42,469 bases of DNA, from positions 1 through 42,469 of the forward strand of contig PLYR01000134.1 of the NCBI GenBank assembly GCA_003153435.1, written 5' to 3'. Below the pieces are notes generated by a model. It had not been told where the DNA came from, searched no databases, and saw nothing but the letters and a program-made list of their open reading frames with translations. This document shows, piece after piece, positions 1 through 42,469 of the stretch. Each line of letters begins with the position of its first letter. The stretch's first letter is position 1. The stretch is from Bacteroidota bacterium (GTDB lineage: Bacteria > Bacteroidota > Bacteroidia > Palsa-965). A program made the translations under genes and the position numbers.

Positions 1-1
1 G

Positions 2-2053
2 CATTGCTGGAGAACAGATAAACCGGTTCTCTATTACCCGCTCGATTCCTGGTTTATCAAGGTCACCGATAGGAAAGACAGAATGGTTGAGCTCAATAAA
101 ACCATTAACTGGAAGCCTGAAGCAACGGGTACAGGACGTTTTGGAAATTGGCTGGAAAACGCGAACGACTGGAACCTAAGTAGATCCCGTTTCTGGGGTA
201 TTCCCCTTCCTATTTGGAGGTCGGAGGCAGGTGAGGAGCTATGCCTTGGATCTGCCGAAGAACTTAAGAATGAAATAGACAAGTCGGTAAAGGCCGGGTT
301 TATGAAAACAAATCCACTGGGTAAATTTCAACCGGGAGATTTTTCTAAAGCAAATTACAACACCTTTGATCTGCACAAGCCTTATGCAGATGATATCATC
401 CTGGTATCACCTTCCGGAAAGAAGATGAGCAGAGAAACGGATCTCATTGATGTATGGTTCGATTCCGGAGCTATGCCCTATGCACAAGTGCATTATCCTT
501 TTGAAAACAAAGAACTGATTGACGGACATAAATACTTCCCGGCAGATTTTATTGCTGAAGGAGTGGACCAAACCCGAGGATGGTTCTATACTTTGCATGC
601 CATTGCAACAATGTGTTTCGACTCGGTGGCTTACAAAAATGTTGTTTCCAACGGACTCGTTCTCGATAAGAACGGAAACAAAATGAGTAAACGTTTGGGA
701 AATGCTGTTGACCCATTTACAACGATTGAGAAATATGGCCCGGATGCTACACGCTGGTATATGATTACGAATGCCTCTCCCTGGGATAATCTGAAATTTG
801 ATTTGGAAGGAATTGGAGAAGTACAACGCAAATTTTTCGGAACGCTTTATAATACCTACTCATTCTTCACACTTTATGCCAATATTGACGGCTTTTCCTG
901 GAAAGAAGCCAATATTCCGGTAAATGAAAGACCTGAAATTGATCGGTGGATCATCTCAGAATTAAACTCCCTGATTAAAAACGTGGATGAAGCATTTGCG
1001 GATTATGAACCCACCAAAGCCGGAAGAGCTTTAGAGTATTTTCTGGATGAACACCTGAGTAACTGGTATGTAAGACTTTGTCGCCGTCGTTTTTGGAAAG
1101 GAGAATATACACAGGACAAAATCGCAGCCTATCAAACCTTGTACACTTGTCTGGAAGTTATGTCCCAGCTTATTTCTCCTATTGCACCATTTTTTGCAGA
1201 CCGCCTGTTCCTGGATCTTAATTCTGTTACGGAAAAGCAGAAGGCAGAGTCGGTACATACCTCTCTGTTCCCTGTTTATGATCCGGCACTCATTGATAAA
1301 GACCTGGAAGTCCGAATGGAACTTGCCCAGAAAATATCTTCAATGCTCCTGAGTATCAGGAAAAAGGAGAATATCCGGGTTCGCCAGCCACTTCAAAAAA
1401 TACAGATTCCGGTTTTGGATGATACATTTCGGAAACGGATTGAAGCTATTCAGGAGTTAATTTTGTCTGAAGTGAATGTAAAGGAGATCGAATTCGTGGA
1501 TGAATCTAAGACCCGGATTGTTAAAAACCTGAAGCTCAATTTCAAGACTCTGGGTAAAAAATGCGGAAAGGATATGAAAGCCGTTCAGGCCTATGCAGCA
1601 GAACATGGCCCTGCTATAATTTCTGGAATTGAGAAGGAGGGAAGGTATCCGGTTATACTCGGGGATGCTAGTTATATGCTTGAAACGGAGGATGTTGAGA
1701 TTATCCCTGTGGATATTCCAGGCTGGAAAGTAGCAAACGATGGTCCTTTGACTGTGGCCCTGGATATTGTCATTTCTCCTCAGTTAAAGGAGGAAGGATT
1801 GGCCCGAGAACTCGTAAATCGCATACAAACGCTCAGAAAAGACCGGGAATTTGACGTAACTGACCGAATTTCGGTCAAAATAAAGTCAAATAACGCCCTG
1901 AACGCCTCTGTTAACAATAATTTACACTACATTTGCTCCGAAACTCTCGCATCTTCCTTAGAGGTGGTAAATGAGCTCAATTCCGAGCAAGCAGTGTTGG
2001 TAGAGGTGGATAGCGAGATTCAGACATTAATAAGCATAGCTAAGTTCAATTAA
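2..2053 (+). CDS. ileS: Isoleucyl-tRNA synthetase, 3' part (5' end outside window)
   Basis: Class I aminoacyl-tRNA synthetase that charges tRNA-Ile in the cytoplasm. The reading frame is open from base 2 (it begins HCWRTDKPVLYYPLDSWF), so the HIGH motif and the first part of the catalytic and editing domains lie upstream of the window. Seen here: the conserved stretch around DWNLSRSRFWGIPLPIW, the metal/aminoacyl segment GVDQTRGWFYTLH, the KMSKR signature encoded at 680-694, then the all-helical anticodon-binding domain (WYVRLCRRRFWKGE) and a C-terminal extension typical of IleRS from this phylum, which has no obvious Cys-rich zinc finger. The gene stops 11 bp before the DksA-like gene, so the two are probably co-transcribed. 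Identity is very secure; only the N-terminus is missing. Confidence 0.98.
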   Translation, partial: HCWRTDKPVLYYPLDSWFIKVTDRKDRMVELNKTINWKPEATGTGRFGNWLENANDWNLSRSRFWGIPLPIWRSEAGEELCLGSAEELKNEIDKSVKAGFMKTNPLGKFQPGDFSKANYNTFDLHKPYADDIILVSPSGKKMSRETDLIDVWFDSGAMPYAQVHYPFENKELIDGHKYFPADFIAEGVDQTRGWFYTLHAIATMCFDSVAYKNVVSNGLVLDKNGNKMSKRLGNAVDPFTTIEKYGPDATRWYMITNASPWDNLKFDLEGIGEVQRKFFGTLYNTYSFFTLYANIDGFSWKEANIPVNERPEIDRWIISELNSLIKNVDEAFADYEPTKAGRALEYFLDEHLSNWYVRLCRRRFWKGEYTQDKIAAYQTLYTCLEVMSQLISPIAPFFADRLFLDLNSVTEKQKAESVHTSLFPVYDPALIDKDLEVRMELAQKISSMLLSIRKKENIRVRQPLQKIQIPVLDDTFRKRIEAIQELILSEVNVKEIEFVDESKTRIVKNLKLNFKTLGKKCGKDMKAVQAYAAEHGPAIISGIEKEGRYPVILGDASYMLETEDVEIIPVDIPGWKVANDGPLTVALDIVISPQLKEEGLARELVNRIQTLRKDREFDVTDRISVKIKSNNALNASVNNNLHYICSETLASSLEVVNELNSEQAVLVEVDSEIQTLISIAKFN

Positions 2054-2064
2054 TCCAATTTCCA

Positions 2065-2832
2065 ATGGCTAAGAAAGCAAATAAAAAATCTGCTAAAGCG
2101 GTAAAAGCACCAGCAAAAAAATCAAAACCAGTGAAAAAGGTAGCCTCTAAAAAGCCTGCAGCAAAAAAAGCTCCAGCCAGTAAGAAGGCTGCTCCAAAAG
2201 CTATTAAGAAGGTATCAGCCAAAAAAGCCTCTCCGAAACCAGTAAAAAAGACAGCTCCGGTTGCGAAAAAGGCAGCTCCCCAAGCTATGCCTGCTAAAAA
2301 AGCCATTGAAATAAAAAAGAATATTATAAATAAAGTACCGGTGAAGATGGATGTACGGGTTGAAAAACCAGCTGAAATCAAAAGAGAAGCAGTTATGCAA
2401 AAACCGATTCTGAAAATGTCCGAAAAATCGAAAAATTCGATTGTTTTGAGTCAGGATCCACGTTCCCGTTATTCTGACAAAGAATTGGTTGAATTTAAAG
2501 ACTTGATCAATAAGAAACTGGAAGAAGCAACACGCGACTATGAGCTTCTGAAAAACACCCTTTCTCATAAAGATGATCATGGTACAGATGATACTTCCCC
2601 TACATTCAAACTTCTGGAAGATGGATCCGATGTACTTTCCAAAGAAGAGACCGCTCATCTGGCATCGCGCCAGGAAAAATACATTCAGAATCTGAAGAAC
2701 GCACTTATCCGGATTGAAAACAAAACATACGGAATTTGCAGAGTAACCGGAAAGCTCATCCCTAAAGAAAGGCTTCGCAGTGTGCCCCATGCAACGTTGA
2801 GCATTGATGCTAAACTGGAACAGAACCGTTAA
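2065..2832 (+). CDS. DksA/TraR-family protein with a long Lys/Ala-rich (histone H1-like) N-terminal tail
   Basis: 255 aa, about twice the length of ordinary DksA/TraR proteins of Bacteroidota. Residues 1 to about 85 are low-complexity, almost only K, A, P, S and V, resembling the basic tails of H1-like or HU-extension proteins. Residues about 140-250 carry the conserved family part: a predicted coiled-coil and the signature YGICRVTGKLIPKERL followed by RSVPHATLSI. Only one of the four zinc-finger cysteines is present, which is normal for the Bacteroidota branch. DksA proteins bind RNA polymerase through the secondary channel and adjust rRNA and stress transcription. The basic tail suggests additional DNA or RNA binding, which is inference. 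The gene follows ileS by 11 bp and is closed by a strong terminator at 2862-2893. Confidence 0.87.
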   Translation: MAKKANKKSAKAVKAPAKKSKPVKKVASKKPAAKKAPASKKAAPKAIKKVSAKKASPKPVKKTAPVAKKAAPQAMPAKKAIEIKKNIINKVPVKMDVRVEKPAEIKREAVMQKPILKMSEKSKNSIVLSQDPRSRYSDKELVEFKDLINKKLEEATRDYELLKNTLSHKDDHGTDDTSPTFKLLEDGSDVLSKEETAHLASRQEKYIQNLKNALIRIENKTYGICRVTGKLIPKERLRSVPHATLSIDAKLEQNR

Positions 2833-2861
2833 TTCTTCTGTTGACCACACATAACTATTTG

Positions 2862-2893
2862 CAGCAGCCCCCTCGAAGGGCTGCTGTTTTTTT
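2862..2893 (+). terminator. Rho-independent terminator after the DksA-like gene
   Basis: A 9-bp perfect stem, CAGCAGCCC at 2862-2870 pairing with GGGCTGCTG at 2878-2886, a 7-nt loop, then a run of seven T. It should end the ileS/dksA-like transcript 30 bp after the stop codon. Confidence 0.93.
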
Positions 2894-2923
2894 AGACAAA
2901 ATTCTTTATTCCTTTCGGTTTCA

Positions 2924-2931
2924 TATCTTTG
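2924..2931 (+). promoter_or_regulatory. Candidate -7 element upstream of lspA
   Basis: TATCTTTG fits the Bacteroidota -7 consensus TAnnTTTG and lies between the terminator and the lspA start, 25 bp before the GTG. No TTTG is seen 19 bp upstream, so the -33 half is weak or absent. The position after a terminator makes a promoter here likely. Confidence 0.5.
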
Positions 2932-2956
2932 TCCCCGCATTTATCCCTGACAATAC

Positions 2957-3673
2957 GTGAGAAAATCCATCTTCATCATTCTTCTGGTTCTACTGGTTGA
3001 TCAATGCATTAAGATATGGATCAAGACCCATATGTTTGAAGGGCAAGAATTTCATCTCGCCGGCAAGTGGGCGATCATTCATTTTGTGGAAAACGAGGGC
3101 ATGGCATTTGGATGGATTTTGCCAGGTGCTTATGGTAAATTATTCCTTAGCCTGTTCCGGATTATAGCTGTTGGTGGATTGTGTTACATTCTCTTCGGAG
3201 TAATCCGTAAAAAGCATGATCTTATTGTCCTCATTGCCATGTCTCTGATTATAGCCGGAGCGGTTGGAAATATTATTGATAGCGCCTTTTATGGTATGCT
3301 GTTCAGTGACAGCAACCCTTATGATGCAAACGTAGCTCAGTTCTTACCTCCGGGTGGAGGATATGCAGGCTTTCTACATGGAAAAGTGGTCGACATGTTT
3401 TACTTTCCTATACTGGAAGGACATTTTCCTTCCTGGTTTCCTTTGTGGGCCAACGAAGAATTTGTTTTTTTCCGTCCAGTATTCAATTTTGCCGATTCTT
3501 CCATTACGGTAGGAGTCCTTATTGTTATCCTTTTTCAGAAAAAATTCTTTGGAAACGAAAAGAAAGCTCAGACAGCTGAAGTTGAGGAAGAAGAGCCTCA
3601 TTCCATTTCTGAAAACACCAAGATGGATGCTATCCTGGAAGAGATTCCGGTAAAGAATAGAGAGGAACAGTAA
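2957..3673 (+). CDS. lspA: Lipoprotein signal peptidase (signal peptidase II)
   Basis: Inner-membrane aspartyl protease that removes the signal peptide of prolipoproteins just before the lipidated Cys. 238 aa, longer than the roughly 160-aa enterobacterial enzyme, as usual for Bacteroidota, with an enlarged loop between the last two membrane helices and a charged C-terminal tail. Visible family marks: VDQCIKIWIK in helix 1, VENEGMAFGW, and the two catalytic aspartates D108 (GNIIDSAFYG) and D180 (FNFADSSITVGV). The start is GTG: the protein begins directly with the first membrane helix and there is no earlier in-frame ATG after the terminator. Several lipoproteins encoded in this window (29633-30118, 30123-30557, 37459-37950) would be its substrates. 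Confidence 0.96.
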   Translation: MRKSIFIILLVLLVDQCIKIWIKTHMFEGQEFHLAGKWAIIHFVENEGMAFGWILPGAYGKLFLSLFRIIAVGGLCYILFGVIRKKHDLIVLIAMSLIIAGAVGNIIDSAFYGMLFSDSNPYDANVAQFLPPGGGYAGFLHGKVVDMFYFPILEGHFPSWFPLWANEEFVFFRPVFNFADSSITVGVLIVILFQKKFFGNEKKAQTAEVEEEEPHSISENTKMDAILEEIPVKNREEQ

Positions 3674-3700
3674 TCCAGCTTGGTCTTAAGCGAATCTCAA

Positions 3701-5770
3701 CTACGGTTTCTTGGGCGTGTTTTGAGCTTTCAGAATGCCAATTACACTTTGATATCCTTTTCCGGCTTCTACCTGATTAGGATCCAACTTCAGCGCATTT
3801 TCAAAGGCAATCTTTGCATTCGGAAAATCACCAGTGGTATAGAACGCCCCTCCCAAATTCGACCACACTTCCGGATTGTTCTGATCAAGTAATGTTGATT
3901 TGGTGATCAGTTCAATAGCTGTTTTCAGATCTTTTTTCCTGGCTGCTTCCACTCCTTTTACCATAAACAGGTAGGCGTATGTTTTCATGAGTGAATTATT
4001 CGGATTCAGCTCATGACCTTTACTCCAATTCGCATAGGCACTGTCCAGCATTCCGAGTTTGTAATATACTACTCCCAGATTGAGATAACCATTCACAAAA
4101 GTAGGGTGAAGTTCTATGGAATGGCGAAGAGGAGAAATGGCCATACGTACGAATTCCATCTCCCTCGGTTTATTCTCTCTCCGGTTGCTGAGGTCGAGAT
4201 ATGCCTTTCCGGCATTGCCGTTAACAAGAACACTATTGGGGGAAATAGACAGATCGTGGGTGAATAGTGAGGCATCATCTTTCCAATCGACATTACGGGA
4301 AATAACCCTTGCACCGCAACTGATAGTTAAAACCGAGCATACCGCAATAAATACAATTTGCCGCGTTTTTGCTTCTTGAATCTTCTCAAGGAGGCGATAC
4401 AAACCATAACCCAGTATAATACAATACGCGAAGGAAGGTGAATAAATCAAACGTTCACCAAGAGTGGTTCCGATTTCCACCATCAGGTTGGAGATGAGGA
4501 AGAGGTGGGCGAGATAAAAAAGAAAGAAAAAACTGAGGATATGTCTTTTGATGACCAGCCACACCGTAAAGGCAACAATACCAAGATGCAGAAAGAGAGA
4601 AAAAATAAAATGCCAGTTAGATGGGGTAATAAAGGGAATCTGGTTATAGGAATAATCTACACAAAGAGTAACCGGATAGATCTCCAGCCAGAGATATTTA
4701 CTTAACACATATATCTTCGTGGCCAGTTTATCAATAGGGGCTCCTGGCGCAATATACTGGTTGTTCAGGAATTCAGTGGCGTGAAAATTAGAGGCGGTAT
4801 TGAGTGGAATAATTTTAAAACGAATAATAAAATAGATGCCCATTACAATAAAGTATGGAATAGATGCCACAATACTCTGCCCCATATTTTTTTTCAGGAT
4901 GATATAGAAGAATGCAGGAAGCAGTGCAAACATGACGACTCCATATTCCTTGGAGAGCATGGCAAGAAACAGGCTGAGCATGCCGAACACCAGATGGAGC
5001 ACCTTCTTTGTCTCCACATACCGGAATGCGAAAACAAGTGTCATCACCGCAAAAAGGAGGGCCATGAGCTCATCTCTGCTTTTTACGTTATCAACAACTT
5101 CGGTATGTAAAGGATGGATTGCGAAAATGAGGGCACAACAAAATGCAAGCTGTGGTTCGGTACGAAAGATCTGTTCCTTCATCAGGTAAAAAACAAAGGC
5201 AATAGTCAGAAGGAAAATAAGGACATTGGTAAGGTGCCTGGCAATAGTTTCGGTGTGAAAAGTGCTTACCTGGGGTCCAAGAACCTTTGCGGTCTGGGTT
5301 TTGCCTTTATCATCGGTGTACTCCACATTCACAAAGAAAATTTCCAGGCTGGTGATTTTGCCCTTGAATGATCTTCCATTATCGTCTTCCACCTCCACGA
5401 CATCTCCGGGGTTCATTCCAAAGAGAGATTGTTCGATGGCGAAGCTGGCCAAAGAAAGCGGGCGGTAACGCCCCCCTTCAAACTGGTCGTTAGCATGATT
5501 CTTCTCGTAAAAAGCGGCCATGGAATGTTTAGCAAAAATCTTCTTCAAACCTTTCGTGCCCTCCATTACATAAGAGTTCTCCTTGATCATAACTCCGTCA
5601 TCCAGAGCATATTCGTTCATAAGAGAATTAGCATAAAAAACAAACCCTATAACCAGCAACAGATAGAGTTGTTTACGGAATGTATCAAAGGCGAACAGTC
5701 CTGTTTGCTTCAGTTCAGCAATCTGGGGGACCTCTTTTTTAAGCTTTTTGTTTTTATCAGCTTTGGCCAT
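3701..5770 (-). CDS. GT-C-type membrane glycosyltransferase-like protein with C-terminal TPRs (TMTC-like)
   Basis: 689 aa multi-spanning membrane protein. After a lysine-rich start and helix 1 (about 35-52) comes the Asp pair ALDDG (57-58) in the first external loop, the usual catalytic/metal signature of GT-C glycosyltransferases. Further TMTC/PMT-like motifs are GRYRPLSLASFAIEQSLFGM, HPLHTEVVDNVKSRDELMAL, SKEYGVVMFALL and GERLIYSPSFAYCIILGY. About ten hydrophobic helices are followed by TPR repeats (about 545-680). Such proteins transfer sugars from lipid carriers to proteins or glycans, but the acceptor cannot be told here. Odd feature: about 50 extra residues (121-169) rich in beta-strand-forming residues sit between FGMNP and HLTNVLI, a junction that is normally continuous. 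Convergent with lspA, 27 bp apart; no clear terminator between them. Confidence 0.8.
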   Translation of the reverse strand: MAKADKNKKLKKEVPQIAELKQTGLFAFDTFRKQLYLLLVIGFVFYANSLMNEYALDDGVMIKENSYVMEGTKGLKKIFAKHSMAAFYEKNHANDQFEGGRYRPLSLASFAIEQSLFGMNPGDVVEVEDDNGRSFKGKITSLEIFFVNVEYTDDKGKTQTAKVLGPQVSTFHTETIARHLTNVLIFLLTIAFVFYLMKEQIFRTEPQLAFCCALIFAIHPLHTEVVDNVKSRDELMALLFAVMTLVFAFRYVETKKVLHLVFGMLSLFLAMLSKEYGVVMFALLPAFFYIILKKNMGQSIVASIPYFIVMGIYFIIRFKIIPLNTASNFHATEFLNNQYIAPGAPIDKLATKIYVLSKYLWLEIYPVTLCVDYSYNQIPFITPSNWHFIFSLFLHLGIVAFTVWLVIKRHILSFFFLFYLAHLFLISNLMVEIGTTLGERLIYSPSFAYCIILGYGLYRLLEKIQEAKTRQIVFIAVCSVLTISCGARVISRNVDWKDDASLFTHDLSISPNSVLVNGNAGKAYLDLSNRRENKPREMEFVRMAISPLRHSIELHPTFVNGYLNLGVVYYKLGMLDSAYANWSKGHELNPNNSLMKTYAYLFMVKGVEAARKKDLKTAIELITKSTLLDQNNPEVWSNLGGAFYTTGDFPNAKIAFENALKLDPNQVEAGKGYQSVIGILKAQNTPKKP

Positions 5771-5820
5771 GAGCCTTTTTAAATAGGAATTATTTATAGA
5801 GTGGTAAACTTACGAATTAT

Positions 5821-5828
5821 TAACTTTG
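5821..5828 (+). promoter_or_regulatory. Candidate -7 element upstream of the large histidine kinase gene
   Basis: TAACTTTG fits TAnnTTTG and lies 18 bp before the GTG start at 5847. There is no TTTG at the expected -33 position, so support is partial. It sits in the 76-bp divergent gap between the GT-C/TPR gene and the kinase gene. Confidence 0.45.
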
Positions 5829-5846
5829 TAATACCTAAATCCAAGC

Positions 5847-8800
5847 GTGAAAAAGCTATTCCTGAATCGTGTTTTTCTTTTTGTTATTGCGATAGCCCTG
5901 CTTGGACTTGCTCAGTTACTGCATTCTCTCAAAAAAGAAGACTCCTCAGAGGATCTTAGAAGGATTGAAAAAGTCTTATACAAAAAAGAGGCCCGAATCA
6001 ATACCGAGTTGTCCTTGCTGGCCCACAAAGCCCTTTACCTTCCTTACAACCAACTTTTTGCCCAACGCCCCGACTATTATAATACGCTCTTCAAGGAAGA
6101 AGGTCTGGCCTTACTCATTTATGATAATGACACCCTCAAGTTCTGGTCGGATAATTCCATTGCAGTAGAAAATTATATGAAAGAAGTCTGTCTGGACGAC
6201 CGTATGGCCAGACTGAAGAACGGCTGGTTTGAGGTAGTAAAACAACCTCTCTCGAGCTCCCGCACAGCCGTTGGTCTGATTCATATCAAAAGTGATTTTC
6301 CTTATCAGAATCACTATCTTGTAAATGCATTCCAAAAGGATTTCAATATTTCTGCAGCTACGCGTCTGCAGGTAAATGATTACAAGCCCCAAACCCCAGT
6401 AGTCAGAAATCTTCATGGAGATTATCTTTTCTCTCTTCATACTCCTCCTGGGCTTTATGCCGAAGACAAAAATATAGGCTGGTTGCAGTTCTTTCTGAAC
6501 CTATCCGGGTTGATATTCTTCGTCCTCTTTATCCGGGAAGAATGTGAAATACTGATACCCAGAATAGGGAAAGCAGGAGCAATTGGTTTATTCTTTGGCT
6601 TGCTCACGGGATTACGTTTTCTTACTATTGTGCTTCACTTCCCCGAATCTTTTTACGATTCAACCCTGTTCAGTCCGAGGTTATATGGTGATGCCCGTTC
6701 TTTATGGCTTCCTTCGCTCGGCGATTTTTTCCTGAATGCAGTCCTGATTTTTTATTTTTCATTTTATATATCCCGCAATTGGAGACCTGCCTTTTCCTCA
6801 TTAAAATTATCCAATAGAGCAATAAAGGTCGTTACTTTTCTGCTCTTCCTTTGCCTCTTATGGCTTTCCTGGCTGATAGATGGGCTCTTTAAGGGTCTTA
6901 TACATAACTCAGAAATAGTGTTCAATGTGAATGAGTTCTTCAGTTTGGACAGCTACTCCATTTTAGGAATAATTACAATCGGATTTTTGCTTTTCGCTTT
7001 CTTCCTGTTTACAGACACAGTGCTTAATTTTTTGGATTCCATTTCCATTCCAGTTTCCAAAATATTCTTTTTCTTTATTCCCGCTGCAGGTATTCATATT
7101 CTCATCTGTCATCTGACTGGGTTGCTGGATCTGGTTGCCATACTCTGGGCGGTACTGCTGATAGGTGTTGTAGCCCTAATCAAGCTTAAATCCCCCCGAT
7201 CTTATTCCTTTTTCGGATCCATAATTCTTGTAATGATCATAAGTATGTATTCTGTTCATACATTTCTAAAACATACCCGTCAGAAGGAAAACGATAACCG
7301 TAAAGTATATGCTGAAAAGCTAGCAACTGAGCAAGACCCAATTGCGGAGCATTTGTACACTGAAATTGAGCCCCAGATACTGGAAGACACCATCCTTCTA
7401 CATTATCTGAGCTCTCCGAAAACATATGATGTTTTTGAAAAACGCCTGATACAACGCTATTTCAGCGGGTACTGGGAAAAATATGATATCAACATCACTT
7501 ATTTTGACAGTGCGTGCAATGCTCTTATAAAGCCTGGTAAACAGAGTCCGGATAATATCTCCTACTTTGATGAACTGATTTCAAAATCGGGACAGGAAAC
7601 TTTTAGTAACAATCTCTATTACCTTCAGAACCTAAGTGGAAAAATAAGCTACCTCGCAAAGGTGCCAATCAAGCGGAGTGAAGACGATCCTGTTCCTGGC
7701 CATCTGATCCTTTCTCTTGAATCGAAATTCATTTCAGAAGAAATAGGCTTTCCTGAACTCCTCCTCGACCGTGATCTGGGCATTACGCAGCAGATCGCTA
7801 ACTATTCCTATGCTAAATACAGGAACGGAAAGTTGATCAACCAATATGGCAAATATCATTACCCGGTTGTAGCAGCAGTATACTCACCTTTTTCCGAGAT
7901 CTTTTCATTTACTGTAATGGATGGATATAACCACCTCATCCACCGGCCAGACGCGAATACGTTGATTTTGATCAGTAAGCAGGATGCCGGACTTCTGGGC
8001 GAAATAACGACATTCTCTTATCTATTTGCATTTTACAGTTTGCTTCTTCTCCTCCTTCTATTTTTCAATCAACTTTTATTTTCAGAATTCAGCATCACAG
8101 CCTTTTCTTTCAAGGCAAGGATCCAATCCATCCTTGTATTTATAGTCCTGGCTTCTCTCACATTGTTCGGGTTTGGAACAGTTTTTTATATCCGACAGCA
8201 ATATGAGGCAAAAAACACGGAGAATATTACGGAGAAGCTTCAGTCTGTGCTAGTGGAGGTAGAGACAAGATTTGAGGTTGATGACCTGGATAAGAACTAC
8301 AAAGATTATGCGTCTTTTATTCTGAAGAAGCTTTCAAACATATTCTTCGCTGATATCAACTTGTATGGAGTCAATGGTAACCTATATGTATCCTCCCGAC
8401 CAGAAGTGTTTGATGGAGGGCTGGTATCGAAGAAGATGAACCCGGAGGCCTATTTCCAGATGGCAGTAAAAAAGAAGTCGGAATTTGTGCATGATGAAAA
8501 CATCGGAAACCTAAATTATCTTTCAGCCTATATCCCATTTAAAAATCGGAGTGGTAAGGAAATTGCATTTTTAAACCTTCCCTATTTTGCAAAGCAGAGT
8601 GAATTGGAGAAGGAGATTTCCACCTTCCTGGTTGCATTGATAAATATTTATGTGCTGCTATTTGCGCTCTCTATAATTGTGGCTATTCTAATCTCTAATT
8701 ATCTTACCCGGCCACTGAAGCTTATTCAGGATAAGATGAGCAGGATGAAGCTGGGAGGCACCAATGAACTTATTGAATGGACGCAGCAGGATGAAATCGG

Positions 8801-9545
8801 GAGTTTAATCAGGGAATACAACCGGATGATTGTTGAGCTCACCAGAAGCGCGGAGCTGCTGGCGAAATCTGAGCGGGAAAGTGCCTGGAGAGAGATGGCC
8901 AAGCAGGTGGCACATGAGATCAAGAACCCGCTTACACCAATGAAATTGAGTATTCAACACCTGCAAAGACTTATTGATGACAAATCACCGGATCTGGAGA
9001 ACAGAATTCGGAAACTTGCGGAGAACCTGATCGGGCAAATTGACACACTTTCCACCATAGCAAGTGAGTTTTCTAGTTTCGCGCAGATGCCTAGGGCAGT
9101 CAGTGAGCGGATAAATCTTGTTCATGTAATTCTTAGTTCCATTGAGTTATTTAAAGAGACTCCAGACCAGGAAATAACTTTCTTAAGTGAAAAAACAGAC
9201 AACTTCTTCGTTCTTGCTGACCGGGAACAACTGATCAGGGTATTTAACAACCTGATAAAAAATGCAATTCAATCTGTTCCCGAAGGGAAAAGGGGGCTTA
9301 TTCAAATTACACTGAAGAGAGAAAAATCCTTCCTGGTGGTTCAGATAAAAGATAATGGCAGTGGTATCAGTGAGGAGGCCATGGATAAGATATTCGTTCC
9401 GAACTTCACAACTAAAACCGGTGGCATGGGCCTTGGTCTTGCTATGGTAAAGAATATCCTGGAAGCATTTGGAGGTAAAATCACCTTCGAAACTGTCAAA
9501 GGCGAAGGGTGTTCGTTTTTTGTCTACCTGCCTGAGCAGGAATAG
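5847..9545 (+). CDS. Very large membrane sensor histidine kinase (NtrY-like)
   Basis: 1232 aa. Order of parts: membrane helix at 5-25; external region about 30-205; a block of helices about 210-480; a second external region about 485-720; helices near 725-785; a third external region about 790-930 (Cache/PAS-like in look); a helix at about 935-957; HAMP about 958-1010; HisKA with the phosphoacceptor H1023 in REMAKQVAHEIKNPLTPMKL; and the ATPase domain with the N box (NNLIKNAIQ), DNGSGI, FTTKTGGMGLGLAMVKNI and a C-terminal FFVYLP. The HEIKNPLTP core is the NtrY type. No receiver or response regulator is adjacent, so it is an orphan kinase with unknown input and partner. The start is GTG at 5847, immediately before a signal-anchor helix. 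It ends 6 bp from the convergent hemB. Confidence 0.93.
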   Translation: MKKLFLNRVFLFVIAIALLGLAQLLHSLKKEDSSEDLRRIEKVLYKKEARINTELSLLAHKALYLPYNQLFAQRPDYYNTLFKEEGLALLIYDNDTLKFWSDNSIAVENYMKEVCLDDRMARLKNGWFEVVKQPLSSSRTAVGLIHIKSDFPYQNHYLVNAFQKDFNISAATRLQVNDYKPQTPVVRNLHGDYLFSLHTPPGLYAEDKNIGWLQFFLNLSGLIFFVLFIREECEILIPRIGKAGAIGLFFGLLTGLRFLTIVLHFPESFYDSTLFSPRLYGDARSLWLPSLGDFFLNAVLIFYFSFYISRNWRPAFSSLKLSNRAIKVVTFLLFLCLLWLSWLIDGLFKGLIHNSEIVFNVNEFFSLDSYSILGIITIGFLLFAFFLFTDTVLNFLDSISIPVSKIFFFFIPAAGIHILICHLTGLLDLVAILWAVLLIGVVALIKLKSPRSYSFFGSIILVMIISMYSVHTFLKHTRQKENDNRKVYAEKLATEQDPIAEHLYTEIEPQILEDTILLHYLSSPKTYDVFEKRLIQRYFSGYWEKYDINITYFDSACNALIKPGKQSPDNISYFDELISKSGQETFSNNLYYLQNLSGKISYLAKVPIKRSEDDPVPGHLILSLESKFISEEIGFPELLLDRDLGITQQIANYSYAKYRNGKLINQYGKYHYPVVAAVYSPFSEIFSFTVMDGYNHLIHRPDANTLILISKQDAGLLGEITTFSYLFAFYSLLLLLLLFFNQLLFSEFSITAFSFKARIQSILVFIVLASLTLFGFGTVFYIRQQYEAKNTENITEKLQSVLVEVETRFEVDDLDKNYKDYASFILKKLSNIFFADINLYGVNGNLYVSSRPEVFDGGLVSKKMNPEAYFQMAVKKKSEFVHDENIGNLNYLSAYIPFKNRSGKEIAFLNLPYFAKQSELEKEISTFLVALINIYVLLFALSIIVAILISNYLTRPLKLIQDKMSRMKLGGTNELIEWTQQDEIGSLIREYNRMIVELTRSAELLAKSERESAWREMAKQVAHEIKNPLTPMKLSIQHLQRLIDDKSPDLENRIRKLAENLIGQIDTLSTIASEFSSFAQMPRAVSERINLVHVILSSIELFKETPDQEITFLSEKTDNFFVLADREQLIRVFNNLIKNAIQSVPEGKRGLIQITLKREKSFLVVQIKDNGSGISEEAMDKIFVPNFTTKTGGMGLGLAMVKNILEAFGGKITFETVKGEGCSFFVYLPEQE

Positions 9546-9551
9546 AGTGGA

Positions 9552-10523
9552 TCACATCCATCCCTGTTCCAGGATATCACGAGTATGATAGGTAATAATA
9601 ATATCTGCACCTGCACGTGCAAAAGCATGCATGTTTTCCATTACAATCTTTTGCTCGTCAATAAGTCCGTGCTGTGCTGCGATTTTAACCATGGAGTATT
9701 CGCCGGAAACATTATAACACGCAACCGGCAATTTTGTTTGTTGCCTCAGGTTAGAAATGACGTCTAGATATGCCAGAGCAGGTTTGACCATCAGAATATC
9801 AGCACCTTCCTCTTCATCCAACAATGCTTCCCTCATGGCTTCCCTTTTGTTCCGGTAATCCATCTGGTATGATTTACGGTCTCCATGCTGTGGTGCAGAA
9901 TCGGCTGCCGTACGAAAGGGACCATAATAAGCTGATGCAAATTTGATAGCATAAGACATAATGGAAGTATTTTCGAATTCCTCTTTATCCAACAGCGTGC
10001 GGATTGCACCTACCCTTCCGTCCATCATATCCGAGGGTGCTACCATATCGGCTCCCGCCCGGGCATGGGCCAGGGCCATTCTCGCCAGGATATCCAGCGA
10101 GGAGTCGTTATCTATATAATCATCATGCAATACTCCGCAATGACCATGGGTCGTATATGCACAAACACAAACATCAGTGATGACAAAAAGGTTGTCGCCA
10201 AATTGTTTCTTCAGTTCCCTGACTGCACGGGCAACTATTGTTCCTTCATTTCCAGAGGAACTGCCATCTTCTGTTTTTTCTTCTCCTACTCCAAAAAGCA
10301 GGACTTTATTCACCCCCAACTTCAACCCCTTTTCCACATCTTTAATCAGTTTGTCAACAGAGAAGTGATTGATCCCGGGCATTGGAGCAATAGGATGAGT
10401 AATGTCTTTACCATCTACTACAAAATACGGATAGATGAACATATCTGTTGAGAGCCTTGTTTCGGCTGTAAGTTCTCTAATTATGGCATTCTTACGGAGT
10501 CTGCGGGGGCGATGTATCAGCAT
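9552..10523 (-). CDS. hemB: Delta-aminolevulinic acid dehydratase (porphobilinogen synthase)
   Basis: Condenses two 5-aminolevulinate molecules to porphobilinogen, the second committed step of tetrapyrrole synthesis, in the cytoplasm. 323 aa, full family length. Seen: the zinc-type cysteine cluster DVCVCAYTTHGHCG (C119, C121, C129), the Schiff-base lysines K194 (SYAIKFASAYYGPFR) and K247 (DILMVKPALAYLD), the substrate segment GPFRTAADSAPQHGDR and VACYNVSGEYSM near the end. It is the last gene of the minus-strand order hemA, hemC-hemD, hemB, about 20 bp after the fused gene, so probably in one transcript. Very secure. Confidence 0.98.
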   Translation of the reverse strand: MLIHRPRRLRKNAIIRELTAETRLSTDMFIYPYFVVDGKDITHPIAPMPGINHFSVDKLIKDVEKGLKLGVNKVLLFGVGEEKTEDGSSSGNEGTIVARAVRELKKQFGDNLFVITDVCVCAYTTHGHCGVLHDDYIDNDSSLDILARMALAHARAGADMVAPSDMMDGRVGAIRTLLDKEEFENTSIMSYAIKFASAYYGPFRTAADSAPQHGDRKSYQMDYRNKREAMREALLDEEEGADILMVKPALAYLDVISNLRQQTKLPVACYNVSGEYSMVKIAAQHGLIDEQKIVMENMHAFARAGADIIITYHTRDILEQGWM

Positions 10524-10543
10524 GATAAGAAGTTTGTTTGTTT

Positions 10544-12115
10544 TTAAATTCCGTAAACAGCCTGAGCTAAACCAATATCATCAAAGGTTTGTGGCATAAC
10601 ATATCTCTGTACACCAAACTGTTTTAGAGTAGCACCGGTAGCACCTCCCATGGCTACTACCTTTTGATCAGAGGAGATTCTGTTTTTTTCAAAATAAGCT
10701 TCCACATTAGATGGGCTGGTAAATACCAAAACATCTGTTTTGGGAACTTCTGTTTCGTTGTGTTTGATGGTTTCGTAAACAGAAAGATCTATTACCTGAT
10801 TGCGGTTTGTAAATTGTTGTTGAATGCTCCGCATACTTTCCTTAGCTTGCGGAAAGAGTACTGTGCCACTTCCAACTGCTGCAGCAAACTGTTTACCGGT
10901 CATCCGCGTATCCGTGGAGTAGCCGATGAAGTCGGGCTTCTTTCCAAACCGGCGCAAAGCCTCTGCTGTTGATTTACCTACGCAACCGTATTTTGGCGAA
11001 CCCATCTCAGGCTTCTGGTTAAAGAAGTGTTTGACCGCATTCTTACTCGAAAAGAAAACCCAGTCTGTATTAGGAACTACTTTTACCTCCAGAGTACAGA
11101 TATCTATGAGGGCTTTAGAGATTACCTCTATTCCGTTTTCTTTCAGAGATTTTGAAAAGAGATCAAACCTTCCGGAGTCGCGGGAGATAAAAACAGACTT
11201 AATCTTTGTACTATTCAGTTTTGTGAGAATGCGTTCCGCAATCTGACCTGGATCTTCATGTTGGAAGTACACCCATTTTGGTGTTTTGTTCCATCCAAGT
11301 GCAAAGGAAGTCCAGCTTCGGAAGAAAGTTTTTCCGTCATCATCCTCGTCAGGGGCACAATAAACACCCAGAGGGAGTTGGCAACCTCCGTCAAGCTGAT
11401 TCAGGACCCTGCGCTCTACAGCAATTGCCTGTGCTACATCGGGGTGATTCATAACCTGAAGCTTGGCTAAGAGTTCAGTATCAACTTCCCTGATTTGTAG
11501 AGCAAGCACTCCTTGTGCCGGTGCAGGAACAAATTCCTTGGGATCCAGTTTTGTCACATGAAACTCGTCGAGATTAATCTGTAATCTTTCCACACCTGCT
11601 GCAGCGAGCAAGATAGCGTCATATTGTTTATCCCTGAGTTTCTGAATACGTGTGGGTACATTTCCACGAAGCTCACGGATTTCAATATCATCCCGAAAGG
11701 CCAGAATTTGCGATTTTCGTCTGGCAGAAGAAGTGCCAACGATCGCTCCACGTTTGAGGGAATATTTATTTCGTGAATCAATCGAATCCTTCTGCATAAT
11801 TAATAATTCGGAAGGATCTTCTCTTTCGGAGACAGCGGCGATCATTAATCCCTGTGGAGAGGTAGTTGGTAAGTCTTTGTGGGAATGGACTGCAAGATCA
11901 ATCTCTTTATTCAGTAAGGCATCCTCAATTTCCTTTGTAAAAAAGCCTTTTCCTTCGAGTTTATCAAAGCTGAGATCCTGAATTTTATCACCTTGTGTTT
12001 TGATGATTTTTATTTCCGATGCATGCCCGAACGCCTTGAGTGTTGTTTGTACAAAGTTTGCTTGCCAAAGGGCAAGATCACTTCCACGAGAACCGATGAT
12101 TATTTTAGAGGACAT
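10544..12115 (-). CDS. hemC: Fused porphobilinogen deaminase / uroporphyrinogen-III synthase
   Basis: 523 aa, with two consecutive tetrapyrrole enzymes in one chain. Residues 1 to about 300 are hydroxymethylbilane synthase: GSRGSDLALWQANFV, the catalytic D81 in HSHKDLPTT, GTSSARRKSQ, RGNVPTR, and C245 in LDGGCQLPLG, which holds the dipyrromethane cofactor. Residues about 304-523 have the loose pattern of uroporphyrinogen-III synthase (HemD): KSVFISRD at the start, WVFFSSKNAVKHFF, TDVLVFTSPSNVEAYF and a terminal GVQRYVMPQTFDDIGLAQAV. HemD is poorly conserved, but order, length and context fit. The fusion would pass the unstable hydroxymethylbilane directly to ring closure. It lies between hemA (103-bp gap) and hemB. 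No separate hemD is seen in the window. Confidence 0.95.
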   Translation of the reverse strand: MSSKIIIGSRGSDLALWQANFVQTTLKAFGHASEIKIIKTQGDKIQDLSFDKLEGKGFFTKEIEDALLNKEIDLAVHSHKDLPTTSPQGLMIAAVSEREDPSELLIMQKDSIDSRNKYSLKRGAIVGTSSARRKSQILAFRDDIEIRELRGNVPTRIQKLRDKQYDAILLAAAGVERLQINLDEFHVTKLDPKEFVPAPAQGVLALQIREVDTELLAKLQVMNHPDVAQAIAVERRVLNQLDGGCQLPLGVYCAPDEDDDGKTFFRSWTSFALGWNKTPKWVYFQHEDPGQIAERILTKLNSTKIKSVFISRDSGRFDLFSKSLKENGIEVISKALIDICTLEVKVVPNTDWVFFSSKNAVKHFFNQKPEMGSPKYGCVGKSTAEALRRFGKKPDFIGYSTDTRMTGKQFAAAVGSGTVLFPQAKESMRSIQQQFTNRNQVIDLSVYETIKHNETEVPKTDVLVFTSPSNVEAYFEKNRISSDQKVVAMGGATGATLKQFGVQRYVMPQTFDDIGLAQAVYGI

Positions 12116-12218
12116 AGAGCTTCACGTTTAGTTCTCCGGAAGTATGATGTGTAATATCGGTGAAGGAGAAAAGATAGAATTCGCACATCAGAAGATAAAG
12201 AATACAGAGTAAGAAAAA

Positions 12219-13484
12219 TTATGCTTTGGGAATCTCGTCAATTAAAATCTCTTTCGCCATCTTCATTGGAACACTGATGTATTTCTTTTCCATGTAAGCA
12301 ATGACTTTCTCAAGCACTTCCTTAGAGGCAACATCCAGAGTGGCAATGTCTTTTGCGAAAACAGTATTTATGGCATTATCTCTTATTTCCTTGACTTTGC
12401 GGGGAACATCACTCATGGCCAGTTCCACTTTACGTTCGCGGAGAATTGTATTGAACTCTTCGATATTCTTGTTTACAATATCCATACATGCATCTAGTTC
12501 CTTTTCTCTTTCAAGAAGGTTTTCTTTTGCAACTTGCTGGAGGTTATTTACAGCAATAAGATTCACATCATAGCTATCCAGAATTTCAGGATCCAGGTCA
12601 TTCGGAACAGCCAGATCTATCACAATTTTCCGGCTGGTGTCTTCGGCACAGAGATTTTTGTAAATATCTTTTGTAATCACAATATCTGCTGCACCGGTGC
12701 AGGTTACAATCACATCAAACCCTTTTGAATAATTTCCGAGTTCTGAGAGTGTCAACGCAGTTCCATTTAATTCTTTAGCAAGGAGCTGGGCATTGATTAG
12801 GGTACGGTTAAAAACAGTAAAGTTGGAAAAGCCATGTTTACGTAAGTATTTGGCCATGCTGTTGTTGGTTACACCTGCGCCAATAATCAGTATGCTGGAA
12901 TCAAGCTTTACATTCAGTTCACGTAAGCGGCGATAAGCCAGGGAAACAACAGAAACAGGTTTCTCGGCAATATGTGTCTCTGTATAAATTTCTTTGGCGG
13001 CTTCAATTGTTTTCTTGACGATGAGTCGAATAAGATCTCCAGTAAGACCCAACTTTGAACAACGGTCGTATGAATTTCTAACCTGAGTAATGATTTCACG
13101 TTCTCCAACAACAAGAGAGTCGAGTGAAGAGGCGACATTAAACATATGCCTCATGGCAACATTGCCTTCGAATACGGAGGCATGAGAAACGGCCCAGGCG
13201 ACATCTGTAGTATTCCAGGCGGGGTTAAATGCTCTGAAAAAATTCCCTAGAAAAGTTTCATTGATTTCATCCCCTGTAACAATTAAGAACTCAACACGGT
13301 TACAGGTACTCATATACATCAGCTCTTCCGCACCTGAGGCATCCTTCAGTGCATTCATGCGGACTGGAATAGTTTCCTCTTCCAGATGGAAACGTCCGAT
13401 CTCTTTAAGATCGATGTTTTTGTGTGTAAAGGCTATGATTTTAATTCTGTTCAAGGCTCTTGCTCTTCTGACACAAAAATGCAA
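12219..13484 (-). CDS. hemA: Glutamyl-tRNA reductase
   Basis: NADPH-dependent enzyme that reduces glutamyl-tRNA to glutamate-1-semialdehyde, the first and normally rate-limiting step of C5-pathway haem synthesis. 421 aa. Seen: the nucleophile C61 in YMSTCNRVEFLIV, SLVVGEREIITQVRNSYDRC, the NADPH-binding segment SILIIGAGVTNNSMAKYLRK, and the C-terminal helical dimerisation region. Start: the ATG at 13484 adds ten residues, MHFCVRRARA, that look foreign; the family normally begins near NRIKIIAFTHKNIDL, so a TTG at 13452-13454 is a real alternative. First gene of the haem operon; upstream lie three TTGTCAT repeats (13501-13560) that could be a control site. Confidence 0.96.
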   Translation of the reverse strand: MHFCVRRARALNRIKIIAFTHKNIDLKEIGRFHLEEETIPVRMNALKDASGAEELMYMSTCNRVEFLIVTGDEINETFLGNFFRAFNPAWNTTDVAWAVSHASVFEGNVAMRHMFNVASSLDSLVVGEREIITQVRNSYDRCSKLGLTGDLIRLIVKKTIEAAKEIYTETHIAEKPVSVVSLAYRRLRELNVKLDSSILIIGAGVTNNSMAKYLRKHGFSNFTVFNRTLINAQLLAKELNGTALTLSELGNYSKGFDVIVTCTGAADIVITKDIYKNLCAEDTSRKIVIDLAVPNDLDPEILDSYDVNLIAVNNLQQVAKENLLEREKELDACMDIVNKNIEEFNTILRERKVELAMSDVPRKVKEIRDNAINTVFAKDIATLDVASKEVLEKVIAYMEKKYISVPMKMAKEILIDEIPKA

Positions 13485-13500
13485 AGGAATAGCATTTCAA

Positions 13501-13560
13501 TTGTCATGGAATTGTCATATCAGATTGTTTATTGGTCTGATCTAGCATGACTTTTGTCAT
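13501..13560. repeat. Three direct TTGTCAT repeats in the hemA/SpoIIE divergent gap
   Basis: Identical heptamers at 13501-13507, 13512-13518 and 13554-13560. The first two start 11 bp apart, one helical turn; the third starts 42 bp further on, about four turns. The third is also the right arm of a small palindrome, ATGACTTTTGTCAT. Helical phasing just upstream of hemA suggests a regulator binding region, but no protein can be named. Confidence 0.45.
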
Positions 13561-13627
13561 ATTTTATACTATTCCGGTCGAAAACATGGGTTATTCTGCC
13601 TTGTTTTGCGTTAAAGTATAGGTTTAT

Positions 13628-13680
13628 TCACAAATCTCTTATACTATTTGACAATCCCATTCTCTGGTGTAAATTTGTGA
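13628..13680. promoter_or_regulatory. Inverted repeat flanking the SpoIIE-gene promoter (candidate operator)
   Basis: TCACAAAT at 13628-13635 and its exact inverse ATTTGTGA at 13673-13680. The arms are 45 bp apart; the left arm lies just upstream of the -33 TTTG and the right arm overlaps the -7 TAAATTTG. A protein bound to both arms would cover the promoter. The base pattern alone is the evidence. Confidence 0.4.
13647..13677 (+). promoter_or_regulatory. Promoter of the TPR-GAF-SpoIIE gene (exact Bacteroidota consensus)
   Basis: TTTG at 13647-13650, a 19-bp spacer, and TAAATTTG at 13670-13677: an exact match to TTTG-N19-TAnnTTTG. Transcription would begin near 13683, giving a leader of about 50 nt before the ATG at 13733. 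Confidence 0.8.
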
Positions 13681-13732
13681 TTACCAACTCAGTCCATACT
13701 TCCGTGGACGACCCAATACCGGCCGGCGCTCT

Positions 13733-16711
13733 ATGAGTTCTCTGATAGAACAGTCTAATGAAATTGACGTGCTTAACAATCGTGCCTGGGCTCTGAACCG
13801 GAAGGATCCACAACAAGCTGTCAAGCTTAGCCTGGAGGCAAAAGAAAGATCGAAAAATTTTGGGGATAGTAGAGGCATCGCTCTCGCACTCAGAACACTG
13901 GGCGCTTGTTATACCTGGCTCTCGCGGAATGAAGAAGCACTTTCATCTTCTTTGGAAGCCATCACTCTGTTTAAGGAACTAGGTGATAAGCTTAATGAAG
14001 CACAAGTCCTCTATAATATAGGCACCAACTTTTTCTATCTTGCCGATTACCCCAACGCTGACAGATATTACCAGCAATGTTATAAAGTAAACAAAGAAGC
14101 AGGGAGCCGGATCGGCATGGCAGATGCCTTAAATGGACTTGGTGCTGCGTTCTATACTCAGGGCGAAAACCAAAAAGCTTTGGAAGTACTTGAAGAGAGC
14201 CGAAAAATTTGCGAAGAGGAAAATGAAGTGAGCATCCTCATTAAAGTGCTCGACGGCTTGGGTGAGACCTACTGTAATCTTAAAGATTATGCTCGCGCAC
14301 TGGAGAACTATTTCATTTGTCTGGACTTAACCAGAGAGTCATCGGAATCGCCTCAGACAGAGGCATTCGCCTTGGACGGAATAGGGAATACCTATTTCAT
14401 GATGGGAGTACAGGAAAAATCTTTGGAGTATTATAACCGAAGCCTGGCGATTAGTGAAAAACTTGCCTTTAAGTTTGGAGAGGTAAACACATACACGAAT
14501 ATAGGAAAGCTCTTCCGGAAAACAGGAGATCAGGATGTGGCCAGGGATTACCTCCAGCGAGCATTGAAGCTGGCGCAGGAAATCAACCATAAAGACGGGA
14601 TCTATAAATCCAGCGAAGAACTTGCTTCCATGATGGAAGAACTGGGTGATAGCAAACAAGCCCTGCAGTATTTTAAGATTTACCAGAAGGTTAAAGAAGA
14701 TGCCAAGTCTGAAAAAGCCATGCTCCGGAGCAGAAGTGTTGAATTACAGCATCGGATGGAACAGAATGAAAGCGAAAGGGCCCTGCTCGCAGCAAAAAAT
14801 GAAGAACTTGAAACGTACTTTAAAGATCTTACACTGCTGAGTGAAATTGGGCAAAATATTATCAGCAGTCTTTCTATAGAAGTTATTCTGGATACTGTTC
14901 ATTCGAGTTTGAACCGGCTTATGGATGCATCCGGATTTGGAATAGGCCTTTATTATGAAAAAGAAAACGAAATTGTATTTCCGGTACACATTGAAGGAGA
15001 AATCAAATTAAGAGATGCCAGATTCGATGCATCTGATATGAACCGTTTGGGTTCATGGTGCTTTCAGAACCAGAAAGAAGTTTTTATAAATGACCTTCGC
15101 AAAGAAATCGGAAATTATGTGCAGGTGGTTCTTGGTCCTGTAGCCGGGAAGATCACAGAATCATTGATATACCTTCCTCTTACAGCCAAGGGAAAGAAAC
15201 TAGGCGTAATTACTGTCCAGAGTTTTTCGAAAAATGCTTATACCCATTACCATCTTGATATCCTAAGGAACCTGGCGGTCTATGCCGCAATTGCGCTCGA
15301 GAATGCAAGGCTTTATGAACAGATGGAAGAAACGGTTGAGGAGAGGACGCGGGAGGTTGTTGTTCAAAAAGAAGAAATCGAGAGAAGCTATGCAAATACC
15401 CGCCTGTTGAGCGAAATAGGGCAAGAGCTTACATCCACACTTAATTTTGAAACACTTTTTGCCAAGCTGCATGAAAATGTAAACCTCCTCATGGATGCCG
15501 CCATCTTTGGAGTTAGGATATACCATGAAGAGCAGCAAACGGTAGAATATAAATTCGAAATGGAGAATATGCAACGGTTTCCTTCTGAAACTGTATCCAT
15601 GGCGGATAAAGACAATTATTCTGTGTGGTGCATCACGAATAAAAAAGAAATATTTATCAATGATAATCTAACAGAATACAAAAGGTACACCAATCAGATC
15701 AGGGTTGTTTCAGGTGAGATGCCTCACTCTTTGATCATTTATCCGATGATGATAGGAGACAGAGTTATCGGAGTAATAACCGTGCAGAGTTTTCGAAAAA
15801 ACGCTTACGTCCCTTATCACTTGGTAATTTTGAAGACTCTAGCTTCCTATACAGCCATTGCATTGGAGAACGCCAGTCTCTATGAAAATCTTGAAGAAAA
15901 AGTGTCGGTGCGGACCGCTGAAGTGATGAAGCAAAAGGAGATTATCGAAGAAAAAAATAAAAATATTACAGACAGTATCCGGTATGCAAAAAAGATTCAA
16001 CAAGCTTTGCTCCCAAGTAGTGCTGAGATACTGAAAAGTCTGCCAGATAGCTTTATATATTTCAGGCCTAAAGACATTGTTAGCGGAGATTTTTACTGGT
16101 ATACACAATTTGATGATTTTGTAATCTTTGCTGCTGCAGATTGTACAGGCCATGGAGTCCCAGGTGCGTTTATGTCGGCTATTTGTAATGACCTTATGAA
16201 CCAGGTTATCCGAGATGAACATGTGAGCAGCCCGGCTCAGGCCTTACACCTGCTTGATAATAAATTAGGCATGCTTTTGAAAAAGAGTTCTGACAAGGAA
16301 GCGAATGATGGAATGGATATTGCGCTGTGTTCAATTAATCTAAAAACAAAGCGCCTTCTATATGCCGGAGCTCATCGTCCACTGGTTATTATCAGGGATG
16401 GTGAGGTAATTGAAATTAAACCCGATAAGCTATCTATTGGCGGATATGATATGGGTGATAAACAATTCACAGATCATATTGTTTGGCTGAAACCGCAGGA
16501 TACTTTATACCTTTTTACTGATGGCTATACCGATCAATTCGGAGGACCCTTGAGAAAAAAATTCAAATACAGGCAACTTAAAGAATTGTTGTTGTCTATA
16601 AAAGACTACCCGATGAAGGAACAGCGAAAAGAAATAGAAAATATTTTCCGTGCGTGGAGAGGTTCCTGTGAACAGGTGGATGACATCCTCGTGATGGGTG
16701 TAAGACCTTAA
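13733..16711 (+). CDS. Cytoplasmic TPR - GAF - GAF - SpoIIE (PP2C-type) serine phosphatase
   Basis: 992 aa with no signal peptide or membrane helix. Residues about 15-330 hold seven or so TPRs (for example EAQVLYNIGTNFFYLADYPN); 330-370 are a coiled coil; GAF 1 covers about 375-530 and GAF 2 about 575-730. The two GAFs are tandem copies, sharing VITVQSF(S/R)KNAY and IALENA(R/S)LYE. A second coiled coil (about 735-765) leads into the SpoIIE domain (about 780-992) with metal-binding motifs VSGDFYWY, AADCTGHGVPGAFMS, NDGMDIALC, LFTDGYTDQ and EQVDDILVMG. RsbU-like phosphatases of this kind dephosphorylate anti-sigma antagonist or STAS proteins, or other Ser/Thr targets; no STAS or RsbW gene is nearby, so its target is unknown. 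A consensus promoter lies at 13647-13677. Confidence 0.95.
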   Translation: MSSLIEQSNEIDVLNNRAWALNRKDPQQAVKLSLEAKERSKNFGDSRGIALALRTLGACYTWLSRNEEALSSSLEAITLFKELGDKLNEAQVLYNIGTNFFYLADYPNADRYYQQCYKVNKEAGSRIGMADALNGLGAAFYTQGENQKALEVLEESRKICEEENEVSILIKVLDGLGETYCNLKDYARALENYFICLDLTRESSESPQTEAFALDGIGNTYFMMGVQEKSLEYYNRSLAISEKLAFKFGEVNTYTNIGKLFRKTGDQDVARDYLQRALKLAQEINHKDGIYKSSEELASMMEELGDSKQALQYFKIYQKVKEDAKSEKAMLRSRSVELQHRMEQNESERALLAAKNEELETYFKDLTLLSEIGQNIISSLSIEVILDTVHSSLNRLMDASGFGIGLYYEKENEIVFPVHIEGEIKLRDARFDASDMNRLGSWCFQNQKEVFINDLRKEIGNYVQVVLGPVAGKITESLIYLPLTAKGKKLGVITVQSFSKNAYTHYHLDILRNLAVYAAIALENARLYEQMEETVEERTREVVVQKEEIERSYANTRLLSEIGQELTSTLNFETLFAKLHENVNLLMDAAIFGVRIYHEEQQTVEYKFEMENMQRFPSETVSMADKDNYSVWCITNKKEIFINDNLTEYKRYTNQIRVVSGEMPHSLIIYPMMIGDRVIGVITVQSFRKNAYVPYHLVILKTLASYTAIALENASLYENLEEKVSVRTAEVMKQKEIIEEKNKNITDSIRYAKKIQQALLPSSAEILKSLPDSFIYFRPKDIVSGDFYWYTQFDDFVIFAAADCTGHGVPGAFMSAICNDLMNQVIRDEHVSSPAQALHLLDNKLGMLLKKSSDKEANDGMDIALCSINLKTKRLLYAGAHRPLVIIRDGEVIEIKPDKLSIGGYDMGDKQFTDHIVWLKPQDTLYLFTDGYTDQFGGPLRKKFKYRQLKELLLSIKDYPMKEQRKEIENIFRAWRGSCEQVDDILVMGVRP

Positions 16712-16813
16712 GTAATGCTCTCCTCCTACATTTCACGATCCCCATCCTGATGAACCAGGGGCCATTGAAAGTTTCGTATAAAATGGGTATTTTTAGGCAA
16801 ACTGCGTGTGCCT

Positions 16814-17389
16814 ATGAATTATGAAGAAGAGGTCAGGAAAGTATTAAAGGAAAGCCCGACCATCGAAACCCGACGTCTCATCCTCAGACCTATTGAAATG
16901 AAAGATGCTGATTCCGTCTTTCAGATGCGCTCAGATGAAAAAGTAGGACAATTTATAGGTCGGGATATGTTGAGAAGGCCTGAAGAGGCTGTTGATATTA
17001 TTAAAGAATCAATTGAAAGCTTTCAGCAGGGAAAGGCTATTGGGTGGGTGGCAAGGCTCAAAGGAAGTGAACAAGATGGAATTATCGGGACCTGTGGATT
17101 CAGTAATCTTGATTACGAACAAAGAAAGGCTGAGCTGACAGGAGAAATGGCCGTAGTCCATTGGGGAAAATACTACGCCATGGAAGGTACGTTGGCCGTA
17201 ATCTCCTTTGGATTCAACAAGCTTCATCTCCGATCTATAGAATCTGTTCTTGCGCCGGATAATGAGAGTGCAATCTACCTCCTCGAAAAACTAGGTTTTT
17301 CTGAAGAACGGCAACTTCCCAAGCAGGGTGTGTTAAACGGTAAACCGGTTGACCTGGTTTTATTTTCCAAAAAAAATGCAGGAGCATAA
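16814..17389 (+). CDS. GNAT acetyltransferase, RimJ/RimL type
   Basis: 191 aa from the ATG at 16814; a GTG two codons earlier (16808) would add MP. Typical RimJ/RimL pattern: TRRLILRPIEMKDADSVFQM at the start, then GTCGFSNLDYEQRKAELTGE, MEGTLAVISFGFNKLHLRSIES with the acetyl-CoA pyrophosphate-binding region in altered form, and the late motif APDNESAIYLLEKLGFSEE. Members transfer acetyl from acetyl-CoA to N-terminal or small-molecule amines; the substrate is not evident. Its 3' end overlaps the start of the permease gene by 14 bp, so the two are translated together. Confidence 0.9.
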   Translation: MNYEEEVRKVLKESPTIETRRLILRPIEMKDADSVFQMRSDEKVGQFIGRDMLRRPEEAVDIIKESIESFQQGKAIGWVARLKGSEQDGIIGTCGFSNLDYEQRKAELTGEMAVVHWGKYYAMEGTLAVISFGFNKLHLRSIESVLAPDNESAIYLLEKLGFSEERQLPKQGVLNGKPVDLVLFSKKNAGA

Positions 17390-18716
17390 ACCTTTGGTTA
17401 GGGGACTTGGGCTTAAAGAAGCCAGCGCCCTTAACATGATTGATATGGTGGGGATAGGCCCATTCATTACCATCCCGTTCGTTATCGGAGCCATGAATGG
17501 GCCACAATGTATTTTGGCCTGGGTACTGGGTGCAATACTTGCATATGCGGATGGTTTCGTATGGGCTGAACTCGGAGCCGCCTGGCCTCATGCAGGAGGC
17601 AGTTATGTATTTCTAAAAAAACTTTACGGGGAAAAAAAATGGGGATCTCTGTTCTCTTTCCTTTATATCTGGCAAACAACCATACAAGCTCCCCTAGTCA
17701 TCGCTTCCGGAGCAATCGGTTTTGCCCAATACCTCAATTACCTGATCCCACTTTCAGCATTGGAACAGAAATTTGCTTCTGGCGGACTTATCATCCTGCT
17801 TACATTTTTATTGTATCGAAAAATTGCGGAAATTGGGAGAATTTCGGTGTTGATGTGGGTAGTGGTTGCCGGAACATTGTTCTGGCTGATTTTTGCGGGG
17901 TTAACCCATTTTCATTCCAACCTTGCATTCACCTATCCGGATCATGCTTTTGATTTTACACCAGCTTTCTTTGTAGGGCTTGGTATGGCAAGCATTAAGA
18001 CGATCTATTCTTTTCTCGGGTATTATAACGTATGCCATCTTGGAGGTGAGATCCGGGATCCAGAAAGAAACATACCTAGAAGTATTTTTATTTCCATCAC
18101 CGGCATCAGTGTCTTATACCTCCTAATGCAAATCAGCGTTTTGGGGGTGATTCCCTGGCAGGAAGCAAAAAACTCTTCATTCATAATAAGTACTTTTTTT
18201 GAACGTATCTATGGCAATGGTGCAGCGGCTACCGCCACTATACTGATTCTGTTCATTGCACTCTCCTCTTTATTTTCTGCTACGCTGGGCTATTCCAGGG
18301 TGCCATATGCCGCCGCCTTGAATGGTGATTATTTCAGAATTTTTGCAAGAACTCATTCTAGCAAAAACTTTCCTCACGTTTCTCTCCTTATTCTATGTGC
18401 AACAGCTTTCCTATTCAGTATGTTCGGAAAACTAGGAGAAGTTATCACTTCTATAATTGTACTTAGAATTCTGGTTCAATTCATTGGCCAGGGGGCTGGT
18501 CTTATTGCATACAGGCATAAGCACAAACAAGCCCATTTTCCATTCAAGATGTGGTTTTTTCCAATCCCGGCCGTAATAAGCATTGGAATTTGGCTGTTCG
18601 TATTTCTCTCCAGTGGACAAAATTATATTCTTGGAGCAATCGGAGCTATTGTGGCAGGGGTAGCTGCATTTATGATCAGAGCAAAGATTGAACGGAGTTT
18701 CCCTTTTTCAAAATAA
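17376..18716 (+). CDS. APC-superfamily amino acid permease
   Basis: 446 aa starting at ATG 17376, which overlaps the end of the acetyltransferase gene; an upstream TTG at 17349 would add nine residues coded inside that gene and is less likely. About twelve hydrophobic helices. The first bears the APC substrate-site pattern NMIDMVGIGPFITIPFVIGA, followed by GPQCILAWVLGAILAYADGFVWAELGAAWPHAGG; helix 6 holds SFLGYYNVCHLGGEIRDPERNIPRSI, the usual conserved loop. Imports an amino acid or polyamine at the inner membrane; the substrate is not readable from sequence. Coupling with a RimJ/L acetyltransferase may mean uptake followed by acetylation, which is inference. Convergent with the receiver gene, 8 bp apart. 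Confidence 0.93.
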   Translation: MQEHKPLVRGLGLKEASALNMIDMVGIGPFITIPFVIGAMNGPQCILAWVLGAILAYADGFVWAELGAAWPHAGGSYVFLKKLYGEKKWGSLFSFLYIWQTTIQAPLVIASGAIGFAQYLNYLIPLSALEQKFASGGLIILLTFLLYRKIAEIGRISVLMWVVVAGTLFWLIFAGLTHFHSNLAFTYPDHAFDFTPAFFVGLGMASIKTIYSFLGYYNVCHLGGEIRDPERNIPRSIFISITGISVLYLLMQISVLGVIPWQEAKNSSFIISTFFERIYGNGAAATATILILFIALSSLFSATLGYSRVPYAAALNGDYFRIFARTHSSKNFPHVSLLILCATAFLFSMFGKLGEVITSIIVLRILVQFIGQGAGLIAYRHKHKQAHFPFKMWFFPIPAVISIGIWLFVFLSSGQNYILGAIGAIVAGVAAFMIRAKIERSFPFSK

Positions 18717-18724
18717 TAGTTAAT

Positions 18725-19189
18725 TCAGGAAATCAGTTTTTGTCTTAGCATAAAATCAAGTTGTTCATTCGCGAGGAGTAGTTTCTCTGTAAGCGCTTTA
18801 TTGGCGGCACGTAAAGAATAAATTTCATATGCATGCTCAAAGGCCATTTTTAATTCCTGTTCCTCCCAGGGTTTAGTAATATACCGGAACACCTGCCCCT
18901 TATTAATAGCATTAATCACAGCCTGTATATCTGAGTAACCTGTAATGAGCATCCGCATAGGGTCAGGATATTCCGGGATAATGGATTCAAGAAACTCTAC
19001 TCCGGTGGTTTCAGGCATTCGCTGGTCAGTAAGAATTAGGTGAAAGGTGTGTTCTTTCAAAAGATTCCAGCCTTCAGCAGGGGATATGGCAGTATGCACT
19101 TCGAAATCCCTCCTGAACATAGCTTTAAACGCAAGAAGATTGTTGATCTCGTCATCAACATACAGAATCCTGATTTTTTCTTTTTCCAT
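18725..19189 (-). CDS. Single-domain response regulator (receiver only)
   Basis: 154 aa. CheY-like receiver: acidic pocket VDDE (11-14), phosphoacceptor D55 in LILTDQRMPE, T83 of ITGY, and K106 in YITKPWEEQEL. After the receiver only a short coiled-coil tail follows (KALTEKLLLANEQLDFMLRQ), with no DNA-binding or enzymatic output. Its sequence is close to the receiver of the 24496-25587 gene (shared TDQRMPE, KPW-EQELK, AYEI), so the two come from one family. It is the last gene of the five-gene cluster, 9 bp downstream of the DISM kinase, and is likely that kinase's phosphate acceptor. Confidence 0.95.
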   Translation of the reverse strand: MEKEKIRILYVDDEINNLLAFKAMFRRDFEVHTAISPAEGWNLLKEHTFHLILTDQRMPETTGVEFLESIIPEYPDPMRMLITGYSDIQAVINAINKGQVFRYITKPWEEQELKMAFEHAYEIYSLRAANKALTEKLLLANEQLDFMLRQKLIS

Positions 19190-19198
19190 GGGCTGAAA

Positions 19199-21337
19199 TT
19201 ATAGTGAGTGTACTGTTTTAGGAAGGCTGATCTTGAAACAGGTTCCTTTACCAAGTTCTGATTCAACAGAAATTTTGCCATGGTGCTGTTCCATGATGTT
19301 ATAGGCAATAGACAGGCCAAGACCCATTCCCTGGCCAACAGATTTAGTAGTAAAAAAAGGATCGAATATTTTTCCCATAACTTCATTCGGAATACCAATT
19401 CCATCATCGCAAATAGCAATACAAACCAATTTCTCACACTCCGTCGAGGTAATAGTTATAACACCATCCCCTCCTTTCGCTTCAATAGCCTGAATGGCAT
19501 TATTCAGGACGTTCATGAATACTTGATTGATTTTACCGGGATAACACTCCACTAAAGGAATAGGAGTATAATTCTTTATGATTTTTATTTTGCCCTTAAA
19601 TTGGGTATTCAGCAAGACAAGCGTTGAATCAAGTCCGTCGTATAGATCACAATATTTAAGATCATCTTCACCTAAGCGGGAAAAGTTCCGAAGGCCTTTC
19701 ACTATTTCAGCAGTTCTTGATGCCCCGTCGTCTATACCTTTTACTAATTCATTTATTTCCCTGAGAGAATATTCAAGGTCAAGTTTTTTTGCAAGGTCCT
19801 GTATTTCTTTCAGTTTTTCGTCGGGAACGATACCGGGGCTTATTTCACCGTATTTATCAAGAACAAGCTTTACTTCGTCCATAGTACGCTTCAGAGATTT
19901 AATATTTGATTTTACGAAATTGATTGGATTGTTTATTTCATGAGCAATACCGGCAGTCAACTGGCCAAGCGAAGCCATTTTTTCTGATTCTACGAGCTGG
20001 CTCTGAGCTTCTCTGAGATTAGTATTTGTGCTATTGAGTTCTGTGTTGGCTACCTGAAGTTCAGAGGTTCGTTCCTTTACTTTGAATTCAAGGATGACAT
20101 TTTGTTCTTTAATGATTCGTTCGTTTTCCTTCATGGCAGACAAAGCTTGAGCCTGGGAGGATTCTTTTTCCTTTTTCAGAATATTGATGCGATCAGCCAA
20201 ACCGAAAGAAATCAGAACAACTTCAAAAGCGGAGCCTGTTTGCATACTGTAACGGGTAAAATTGTTGAACGGCAGAATGTCAAAATCTTTAAGAATGTAA
20301 AGACATACTCCAACCAGAAAAACGCTCCAGGCAATAAGAAAGAATTTAGCAGGACGGTATCCTTTTTTTAAGATTACATAACCAACATAAAGCATATATA
20401 CAGAAACAAGCATGGCGGTAATTTCCATCAGCGCATAGCTCGGAGCATAGATATCACAAATAGCCAGTGCCATGCTCACAGCATACATCAGATAAAAAAG
20501 GTAAATAAATTTAAAAAGCCGGGGAGGAGCGAGATCCTTGGTTTGTAAAAACACTCTCTGAAATGCAAGACTGGCGATACCTACCATAGAAGGGAGTAAA
20601 AACCCATTGTGTATAGCCATCCATGATGAACCAGGCCAGAGAAACTGGAAGGTAAATCCCTGAAGACTGGTTTGGGTTAGAGGAATAAGTATTATATAGA
20701 CTACATAGTAGAGATAGCTTTTGTCTTTCACTGAAAAATAAATAAATAAATTGTAGAGAAACATAACCAGCATGATGCCGAAATAAAGTCCAGAAAGAAT
20801 ATATTTTCCGGAGAGATATTGGAATATGGATGACTCACTTCCAAGCACCAATGGTACTTGTATCTGTTCCGTACTTTTTATTTTGAGGAGATAGGTAGAT
20901 GCTAATCCAGGGCCCAGATCCAGGCGGAATAAATAGTCGGCTACCTGGTATTTTCTTTTGGGGAACGCCTGAAATTCTCCTGTTTTTTCAGTTTTTATCC
21001 CTCCTTCCTTAAGAAAGGAATAGATAGACGCTTCGTCCATGATGGGCTGTTCGAGCATGAGAAGCAGGTGATCAGCATTGCAGGCATTTTTAACATTTAT
21101 CTTTAACCAAAAGGCGGAGGAGGAAAACCCTAGGTTGGGAACAAGCTTATCGCTTGCTTTAAAATTTGTGGAATGCATAACTTCCAGCGGAGAAAGGTTG
21201 TCTTGCTTGTCTTCCAGGATGCTTATATATTTTCCAATATCCATACGACTTCCTGCATCTGAAAAGACAAGCGTATCAGATGCTCCCATTAAGAGCAGGG
21301 GGGCTGTAAGAAGCAGTATTGTGGTCCAGAATCTCAT
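19199..21337 (-). CDS. 7TMR-DISM sensor histidine kinase
   Basis: 712 aa. Signal peptide (MRFWTTILLLTAPLLLMGAS), then a periplasmic 7TMR-DISM extracellular domain (about 22-160; NLGFSSSAFWLKINVKN is typical), seven membrane helices (about 180-390), a coiled coil (about 400-450), HisKA with H466 in GQLTAGIAHEINNPINFVKS, and the ATPase domain with NVLNNAIQAIEAKGGDG, ICDDGIGIPNEV and TKSVGQGMGLGLSIAYNI. DISM extracellular domains are carbohydrate-binding-like and sense small external ligands. It sits 30 bp after the GNAT-like gene and 9 bp before the receiver gene, so the signal may be connected with the product of the enzymes encoded upstream (inference). Confidence 0.95.
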   Translation of the reverse strand: MRFWTTILLLTAPLLLMGASDTLVFSDAGSRMDIGKYISILEDKQDNLSPLEVMHSTNFKASDKLVPNLGFSSSAFWLKINVKNACNADHLLLMLEQPIMDEASIYSFLKEGGIKTEKTGEFQAFPKRKYQVADYLFRLDLGPGLASTYLLKIKSTEQIQVPLVLGSESSIFQYLSGKYILSGLYFGIMLVMFLYNLFIYFSVKDKSYLYYVVYIILIPLTQTSLQGFTFQFLWPGSSWMAIHNGFLLPSMVGIASLAFQRVFLQTKDLAPPRLFKFIYLFYLMYAVSMALAICDIYAPSYALMEITAMLVSVYMLYVGYVILKKGYRPAKFFLIAWSVFLVGVCLYILKDFDILPFNNFTRYSMQTGSAFEVVLISFGLADRINILKKEKESSQAQALSAMKENERIIKEQNVILEFKVKERTSELQVANTELNSTNTNLREAQSQLVESEKMASLGQLTAGIAHEINNPINFVKSNIKSLKRTMDEVKLVLDKYGEISPGIVPDEKLKEIQDLAKKLDLEYSLREINELVKGIDDGASRTAEIVKGLRNFSRLGEDDLKYCDLYDGLDSTLVLLNTQFKGKIKIIKNYTPIPLVECYPGKINQVFMNVLNNAIQAIEAKGGDGVITITSTECEKLVCIAICDDGIGIPNEVMGKIFDPFFTTKSVGQGMGLGLSIAYNIMEQHHGKISVESELGKGTCFKISLPKTVHSL

Positions 21338-21367
21338 AAGGCTTTCCTTTAGATGGAAGGATATTGT

Positions 21368-22090
21368 TTATTCTTTAATTAAATTCTTTAAAATTTCCAA
21401 GGATATAGTAAGCTCGTATTTTACGACAAGATTTCCCTTCGGGTTTTCTTCAGTCATTATCTGATTGGGATTTGCCCGCAGGTTTAACATCCTTTCTTTG
21501 TCATAAGGAGCGCTTGTTTCCAAAGTTTCCACATTTAGAATTCCAAGTACTTTGGCGAGGTATTCAGGTGTGGGATAAATGAAATTTCCATCGACACCCA
21601 GCGTTTTGTCAACAACAAAACCAATCCTGGTAAACATTGCAAGAGTATAATCAGCGCATATTCCTAGCAACGTTTTAAAGTGAAGCTGATTAATAATCGA
21701 TACCCCGGCACGGGTCAGCAGGGTACTGATTCCCTTGCCAGCGACAGTCTTCGAATTCCATAGACCACAAAGTTCTCCAGCTCCTCCATTTAAGCAGAAA
21801 TTGTTCACCTGTGCGTAAATTTTAGAATCCATTTTCCCGATCGCTTCTTCCAAAGGAAGTGGAGTTACCCTGTCGGCAATGTGTGTTCTCACACCCCCAA
21901 GCATTTCTCCAGTCTCTGTCATGGCCACTACCCCGAATACTCCTGGGTTAGTAATCCAGTCTTCATTATTTGTTGTAATATTCTCGATACCATAATCATT
22001 CAACACTCTTCTGTGCCCTTCCAGGTACTTCAGAGCTGTTTCAGGCTCAAACAAAGGATAAAACACCCGGATAATAATCATACAGATCAT
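21368..22090 (-). CDS. GNAT-fold acyltransferase-like protein, partner of the E1-like/nitroreductase protein
   Basis: 240 aa, no signal peptide. Not a familiar named family, but the strand-helix order is GNAT-like: GEMLGGVRTHIADRV (62-76, substrate strand), AGELCGLWNSKTVAGKGIST (104-123), where VAGKGIST is in the place of the acyl-CoA pyrophosphate loop, then FKTLLGICADYTLAMFTRIGF (138-158), like the C-terminal half of GNAT and N-acyl amino-acid synthases of the FeeM type. Its start overlaps the stop of the 780-aa E1/nitroreductase gene by 4 bp (22087-22090), so the two are translationally coupled and the proteins probably act together. What is acylated is unknown; an N-acyl amino acid is one possibility. 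Confidence 0.6.
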   Translation of the reverse strand: MICMIIIRVFYPLFEPETALKYLEGHRRVLNDYGIENITTNNEDWITNPGVFGVVAMTETGEMLGGVRTHIADRVTPLPLEEAIGKMDSKIYAQVNNFCLNGGAGELCGLWNSKTVAGKGISTLLTRAGVSIINQLHFKTLLGICADYTLAMFTRIGFVVDKTLGVDGNFIYPTPEYLAKVLGILNVETLETSAPYDKERMLNLRANPNQIMTEENPKGNLVVKYELTISLEILKNLIKE

Positions 22091-24429
22091 TTAATTACCA
22101 AAACATCTTCAAGAAGCCGTCTCAGAGATTTAATCTCCATTTGATCTGCAAGGGAAAGACGGAAAAGAAAAATTTCTCCAACCGGAGGTGGCAGTGGAAA
22201 TAACGTTTCAAACGAAGTTCTCAATTTTTTTAATTCCATTTGAGTTTCCGGATTCAGACCGGCACCTTTCCCCTGAATGAGCCGCGAAAAAAAGAAAGTG
22301 CAAGGCGAAACCGGTTGAAATGAAATTCGTCTTTTGTTAGCAGTAAGCCAAGCCCGCTGAACAGCCCGTCCTCCCTGAAAGAAAAATTCAGGTCCGTAGG
22401 ATGGCATAGTTACCAGACCGAGACAAGAAGCCGCAGCAACGCTTTTACGCGCAAGATTTTCAAATGCCCTTCCCCCCTTCCAATTATTCAGATGTTTAAT
22501 GACATCGTTATGTCTTGCCATTAGAAATCCAATATGTTCAGAAGGTGTCAGGTCTACCGTCTCTAAATCTACACCATCTCTGGTCCTTTCAGCCTCTTCC
22601 CGGGTCCAACGTATTTCGTTAACAAAATTCGTGTGTCCTACAGTATGAAGAAGACGAATCCGTTCAACACTTGCAATGATTTCACCACATCTTTCCAAAT
22701 CATCCGGTTTTTGAAGAAAGTGTAATCCCGCACCAGGAATTGTTCTGACGGCATCTCTTATTTCCTTCAGTATTTGCTCATCAATTGGTTTTCGGGTTCC
22801 GATCTTACGATTTGTGCTTCTGAGAAAGATCACACTTGCAAGATCATCGACCGCATGTGGTTCGACCGGCAGATCTTGAGGAGTCTTATCCTTTGAATAA
22901 AAACGGAACATAGCAACAAGTTTATCTTTACCGGGAAGGAAATGTTTTAAAAACACTTCCAAGTTCATGGAATGCGCTTTCAGTATAAGGTTTTCGGTTG
23001 CCGCGCCGAGACCAATGTGGGAGGCTGTGTCAGCATAGTCGAGCAGTGAAACTGAACGAATACGATCATGAAAAAGGAAGAGATTGTTTCCGGAAACAAA
23101 CCATTTCCAGGGCTGGGCGTTTCCCCCTGATGGAGCTGCTATTGCAGCGCTTACCAAATCAATGATTTGCTCTTGAGTTAAGGCCAGTTGATTTTTATCG
23201 GGTTGAACTCCAGAGCAGTCTATCATCTCTTGCATCTCCAATTCCGTTAGCTCCCTTTCTGTATCGGCAGGAATATGATTTTGCAAGGAAGCATTGTTTT
23301 TATCACCGACCAGGTCTTCAAAATCTACAAAGTATCTTCCTGATTCATGGTATTGGTCTAAAGCAATCCTGCGACAAACGTCAGCCGTCAGTGCTCCTCC
23401 AAGCACGACAGAAGAAGCCAGTTGAGGCCAACTGCTAATGCTTTGACCGACTTCAATCATCGATGCTTTGAGTTTTGAGGAAATAGTTTCAGTACCTATC
23501 ATCGGAAGGAGGTACGGAATTTTTTGTTCGTTGGTGAGATCTTTGATCCGCGATACGTCCAGGTGATCTATCAAACCGTGGAGGAGGGCTCGCTCAGGTT
23601 CAAGATCGAACCGCTCTACATCAAGCATTCCCCGGTCATTTAACTGCATAACAACGGGTATTTGCAAAGCCTTGGCCATTTGCCGACAACGGATTTTAAT
23701 ATCCAGACCATCGCATTCTTCTACGAGTATGTTAAGCTTTCCTCCTTCCTGAAAGAAACGCGCCATATTTTCTTCAGTCAGCCCCTCTGTAAAACACACA
23801 CATTTCAGAAATGGGTCTATTTCAGCAATCTCCCGGGCAGCAGAAATGGCTTTGGAAAGTCCGAGTTGATAGACCCCGGCTTGAATCCGATTAAGATTTG
23901 TTAATTCAAGCAAATCGAAATCTGCCAGCCTGATTTCTCCAAATCCTCTTTCCATAGCAAGAGTAATGGCTATTGTTCGTCCAACGGATAAGCCAACGAC
24001 ACCGATCTTAAGCTTACCAAGCTGATCTCTTTCTGCAACGGTAATTTTATACTGATTCCGGTTGGTTCTCACTTCAATGAATTCCTCCTCATCAAGTAAA
24101 TGAATGAGCTTATGCGACCAGGGATAATATACCCAGACTCCATATTCTTCTGGAGGGACCATGCCCAGATGTGCAACAACACCGTTGTCGAGCTCTGTTG
24201 TAGAAAGCCGGACTTTGGGGTTCTTTGTTTTGATTAATTCCTGAAGTTGACTTATTAATTCATCGTGGATAGTAACGGATGGCGAACTCTGGAGGAGTGT
24301 TTCCAGTTTGTTTTTGTCAGCTAGGTTATTAAGCCTGTAAAAAACAGGATGATAAACCGTTGTCCCTTTTTCTTGTTTCCGAAGTAAATCAGGCAGAGAC
24401 TGCTTTTCTACGCTTTCATCTTTCATCAT
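22087..24429 (-). CDS. Rv1355c/MoeY-like fusion: ThiF/E1-type adenylation domain plus nitroreductase domain
   Basis: 780 aa, soluble. Residues 1-135 are an N-terminal extension with no clear match. 140-360 are a ThiF/MoeB/E1-like adenylating domain: nucleotide loop KIGVVGLSVGRTIA (141-154), ADFDLLELTNLNRI (169-182) with the ATP-contacting Asp and the Asn-Arg pair, and EIDPF (203-207). The CxxC zinc pairs of ThiF/MoeB are not seen. 415-735 are a nitroreductase (FMN) domain of the Acg-like type, beginning with AAPSGGNAQPWKWF (431-444). The architecture matches mycobacterial Rv1355c, annotated as MoeY. No molybdopterin genes are nearby, so a molybdenum role is not supported here. An E1-like enzyme paired with an FMN oxidoreductase recalls azol(in)e-forming peptide tailoring, but no YcaO protein or precursor peptide is seen. 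True reaction unknown. Confidence 0.85.
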   Translation of the reverse strand: MMKDESVEKQSLPDLLRKQEKGTTVYHPVFYRLNNLADKNKLETLLQSSPSVTIHDELISQLQELIKTKNPKVRLSTTELDNGVVAHLGMVPPEEYGVWVYYPWSHKLIHLLDEEEFIEVRTNRNQYKITVAERDQLGKLKIGVVGLSVGRTIAITLAMERGFGEIRLADFDLLELTNLNRIQAGVYQLGLSKAISAAREIAEIDPFLKCVCFTEGLTEENMARFFQEGGKLNILVEECDGLDIKIRCRQMAKALQIPVVMQLNDRGMLDVERFDLEPERALLHGLIDHLDVSRIKDLTNEQKIPYLLPMIGTETISSKLKASMIEVGQSISSWPQLASSVVLGGALTADVCRRIALDQYHESGRYFVDFEDLVGDKNNASLQNHIPADTERELTELEMQEMIDCSGVQPDKNQLALTQEQIIDLVSAAIAAPSGGNAQPWKWFVSGNNLFLFHDRIRSVSLLDYADTASHIGLGAATENLILKAHSMNLEVFLKHFLPGKDKLVAMFRFYSKDKTPQDLPVEPHAVDDLASVIFLRSTNRKIGTRKPIDEQILKEIRDAVRTIPGAGLHFLQKPDDLERCGEIIASVERIRLLHTVGHTNFVNEIRWTREEAERTRDGVDLETVDLTPSEHIGFLMARHNDVIKHLNNWKGGRAFENLARKSVAAASCLGLVTMPSYGPEFFFQGGRAVQRAWLTANKRRISFQPVSPCTFFFSRLIQGKGAGLNPETQMELKKLRTSFETLFPLPPPVGEIFLFRLSLADQMEIKSLRRLLEDVLVIK

Positions 24430-24495
24430 CTCTCGTTTATTATAATCCTTCCCTTGAGAAAAACATCCTTCTTGACGATCCAGAAGGGAGTATCG

Positions 24496-25587
24496 TTATG
24501 ATTCGTTTGGAACTTTGAAATGGAAGGTAGTTCCCTTCCCAGGAGCAGAATCCACCTCAATACCTCCTCCTATTTTTTCAACAGCCTCTTTCGCAATATA
24601 TAGTCCCAAACCGGAGCCCGACTGTTGAGCAGTTGCCCTGTAGAACATATTGAAAATCTTTTCTATATGTTCCGGGTCAATTCCAATGCCTCCGTCCTCC
24701 ACTGAAAAAGTTGCAACCTCAGGAGTTACTTTTACATGGACTGAAACATATGGGTTGGTTTCGCTCTTTTTCTGGTATTTAATTGCATTGTGAATAAGGT
24801 TGTTAAGGATTACTCTCACGCGAAACTCATCCGACTTAAATGCTGCTTTTTGGTCTATTTGATAAGTGAATTGTATTTTTTCTTTGCCTTTCAAATAATT
24901 GAAACTCCCCCAGACTTCAGGAATTAATTTTTCAAGTTCAAGATTTCCGGACTCTATTTCGTGTTTGGCGTTCTGATAGTAATGTGCAATGTTTCCTACA
25001 AAAACGTCTAGGCGGTCGATGCTCTCCTCAATCATAGGAAGATATCCCTGACTGGCATAGTCACCTTGCATCTTGGCATAATTAATAATTCCTTTGATTG
25101 ACATCAACGGAGAGCGCAGATCATGGGAAGCACTATATACAAATCTTTCGAGTTCTCTGTTTGTTTTTTCCAGCAGTTCATTTTTATCTTTCAGCAATTT
25201 CCGGGTCAGGCAAATTTCATAGGCATTTTTGATAATCACCTTTAGTTCCTGCTCATCCCAGGGCTTAGTCAGAAAGCAATAAACTTTCCCTTTGTTTATG
25301 GCATCTATGGCATCTTGAAAGTCTGTATACCCGGTGACTAGGATTTTGATGAGGTCGGGAAACTCCGTGGCTATTGATTGTAGAAAATCAATCCCCGATC
25401 TTTCGGGCATGCGTTGATCTGTCAGAATTATATCTATAGGCTGAGATCTGAGAATCATCAAACCTTCTGTGGCTGACTGAGCTGTTGCTACCTCATACTC
25501 CCGTCTGAAGGCTGCCTTAAAAGCCGTAAGCTGTCTTTGATCATCATCAACGTAAAGTAAATTCGGTCTTAACTCAAGCATATTCAT
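24496..25587 (-). CDS. Hybrid regulator: receiver domain followed by histidine kinase
   Basis: 363 aa, cytoplasmic. Receiver 8-125 with the acidic pocket VDDD (13-16), phosphoacceptor D57 (IILTDQRMPE) and K108 (LTKPWDEQEL); HisKA with H155 in FVYSASHDLRSPLMSIKG; ATPase domain 240-363 with LNNLIHNAIKYQKK, VEDGGIGIDPEHIEKIF and GSGLGLYIAKEAVEKIGG. The order receiver then kinase suggests that phosphorylation of D57 by another kinase controls this one. The first ATG is used; an ATG two codons later is equally possible. First gene of the cluster 25587 to 18725, 66 bp before the E1/nitroreductase gene. A candidate -7 element lies at 25707-25714. Confidence 0.93.
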   Translation of the reverse strand: MNMLELRPNLLYVDDDQRQLTAFKAAFRREYEVATAQSATEGLMILRSQPIDIILTDQRMPERSGIDFLQSIATEFPDLIKILVTGYTDFQDAIDAINKGKVYCFLTKPWDEQELKVIIKNAYEICLTRKLLKDKNELLEKTNRELERFVYSASHDLRSPLMSIKGIINYAKMQGDYASQGYLPMIEESIDRLDVFVGNIAHYYQNAKHEIESGNLELEKLIPEVWGSFNYLKGKEKIQFTYQIDQKAAFKSDEFRVRVILNNLIHNAIKYQKKSETNPYVSVHVKVTPEVATFSVEDGGIGIDPEHIEKIFNMFYRATAQQSGSGLGLYIAKEAVEKIGGGIEVDSAPGKGTTFHFKVPNES

Positions 25588-25706
25588 AATACAATTTCTA
25601 AATGCCTTAAATGCATTTTAGTCGATGAAAAACAATCAAAAATTGAGTGATTAACTTGGATTTAGCGGCTAGCATGCAAATTTCTGACATAAACCACCGA
25701 TTATTT

Positions 25707-25714
25707 CAAAGATA
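25707..25714 (-). promoter_or_regulatory. Candidate -7 element for the five-gene phosphorelay cluster
   Basis: CAAAGATA on the + strand reads TATCTTTG on the minus strand, a TAnnTTTG match. A TTTG 19 bp further upstream is not present. Transcription would start about 110 nt before the RR-HK start codon. Confidence 0.4.
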
Positions 25715-26054
25715 CTGATTTTACAATTTGAATTCTCCTTTGTTGGTGTTTGAAAACATACAAAATGGGGGTGAATCTTACACATAAATTAATCAATCAT
25801 GAAACCAGAAAGAAGAAATAGGATAGGATTAAGAAAGCCAATAAGCCATAAACCATTTCTTTCACCAAGAAACATAAACCGGTTGAAGCAGAAACATATC
25901 TGACAGATGCGATGGATATCTTACATCTCTTTTATATGGACAAGGTCGAATATTTAGACTTATCAGTTTGAACTCAATCTTAAACGATAATCAGCGATCT
26001 AATAGGAATCAAAAGGAAACTTTAACCTCAATTGTAGCAGAAAACAGCATTTAT

Positions 26055-26085
26055 TTTGCGAAAATGGAGTATTTTGATACTTTTG
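26055..26085 (+). promoter_or_regulatory. Promoter of tRNA-Ala (exact Bacteroidota consensus)
   Basis: TTTG at 26055-26058, a 19-bp spacer and TACTTTTG at 26078-26085: an exact TTTG-N19-TAnnTTTG match. The expected start lies about 20 nt before the mature tRNA 5' end. Confidence 0.85.
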
Positions 26086-26110
26086 CAGTCGTTCTTAGTA
26101 AAAATAAGAG

Positions 26111-26186
<76 letters not shown>

Positions 26187-26187
26187 C

Positions 26188-26235
26188 AACAACAGTACCA
26201 AGGCTTCCAGAGATTCTGGGGGCCTTTGTTGTTTT
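26188..26235 (+). terminator. Terminator-like hairpin after tRNA-Ala
   Basis: An outer stem AACAACA (26188-26194) with TGTTGTT (26227-26233) and an inner stem AAGGC (26200-26204) with GCCTT (26222-26226), with an internal bulge, ending in TTTT. It begins two bases after the tRNA discriminator base. Confidence 0.7.
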
Positions 26236-26239
26236 AGGC

Positions 26240-26261
26240 TGGTTTAAACATGGTTTAAACA
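26240..26261. repeat. Tandem 11-bp repeat with two GTTTAAAC palindromes
   Basis: TGGTTTAAACA occurs twice in direct succession (26240-26250 and 26251-26261). Each contains the 8-bp palindrome GTTTAAAC, so two identical palindromes are spaced by one helical turn, 50 bp after the tRNA gene. Could be a protein site or a scar of a mobile element; not determined. Confidence 0.5.
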
Positions 26262-26362
26262 TTTCAATTTTTAAGAACTCTCATCCTATGTGGAAAGAGA
26301 TTAACACGTACAAGAAGATTAGGACAGATTATAAAAAAACACATACGCTGATTTGTTTATAT

Positions 26363-26460
26363 GTAGAAAAACTAATAGTCACCACCCAGGAAGAGCTTCA
26401 GACTCTTATCGAAGTTAGTGTTCGCAAAGCCGTTGAACACGTAGCACCTGTAAGATTCAC
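26363..26460 (+). pseudogene. Possible remnant of an excisionase/HTH-like gene beside tRNA-Ala
   Basis: The reading frame gives VEKLIVTTQEELQTLIEVSV then RKAVEH, which resembles the N-terminus of the small helix-turn-helix (excisionase-like) proteins of Bacteroidota mobile elements, usually beginning M-E-K/E-x-I-x-T-T-x-E-E-L-x-x-L-I. The initiating codon is GTA instead of ATG (an upstream in-frame ATG at 26288 would add an unrelated leader). The HTH part itself is missing: the frame runs on antisense into the 3' end of the esterase gene. I read it as a truncated fragment left next to a tRNA, a usual integration site. The match rests on memory of the family pattern only. Confidence 0.4.
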
Positions 26461-26485
26461 CCACCCACTTCCTCAGCCATGGTAC

Positions 26486-27931
26486 CTATTCCTTCACGAC
26501 CATCCTCACAAGGATAACACCCTCCAAGGAGGTGTAAATCAAAAAATAAATACCGGGAGAAAGACCTGTAAGGTCCAGTTCGGCATGCTGGTTTATTATC
26601 AGCTGGACGGTTTGGCATTCCTGTCCCACTTCATTCCTTAAAACTATTTTTCCTCCCTGCCCGTGTCCAGTAGCTACGGTAATTTTGTTCCGGGTGGGAT
26701 TCGGAAACACTTCTAGGGAGGGGTTGTTGATTTGTTCCTTTATGCCTGTTGTGGAATGAGTAGTGTCGCAGATAGGAAGAGCACTGACCCTGGGAGCGAA
26801 AAAGGCCGCCAGGTTATTTTCCCTCAGCGTGGAGTTGTCGTAACCATGACAGGGGTTATTGGTTTGATCCGAACAACTGGCAGTACCCAGAAGAAAGCTG
26901 TAAGGGAATACAGTTGTCGTGAAATCGTCCTGGATTACATACCCCAGAAACTGGGACGAATTCCAGTGGCTGATAGCGTGGCTGCCATACACCTTGGGTG
27001 TGTGGGCAATGCCGTAACAGCCATATCCGTTGGTCATGCACCATGACAAGCCGGCGTATACATTACCACTGTCTATCGGCACGATGAGGTCACAGGGCTG
27101 GTGAAAGGAGTAAATGTCCGGTCTGCGTCTCTTTGCAGAATGATAGGTGAGCAGGTTAGAGGCCAGGGCCCCGAAATTGTTACCTATGGCTTTGATGGTG
27201 TAGTTTATGTTCGAAGGCTCCAGGTTGCCATCGATGCCTCCCAGATCGGGACGGGGGATACTGGGGTTGGGGAATGTTTCAGGGAGATTGTATGAGCAGT
27301 TGTATGTGTTGGGGTTTGGCGGAGGGGCATTGGCAAGGGAGAAGGTCTGTGGCCAGCGTTCAATAACGGTGTCCAGCAAGCCTATGCCGAGCGCAATGCA
27401 AGAGCCCGCACTCTCCCCGGCAACGAACACACTGTTCGTGTCTATCCGGTACTGGTTATTGCGGTTAACGAGGTATCTCACGGCACCTTTCCCATCCTGA
27501 ATGCCCCTGTACAAGGCTCTGATCCATTCGGCACTGTCGGAAGCAAAGAGGCAGGAGTAGTTAGGGTAGTTGCAGTTCCAGGCGGCATGGTCTGATACAA
27601 AGCCCAGGCGGTAATTGATGCTGGCGGTGACATACCCTCTTCTGGCAAACTGCTTGCATAGATTGGTGATGCTGGCATCGCTCTTGTCGCCCGCCAGAAA
27701 GGATCCTCCATGTATCCATACCAGGAGAGGCTTTCTGGAACGGTGGGAAGGATCGTCACACAGGGGATTATAGATATCCATGCGCAGGGTATCTGAACTG
27801 CCATTAAAATTAAGGGCGGTCCCGTAAATCACGTTCAGGGTACTGTCGTAAGTGTATTTTTTGTCCAGCCATTGCTGGGCAGAACACAGGGCAGAGCATA
27901 AAAGCAGTAGGGCGAAGAGGAGGCACTTCAT
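26486..27931 (-). CDS. Secreted carboxylesterase-type alpha/beta hydrolase with T9SS C-terminal sorting domain
   Basis: 481 aa from the ATG at 27931, which places a signal peptide (MKCLLFALLLLCSALCSA) at the very start; an ATG at 28012 would add 27 residues without function. Carboxylesterase type-B features: oxyanion motif VWIHGGSFLAGDKSD (H74-G76), YVTASINYRLGF, nucleophile S174 in VFVAGESAGS, and a likely catalytic His in GSHAISHW. The last 85 or so residues (PSLEVFPNPTRNKITV ... LSPGIYFLIYTS) are a type IX sorting domain, so the enzyme is exported across the outer membrane and attached or released. Substrate unknown (ester, lipid or feruloyl-type). By eye the gene is more GC-rich than its neighbours, and it lies between tRNA-Ala and the tRNA-like copies, suggesting acquisition. 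Confidence 0.9.
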   Translation of the reverse strand: MKCLLFALLLLCSALCSAQQWLDKKYTYDSTLNVIYGTALNFNGSSDTLRMDIYNPLCDDPSHRSRKPLLVWIHGGSFLAGDKSDASITNLCKQFARRGYVTASINYRLGFVSDHAAWNCNYPNYSCLFASDSAEWIRALYRGIQDGKGAVRYLVNRNNQYRIDTNSVFVAGESAGSCIALGIGLLDTVIERWPQTFSLANAPPPNPNTYNCSYNLPETFPNPSIPRPDLGGIDGNLEPSNINYTIKAIGNNFGALASNLLTYHSAKRRRPDIYSFHQPCDLIVPIDSGNVYAGLSWCMTNGYGCYGIAHTPKVYGSHAISHWNSSQFLGYVIQDDFTTTVFPYSFLLGTASCSDQTNNPCHGYDNSTLRENNLAAFFAPRVSALPICDTTHSTTGIKEQINNPSLEVFPNPTRNKITVATGHGQGGKIVLRNEVGQECQTVQLIINQHAELDLTGLSPGIYFLIYTSLEGVILVRMVVKE

Positions 27932-28148
27932 GGTTTTTGAATAAGGTGAACCCGGGTTTGTTTGAAACCCTTTGCAAGATAACGGAAAGGAATGAATCAT
28001 CATAAATAGCAATCTACCGAAGATAAAAGAGAATTAATAAACTACCCCGGGGGAATTGCCTCGCCCTTCGTACCCCGATCAAAAGAGAAAACGAAATCAA
28101 GCGCAAAAAGAGCCGGAAATACATTGAATGGTTGATTAAAAGCAAGGT

Positions 28149-28245
28149 TGGGGATTAGCTCAGCTGGTCCCGACGGATGTCGGGACGTTTGCATGGCATG
28201 CAAAAGGTCGTCGTCCCGATGGCTATCGGGATCCGGTATTCTCCA
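28149..28245 (+). other. tRNA-Ala-like element 1, with palindromes replacing D-arm segment and T loop
   Basis: 97 nt, alignable base for base to tRNA-Ala(GGC) at 26113. Kept: acceptor TGGGGAT/ATTCTCC (first pair lost), TAGCTCAGCTGG, anticodon arm TTTGCATGGCATGCAAA (28188-28204; the outer C-G pair has become T-A), AGGTCGTCG and the TCCG..ATTCTCC end. Changed: CTAGAG of the D arm is replaced by TCCCGACGGATGTCGGGA (28168-28185), and the T loop GTTCGAC by TCCCGATGGCTATCGGGA (28214-28231). The 3' half of the D stem is lost, so this is unlikely to be an ordinary tRNA. No consensus promoter is seen directly upstream. Either a palindrome-invaded pseudo-tRNA or a structured RNA. Confidence 0.75.
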
Positions 28246-28248
28246 CTG

Positions 28249-28280
28249 ACCCGTCTGCCCCTGGCTGACGGGTTTTTTTT
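28249..28280 (+). terminator. Terminator-like hairpin after tRNA-like element 1
   Basis: Stem ACCCGTC (28249-28255) with GACGGGT (28267-28273), an 11-nt loop, then a run of T to 28280. It starts 3 bp after the tRNA-like element. Confidence 0.8.
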
Positions 28281-28301
28281 GTGGTTGATTAAAAGCAAGG
28301 T

Positions 28302-28398
28302 TGAGGATTAGCTCAGCTGGTCCCGCCGAATGGCGGGACGATTGCATGGCATGCAAAAGGTCGTCGTCCCGATGGCTATCGGGATCCGATATTCTTCA
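28302..28398 (+). other. tRNA-Ala-like element 2, with palindromes replacing D-arm segment and T loop
   Basis: 97 nt, the same length and layout as element 1. D-arm palindrome TCCCGCCGAATGGCGGGA (28321-28338) and T-loop palindrome TCCCGATGGCTATCGGGA (28367-28384). The anticodon loop (GCATGGCATGC core) is unchanged, but the outer stem pair is A-A. The acceptor is TGAGGAT/ATTCTTC: relative to the tRNA, G3-U70 has become A3-U70, G2-C71 has become G-U, and pair 1 is lost. The 3' end reads ACCA. Its D palindrome differs from element 1 by a compensated A-T to C-G change, so the hairpin is kept. A terminator follows directly. Confidence 0.75.
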
Positions 28399-28400
28399 CC

Positions 28401-28446
28401 AAACCGGACAACACCAAAAATTGGGTTAGTTGTCCGGTTTTCTTTT
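28401..28446 (+). terminator. Strong terminator after tRNA-like element 2
   Basis: 12-bp perfect stem AAACCGGACAAC (28401-28412) with GTTGTCCGGTTT (28429-28440), a 16-nt loop, followed by TCTTTT. Confidence 0.9.
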
Positions 28447-28490
28447 ACCCCAAAGGCTTTTCATTATCGTTAACTATCCGGGAAGAAATT

Positions 28491-29615
28491 TCAGAATGAA
28501 TATTTAATTCCGGTGTGCAGAATGCCTTTTTCCGACATCTGTGTTCCATTCAGGTTCTGGAAAACAGGAATCCCATATTCAAGGAGAAGGCGAAGGTTTT
28601 TAAAAAGGGTTTTGTTTAAATAGAAATTCATCCCAACAAAGGTATCTACTCTTAATCCTCCATAGTTTGAGGGGTTTGAATTAGGGTCGTTAAACATGGC
28701 AGGATAAACACCTGGATCAAAGCCAGAAATCTGCCCCTGACTGTTTCCTTTTACTCTGAGCGATATACTTGCCCAGTTAACAAATTTATAAGAAAGCCAA
28801 GCTGTAAGGCTATATTGATCACCGTATGAATAACCCTGGGAGTTGTTTGCCGGGGCAATGATCGCCCTGGCCTCCATTCCGTATGATAATAAACGCTCAT
28901 GGCTGGAGAAGAGATGTTGACCAAAATAGGTTATACTTGGCATGATATCCCATGTTCCTGTGCCCAATTGCATGGGGTAGGGGAGACGTTGATTGTCTCC
29001 CAGAATCGTTGCTCCGGTAAGCGTAGTGCTCCCGGTAGGAATGTTTGCTCCAGCACCTAAGATGATGTTGTATTTGCATTCCTGTCGTAACTTATAAAAA
29101 AGAAATAGTTTAGTATCCCCTAAGCCTGAGGTATAGGAGGAGGTAGGCATATAGGTATTTCCCATCTGCATTCCCGTCATAGAACTCATCTGGGATATTG
29201 ACATCCCATTCATTGTCATGTTGTTTTGATTATAAGTTACCATGCCCATTGCCGAAAACCTGTTACTGAATCCATACATGACCATCATCATATGCATATG
29301 CATTTGCATTGTGTTGGTGGCCATCATATAGCCGTACTGCTGAAACACCAAATCGTCGGTCACATTATCTATGCCCATCTTATTTCCCCTGGAAAAAACA
29401 TCCATATAGGAATAAGAAAAGGTCCAGTCTTTCTTGCCCGTACAACACGATGCAAGCACTCCAATGGGTTCATATTTACCCGGGTGTGTACATTCTTCGT
29501 ATTTAGGAATGGAGGTAGAGTCGGGGTTTGTATTGGAGGCCCAAACGGTTCCGGAAGAATAATGCAAACCAAGCAAAGTCAGATATAGATAGTGCAAGTA
29601 AAGAAAAGTCTTCAT
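28491..29615 (-). CDS. Outer-membrane beta-barrel protein with a Met-rich segment
   Basis: 374 aa. A hydrophobic signal region at the start (cleavage probably near WASNTN), then a Cys-containing short stretch (ECTHPGKYEPIGVLASCC) and alternating hydrophobic strands ending GILHTGIKYSF with terminal Phe, as in outer-membrane barrels. It resembles the phenol/MetA-type transporter family. About 20 methionines lie in the roughly 77 residues from KMGIDNV to NTYM (for example TMQMHMHMMMVMYGF), the kind of composition seen in copper(I)- or silver-binding proteins. Last gene of a three-gene operon with two lipoproteins upstream (17-bp gap). A role in metal handling is inference; the barrel itself is well supported. 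Confidence 0.75.
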   Translation of the reverse strand: MKTFLYLHYLYLTLLGLHYSSGTVWASNTNPDSTSIPKYEECTHPGKYEPIGVLASCCTGKKDWTFSYSYMDVFSRGNKMGIDNVTDDLVFQQYGYMMATNTMQMHMHMMMVMYGFSNRFSAMGMVTYNQNNMTMNGMSISQMSSMTGMQMGNTYMPTSSYTSGLGDTKLFLFYKLRQECKYNIILGAGANIPTGSTTLTGATILGDNQRLPYPMQLGTGTWDIMPSITYFGQHLFSSHERLLSYGMEARAIIAPANNSQGYSYGDQYSLTAWLSYKFVNWASISLRVKGNSQGQISGFDPGVYPAMFNDPNSNPSNYGGLRVDTFVGMNFYLNKTLFKNLRLLLEYGIPVFQNLNGTQMSEKGILHTGIKYSF

Positions 29616-29632
29616 CGATTTTTATTTAATTA

Positions 29633-30118
29633 TTACCATGTCAATTCCAGATTATTACATGTCCCACCGATCAGCTGCCTCGACTGATCTCCACTGGTTC
29701 CATGACTCACATCACCTAATGAAGAGGTGGAGCCGTTACTGAAAATAACATCATAATGAACTGGAACAGTTACCGTTTTGTTTACTCCCAAATCTTTGCT
29801 GACTGTCAAAGTAGAGGAGGCTCCACAAGCCGGCACTGAAGTCCATGATTGGCCTGAGAAGGAAATGTTCCCAAGGGAAATGCAATCGAGAGTTATTCCA
29901 AATTTTACTATTCCGTGGGCCGTGCAGCTGTCTGCAAAGGCCTTTTTCCACCAAAATACAATGGGAGCCTTATAAGTGCAACTGCCATCAGATTGATTGC
30001 ATTTCTCACAATAGTTGGTAGAATTGACATCAGTGCATCCGCTTTTTCCGCAGGATGCGAAAAAGAAAACAAGCCCAACAACAAAGCCAATAAGTATAAT
30101 AAATTGTTTCATTTTCAT
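29633..30118 (-). CDS. Cys-rich lipoprotein of unknown function
   Basis: 161 aa. Lipoprotein signal with lipobox VFFFASC, the Cys being the lipidation site for LspA processing. After it comes GCTDVNSTNYCEKCNQSDGSCTY, a variant of the GCTD...NY...DGSC motif common in extracellular proteins of Bacteroidota, here with extra cysteines. The rest is beta-rich without a named domain. Encoded 4 bp after the preceding lipoprotein gene and 17 bp before the Met-rich barrel gene; the proteins probably act together in the envelope. Confidence 0.75.
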   Translation of the reverse strand: MKMKQFIILIGFVVGLVFFFASCGKSGCTDVNSTNYCEKCNQSDGSCTYKAPIVFWWKKAFADSCTAHGIVKFGITLDCISLGNISFSGQSWTSVPACGASSTLTVSKDLGVNKTVTVPVHYDVIFSNGSTSSLGDVSHGTSGDQSRQLIGGTCNNLELTW

Positions 30119-30122
30119 TCCT

Positions 30123-30557
30123 TTAGTAAACAGCTACGGTTGTATCTATTTCATGTGTCGCAGGGCTTACAATCAAAGCAAATCCTCCATAATAGCGGGT
30201 GTTGTGAATAGAATCGAAAGCGGTTCTGTAAAAATAATAATCACCACATTTCAACCCAGTGCAGTGAATGTGGTTTCTCATTGAAAAGTCACTTACAAAA
30301 TAGGTGTCGTAATTGGATGGGGATGTCCCAGGGGAGGTAAGCGTATTAAATTTGATAAATACGGTGTCGGGGTGCGACAGGTAATTATACATAGGAGTGC
30401 TACCATGATTTGCAAACACAACAACCTGCACAAATCCTCCAGTTCCCGCAATACAAGGAGGTGGCGCTGGACTTTCCTTTTTGCAAGTTATCGAACAGGC
30501 GATGGTTGAAAATAGGAAAAGGAAGAAGAGGAATTTTTCTAATCTGAAAACCGACAT
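30123..30557 (-). CDS. Small lipoprotein of unknown function
   Basis: 144 aa. Membrane-targeting start MSVFRLEKFLFFLFLFSTIA and two possible lipobox cysteines (STIAC or SITC), then a PPPC stretch and a beta-sandwich-like body with HCTGLKCGDYYFYRT, recalling small Ig-like or DUF4397-like folds without a firm match. First gene of the three-gene envelope operon; 4 bp before the next lipoprotein gene. Function unknown. Confidence 0.7.
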   Translation of the reverse strand: MSVFRLEKFLFFLFLFSTIACSITCKKESPAPPPCIAGTGGFVQVVVFANHGSTPMYNYLSHPDTVFIKFNTLTSPGTSPSNYDTYFVSDFSMRNHIHCTGLKCGDYYFYRTAFDSIHNTRYYGGFALIVSPATHEIDTTVAVY

Positions 30558-30728
30558 AGATCAAAACTATCGACCTTTTCAGAGAAGAAACATGACAAAA
30601 ATCACCATGTAATAGAATATTTACAAGGGAGTACTAGGCAAGGATTTAATTCTCTTCTATTTAGATGAATTAAAAAAGGCCTTTGGTGAATTATATTATC
30701 AGATGAAAGCTAGATGATTCGGGAATGC

Positions 30729-31436
30729 TCAAATTTTAACCGTCACACCCACAGCAGCATAATAAGGTCCGCCAAGAGCTAAACCAACTTCTGCGTTGAG
30801 ACCTACCAGTCCACTGAAATAATAACTAAATCCAAAATGGGCCTGAACTGCAACAGCGGTAGGGGAAACATTAAGCTCGGTTGGGTAATTCTTGTCAAAC
30901 TGTGTATAAGTACTTGTCATGGAATAAATGTTATACCCCACCCGAAGACCGGTATACATTCCAATATTTTCTCTTGCAAGGATGCGATAATCACCACGGA
31001 GCGCAATGGCAATGCGCGACCAGCTGTCGACATAATTAAATACTCCGTCAGTCCAGTTAATCTTCATGGTTTGGTAACCGAATCCAAGACCGAGCGTAAT
31101 CTTTTTTCCGATGCCATAATCGACCATGACATTGACCAGGGGAATACTGGAACTGCCAGTTGTCGTAAAGCTTCCAAGGGGATTATTGTTATAAAATGAA
31201 CTGGCGTTATAGCGCACCTCTGTTGCGGTTGCAGTAGTATTGAAGCCTATTCCTGCAGTGAGTATAATCTTTCCTTTAATATCATCTCCTCCTTTACCTT
31301 TCTTGCCTTTTTTCAGGATAAAAGGAAGATTATTGTGGTCAGTGTTTCTTAATCCGGATGCGTCATTGTCAGTTCCAGCAAAGGAGACTCCCAGACAAAT
31401 GAACATGGCTGTTACGAAACCGGTGATGTTTTTCAT
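30729..31436 (-). CDS. Outer-membrane beta-barrel protein
   Basis: 235 aa. Signal peptide MKNITGFVTAMFICLGVSFA, a short Lys/Gly-rich linker (ILKKGKKGKGGDD), then about eight amphipathic strands (GKIILTAGIGF, ITLGLGFGYQTM, SRIAIALRGDYRI, IGMYTGLRVGYNIY, VAVQAHFGFSYYF, LVGLNAEVGLALG) ending in AAVGVTVKI. The pattern is that of small OmpA/OmpW-like barrels common in this phylum. Single-gene unit between the lipoprotein operon and a divergent secreted-protein gene. Role unknown. Confidence 0.8.
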   Translation of the reverse strand: MKNITGFVTAMFICLGVSFAGTDNDASGLRNTDHNNLPFILKKGKKGKGGDDIKGKIILTAGIGFNTTATATEVRYNASSFYNNNPLGSFTTTGSSSIPLVNVMVDYGIGKKITLGLGFGYQTMKINWTDGVFNYVDSWSRIAIALRGDYRILARENIGMYTGLRVGYNIYSMTSTYTQFDKNYPTELNVSPTAVAVQAHFGFSYYFSGLVGLNAEVGLALGGPYYAAVGVTVKI

Positions 31437-31580
31437 AGTTTGTTTCTGTTAAAAGGTTTGAGGATGACATTACGTTGGGTAAATGTAGCATATATTATCA
31501 GATTATGATGCAGTGGTTATGCTCAGACGTTTATCGAAAATGAGTAAATTGCCCAACCAGGCAAAGTACAGTTTGTATTT

Positions 31581-32408
31581 ATGAGGAGAATCGCTTTGTT
31601 ATTCATTTTAGTCCTATGGTCGACTTGGGCAGTTGAGGCCCAGATTGTGCAAAAAGGATGCAAGAGTCATGAAATGAAAGGCCTGAAAGAGGGCACTCTT
31701 TTGGTCGCGGCTATGCCGAAAGACAAACGATCTATTCGTATTGCACTGACCAAATACTGGAAACAATGTAAGTTCGAATTTATCAGCGATTCCATAGAAA
31801 ACCATCTGCATAACCCCAAGATTTATGTACTGAATGTTTACAACGGAAAATTTGGCCTTTTTTGCGGTGATAAACGTAAACTGAGCAGTTACCTGGCGGG
31901 AGATTATATGATGCTTATGGATCAACCTTTTCCGGATGATGTGCCGGCCTCTGCAGATTATATGATCAAGAGTATGAATGATGCCATTGACCTGGTGATG
32001 AATAAAAAAATCCACCACGGCAGAATGCCGGTCCGTGCCGGACATGCTATAAGCGAGGATGCTCCTAAGGTAAAAGAGAAAACACTGCTTATCATAAGTG
32101 AATATTCGGATAAAAAGGGGACCGATGCCTGTATCCTTTCAGATGCAATCGATGACTGCAAGATGAAACACAAAGTGGTGAGTGAAAGGGATGCAAAGAA
32201 ACTCATGATTTCCGGTGACAAAAACTATTGCCTGCTCTCCTATAAAGTTTATGCTAACGGCGATTTTGTAACTTTTATCAAGGAAGCTTATATCTACGAC
32301 TTCGAAACCCAGAAAGTTGTCTATGCCTACTTCCGTAAAGCCAAGACTCCTTATTCAGCATTCCGATCGAGGGATTTCCGGAGGCTTGACCGAGCAGTAA
32401 GGAAATAA
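31581..32408 (+). CDS. Secreted protein of unknown function
   Basis: 275 aa. Signal peptide MRRIALLFILVLWSTWAVEA followed by a soluble, basic body with five cysteines (KGCKSHE, KQCKFEF, LFCGDKR, TDACILSDAIDDC), so periplasmic or exported. The middle (KEKTLLIISEYSDKKGTDACILSDAIDDC) is rather hydrophilic and the end is strongly basic (FRSRDFRRLDRAVRK). I do not recognise a family. Transcribed divergently from the 30729-31436 barrel gene; no close downstream partner. Confidence 0.7.
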   Translation: MRRIALLFILVLWSTWAVEAQIVQKGCKSHEMKGLKEGTLLVAAMPKDKRSIRIALTKYWKQCKFEFISDSIENHLHNPKIYVLNVYNGKFGLFCGDKRKLSSYLAGDYMMLMDQPFPDDVPASADYMIKSMNDAIDLVMNKKIHHGRMPVRAGHAISEDAPKVKEKTLLIISEYSDKKGTDACILSDAIDDCKMKHKVVSERDAKKLMISGDKNYCLLSYKVYANGDFVTFIKEAYIYDFETQKVVYAYFRKAKTPYSAFRSRDFRRLDRAVRK

Positions 32409-32641
32409 CAACCTTTCTTTTCACAATGAATACTTCCTTGGCCACTGCCCTCGATTTCAAAGCTTGTTAAGAAATTGTGAAGACTTTAATCCAGCGCTTT
32501 TTCGAAAGAGTTTCTCATTAGATTTGTTTGAATAAGGTGACCATCCTATAAGAGTCCTTTCCGGACATTCCGAAACCACAACTTATTTATTGACTACGCG
32601 TGAGTTCATTTATCTGAACCCATACTCTTAATAAATGTATA

Positions 32642-32974
32642 ATGGCCACCTATAAGGATTTTGCGGTCTCTGGAGTTTGGTTTGAAGGGAGCTCGAAGGG
32701 AGAGGAGCATCTCACTCATGTGATGCTGCATAAAGTCTCCAAACACAATAAGATCCTGAAAGGAGTAAAAACAGAGCGGAAAGAGTTCATCGAATTGCTC
32801 CAGAACAACATCATTTATACACTTGCGTGGAATTACAAAGAAGGGCGGTGGAAATGGTGTTCCCAGGTAGTGACTGAATTGAAAGAAGGGAATTATATCC
32901 TGAGAACCGAGTCTGAAGACAATCGCTATAATGAGTTGATTAATCTGATTAACATGAATATTCAGCCAGTCTGA
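32642..32974 (+). CDS. Small protein, DUF3892-like
   Basis: 110 aa, soluble. Layout resembles DUF3892: an opening H(L/I)THVMLH strand, then the request-like middle KTERKEFIELLQNNIIYTLA and a closing NYILRTESEDNRYNELINL, close to the family's Y-L-R-T-x-x-D-x-x-x-x-N-L-L-x-L end. These proteins have no established function. The 233-bp region upstream holds a stray TAGATTTG (32519-32526) but no convincing -33 element. Confidence 0.6.
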   Translation: MATYKDFAVSGVWFEGSSKGEEHLTHVMLHKVSKHNKILKGVKTERKEFIELLQNNIIYTLAWNYKEGRWKWCSQVVTELKEGNYILRTESEDNRYNELINLINMNIQPV

Positions 32975-33060
32975 ATCGTTCTAGTCTCCCCTGCTAAAAA
33001 GTCCCTACTGTATTGCCGCATAATTAACGATTCGTTAACCCTCGTTCATCGGAAAGAAGA

Positions 33061-33068
33061 TAGCTTTG
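33061..33068 (+). promoter_or_regulatory. Candidate -7 element for the VOC gene cluster
   Basis: TAGCTTTG fits TAnnTTTG and lies 43 bp before the VOC start codon. The -33 TTTG is not found at the expected distance. Confidence 0.4.
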
Positions 33069-33110
33069 AACAGGTTAAAATATTGATTTGTCAAACTTCT
33101 TATTCCATAA

Positions 33111-33533
33111 ATGAAAACCAGAATCATGTCTTGGTATGAAATTCCTGCCTTCGATTTTGAAAAGGCTGTCGACTTTTACAAGTATGTAATGGATTTTAAA
33201 ATTGAGCGCAGAGTGTTTGGTGAAATGCACTACGGAGTCATCACCGATGGTGATGATGGAATACCCGGATCAATTGTCAAATACAACGAGAAGCTGGATA
33301 ACCGAAATACAGAAGGCACTGTTTTGTTCTTTAAGGTGCTTGACATGTCTGAAACCATTTCCCGAATAAGGCAAAAAGGTGGGTCCATCATCAAAGAAAA
33401 ATCCCTTATTCGTAATCCCATTGAAGACGGACAATCTGTTATTCCCAAAACACTGATTGATAATTCCCTGGGTTACTATGCTGTGTTCAGGGATCCAGAG
33501 GGTAACAAAATGGCTTTGTACTCAAATTCCTGA
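33111..33533 (+). CDS. VOC-superfamily (glyoxalase-like) protein
   Basis: 140 aa, one vicinal-oxygen-chelate unit of two beta-alpha-beta-beta-beta modules: MSWYEIPAFDFEKAVDFYKYVMDF at the start with the typical D-x-x-K-A-x-x-F-Y pattern, TVLFFKVLDMSETISRIRQKGG for the second module and YYAVFRDPEGNKMALYS at the end. Members bind metals or small molecules (glyoxalase, fosfomycin or bleomycin resistance, dioxygenase), but the activity cannot be told. Ends 2 bp before the next gene, so an operon is likely. Confidence 0.88.
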   Translation: MKTRIMSWYEIPAFDFEKAVDFYKYVMDFKIERRVFGEMHYGVITDGDDGIPGSIVKYNEKLDNRNTEGTVLFFKVLDMSETISRIRQKGGSIIKEKSLIRNPIEDGQSVIPKTLIDNSLGYYAVFRDPEGNKMALYSNS

Positions 33534-33535
33534 AC

Positions 33536-33880
33536 ATGAAAAACAACGATTACGAAAACCCTTTCCTGATTGCCAAGGTCATCAATATCCTCCAGGACCG
33601 GCACCCTGAATCAGGAATAGGTACTTATCGAAAGCATACACTCCATCATGAAGGAAAAGGGTTTAAGGTGCAGCTAAGTAATGGAACTATTCTGGTTACC
33701 TATGATGCACTTACCAATATCTATGATGCCGACGAAATCCCTGATTATACCGAGGAAATGATCCGGTCCTTTGTTCCGGTTCCAGCTGAAACTGAGGCAC
33801 AACAGCGTAGGGGAAGGCTAAGGTTGGATAAATTTATGAGTTTCTTTAGCCAAAAAAGAACCCATAGTTCGAATAAATAG
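33536..33880 (+). CDS. Small protein of unknown function
   Basis: 114 aa, soluble, no signal. Residues 1-80 look folded (HHEGKGFKVQLSNGTILVTYDAL, three predicted strands), the end is basic and probably disordered (QQRRGRLRLDKF...KRTHSSNK). No family recognised. Starts 2 bp after the VOC gene and is followed after 33 bp by the kinase-fold gene, so it belongs to that small operon. Confidence 0.65.
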   Translation: MKNNDYENPFLIAKVINILQDRHPESGIGTYRKHTLHHEGKGFKVQLSNGTILVTYDALTNIYDADEIPDYTEEMIRSFVPVPAETEAQQRRGRLRLDKFMSFFSQKRTHSSNK

Positions 33881-33913
33881 TACTTTCACAGGGCTAGTTT
33901 GGGCTAATTATCT

Positions 33914-34966
33914 ATGGGACTCATCTCCAAAAAGAAAACAGTCTTTAAAATTACTCCCCCCCTCCGGAAGTATCTGAAAACATACGGAAGGGAAGAAAAA
34001 ATCCCCATTGATTATACAGACCTGGTTAATTACGAAGAGCACCTCCCGCTTTATGACCGGAACAAAAAGGATACACTTTGGATTACGGTACTTTATAACC
34101 ATCGGATTGCCGATGAAATCAGTGGAGGTCTCAAGCGGGTGTATGCTATGCTCAAGGCAGCAGGAGATATCAGCGTCATCAAGCATCTGCTCATAGACCG
34201 GATTGATCTTTGCCTTTATGCCAATACACAACCTTTCCGGATCCGTGTAGTCAATACCCTGAATGAGAACCACGATTATTTTTATGTCAAGCGTGCTGAC
34301 AGCTCCCGAATCTATGGTCTGGAGCTGGAACATATTTTATCCCCCAATCGGATTGCTTATTTTGTTTGTGGTGAAACACTTATCGAAGAACATATTATCG
34401 GAATCCCGGCGGAACAATTTCTTAAACATAATCTGGTTGACCGCCATTTCGAGGAAACCCGCCTTGCAAAGGAATTTGTAAAGTTCAATGAGCGTTGCTT
34501 CGTCAGACTCCTGGGAGATATGCATTCAAGTAATTTCGTGATTGATGTTACTCCTGATTTCGAAGAAACTCATTACCGAATGAGGGCCATTGATTTCGAC
34601 CAGCAGTCGTACGAAAAACGCAAATCGGTTTACCTCCCTCAGTTCTTCAAACAGAATAAATATTTTGTAGAGCTCGTTAAAAAGAATCTTACGCTGGAAT
34701 CTATTTTTCAGTATCAGCGCGAAGAAAGAGCTTTGATCTTCAACAGAATCCGCTCTTCCCGTTACCAGTTGAAAAGCCTGCTTGATGCTATGGTGCAGGA
34801 TAAGATCAGTCCCTCCCTTCATGTGGAACAGCTCCGGAAAGAGCTTTTCCAGCATTATCAGTATGAACGGTTTCTTACCTGTAAAACCATGGGTGACCTG
34901 CTGAAAACCAGCCTTAGGACGCTCATCCGCCAAACAAAAATGAGCGAAGAGTTCAGAACCCTTTAA
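33914..34966 (+). CDS. Uncharacterised protein with an aminoglycoside-phosphotransferase-like kinase core
   Basis: 350 aa, cytoplasmic. Residues 195-230 read CFVRLLGDMHSSNFVIDV then RMRAIDFDQ: G-D-x-H-x-x-N (D202, H204, N207) and I-D-F-D (D227, D229). This is the spacing of the catalytic loop and metal-binding motif in APH/ChoK-type kinases (HGD-x-H-x-x-N ... IDF/W). Upstream DYFYVKRAD (K126) could be the ATP-binding lysine strand and CGETLIEEHIIGIPAEQFL the hinge. The first His of HGD is Leu. The C-terminal third is helical and basic. A small-molecule or protein kinase of unknown substrate is the best reading; it is not a recognised named family. Third gene after VOC and the 114-aa protein. 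Confidence 0.7.
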   Translation: MGLISKKKTVFKITPPLRKYLKTYGREEKIPIDYTDLVNYEEHLPLYDRNKKDTLWITVLYNHRIADEISGGLKRVYAMLKAAGDISVIKHLLIDRIDLCLYANTQPFRIRVVNTLNENHDYFYVKRADSSRIYGLELEHILSPNRIAYFVCGETLIEEHIIGIPAEQFLKHNLVDRHFEETRLAKEFVKFNERCFVRLLGDMHSSNFVIDVTPDFEETHYRMRAIDFDQQSYEKRKSVYLPQFFKQNKYFVELVKKNLTLESIFQYQREERALIFNRIRSSRYQLKSLLDAMVQDKISPSLHVEQLRKELFQHYQYERFLTCKTMGDLLKTSLRTLIRQTKMSEEFRTL

Positions 34967-34982
34967 AACAGTTTGTCTGAGC

Positions 34983-35420
34983 TTACCCTCGTGGAAGTTG
35001 ATGACCTGGTGATTGAGTTCCAAGATCACAGGTTCCCATAGCACCAATCATGGGTAGTTCGAGTTTTTCCCAGTTCATAAGCCCGTCTTTAAGGTCAAAC
35101 AGCTTTTTGAACCCGGCTTTACTCATCGCTTCCATGGCGGCACCACTTCTCATGCCGGTTCCGTCATAGAGGAAATAAGTTTTGGTTTTATCCAGTTTGC
35201 CGATCCGTTCATCCCAGAGTTTTCCCTGTAAATTGATATTGACGGCTCCGGGAATACAGGCACAAAGAAATTCTTCGGGGGTTCTTACATCTATAAGGAT
35301 GCCTTTGGTTGCTTCCAATTTTGCCTTAAATTCTTTAGCAGGTAGTGTTTTACCGCTATCAACTACTGCACTGATCTGGAAGATGGATAGTAGAAGTATA
35401 ATATAAACTGACGTTTTCAT
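34983..35420 (-). CDS. Exported rhodanese-like protein with Asp in place of the catalytic Cys
   Basis: 145 aa. Signal peptide MKTSVYIILLLSIFQISAVV, then one rhodanese domain: GILIDVRTPEEF, CIPGAVNINL, TYFLYDGTGMRSGAAMEAM and LKDGLMNWEKLELPM. In active sulfurtransferases the loop is C-x-x-G-x-R-S; here it is D86-G-T-G-M-R-S, coded GAC, so thiosulfate sulfurtransferase activity is not expected. It may bind a partner, or use another Cys (C53, C55). Convergent with the kinase-fold gene (16 bp). A near-consensus minus-strand promoter lies at 35468-35499. Confidence 0.85.
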   Translation of the reverse strand: MKTSVYIILLLSIFQISAVVDSGKTLPAKEFKAKLEATKGILIDVRTPEEFLCACIPGAVNINLQGKLWDERIGKLDKTKTYFLYDGTGMRSGAAMEAMSKAGFKKLFDLKDGLMNWEKLELPMIGAMGTCDLGTQSPGHQLPRG

Positions 35421-35467
35421 TGGAGACTATTTTTTAAGAATTAACAAATGAATCAAAAATTGCAAAT

Positions 35468-35499
35468 CAAATTTAATTTATTATTCGGGGAAAAGCAAA
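35468..35499 (-). promoter_or_regulatory. Promoter of the rhodanese-like gene
   Basis: On the minus strand: TTTG (35499-35496), 20-bp spacer, TAAATTTG (35475-35468). One base longer than the ideal spacer; expected leader of about 40 nt. Confidence 0.7.
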
Positions 35500-35706
35500 T
35501 GAATTTCGGCTTGGGTTGCTATGACTTTGGTCAACACAGGACTTTTCTTCTAAAACAAGAGAGGCCTGGCTCTACAGAACCATTCCGTCCTCGCCTAAGC
35601 AGTTTTAATCTATAATTTCTTTGCGTTTATGTTTTTCGCGAACAATTCCTCACTTTATCCGCTTTTATACCTATTGTTTTTTTGCGTTCAAATACGTCTT
35701 TATACC

Positions 35707-35738
35707 GTTGACTAAGGTGGAATGCGCCAATACCTTTG
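35707..35738 (+). promoter_or_regulatory. Promoter of the T9SS cargo gene
   Basis: GTTG at 35707-35710, 20-bp spacer, TACCTTTG at 35731-35738, close to TTTG-N19-TAnnTTTG. Expected leader of about 50 nt before the ATG at 35793. Confidence 0.65.
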
Positions 35739-35792
35739 ATCAAGTAAAAACTAGAAACGAAATTAATTTTTAACCTGTAAAAACGATCAAAC

Positions 35793-37499
35793 ATGAAATC
35801 ACCAATATTAAAAGCGATAGCCTTCTGCTCTATTCTTTTTGTACATCAGGTAGCAGCACAAACGCAAAACAATAATCTATTTTTTGGTTCCCAACACACA
35901 ATTGTAGGAAATGCTTCACTTATTTCATCAAATAGTAAAGTTATAGTGCAAAATTTAGGAAGTGCGGGCCAAGATGGAGTAGCAATTCATTTCAGAGATT
36001 CTGAGTTTCACTTGAACCTCGAGTCCCGTACTTACCCCATAGGCTCAACCCTTGACGAATCAATTTATGGACACGAATTGGGGAAGTCGGAAGAAAGAAT
36101 AGGGAATATTCATATGCGGTTTAATCAACAATCTGATGAAATACTTCCTGATTTTTCTTCCATCGGTAAGAAATCTTATTCGATTACTATTCTCGATCAG
36201 AATTTCAACACTGTGGCAGTAAGAACGGGTTTGACTGGAGCTACGATGGTAATAAATCCGAATAATAATATGCCTCCAGTAGCAATACGGGCTTGCTGGC
36301 ACAAAAAATACGATAGTAACGGGGATGTGTCCGGCTATTACGCTTCTCTACACCGGGTTGTGGCAGATGCATCTGAGGAAACATATCAACTGCCAAATGG
36401 AGAATTATTCAAAGGAAGTTTGGTTTTATTGATGGCTGAATTGGATTCCAATCCCCAACAAATGGTCTACTCCAAAGCCTCTGTTATTGGATCAAAACTG
36501 GGATATGTAACAATTGAAGGGGAATGGCTCTTGAAATTTCAGCACATTTTTCATGAAGCATTGGGAGAGACAAAATTTCATGCAACAGAAAACGCAATAA
36601 TCGTTTCAAATGGAGGAATGCTTCCGGAATATATGACAAGAATGGAATTTCTGGAGTATTTCTTTGGAAGAGTAAATTATTTTGAGTGGAGTATGAATGT
36701 CCCCAAACTAAATCAGGTTCCTCATAACTCCTATTTCATGAGCAAAGCTTATGCGTTGTTTGGCAAAGATGACATTTCTGTTGGGTTTTTAAAAATGAAG
36801 AAAGATCAAGAAGGATTTGAAATAACTCCGAATTTTCAGGATATTGGCTCAACCTCCTATACTCTTAATTTATATGAAAATGGTCGGCAAGTTAGCTCGG
36901 TTCTGATGAAGGGAACAGCTGGAACACTTAAATTACCAACGGCTTATAGTGATAGTTTTAGCATTCGAACTGGATTCGATATTAATAAGATATTCCTTAA
37001 GTTCAATTCCCCACAAAAATTTCAAACAACTGACGGTAAGTGGGAAACACCTGACAGAATCGAATTTATTGCGAATGCCCCCTCAATTTCGTACTCCACA
37101 TTAGCTTTTGTCGATTTGACCTCAAAAGACATCTCTGAATATATAATCAATGATGGAACAACGATTCGTCCTAAATCTGATAAAGTAGCTGAACATAATA
37201 CGGACGAAGCAACCGAAAAAAGAAGGCCCGAAAACCCTGTTTCCCTTCAGCTATTCCCAAACCCGGCAAATGGGATTTTCAAAATCCAAATTAATGGCTC
37301 TTTTTCAGGACCAATTCTGATAAATATTTCTGATATTCACGGTAAGAAATACAGTGCAAATCAACTGGGAGGTATAATTAAAGACGATAACGGCATTTCG
37401 TTGGAGTTGGATATATCAAATCTACCTGATGGAATCTATTTATGCTCACTTTCTTTGGATGGACAAGTCATTACTAAAAAAATTGTTATTGACAGGTAA
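35793..37499 (+). CDS. Secreted protein with T9SS C-terminal sorting domain, otherwise unknown
   Basis: 568 aa. Signal peptide about 1-22 (ending QVAAQ), a long beta-rich body without a recognised domain, and residues about 480-568 forming a type IX sorting domain (PVSLQLFPNPANGIFKIQ ... LDISNLPDGIYLCSLSL ... KKIVIDR). The body seems to contain an internal repeat: IHMRFNQQSDEILPDFSSIG followed by KKSYSITILDQNF (about 107-140) resembles VGFLKMKKDQEGFEITPNFQ followed by DIGSTSYTLNLYENG (about 330-365), both ending in a strand with TGxTGxx/KGTAGTL. So two related modules of unknown role are exported to the surface. Promoter at 35707-35738; a lipoprotein gene overlaps its 3' end. Confidence 0.85.
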   Translation: MKSPILKAIAFCSILFVHQVAAQTQNNNLFFGSQHTIVGNASLISSNSKVIVQNLGSAGQDGVAIHFRDSEFHLNLESRTYPIGSTLDESIYGHELGKSEERIGNIHMRFNQQSDEILPDFSSIGKKSYSITILDQNFNTVAVRTGLTGATMVINPNNNMPPVAIRACWHKKYDSNGDVSGYYASLHRVVADASEETYQLPNGELFKGSLVLLMAELDSNPQQMVYSKASVIGSKLGYVTIEGEWLLKFQHIFHEALGETKFHATENAIIVSNGGMLPEYMTRMEFLEYFFGRVNYFEWSMNVPKLNQVPHNSYFMSKAYALFGKDDISVGFLKMKKDQEGFEITPNFQDIGSTSYTLNLYENGRQVSSVLMKGTAGTLKLPTAYSDSFSIRTGFDINKIFLKFNSPQKFQTTDGKWETPDRIEFIANAPSISYSTLAFVDLTSKDISEYIINDGTTIRPKSDKVAEHNTDEATEKRRPENPVSLQLFPNPANGIFKIQINGSFSGPILINISDIHGKKYSANQLGGIIKDDNGISLELDISNLPDGIYLCSLSLDGQVITKKIVIDR

Positions 37500-37950
37500 A
37501 TGGATCATCCTTATTGCCCTTGGTTCCTGCCGGAGTTCTTTTCTAAAGACTCCGGCAGTTCCGAGTTCTAAAATGCCCGTTTCTAACGAATTGGACTACA
37601 TTGTCCACACAGATCAACTCGACCGGAAACAAAATGCTGGGCGGGTTTTATTCTTGCCTCGTTCAAACAAAGTACGACAGTGGATGGTACGAGATTCCAT
37701 AAGATTAAGCCGAGTCAAAGAAATTAGGGGAATGGATTCCCTTGTTACGGATGAGGATAAGTGGAACGCAGGATTAATATACCTTCATGGAGGAGGAATA
37801 ATATCCAGTAATGATTCCAGCAACTGCAAAACAGCATATACTCTATTTGACGATCTTTATTTGCATGGCAAATCTTATGGAATGAAAAAAAATGGTGAAA
37901 CCTGGAGTAGACTTGCTTTAGAACAATTGAATGAACTCAGAAAGAAATAA
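37459..37950 (+). CDS. Small lipoprotein of unknown function
   Basis: 163 aa starting at ATG 37459 (an ATG at 37429 would add ten residues). MDKSLLKKLLLTGKWIILIA followed by LGSC gives a lipoprotein signal with Cys as lipidation site. The body, from RSSFLKTP onward, has no recognised domain; IYLHGGGIISSNDSSNC resembles part of a hydrolase motif by chance only. The start overlaps the end of the T9SS cargo gene by 41 bp in another frame, so the two may be translationally coupled and act together at the cell surface. Confidence 0.65.
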   Translation: MDKSLLKKLLLTGKWIILIALGSCRSSFLKTPAVPSSKMPVSNELDYIVHTDQLDRKQNAGRVLFLPRSNKVRQWMVRDSIRLSRVKEIRGMDSLVTDEDKWNAGLIYLHGGGIISSNDSSNCKTAYTLFDDLYLHGKSYGMKKNGETWSRLALEQLNELRKK

Positions 37951-37955
37951 GAATC

Positions 37956-37999
37956 GAGGTAATACCATACCCCCTAAATTATCTATTTGTCATTACCTC
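37956..37999. repeat. Inverted repeat between convergent genes
   Basis: GAGGTAAT (37956-37963) with ATTACCTC (37992-37999), perfect 8-bp arms and a 28-nt loop, just after the lipoprotein stop. No T run follows, so a terminator role is doubtful. Confidence 0.4.
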
Positions 38000-38056
38000 A
38001 GACCTGATTTGCACTGTTCGTGTAGTCAAAGCCGTCACTACGCCTAGCCCAAAGAA

Positions 38057-38878
38057 TCAATACTCCAACCTCCTCTTAAACACCCATACCGTTTCATTCG
38101 CCTTTTTTCTGGATAAGGAAGTCTGATTAGCTTCCTCCTGACTTCTGTGTACGGTCTTCTCTATCCAGTTTTTCATAGAATCATATTTGTAAGTATAGGT
38201 CGTCCGGTAACTTGCAGAGAAGCCGTCTCCGGGACGGAACCCCTCTTCTTTGGAGATGTCCCCTTCCTCATTATAAAAATAGACCGTTTTCAAAAACAAA
38301 ACCTGCTGATCTGTATATTCAACTACCGAATCATACCTGTTTTCAATGCCATAATAAATACGTGTGTGCTGCCGGAGATCGCCTAAGAACTCTTCTTCCT
38401 TCTTTTTGTGCAACTCCTGGGTGGTAATGGTTTTCCCTGGAACCTGATTCATGAAGAAGGACTTAGAGGAGGTATGTTTCAAAGAATCTTTAAGGGTGAT
38501 GGACAAAACCTTATTTTTTTCATCCATCACAATGATTGAATCAGCCGAATGTAATTCCGTTAAATTTTCAATGATTTTGCCGCATTGAATTATTTTCGAC
38601 TCGACCGTCCACTGATTTAATGGAAAATACAAGGTATGTGATTCCCAGAGGCACTCCCCGCTGATGAAGGCTTTTCGGGTGAGCACATGTTCGTAGGTGC
38701 CCCAGGTTTCTGTTTCAGTACGCATCAGCCTCAGCGAATCGCCAAGCATATAGAATGATTGTTCCGTCGATTTTTTATAAGCAGGAACTGTTTTCAGGTA
38801 ATCGGATAAGGGGCTACCCGGAATGATATTTTGCCCGACACAGAACAGCGGGAAGAAAAGGAAAATAATGTATTTCAT
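38057..38878 (-). CDS. Secreted protein of unknown function
   Basis: 273 aa. Signal peptide MKYIIFLFFPLFCVG, then a soluble beta-rich body with repeated short strands; the C-terminal part contains YTYKYDSMKNWIEKTVHRS, the D-x-x-x-N-W segment also met in RHS/YD-like repeat proteins of Bacteroidota, but only one clear copy is seen. No catalytic motif found. Divergent from the oxidoreductase gene downstream (about 180 bp). Confidence 0.7.
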   Translation of the reverse strand: MKYIIFLFFPLFCVGQNIIPGSPLSDYLKTVPAYKKSTEQSFYMLGDSLRLMRTETETWGTYEHVLTRKAFISGECLWESHTLYFPLNQWTVESKIIQCGKIIENLTELHSADSIIVMDEKNKVLSITLKDSLKHTSSKSFFMNQVPGKTITTQELHKKKEEEFLGDLRQHTRIYYGIENRYDSVVEYTDQQVLFLKTVYFYNEEGDISKEEGFRPGDGFSASYRTTYTYKYDSMKNWIEKTVHRSQEEANQTSLSRKKANETVWVFKRRLEY

Positions 38879-39056
38879 TCGGGAAAGATAGCCTAAATCA
38901 TTACTTCATAAAGAATGGGCAGGTAAATGCATAGACGAATTGGGGAAAAATGAAGAGGAAAAGACCGGTCAGGGGTGGATTTTAAGCTTCCGAGATATCG
39001 TAAAGAAATATTTTTTATCTTGTGAGCTATATCTCACTTCAAGAAACAAATATTCA

Positions 39057-40850
39057 GTGAAACCAACGGATATCAATGACCCGGAGTACTTCCACAAGGT
39101 GGTAGACTGCCAGCTTGCATGCCCTGCGCACACTCCAGTTCCTCAATATATCAGGCTCATAGCGGAACAGAAGTATACAGAAGCCTATATGATTAACTGG
39201 GATTCGAATGTTTTTCCCGGTGTTCTGGGCCGGACTTGTGACCGCCCATGCGAACCGGCATGCAGGAGAGGAAGGGTGGAAAAAGAACCGGTGGCCATCT
39301 GCCGTCTCAAACGGGTTGCAGCAGATAATAAAGGGGATGTAAAAAAGCATATGCCCCAGGGACCCTTCAAAGCAAATGGAAAAAAGATTGCACTGATCGG
39401 AGCCGGACCAGCATCTCTTACCGTTGCCCGTGACCTGGCCCCTTTGGGTTATGAGATCCATCTCTTCGACGAGCAGAAGCTTGGAGGTGGCTTCATGCGA
39501 AGCCAGATCCCCGCTTTCCGTCTTCCCGAGACCGTTCTGAATGAAGAAGTAAATTTTATTCTCGACCTGGGTATCCATACGCATTTCAAGCATTATGTGT
39601 CCAGCCTTAAAGAAGTCCTTGCCAAAGATTATGATGCCGTTTTCGTTGGAAGCGGAGCACCTAAAGGACGTGACCTTCCGGATATGGCAGGTAGGAAAGA
39701 AGGAACGGCCAACATACATATAGGCATCAATTGGCTGGGTAGTGTTGCATTCGAACACACTACAAAAATCGGACGAAAAGTAATTGTATTGGGTGGAGGT
39801 AACACCGCCATGGACTGCTGCCGTACCGCCCGCCGCCTCGGAGGTGAAGAAGTGAAAGTAGTAGTGCGCAGCCCTTTTGCAGAAATGAAAGCATCTCCTT
39901 GGGAAAAAGAAGATGCTCAACATGAAGATATTCCAATCCTCGATTGTCATGTTCCTAAAACATTTGTCGTTGAAAACGGCAAACTGAAAGGCATGACCTT
40001 CGAAAAGGTTGAAGCGAAGTATGATGACAAAGGAAAAAGACAACTCGTTCCGGTAGGAGGACCCGATGTATTCATTGAAGCCGATGATGTTCTCGTTGCC
40101 ATTGGTCAGGAGAACAGTTTTCCCTGGATCGAACGTGACCTCGGCATTGAGTTCGATAAGTGGGGTATGCCTGTTGTGGATGCTGTTACCTACGCATCCA
40201 CCAATAAAAGAGTATTCTTCGGAGGCGATGCTGCCTTCGGACCCAAGAATGTAATCACGGCAGTGGCTCACGGTCACCAGGCTGCTGTATCGATGGATCT
40301 GGCCTGTCAGCAAAAAGACATTACCAAGCGACTTGCTCCCCATGTAAACCTGGTAAGCCAGAAAATGGGTATTCATGAATGGGCTTATGACAGTGCGGTT
40401 GTTGAAGATCCTAGATACATCGTTCCACAAGCAGATAAAAAAGTCACCCTTACCAACCGGAAGAAAGAGGTTGAGCTGGGCTTCGATGGACTCACCGGCT
40501 TCAAGGAAGCAGAACGCTGTTTGAACTGCGATGTACAAACTGTTTTTTCAACAAGTAAATGCATAGAATGTGATGCCTGTATGGATGTTTGTCCGACCGC
40601 TTGTATCTCCTTCACTGAAAACGGAGATGAAGCCGATTTACGGACTCGCCTTCATGCCCCGGCAAATGTTCTTACACAGGATCTTTATGTTTCCGATACA
40701 CTCCCTACAAAACGGGTGATGGTGAAAGACGAAAACGTTTGTCTGCATTGCGGACTATGTGCCGAGCGCTGTCCGACTTCAGCCTGGGACATGCAGAAAT
40801 TCTTTTATAACGTAACTAAAGCAGGGAAAGATGTCAGTAAACAAGCTTAA
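39057..40850 (+). CDS. GltD-like FAD/NAD(P)-dependent oxidoreductase with two C-terminal [4Fe-4S] motifs
   Basis: 597 aa from GTG 39057; the frame is open to a TTG at 38940, but no in-frame ATG exists, and KPTDINDPEYFHKVVDCQLA is where the family usually begins. N-terminal Fe-S helical domain with VDCQLACPAHTPVP and CDRPCEPACRRG, FAD site IALIGAGPASLTVARDLA, NAD(P)H site IVLGGGNTAMDCCRTARRLG, FAD-closing GDAAFGPKNVITAVAHGHQA, and two C-terminal clusters CIECDACMDVCP and CLHCGLCAERCP. Resembles the small subunit of glutamate synthase extended with a bacterial-ferredoxin domain. It overlaps the next gene by 20 bp, a 2-oxoacid:ferredoxin oxidoreductase alpha subunit, so it probably links NAD(P)H to that enzyme's low-potential electrons. 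Confidence 0.92.
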   Translation: MKPTDINDPEYFHKVVDCQLACPAHTPVPQYIRLIAEQKYTEAYMINWDSNVFPGVLGRTCDRPCEPACRRGRVEKEPVAICRLKRVAADNKGDVKKHMPQGPFKANGKKIALIGAGPASLTVARDLAPLGYEIHLFDEQKLGGGFMRSQIPAFRLPETVLNEEVNFILDLGIHTHFKHYVSSLKEVLAKDYDAVFVGSGAPKGRDLPDMAGRKEGTANIHIGINWLGSVAFEHTTKIGRKVIVLGGGNTAMDCCRTARRLGGEEVKVVVRSPFAEMKASPWEKEDAQHEDIPILDCHVPKTFVVENGKLKGMTFEKVEAKYDDKGKRQLVPVGGPDVFIEADDVLVAIGQENSFPWIERDLGIEFDKWGMPVVDAVTYASTNKRVFFGGDAAFGPKNVITAVAHGHQAAVSMDLACQQKDITKRLAPHVNLVSQKMGIHEWAYDSAVVEDPRYIVPQADKKVTLTNRKKEVELGFDGLTGFKEAERCLNCDVQTVFSTSKCIECDACMDVCPTACISFTENGDEADLRTRLHAPANVLTQDLYVSDTLPTKRVMVKDENVCLHCGLCAERCPTSAWDMQKFFYNVTKAGKDVSKQA

Positions 40851-42469
40851 AGTGAACGATTTTGTGGTTCGCTTCGCAAACGTGAATGGAACAGGTTCCG
40901 CAAGTGCCAATTTTCTGTTTACCAAGGCCATTTTCAGGATGGGAATTCCGGTTACGCCGAAGAATATTTTCCCTTCCAATATTCAGGGTCTGCCTACCTG
41001 GTATGAAGTCAGAGTCAGCGAAAAAGGTTATCTCGGTCGCCGAGAAGGAGTGGACCTGGTCGTGGCAGTAAACCCTCAAAGCTTTGCCGCGGATGTTGCT
41101 TCCGTCAGCCCGGGTGGTTATTTTTTGTATGACAGTTCCAAAGCTTTGCACTCTCAATACATAAGAGAAGATATCCATTACCTCGGAATTCCTCTGATGG
41201 AAATGTGTAACAATGCCTTTACCGATGCACGGCAACGTCAGCTCTTTAAGAACATTGTATATGTAGGAGCCCTTTCTGCTCTGCTGAATATAGAACTCAA
41301 GATGATTGTGGATATGCTCGGGGAGCAGTTTAAAGGCAAGGAAAAGTTGATTGCCCCCAATGTAAAGGCATTGGATATGGGGGTTGATTTTGTAAAGAAA
41401 AACTTCAAATACCCGCTCGACATAAGAGTGGAAAGAAGAGATCTCATCGGCGATAAGATTATGATTGACGGGAACTCTGCCTGTGGATTAGGGGCAGTTT
41501 ATGCCGGAGCTACCGTTGCTGCCTGGTACCCGATTACTCCCAGCACTTCTGTGGTGGAAGCTTTTTCAAATTATGCAGATGAATTCCGGACGGATAAAAT
41601 AACAGGGAAGAAAAATGTGGCCATTGTACAGGCCGAAGATGAACTCGCTGCCATCGGAATGGTTATCGGTGCCAACTGGAATGGAGCCCGCTCTTTTACA
41701 GCGACCAGCGGCCCGGGTGTTTCTCTCATGAATGAATTCCTGGGTCTCGCTTATTTTGCAGAGGTGCCCACCGTACTGATTGATGTCCAGCGTACAGGTC
41801 CTTCTACCGGAATGCCTACCCGTACACAGCAATCGGATATTATGGAAGCGGCTTACGCTTCTCATGGAGATACCAAACATGTCCTTCTGTTTCCGGCTAC
41901 TCCTAAAGAATGTTTCGATATGACTGCCGATGCTTTCGACCTTGCGGAAGAACTGCAGACTCCGGTGATCCTGATGACGGATCTTGATTTAGGAATGAAT
42001 GATCACGTATCACCGGCTTTGGTTTGGGATGACAAGCGCACCTACAGAAGGGGAAAAGTACTCGATGCGGCTGCGCTTGAAAAGATAACAAGATTCGGTC
42101 GTTACCTGGATGTGGATGGAGATGGAATTCCATACCGTACCTATCCCGGAACTCATCCTTCCAAAGGTTCTTATTTTACACGCGGAACTTCCCGGGATGA
42201 ATATGCAGTCTATACAGAAGACGGAGATGCTTATCACCGCAACGTCGACCGGCTCCTGAAAAAATGGGAGACCGCTAAAGGAATGGTCCCTTCTCCTGAG
42301 TTGTATCAAGAAAAATCAAAGAGTGATCAGGCCATCCTTTTCTTTGGAACATCCACCTATGCAGCAGAGGAAGCGATGGACCTGCTCCGGGAACAGAAAA
42401 TAGTTGTGGATGCTATACGGATCAAATCATTCCCATTCAGCCAAGAAGTTGACAAATTCATTGCGGCTC
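40831..42469 (+). CDS. 2-oxoacid:ferredoxin oxidoreductase, gamma-alpha fused subunit (3' end outside window)
   Basis: ATG at 40831, open to the window end (546 codons seen). Residues 1 to about 190 match the gamma domain of pyruvate/2-oxoglutarate ferredoxin oxidoreductases (VNGTGSASANFLFTKAIFRM, FPSNIQGLPTWYEVRVS); from about 205 the alpha (thiamine-diphosphate-side) domain begins: DGNSACGLGAVYAGATVAAW, YPITPSTSVVEAF, QAEDELAAIGMVIGANWNGA, TATSGPGVSLMNEF and VDVQRTGPSTGMPTRTQQSD-like residues. Such enzymes interconvert 2-oxoglutarate (or another 2-oxoacid) and acyl-CoA plus CO2 with reduced ferredoxin. The beta subunit is expected just downstream. Substrate not decided; 2-oxoglutarate is the commonest for this pair in Bacteroidota. 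Confidence 0.93.
   Translation, partial: MSVNKLKVNDFVVRFANVNGTGSASANFLFTKAIFRMGIPVTPKNIFPSNIQGLPTWYEVRVSEKGYLGRREGVDLVVAVNPQSFAADVASVSPGGYFLYDSSKALHSQYIREDIHYLGIPLMEMCNNAFTDARQRQLFKNIVYVGALSALLNIELKMIVDMLGEQFKGKEKLIAPNVKALDMGVDFVKKNFKYPLDIRVERRDLIGDKIMIDGNSACGLGAVYAGATVAAWYPITPSTSVVEAFSNYADEFRTDKITGKKNVAIVQAEDELAAIGMVIGANWNGARSFTATSGPGVSLMNEFLGLAYFAEVPTVLIDVQRTGPSTGMPTRTQQSDIMEAAYASHGDTKHVLLFPATPKECFDMTADAFDLAEELQTPVILMTDLDLGMNDHVSPALVWDDKRTYRRGKVLDAAALEKITRFGRYLDVDGDGIPYRTYPGTHPSKGSYFTRGTSRDEYAVYTEDGDAYHRNVDRLLKKWETAKGMVPSPELYQEKSKSDQAILFFGTSTYAAEEAMDLLREQKIVVDAIRIKSFPFSQEVDKFIAA

What the first reader, a model, noticed from the sequence alone, without database searches (positions are those of the whole stretch)
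28130..28446. Tandem tRNA-Ala-like elements with hairpins in place of the D-arm segment and T loop
Two 97-nt sequences align along their whole length with the real tRNA-Ala(GGC) of this window (26113-26186), but in both the same two places (CTAGAG of the D arm and the T loop GTTCGAC) are replaced by an 18-bp perfect hairpin. The anticodon loop is untouched, and the acceptor can still fold apart from its first pair. Leader, tRNA-like part and terminator repeat with a 153-bp period, so the unit looks like a designed transcription block rather than random decay. Possible readings: a small structured RNA that mimics tRNA-Ala (decoy, sRNA, or synthetase/ribosome ligand), or a palindromic element that inserted twice into a tRNA copy which was then duplicated. 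I know of no described family with this layout.
Basis: partly seen in the sequence, partly recalled or inferred. Interest (0 to 1): 0.82.

Follow-up and report, generated by a model that had tools for sequence, protein, structure and literature searches.

The report
Relic of a tRNA-splitting nuclease element
The two odd tRNA-like copies are leftover ends of a small selfish DNA element, widespread in Bacteroidota but apparently undescribed, that sits inside a split tRNA gene, carries an intact replacement tRNA and a GIY-YIG DNA-cutting enzyme, and leaves broken tRNA pieces whose loops have become hairpins.

Summary
Both tRNA-Ala-like copies are real: hairpins (7-bp stem, 4-nt loop) replace the D-arm segment and T loop. 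They are not a free-standing RNA gene. The "leader" is the 3' end of a GIY-YIG nuclease ORF (28084-28158; E=3.5e-6), and the two terminators are unrelated. Across Bacteroidota, 102 of 122 loci of this nuclease subfamily have a tRNA within 250 bp, all on the same strand. In named genomes it is 56 of 80, again all same-strand. An intact tRNA plus the nuclease typically sits inside a split copy of that tRNA: partial copies upstream are 5' parts (34 against no 3' parts), those downstream 3' parts (63 against 2). The replaced segment is nearly always a hairpin (89 of 95 unique), at isotype-typical positions. Nuclease phylogeny follows tRNA isotype and the gene is under purifying selection. A same-genus genome has the full element at tRNA-Ala; a Cytophagales genome has the window's D+T-hairpin layout behind an intact nuclease gene. 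The window holds a decayed, nuclease-less relic. Best model: a homing-type nuclease that cuts tRNA genes and carries a replacement tRNA; hairpins mark target sites that cannot be recut. Cutting, homing and hairpin function are inferred.

The parts
26113..26187 (+). intact tRNA-Ala(GGC), the parent of the copies; no other tRNA-Ala(GGC)-like hit in this genome in the DNA search
   Evidence: ARAGORN, Rfam 60.3 bits
28084..28158 (+). C-terminal remnant of a GIY-YIG nuclease ORF (RENEIKRKKSRKYIEWLIKSKVGD*); its stop codon TAG lies inside tRNA-like copy 1
   Evidence: translation; tblastn with the intact nuclease of G056, E=3.5e-6 over 28084-28146; same C-terminus before the pseudo-tRNA in L234 and L116
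28149..28245 (+). tRNA-Ala-like copy 1 (pseudo-tRNA)
28168..28185 (+). D-arm hairpin TCCCGACGGATGTCGGGA replacing CTAGAG
28214..28231 (+). T-loop hairpin TCCCGATGGCTATCGGGA replacing GTTCGAC
   Evidence: identical hairpin in the T arm of the G056 element
28246..28280 (+). terminator-like hairpin of copy 1, resembling the tRNA-Ala terminator in the same-genus element of G003
   Evidence: sequence
28282..28311 (+). second, shorter piece of the nuclease 3' end (WLIKSKVED*)
   Evidence: direct repeat D1
28302..28398 (+). tRNA-Ala-like copy 2 (pseudo-tRNA)
28321..28338 (+). D-arm hairpin TCCCGCCGAATGGCGGGA (one compensatory pair against copy 1)
28367..28384 (+). T-loop hairpin TCCCGATGGCTATCGGGA
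28403..28444 (+). terminator-like hairpin of copy 2, unrelated in sequence to that of copy 1

Best explanation
The copies are the decayed right-hand boundary of a mobile element that sits inside a tRNA gene. The complete element in relatives reads: [leader + tRNA 5' part + hairpin] - [leader + intact tRNA + terminator + small GIY-YIG nuclease gene] - [hairpin + tRNA 3' part + terminator]. SHOWN: this layout, its same-strand order, the isotype-typical hairpin position, clustering of nuclease phylogeny by tRNA isotype, purifying selection on the nuclease, and presence/absence within the window's genus. INFERRED: the nuclease cuts the intact tRNA gene at that position in naive DNA. Recombinational repair from the element, using the flanking tRNA halves as homology arms, copies in the element with its own intact tRNA, which keeps the cell alive. 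The hairpins in the leftover halves (anticodon, D or T arm) destroy the target and tRNA function. Cutting of the element's own tRNA, or recombination between repeats, produces the tandem arrays. In the window the nuclease gene is lost except for its last codons, a carboxylesterase-type gene lies between it and the intact tRNA, and the last unit (nuclease tail + pseudo-tRNA) was duplicated once.
For: Nuclease tail directly before copy 1. A same-genus genome (G003, L022) has the complete element at tRNA-Ala, while same-genus G002 has tRNA-Ala without it but an Asn element. L234 (Cytophagales) has the window's D+T-hairpin pseudo-tRNA-Ala right behind an intact nuclease gene, and G004 has the same D hairpin. 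102 of 122 loci with a tRNA within 250 bp, 102 of 102 same strand, about 1% expected. Replication in named genomes: 56 of 80, 56 of 56 same strand. Upstream pieces 34 5' and 0 3'; downstream 63 3' and 2 5'; replication 19:1 and 45:0. Leaders duplicated in 17 of 36 upstream pieces and terminators in 49 of 80 downstream pieces, against 4 of 266 random pairs. 89 of 95 unique replaced segments are hairpins against 12% of shuffles. Asn position 24|35 in 8 genomes with covarying inner pair. Isotype clustering 36 changes against 66 shuffled, 0 of 200 as low. dN/dS mostly 0.04-0.2. Tandem arrays of up to 10 units. Precedent: phage GIY-YIG enzyme SegB cuts DNA of its tRNA region and drives tandem amplification (PMC13096335).
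Against: No cleavage, homing or transcript was measured. The intact tRNA inside the element appears identical to the target, so how the element escapes self-cutting is unexplained. Numbers of upstream and downstream units are not correlated (rho -0.16, p 0.10), so strictly paired nested insertion is not the only route. In the window the intact tRNA-Ala lies 2 kb away with another terminator, so the relic could derive from a different tRNA-Ala copy. Hairpin function is untested: covariation could come from template switching, since loops are seen inverted in L052, L197 and G003. 20 of 122 loci lack a tRNA within 250 bp, partly at contig ends.
Confidence: 0.72

Rival explanations
1. A functional small RNA that mimics tRNA-Ala (decoy, synthetase or ribosome ligand).
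For: Copy 1 keeps G3-U70, A73 and the anticodon arm; copy 2 folds as a cloverleaf, z -3.3; one compensatory change between the copies.
Against: Related pieces are almost all 5'-only or 3'-only and cannot form a tRNA-like acceptor; copy 1's minimum-energy fold is not a cloverleaf; the leader is nuclease coding sequence; no Rfam or ARAGORN hit.
Confidence: 0.05
2. Insertion of a dispersed palindromic repeat (REP/RPE-like) into loops of redundant tRNA copies; the nuclease neighbourhood is incidental or the nuclease moves the palindrome.
For: TCCCGATNNNNATCGGGA palindromes are dispersed in 83 of 198 Bacteroidia genomes, up to 93 per genome, control 0, and about a quarter to a third of a one-per-genome sample lie in tRNA pieces. 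Some pseudo-tRNA hairpins are exactly this repeat (L164, L167, L189).
Against: Element hairpins have many different sequences (82 distinct) but isotype-typical positions shared across families, often replacing a whole arm rather than interrupting a loop; the same-strand link to the nuclease is total.
Confidence: 0.15
3. The hairpins are a working part of the element, a DNA or RNA structure that the nuclease or the replication machinery recognises (a cleavage or recombination site such as transposon-end hairpins), rather than scars.
For: Hairpins flank many elements on both sides and keep pairing while sequence changes.
Against: The arm replaced differs between isotypes and sometimes several arms of one piece are replaced; some pieces lack a hairpin; template switching can keep palindromes perfect without selection.
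Confidence: 0.25
4. Assembly artefact or a single recent duplication of a decayed pseudo-tRNA without wider meaning.
For: The window genome is a draft of 149 contigs; only two copies in it.
Against: The same architecture occurs in isolate genomes of many genera, and the window's own D+T-hairpin layout recurs in an independent Cytophagales genome. The last duplication of the unit does look local and simple.
Confidence: 0.03

Closest known systems
SegB of T-even phages (free-standing GIY-YIG homing endonuclease of the phage tRNA region; PMC13096335)
   Same: GIY-YIG nuclease gene beside tRNA genes, no intron; reported to cut tRNA-containing DNA; tandem amplification of the tRNA-nuclease segment; wide range of isotypes
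   Different: Here in bacterial chromosomes; a single-domain protein of about 80-100 aa of UPF0213 type; the tRNA is split into halves with an intact copy inside; hairpins replace tRNA arms; isotype follows nuclease lineage
Group I introns with GIY-YIG homing endonucleases in tRNA anticodon loops (own knowledge; PMC3984707 on bacterial group I introns)
   Same: Nuclease-driven elements in tRNA genes, often at the anticodon
   Different: No intron: the host tRNA is restored by a whole second copy, not by splicing; no Rfam intron hit in the window or in the first 37 nuclease loci scanned
tRNA-integrating genomic islands / integrases that restore the tRNA 3' end (own knowledge)
   Same: Element at a tRNA gene with a displaced 3' fragment downstream
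   Different: Element under 1 kb with a GIY-YIG gene as its only recognised ORF in the units examined; displaced pieces on both sides; hairpins
UPF0213 / YhbQ-type GIY-YIG proteins (PDB 1zg2, 1ywl)
   Same: Closest solved relatives of the nuclease, single GIY-YIG domain
   Different: No tRNA linkage known to me for these; function uncharacterised
Rickettsia palindromic elements, REP/RAYT repeats (own knowledge; PMC3733652)
   Same: Short palindromes inserted in or near genes, sometimes RNA genes
   Different: Element hairpins vary in sequence but not in tRNA position and belong to a nuclease unit

Membership tests
Free-standing GIY-YIG homing endonuclease gene | GIY-YIG domain with conserved catalytic residues | tested here: met
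   Met in relatives: Pfam GIY-YIG 2.8e-17; invariant Y5, Y16, G18, R26, H30, E62 in 12 relatives. In the window only the last 24 codons remain.
Free-standing GIY-YIG homing endonuclease gene | Gene lies in or next to its target and interrupts it | tested here: met
   5' parts upstream, 3' parts downstream of tRNA + nuclease
Free-standing GIY-YIG homing endonuclease gene | Target specificity shared by related enzymes | tested here: met
   isotype clusters on the nuclease tree, 36 changes against 66 shuffled; Ala in 37 of 56 relatives nearest the window's lineage
Free-standing GIY-YIG homing endonuclease gene | Presence/absence between close relatives | tested here: met
   same genus: full at tRNA-Ala in G003, absent in G002, relic in the window; these are species, not close strains
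Free-standing GIY-YIG homing endonuclease gene | Cuts the element-free target and is copied into it | not testable with these tools
   needs a cleavage and homing assay
tRNA gene | Recognised cloverleaf with D and T loops | tested here: not met
   no ARAGORN or Rfam call for the copies
Group I or II intron | Intron ribozyme core | tested here: not met
   no Rfam intron hit in the window or 37 nuclease loci
REP / RAYT-type palindromic repeats | Dispersed repeat of constant sequence | tested here: not met
   82 distinct hairpins at tRNA positions; TCCCGAN6TCGGGA occurs at only 5 places in the own genome, 3 of them here and 1 in a tRNA-Leu fragment

The most novel reading that the evidence does not exclude
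A natural, chromosomal 'cleave-and-rescue' homing drive against essential tRNA genes: a nuclease of about 80-100 aa that cuts a tRNA gene, carries the intact replacement, and makes leftover target copies uncuttable by converting their arms into hairpins; widespread in Bacteroidota and a new class of minimal mobile element.
Probability: 0.4. Interest if true: 0.9.

Novelty: new variant of a known kind. Interest (0 to 1): 0.74.

Why it matters
It points to a class of very small mobile elements (tRNA + GIY-YIG nuclease, about 400 bp per unit) in most Bacteroidia genomes sampled, aimed at essential tRNA genes and apparently undescribed. If the inferred mechanism holds, it is a natural parallel to engineered cleave-and-rescue gene drives and to phage SegB. 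It would also explain tandem tRNA fragments, tRNA-like false positives and many orphan GIY-YIG genes in Bacteroidota annotation.

Tried and rejected
tRNA mimic or decoy RNA: rejected because relatives carry half-tRNA pieces. Rfam search: only the real tRNA. Strict nested-insertion arithmetic (equal numbers of upstream and downstream units): not supported. Phage origin: no relative in IMG/VR, no D-hairpin copy there, only distant phage GIY-YIG hits. D-hairpin pattern over 296 phylum genomes: found only in the window's genome, so that subtype is rare. A broad 12-protein alignment was too diverse for collection scans, so a closer set was used. Literature searches found no description of tRNA-split GIY-YIG elements in Bacteroidota; only open-access papers are searchable.

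Full report
1. OBSERVATION. The window has one intact tRNA-Ala(GGC) at 26113-26187. Two copies of it lie at 28149-28245 and 28302-28398. In both, CTAGAG of the D arm and GTTCGAC of the T arm are replaced by 18-nt hairpins with a 7-bp stem and 4-nt loop; the shuffle expectation is 0.02 sites against 5 matches found. The repeat covers 125 nt at 92% identity with spacing 153, but the terminators are unrelated in sequence. Between the copies the D hairpin changes A-T to C-G on both sides. Copy 2 folds as a cloverleaf; in copy 1 the two hairpins pair with each other in the minimum-energy fold.

2. THE 'LEADER' IS CODING. Read in frame, 28084-28158 gives RENEIKRKKSRKYIEWLIKSKVGD*, the C-terminus of a small GIY-YIG nuclease (tblastn E=3.5e-6), with the stop codon inside the tRNA-like copy. 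The spacer before copy 2 repeats the end of it (WLIKSK). The full-length relative is 83 aa, Pfam GIY-YIG 2.8e-17, nearest solved structures UPF0213 proteins 1zg2 and 1ywl.

3. RELATIVES. A DNA search of 148 genomes found tandem, hairpin-bearing partial tRNA-Ala copies in several families. In G056 they surround an intact tRNA-Ala followed by a GIY-YIG gene. A search with that protein gave hits in 124 of 198 Bacteroidia genomes. In the 122 loci examined in detail, 102 have a tRNA gene within 250 bp and all 102 are on the nuclease's strand; about 1% per locus is expected. The tRNAs are of 14 isotypes. An independent scan of named genomes (Flavobacterium, Mucilaginibacter, Muricauda/Flagellimonas, Algoriphagus, Pontibacter, Aquimarina, Chitinophaga and others) gave 56 of 80 with a tRNA nearby, 56 of 56 same strand, 37 of them tRNA-Ala. 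These include isolate genomes, so it is not a draft-assembly artefact.

4. THE ELEMENT SPLITS A tRNA GENE. Partial copies upstream of the intact tRNA are 5' parts (34; 12 middle, 0 3' parts). Those downstream are 3' parts (63; 14 middle, 2 5', 1 full). The replication gives 19 5' to 1 3' upstream and 45 3' to 0 5' downstream. Leaders are duplicated with 17 of 36 upstream pieces and terminators with 49 of 80 downstream pieces, against 4 of 266 random pairs. So an intact tRNA plus nuclease gene lies inside a tRNA that was cut in two, and both halves carry overlapping middle sequence with the hairpin. G003, in the window's genus, shows the full form at tRNA-Ala, with a terminator like that of window copy 1. 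G002, same genus, has tRNA-Ala without it but carries an Asn element. The window's exact type (D and T hairpin, anticodon arm kept) follows an intact nuclease gene in L234, a Cytophagales bacterium, and the D hairpin recurs in G004.

5. HAIRPINS. Extracted by their tRNA flanks alone, 89 of 95 unique replaced segments fold as hairpins, against 12% of shuffles, with 82 distinct sequences. Positions are isotype-typical across families: Asn 24|35, Met 37|48, Val 26|44, Asp 37|50. In Asn the inner pair is CG, AU or UA with 100% pairing (only one pair of six covaries in that small set). For Ala the anticodon arm is commonest, then T, then D (a loose scan that includes some chance hits). Within a locus, hairpin loops are sometimes exact reverse complements of each other (L052, L197, G003), which fits template switching. 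Pairing is therefore not by itself proof of selection.

6. NUCLEASE. The tree clusters by isotype (36 changes against 66 shuffled, 0 of 200 as low; a Met clade of 13 with SH-aLRT 99), but few columns leave many forks open. dN/dS is mostly 0.04-0.2, even between tandem copies. Arrays reach 10 units.

7. MECHANISM. Shown: anatomy, polarity, specificity pattern, purifying selection, patchy presence. Inferred: cutting of intact tRNA genes at the hairpin position, repair from the element with the tRNA halves as homology arms, rescue by the carried tRNA, hairpins as uncuttable scars, arrays from self-cutting or repeat recombination. The phage enzyme SegB gives a direct precedent for a GIY-YIG enzyme that cuts tRNA-region DNA and drives tandem amplification of tRNA and nuclease (PMC13096335). 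Not explained: protection of the element's own tRNA, the origin of the hairpin, and the lack of correlation between upstream and downstream unit numbers.

8. VERDICT. The finding is a decayed end of such an element. As a local feature it is a relic; as a pointer it leads to a widespread and, in the open literature searched, undescribed type of tRNA-targeting GIY-YIG element.

Noticed in passing
198 Bacteroidia genomes, pattern TCCCGATNNNNATCGGGA: A dispersed 18-nt palindrome occurs in 83 of 198 genomes, up to 93 copies per genome, with no hits for the reversed control; most sampled copies are not at tRNAs. Its nature is unknown.
   Followed up: partly
L005 (G000:C99) 419-436: A tRNA-Leu-like fragment in the window's genome has its T loop replaced by TCCCGATAACTATCGGGA; no tRNA is called there.
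   Followed up: partly
L041 (G000:C119) around 39750: A GIY-YIG gene of the own genome lies near a tmRNA gene rather than a tRNA.
   Followed up: no
L166 (G117:C9:906046-910392): Ten GIY-YIG genes in tandem with a 457-bp period downstream of tRNA-Met.
   Followed up: partly
L013 (G143:C22): tRNA 3' pieces with T-loop hairpins lie in what looks like a 16S-23S rRNA spacer, just before the 23S start.
   Followed up: no
window 26486-28012: A carboxylesterase-type gene with a C-terminal Por secretion sorting domain lies on the minus strand between the intact tRNA-Ala and the element relic; it may have arrived by insertion or rearrangement.
   Followed up: no
window 22087-24429: Predicted protein with a ThiF domain and a nitroreductase domain, an unusual combination.
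   Followed up: no
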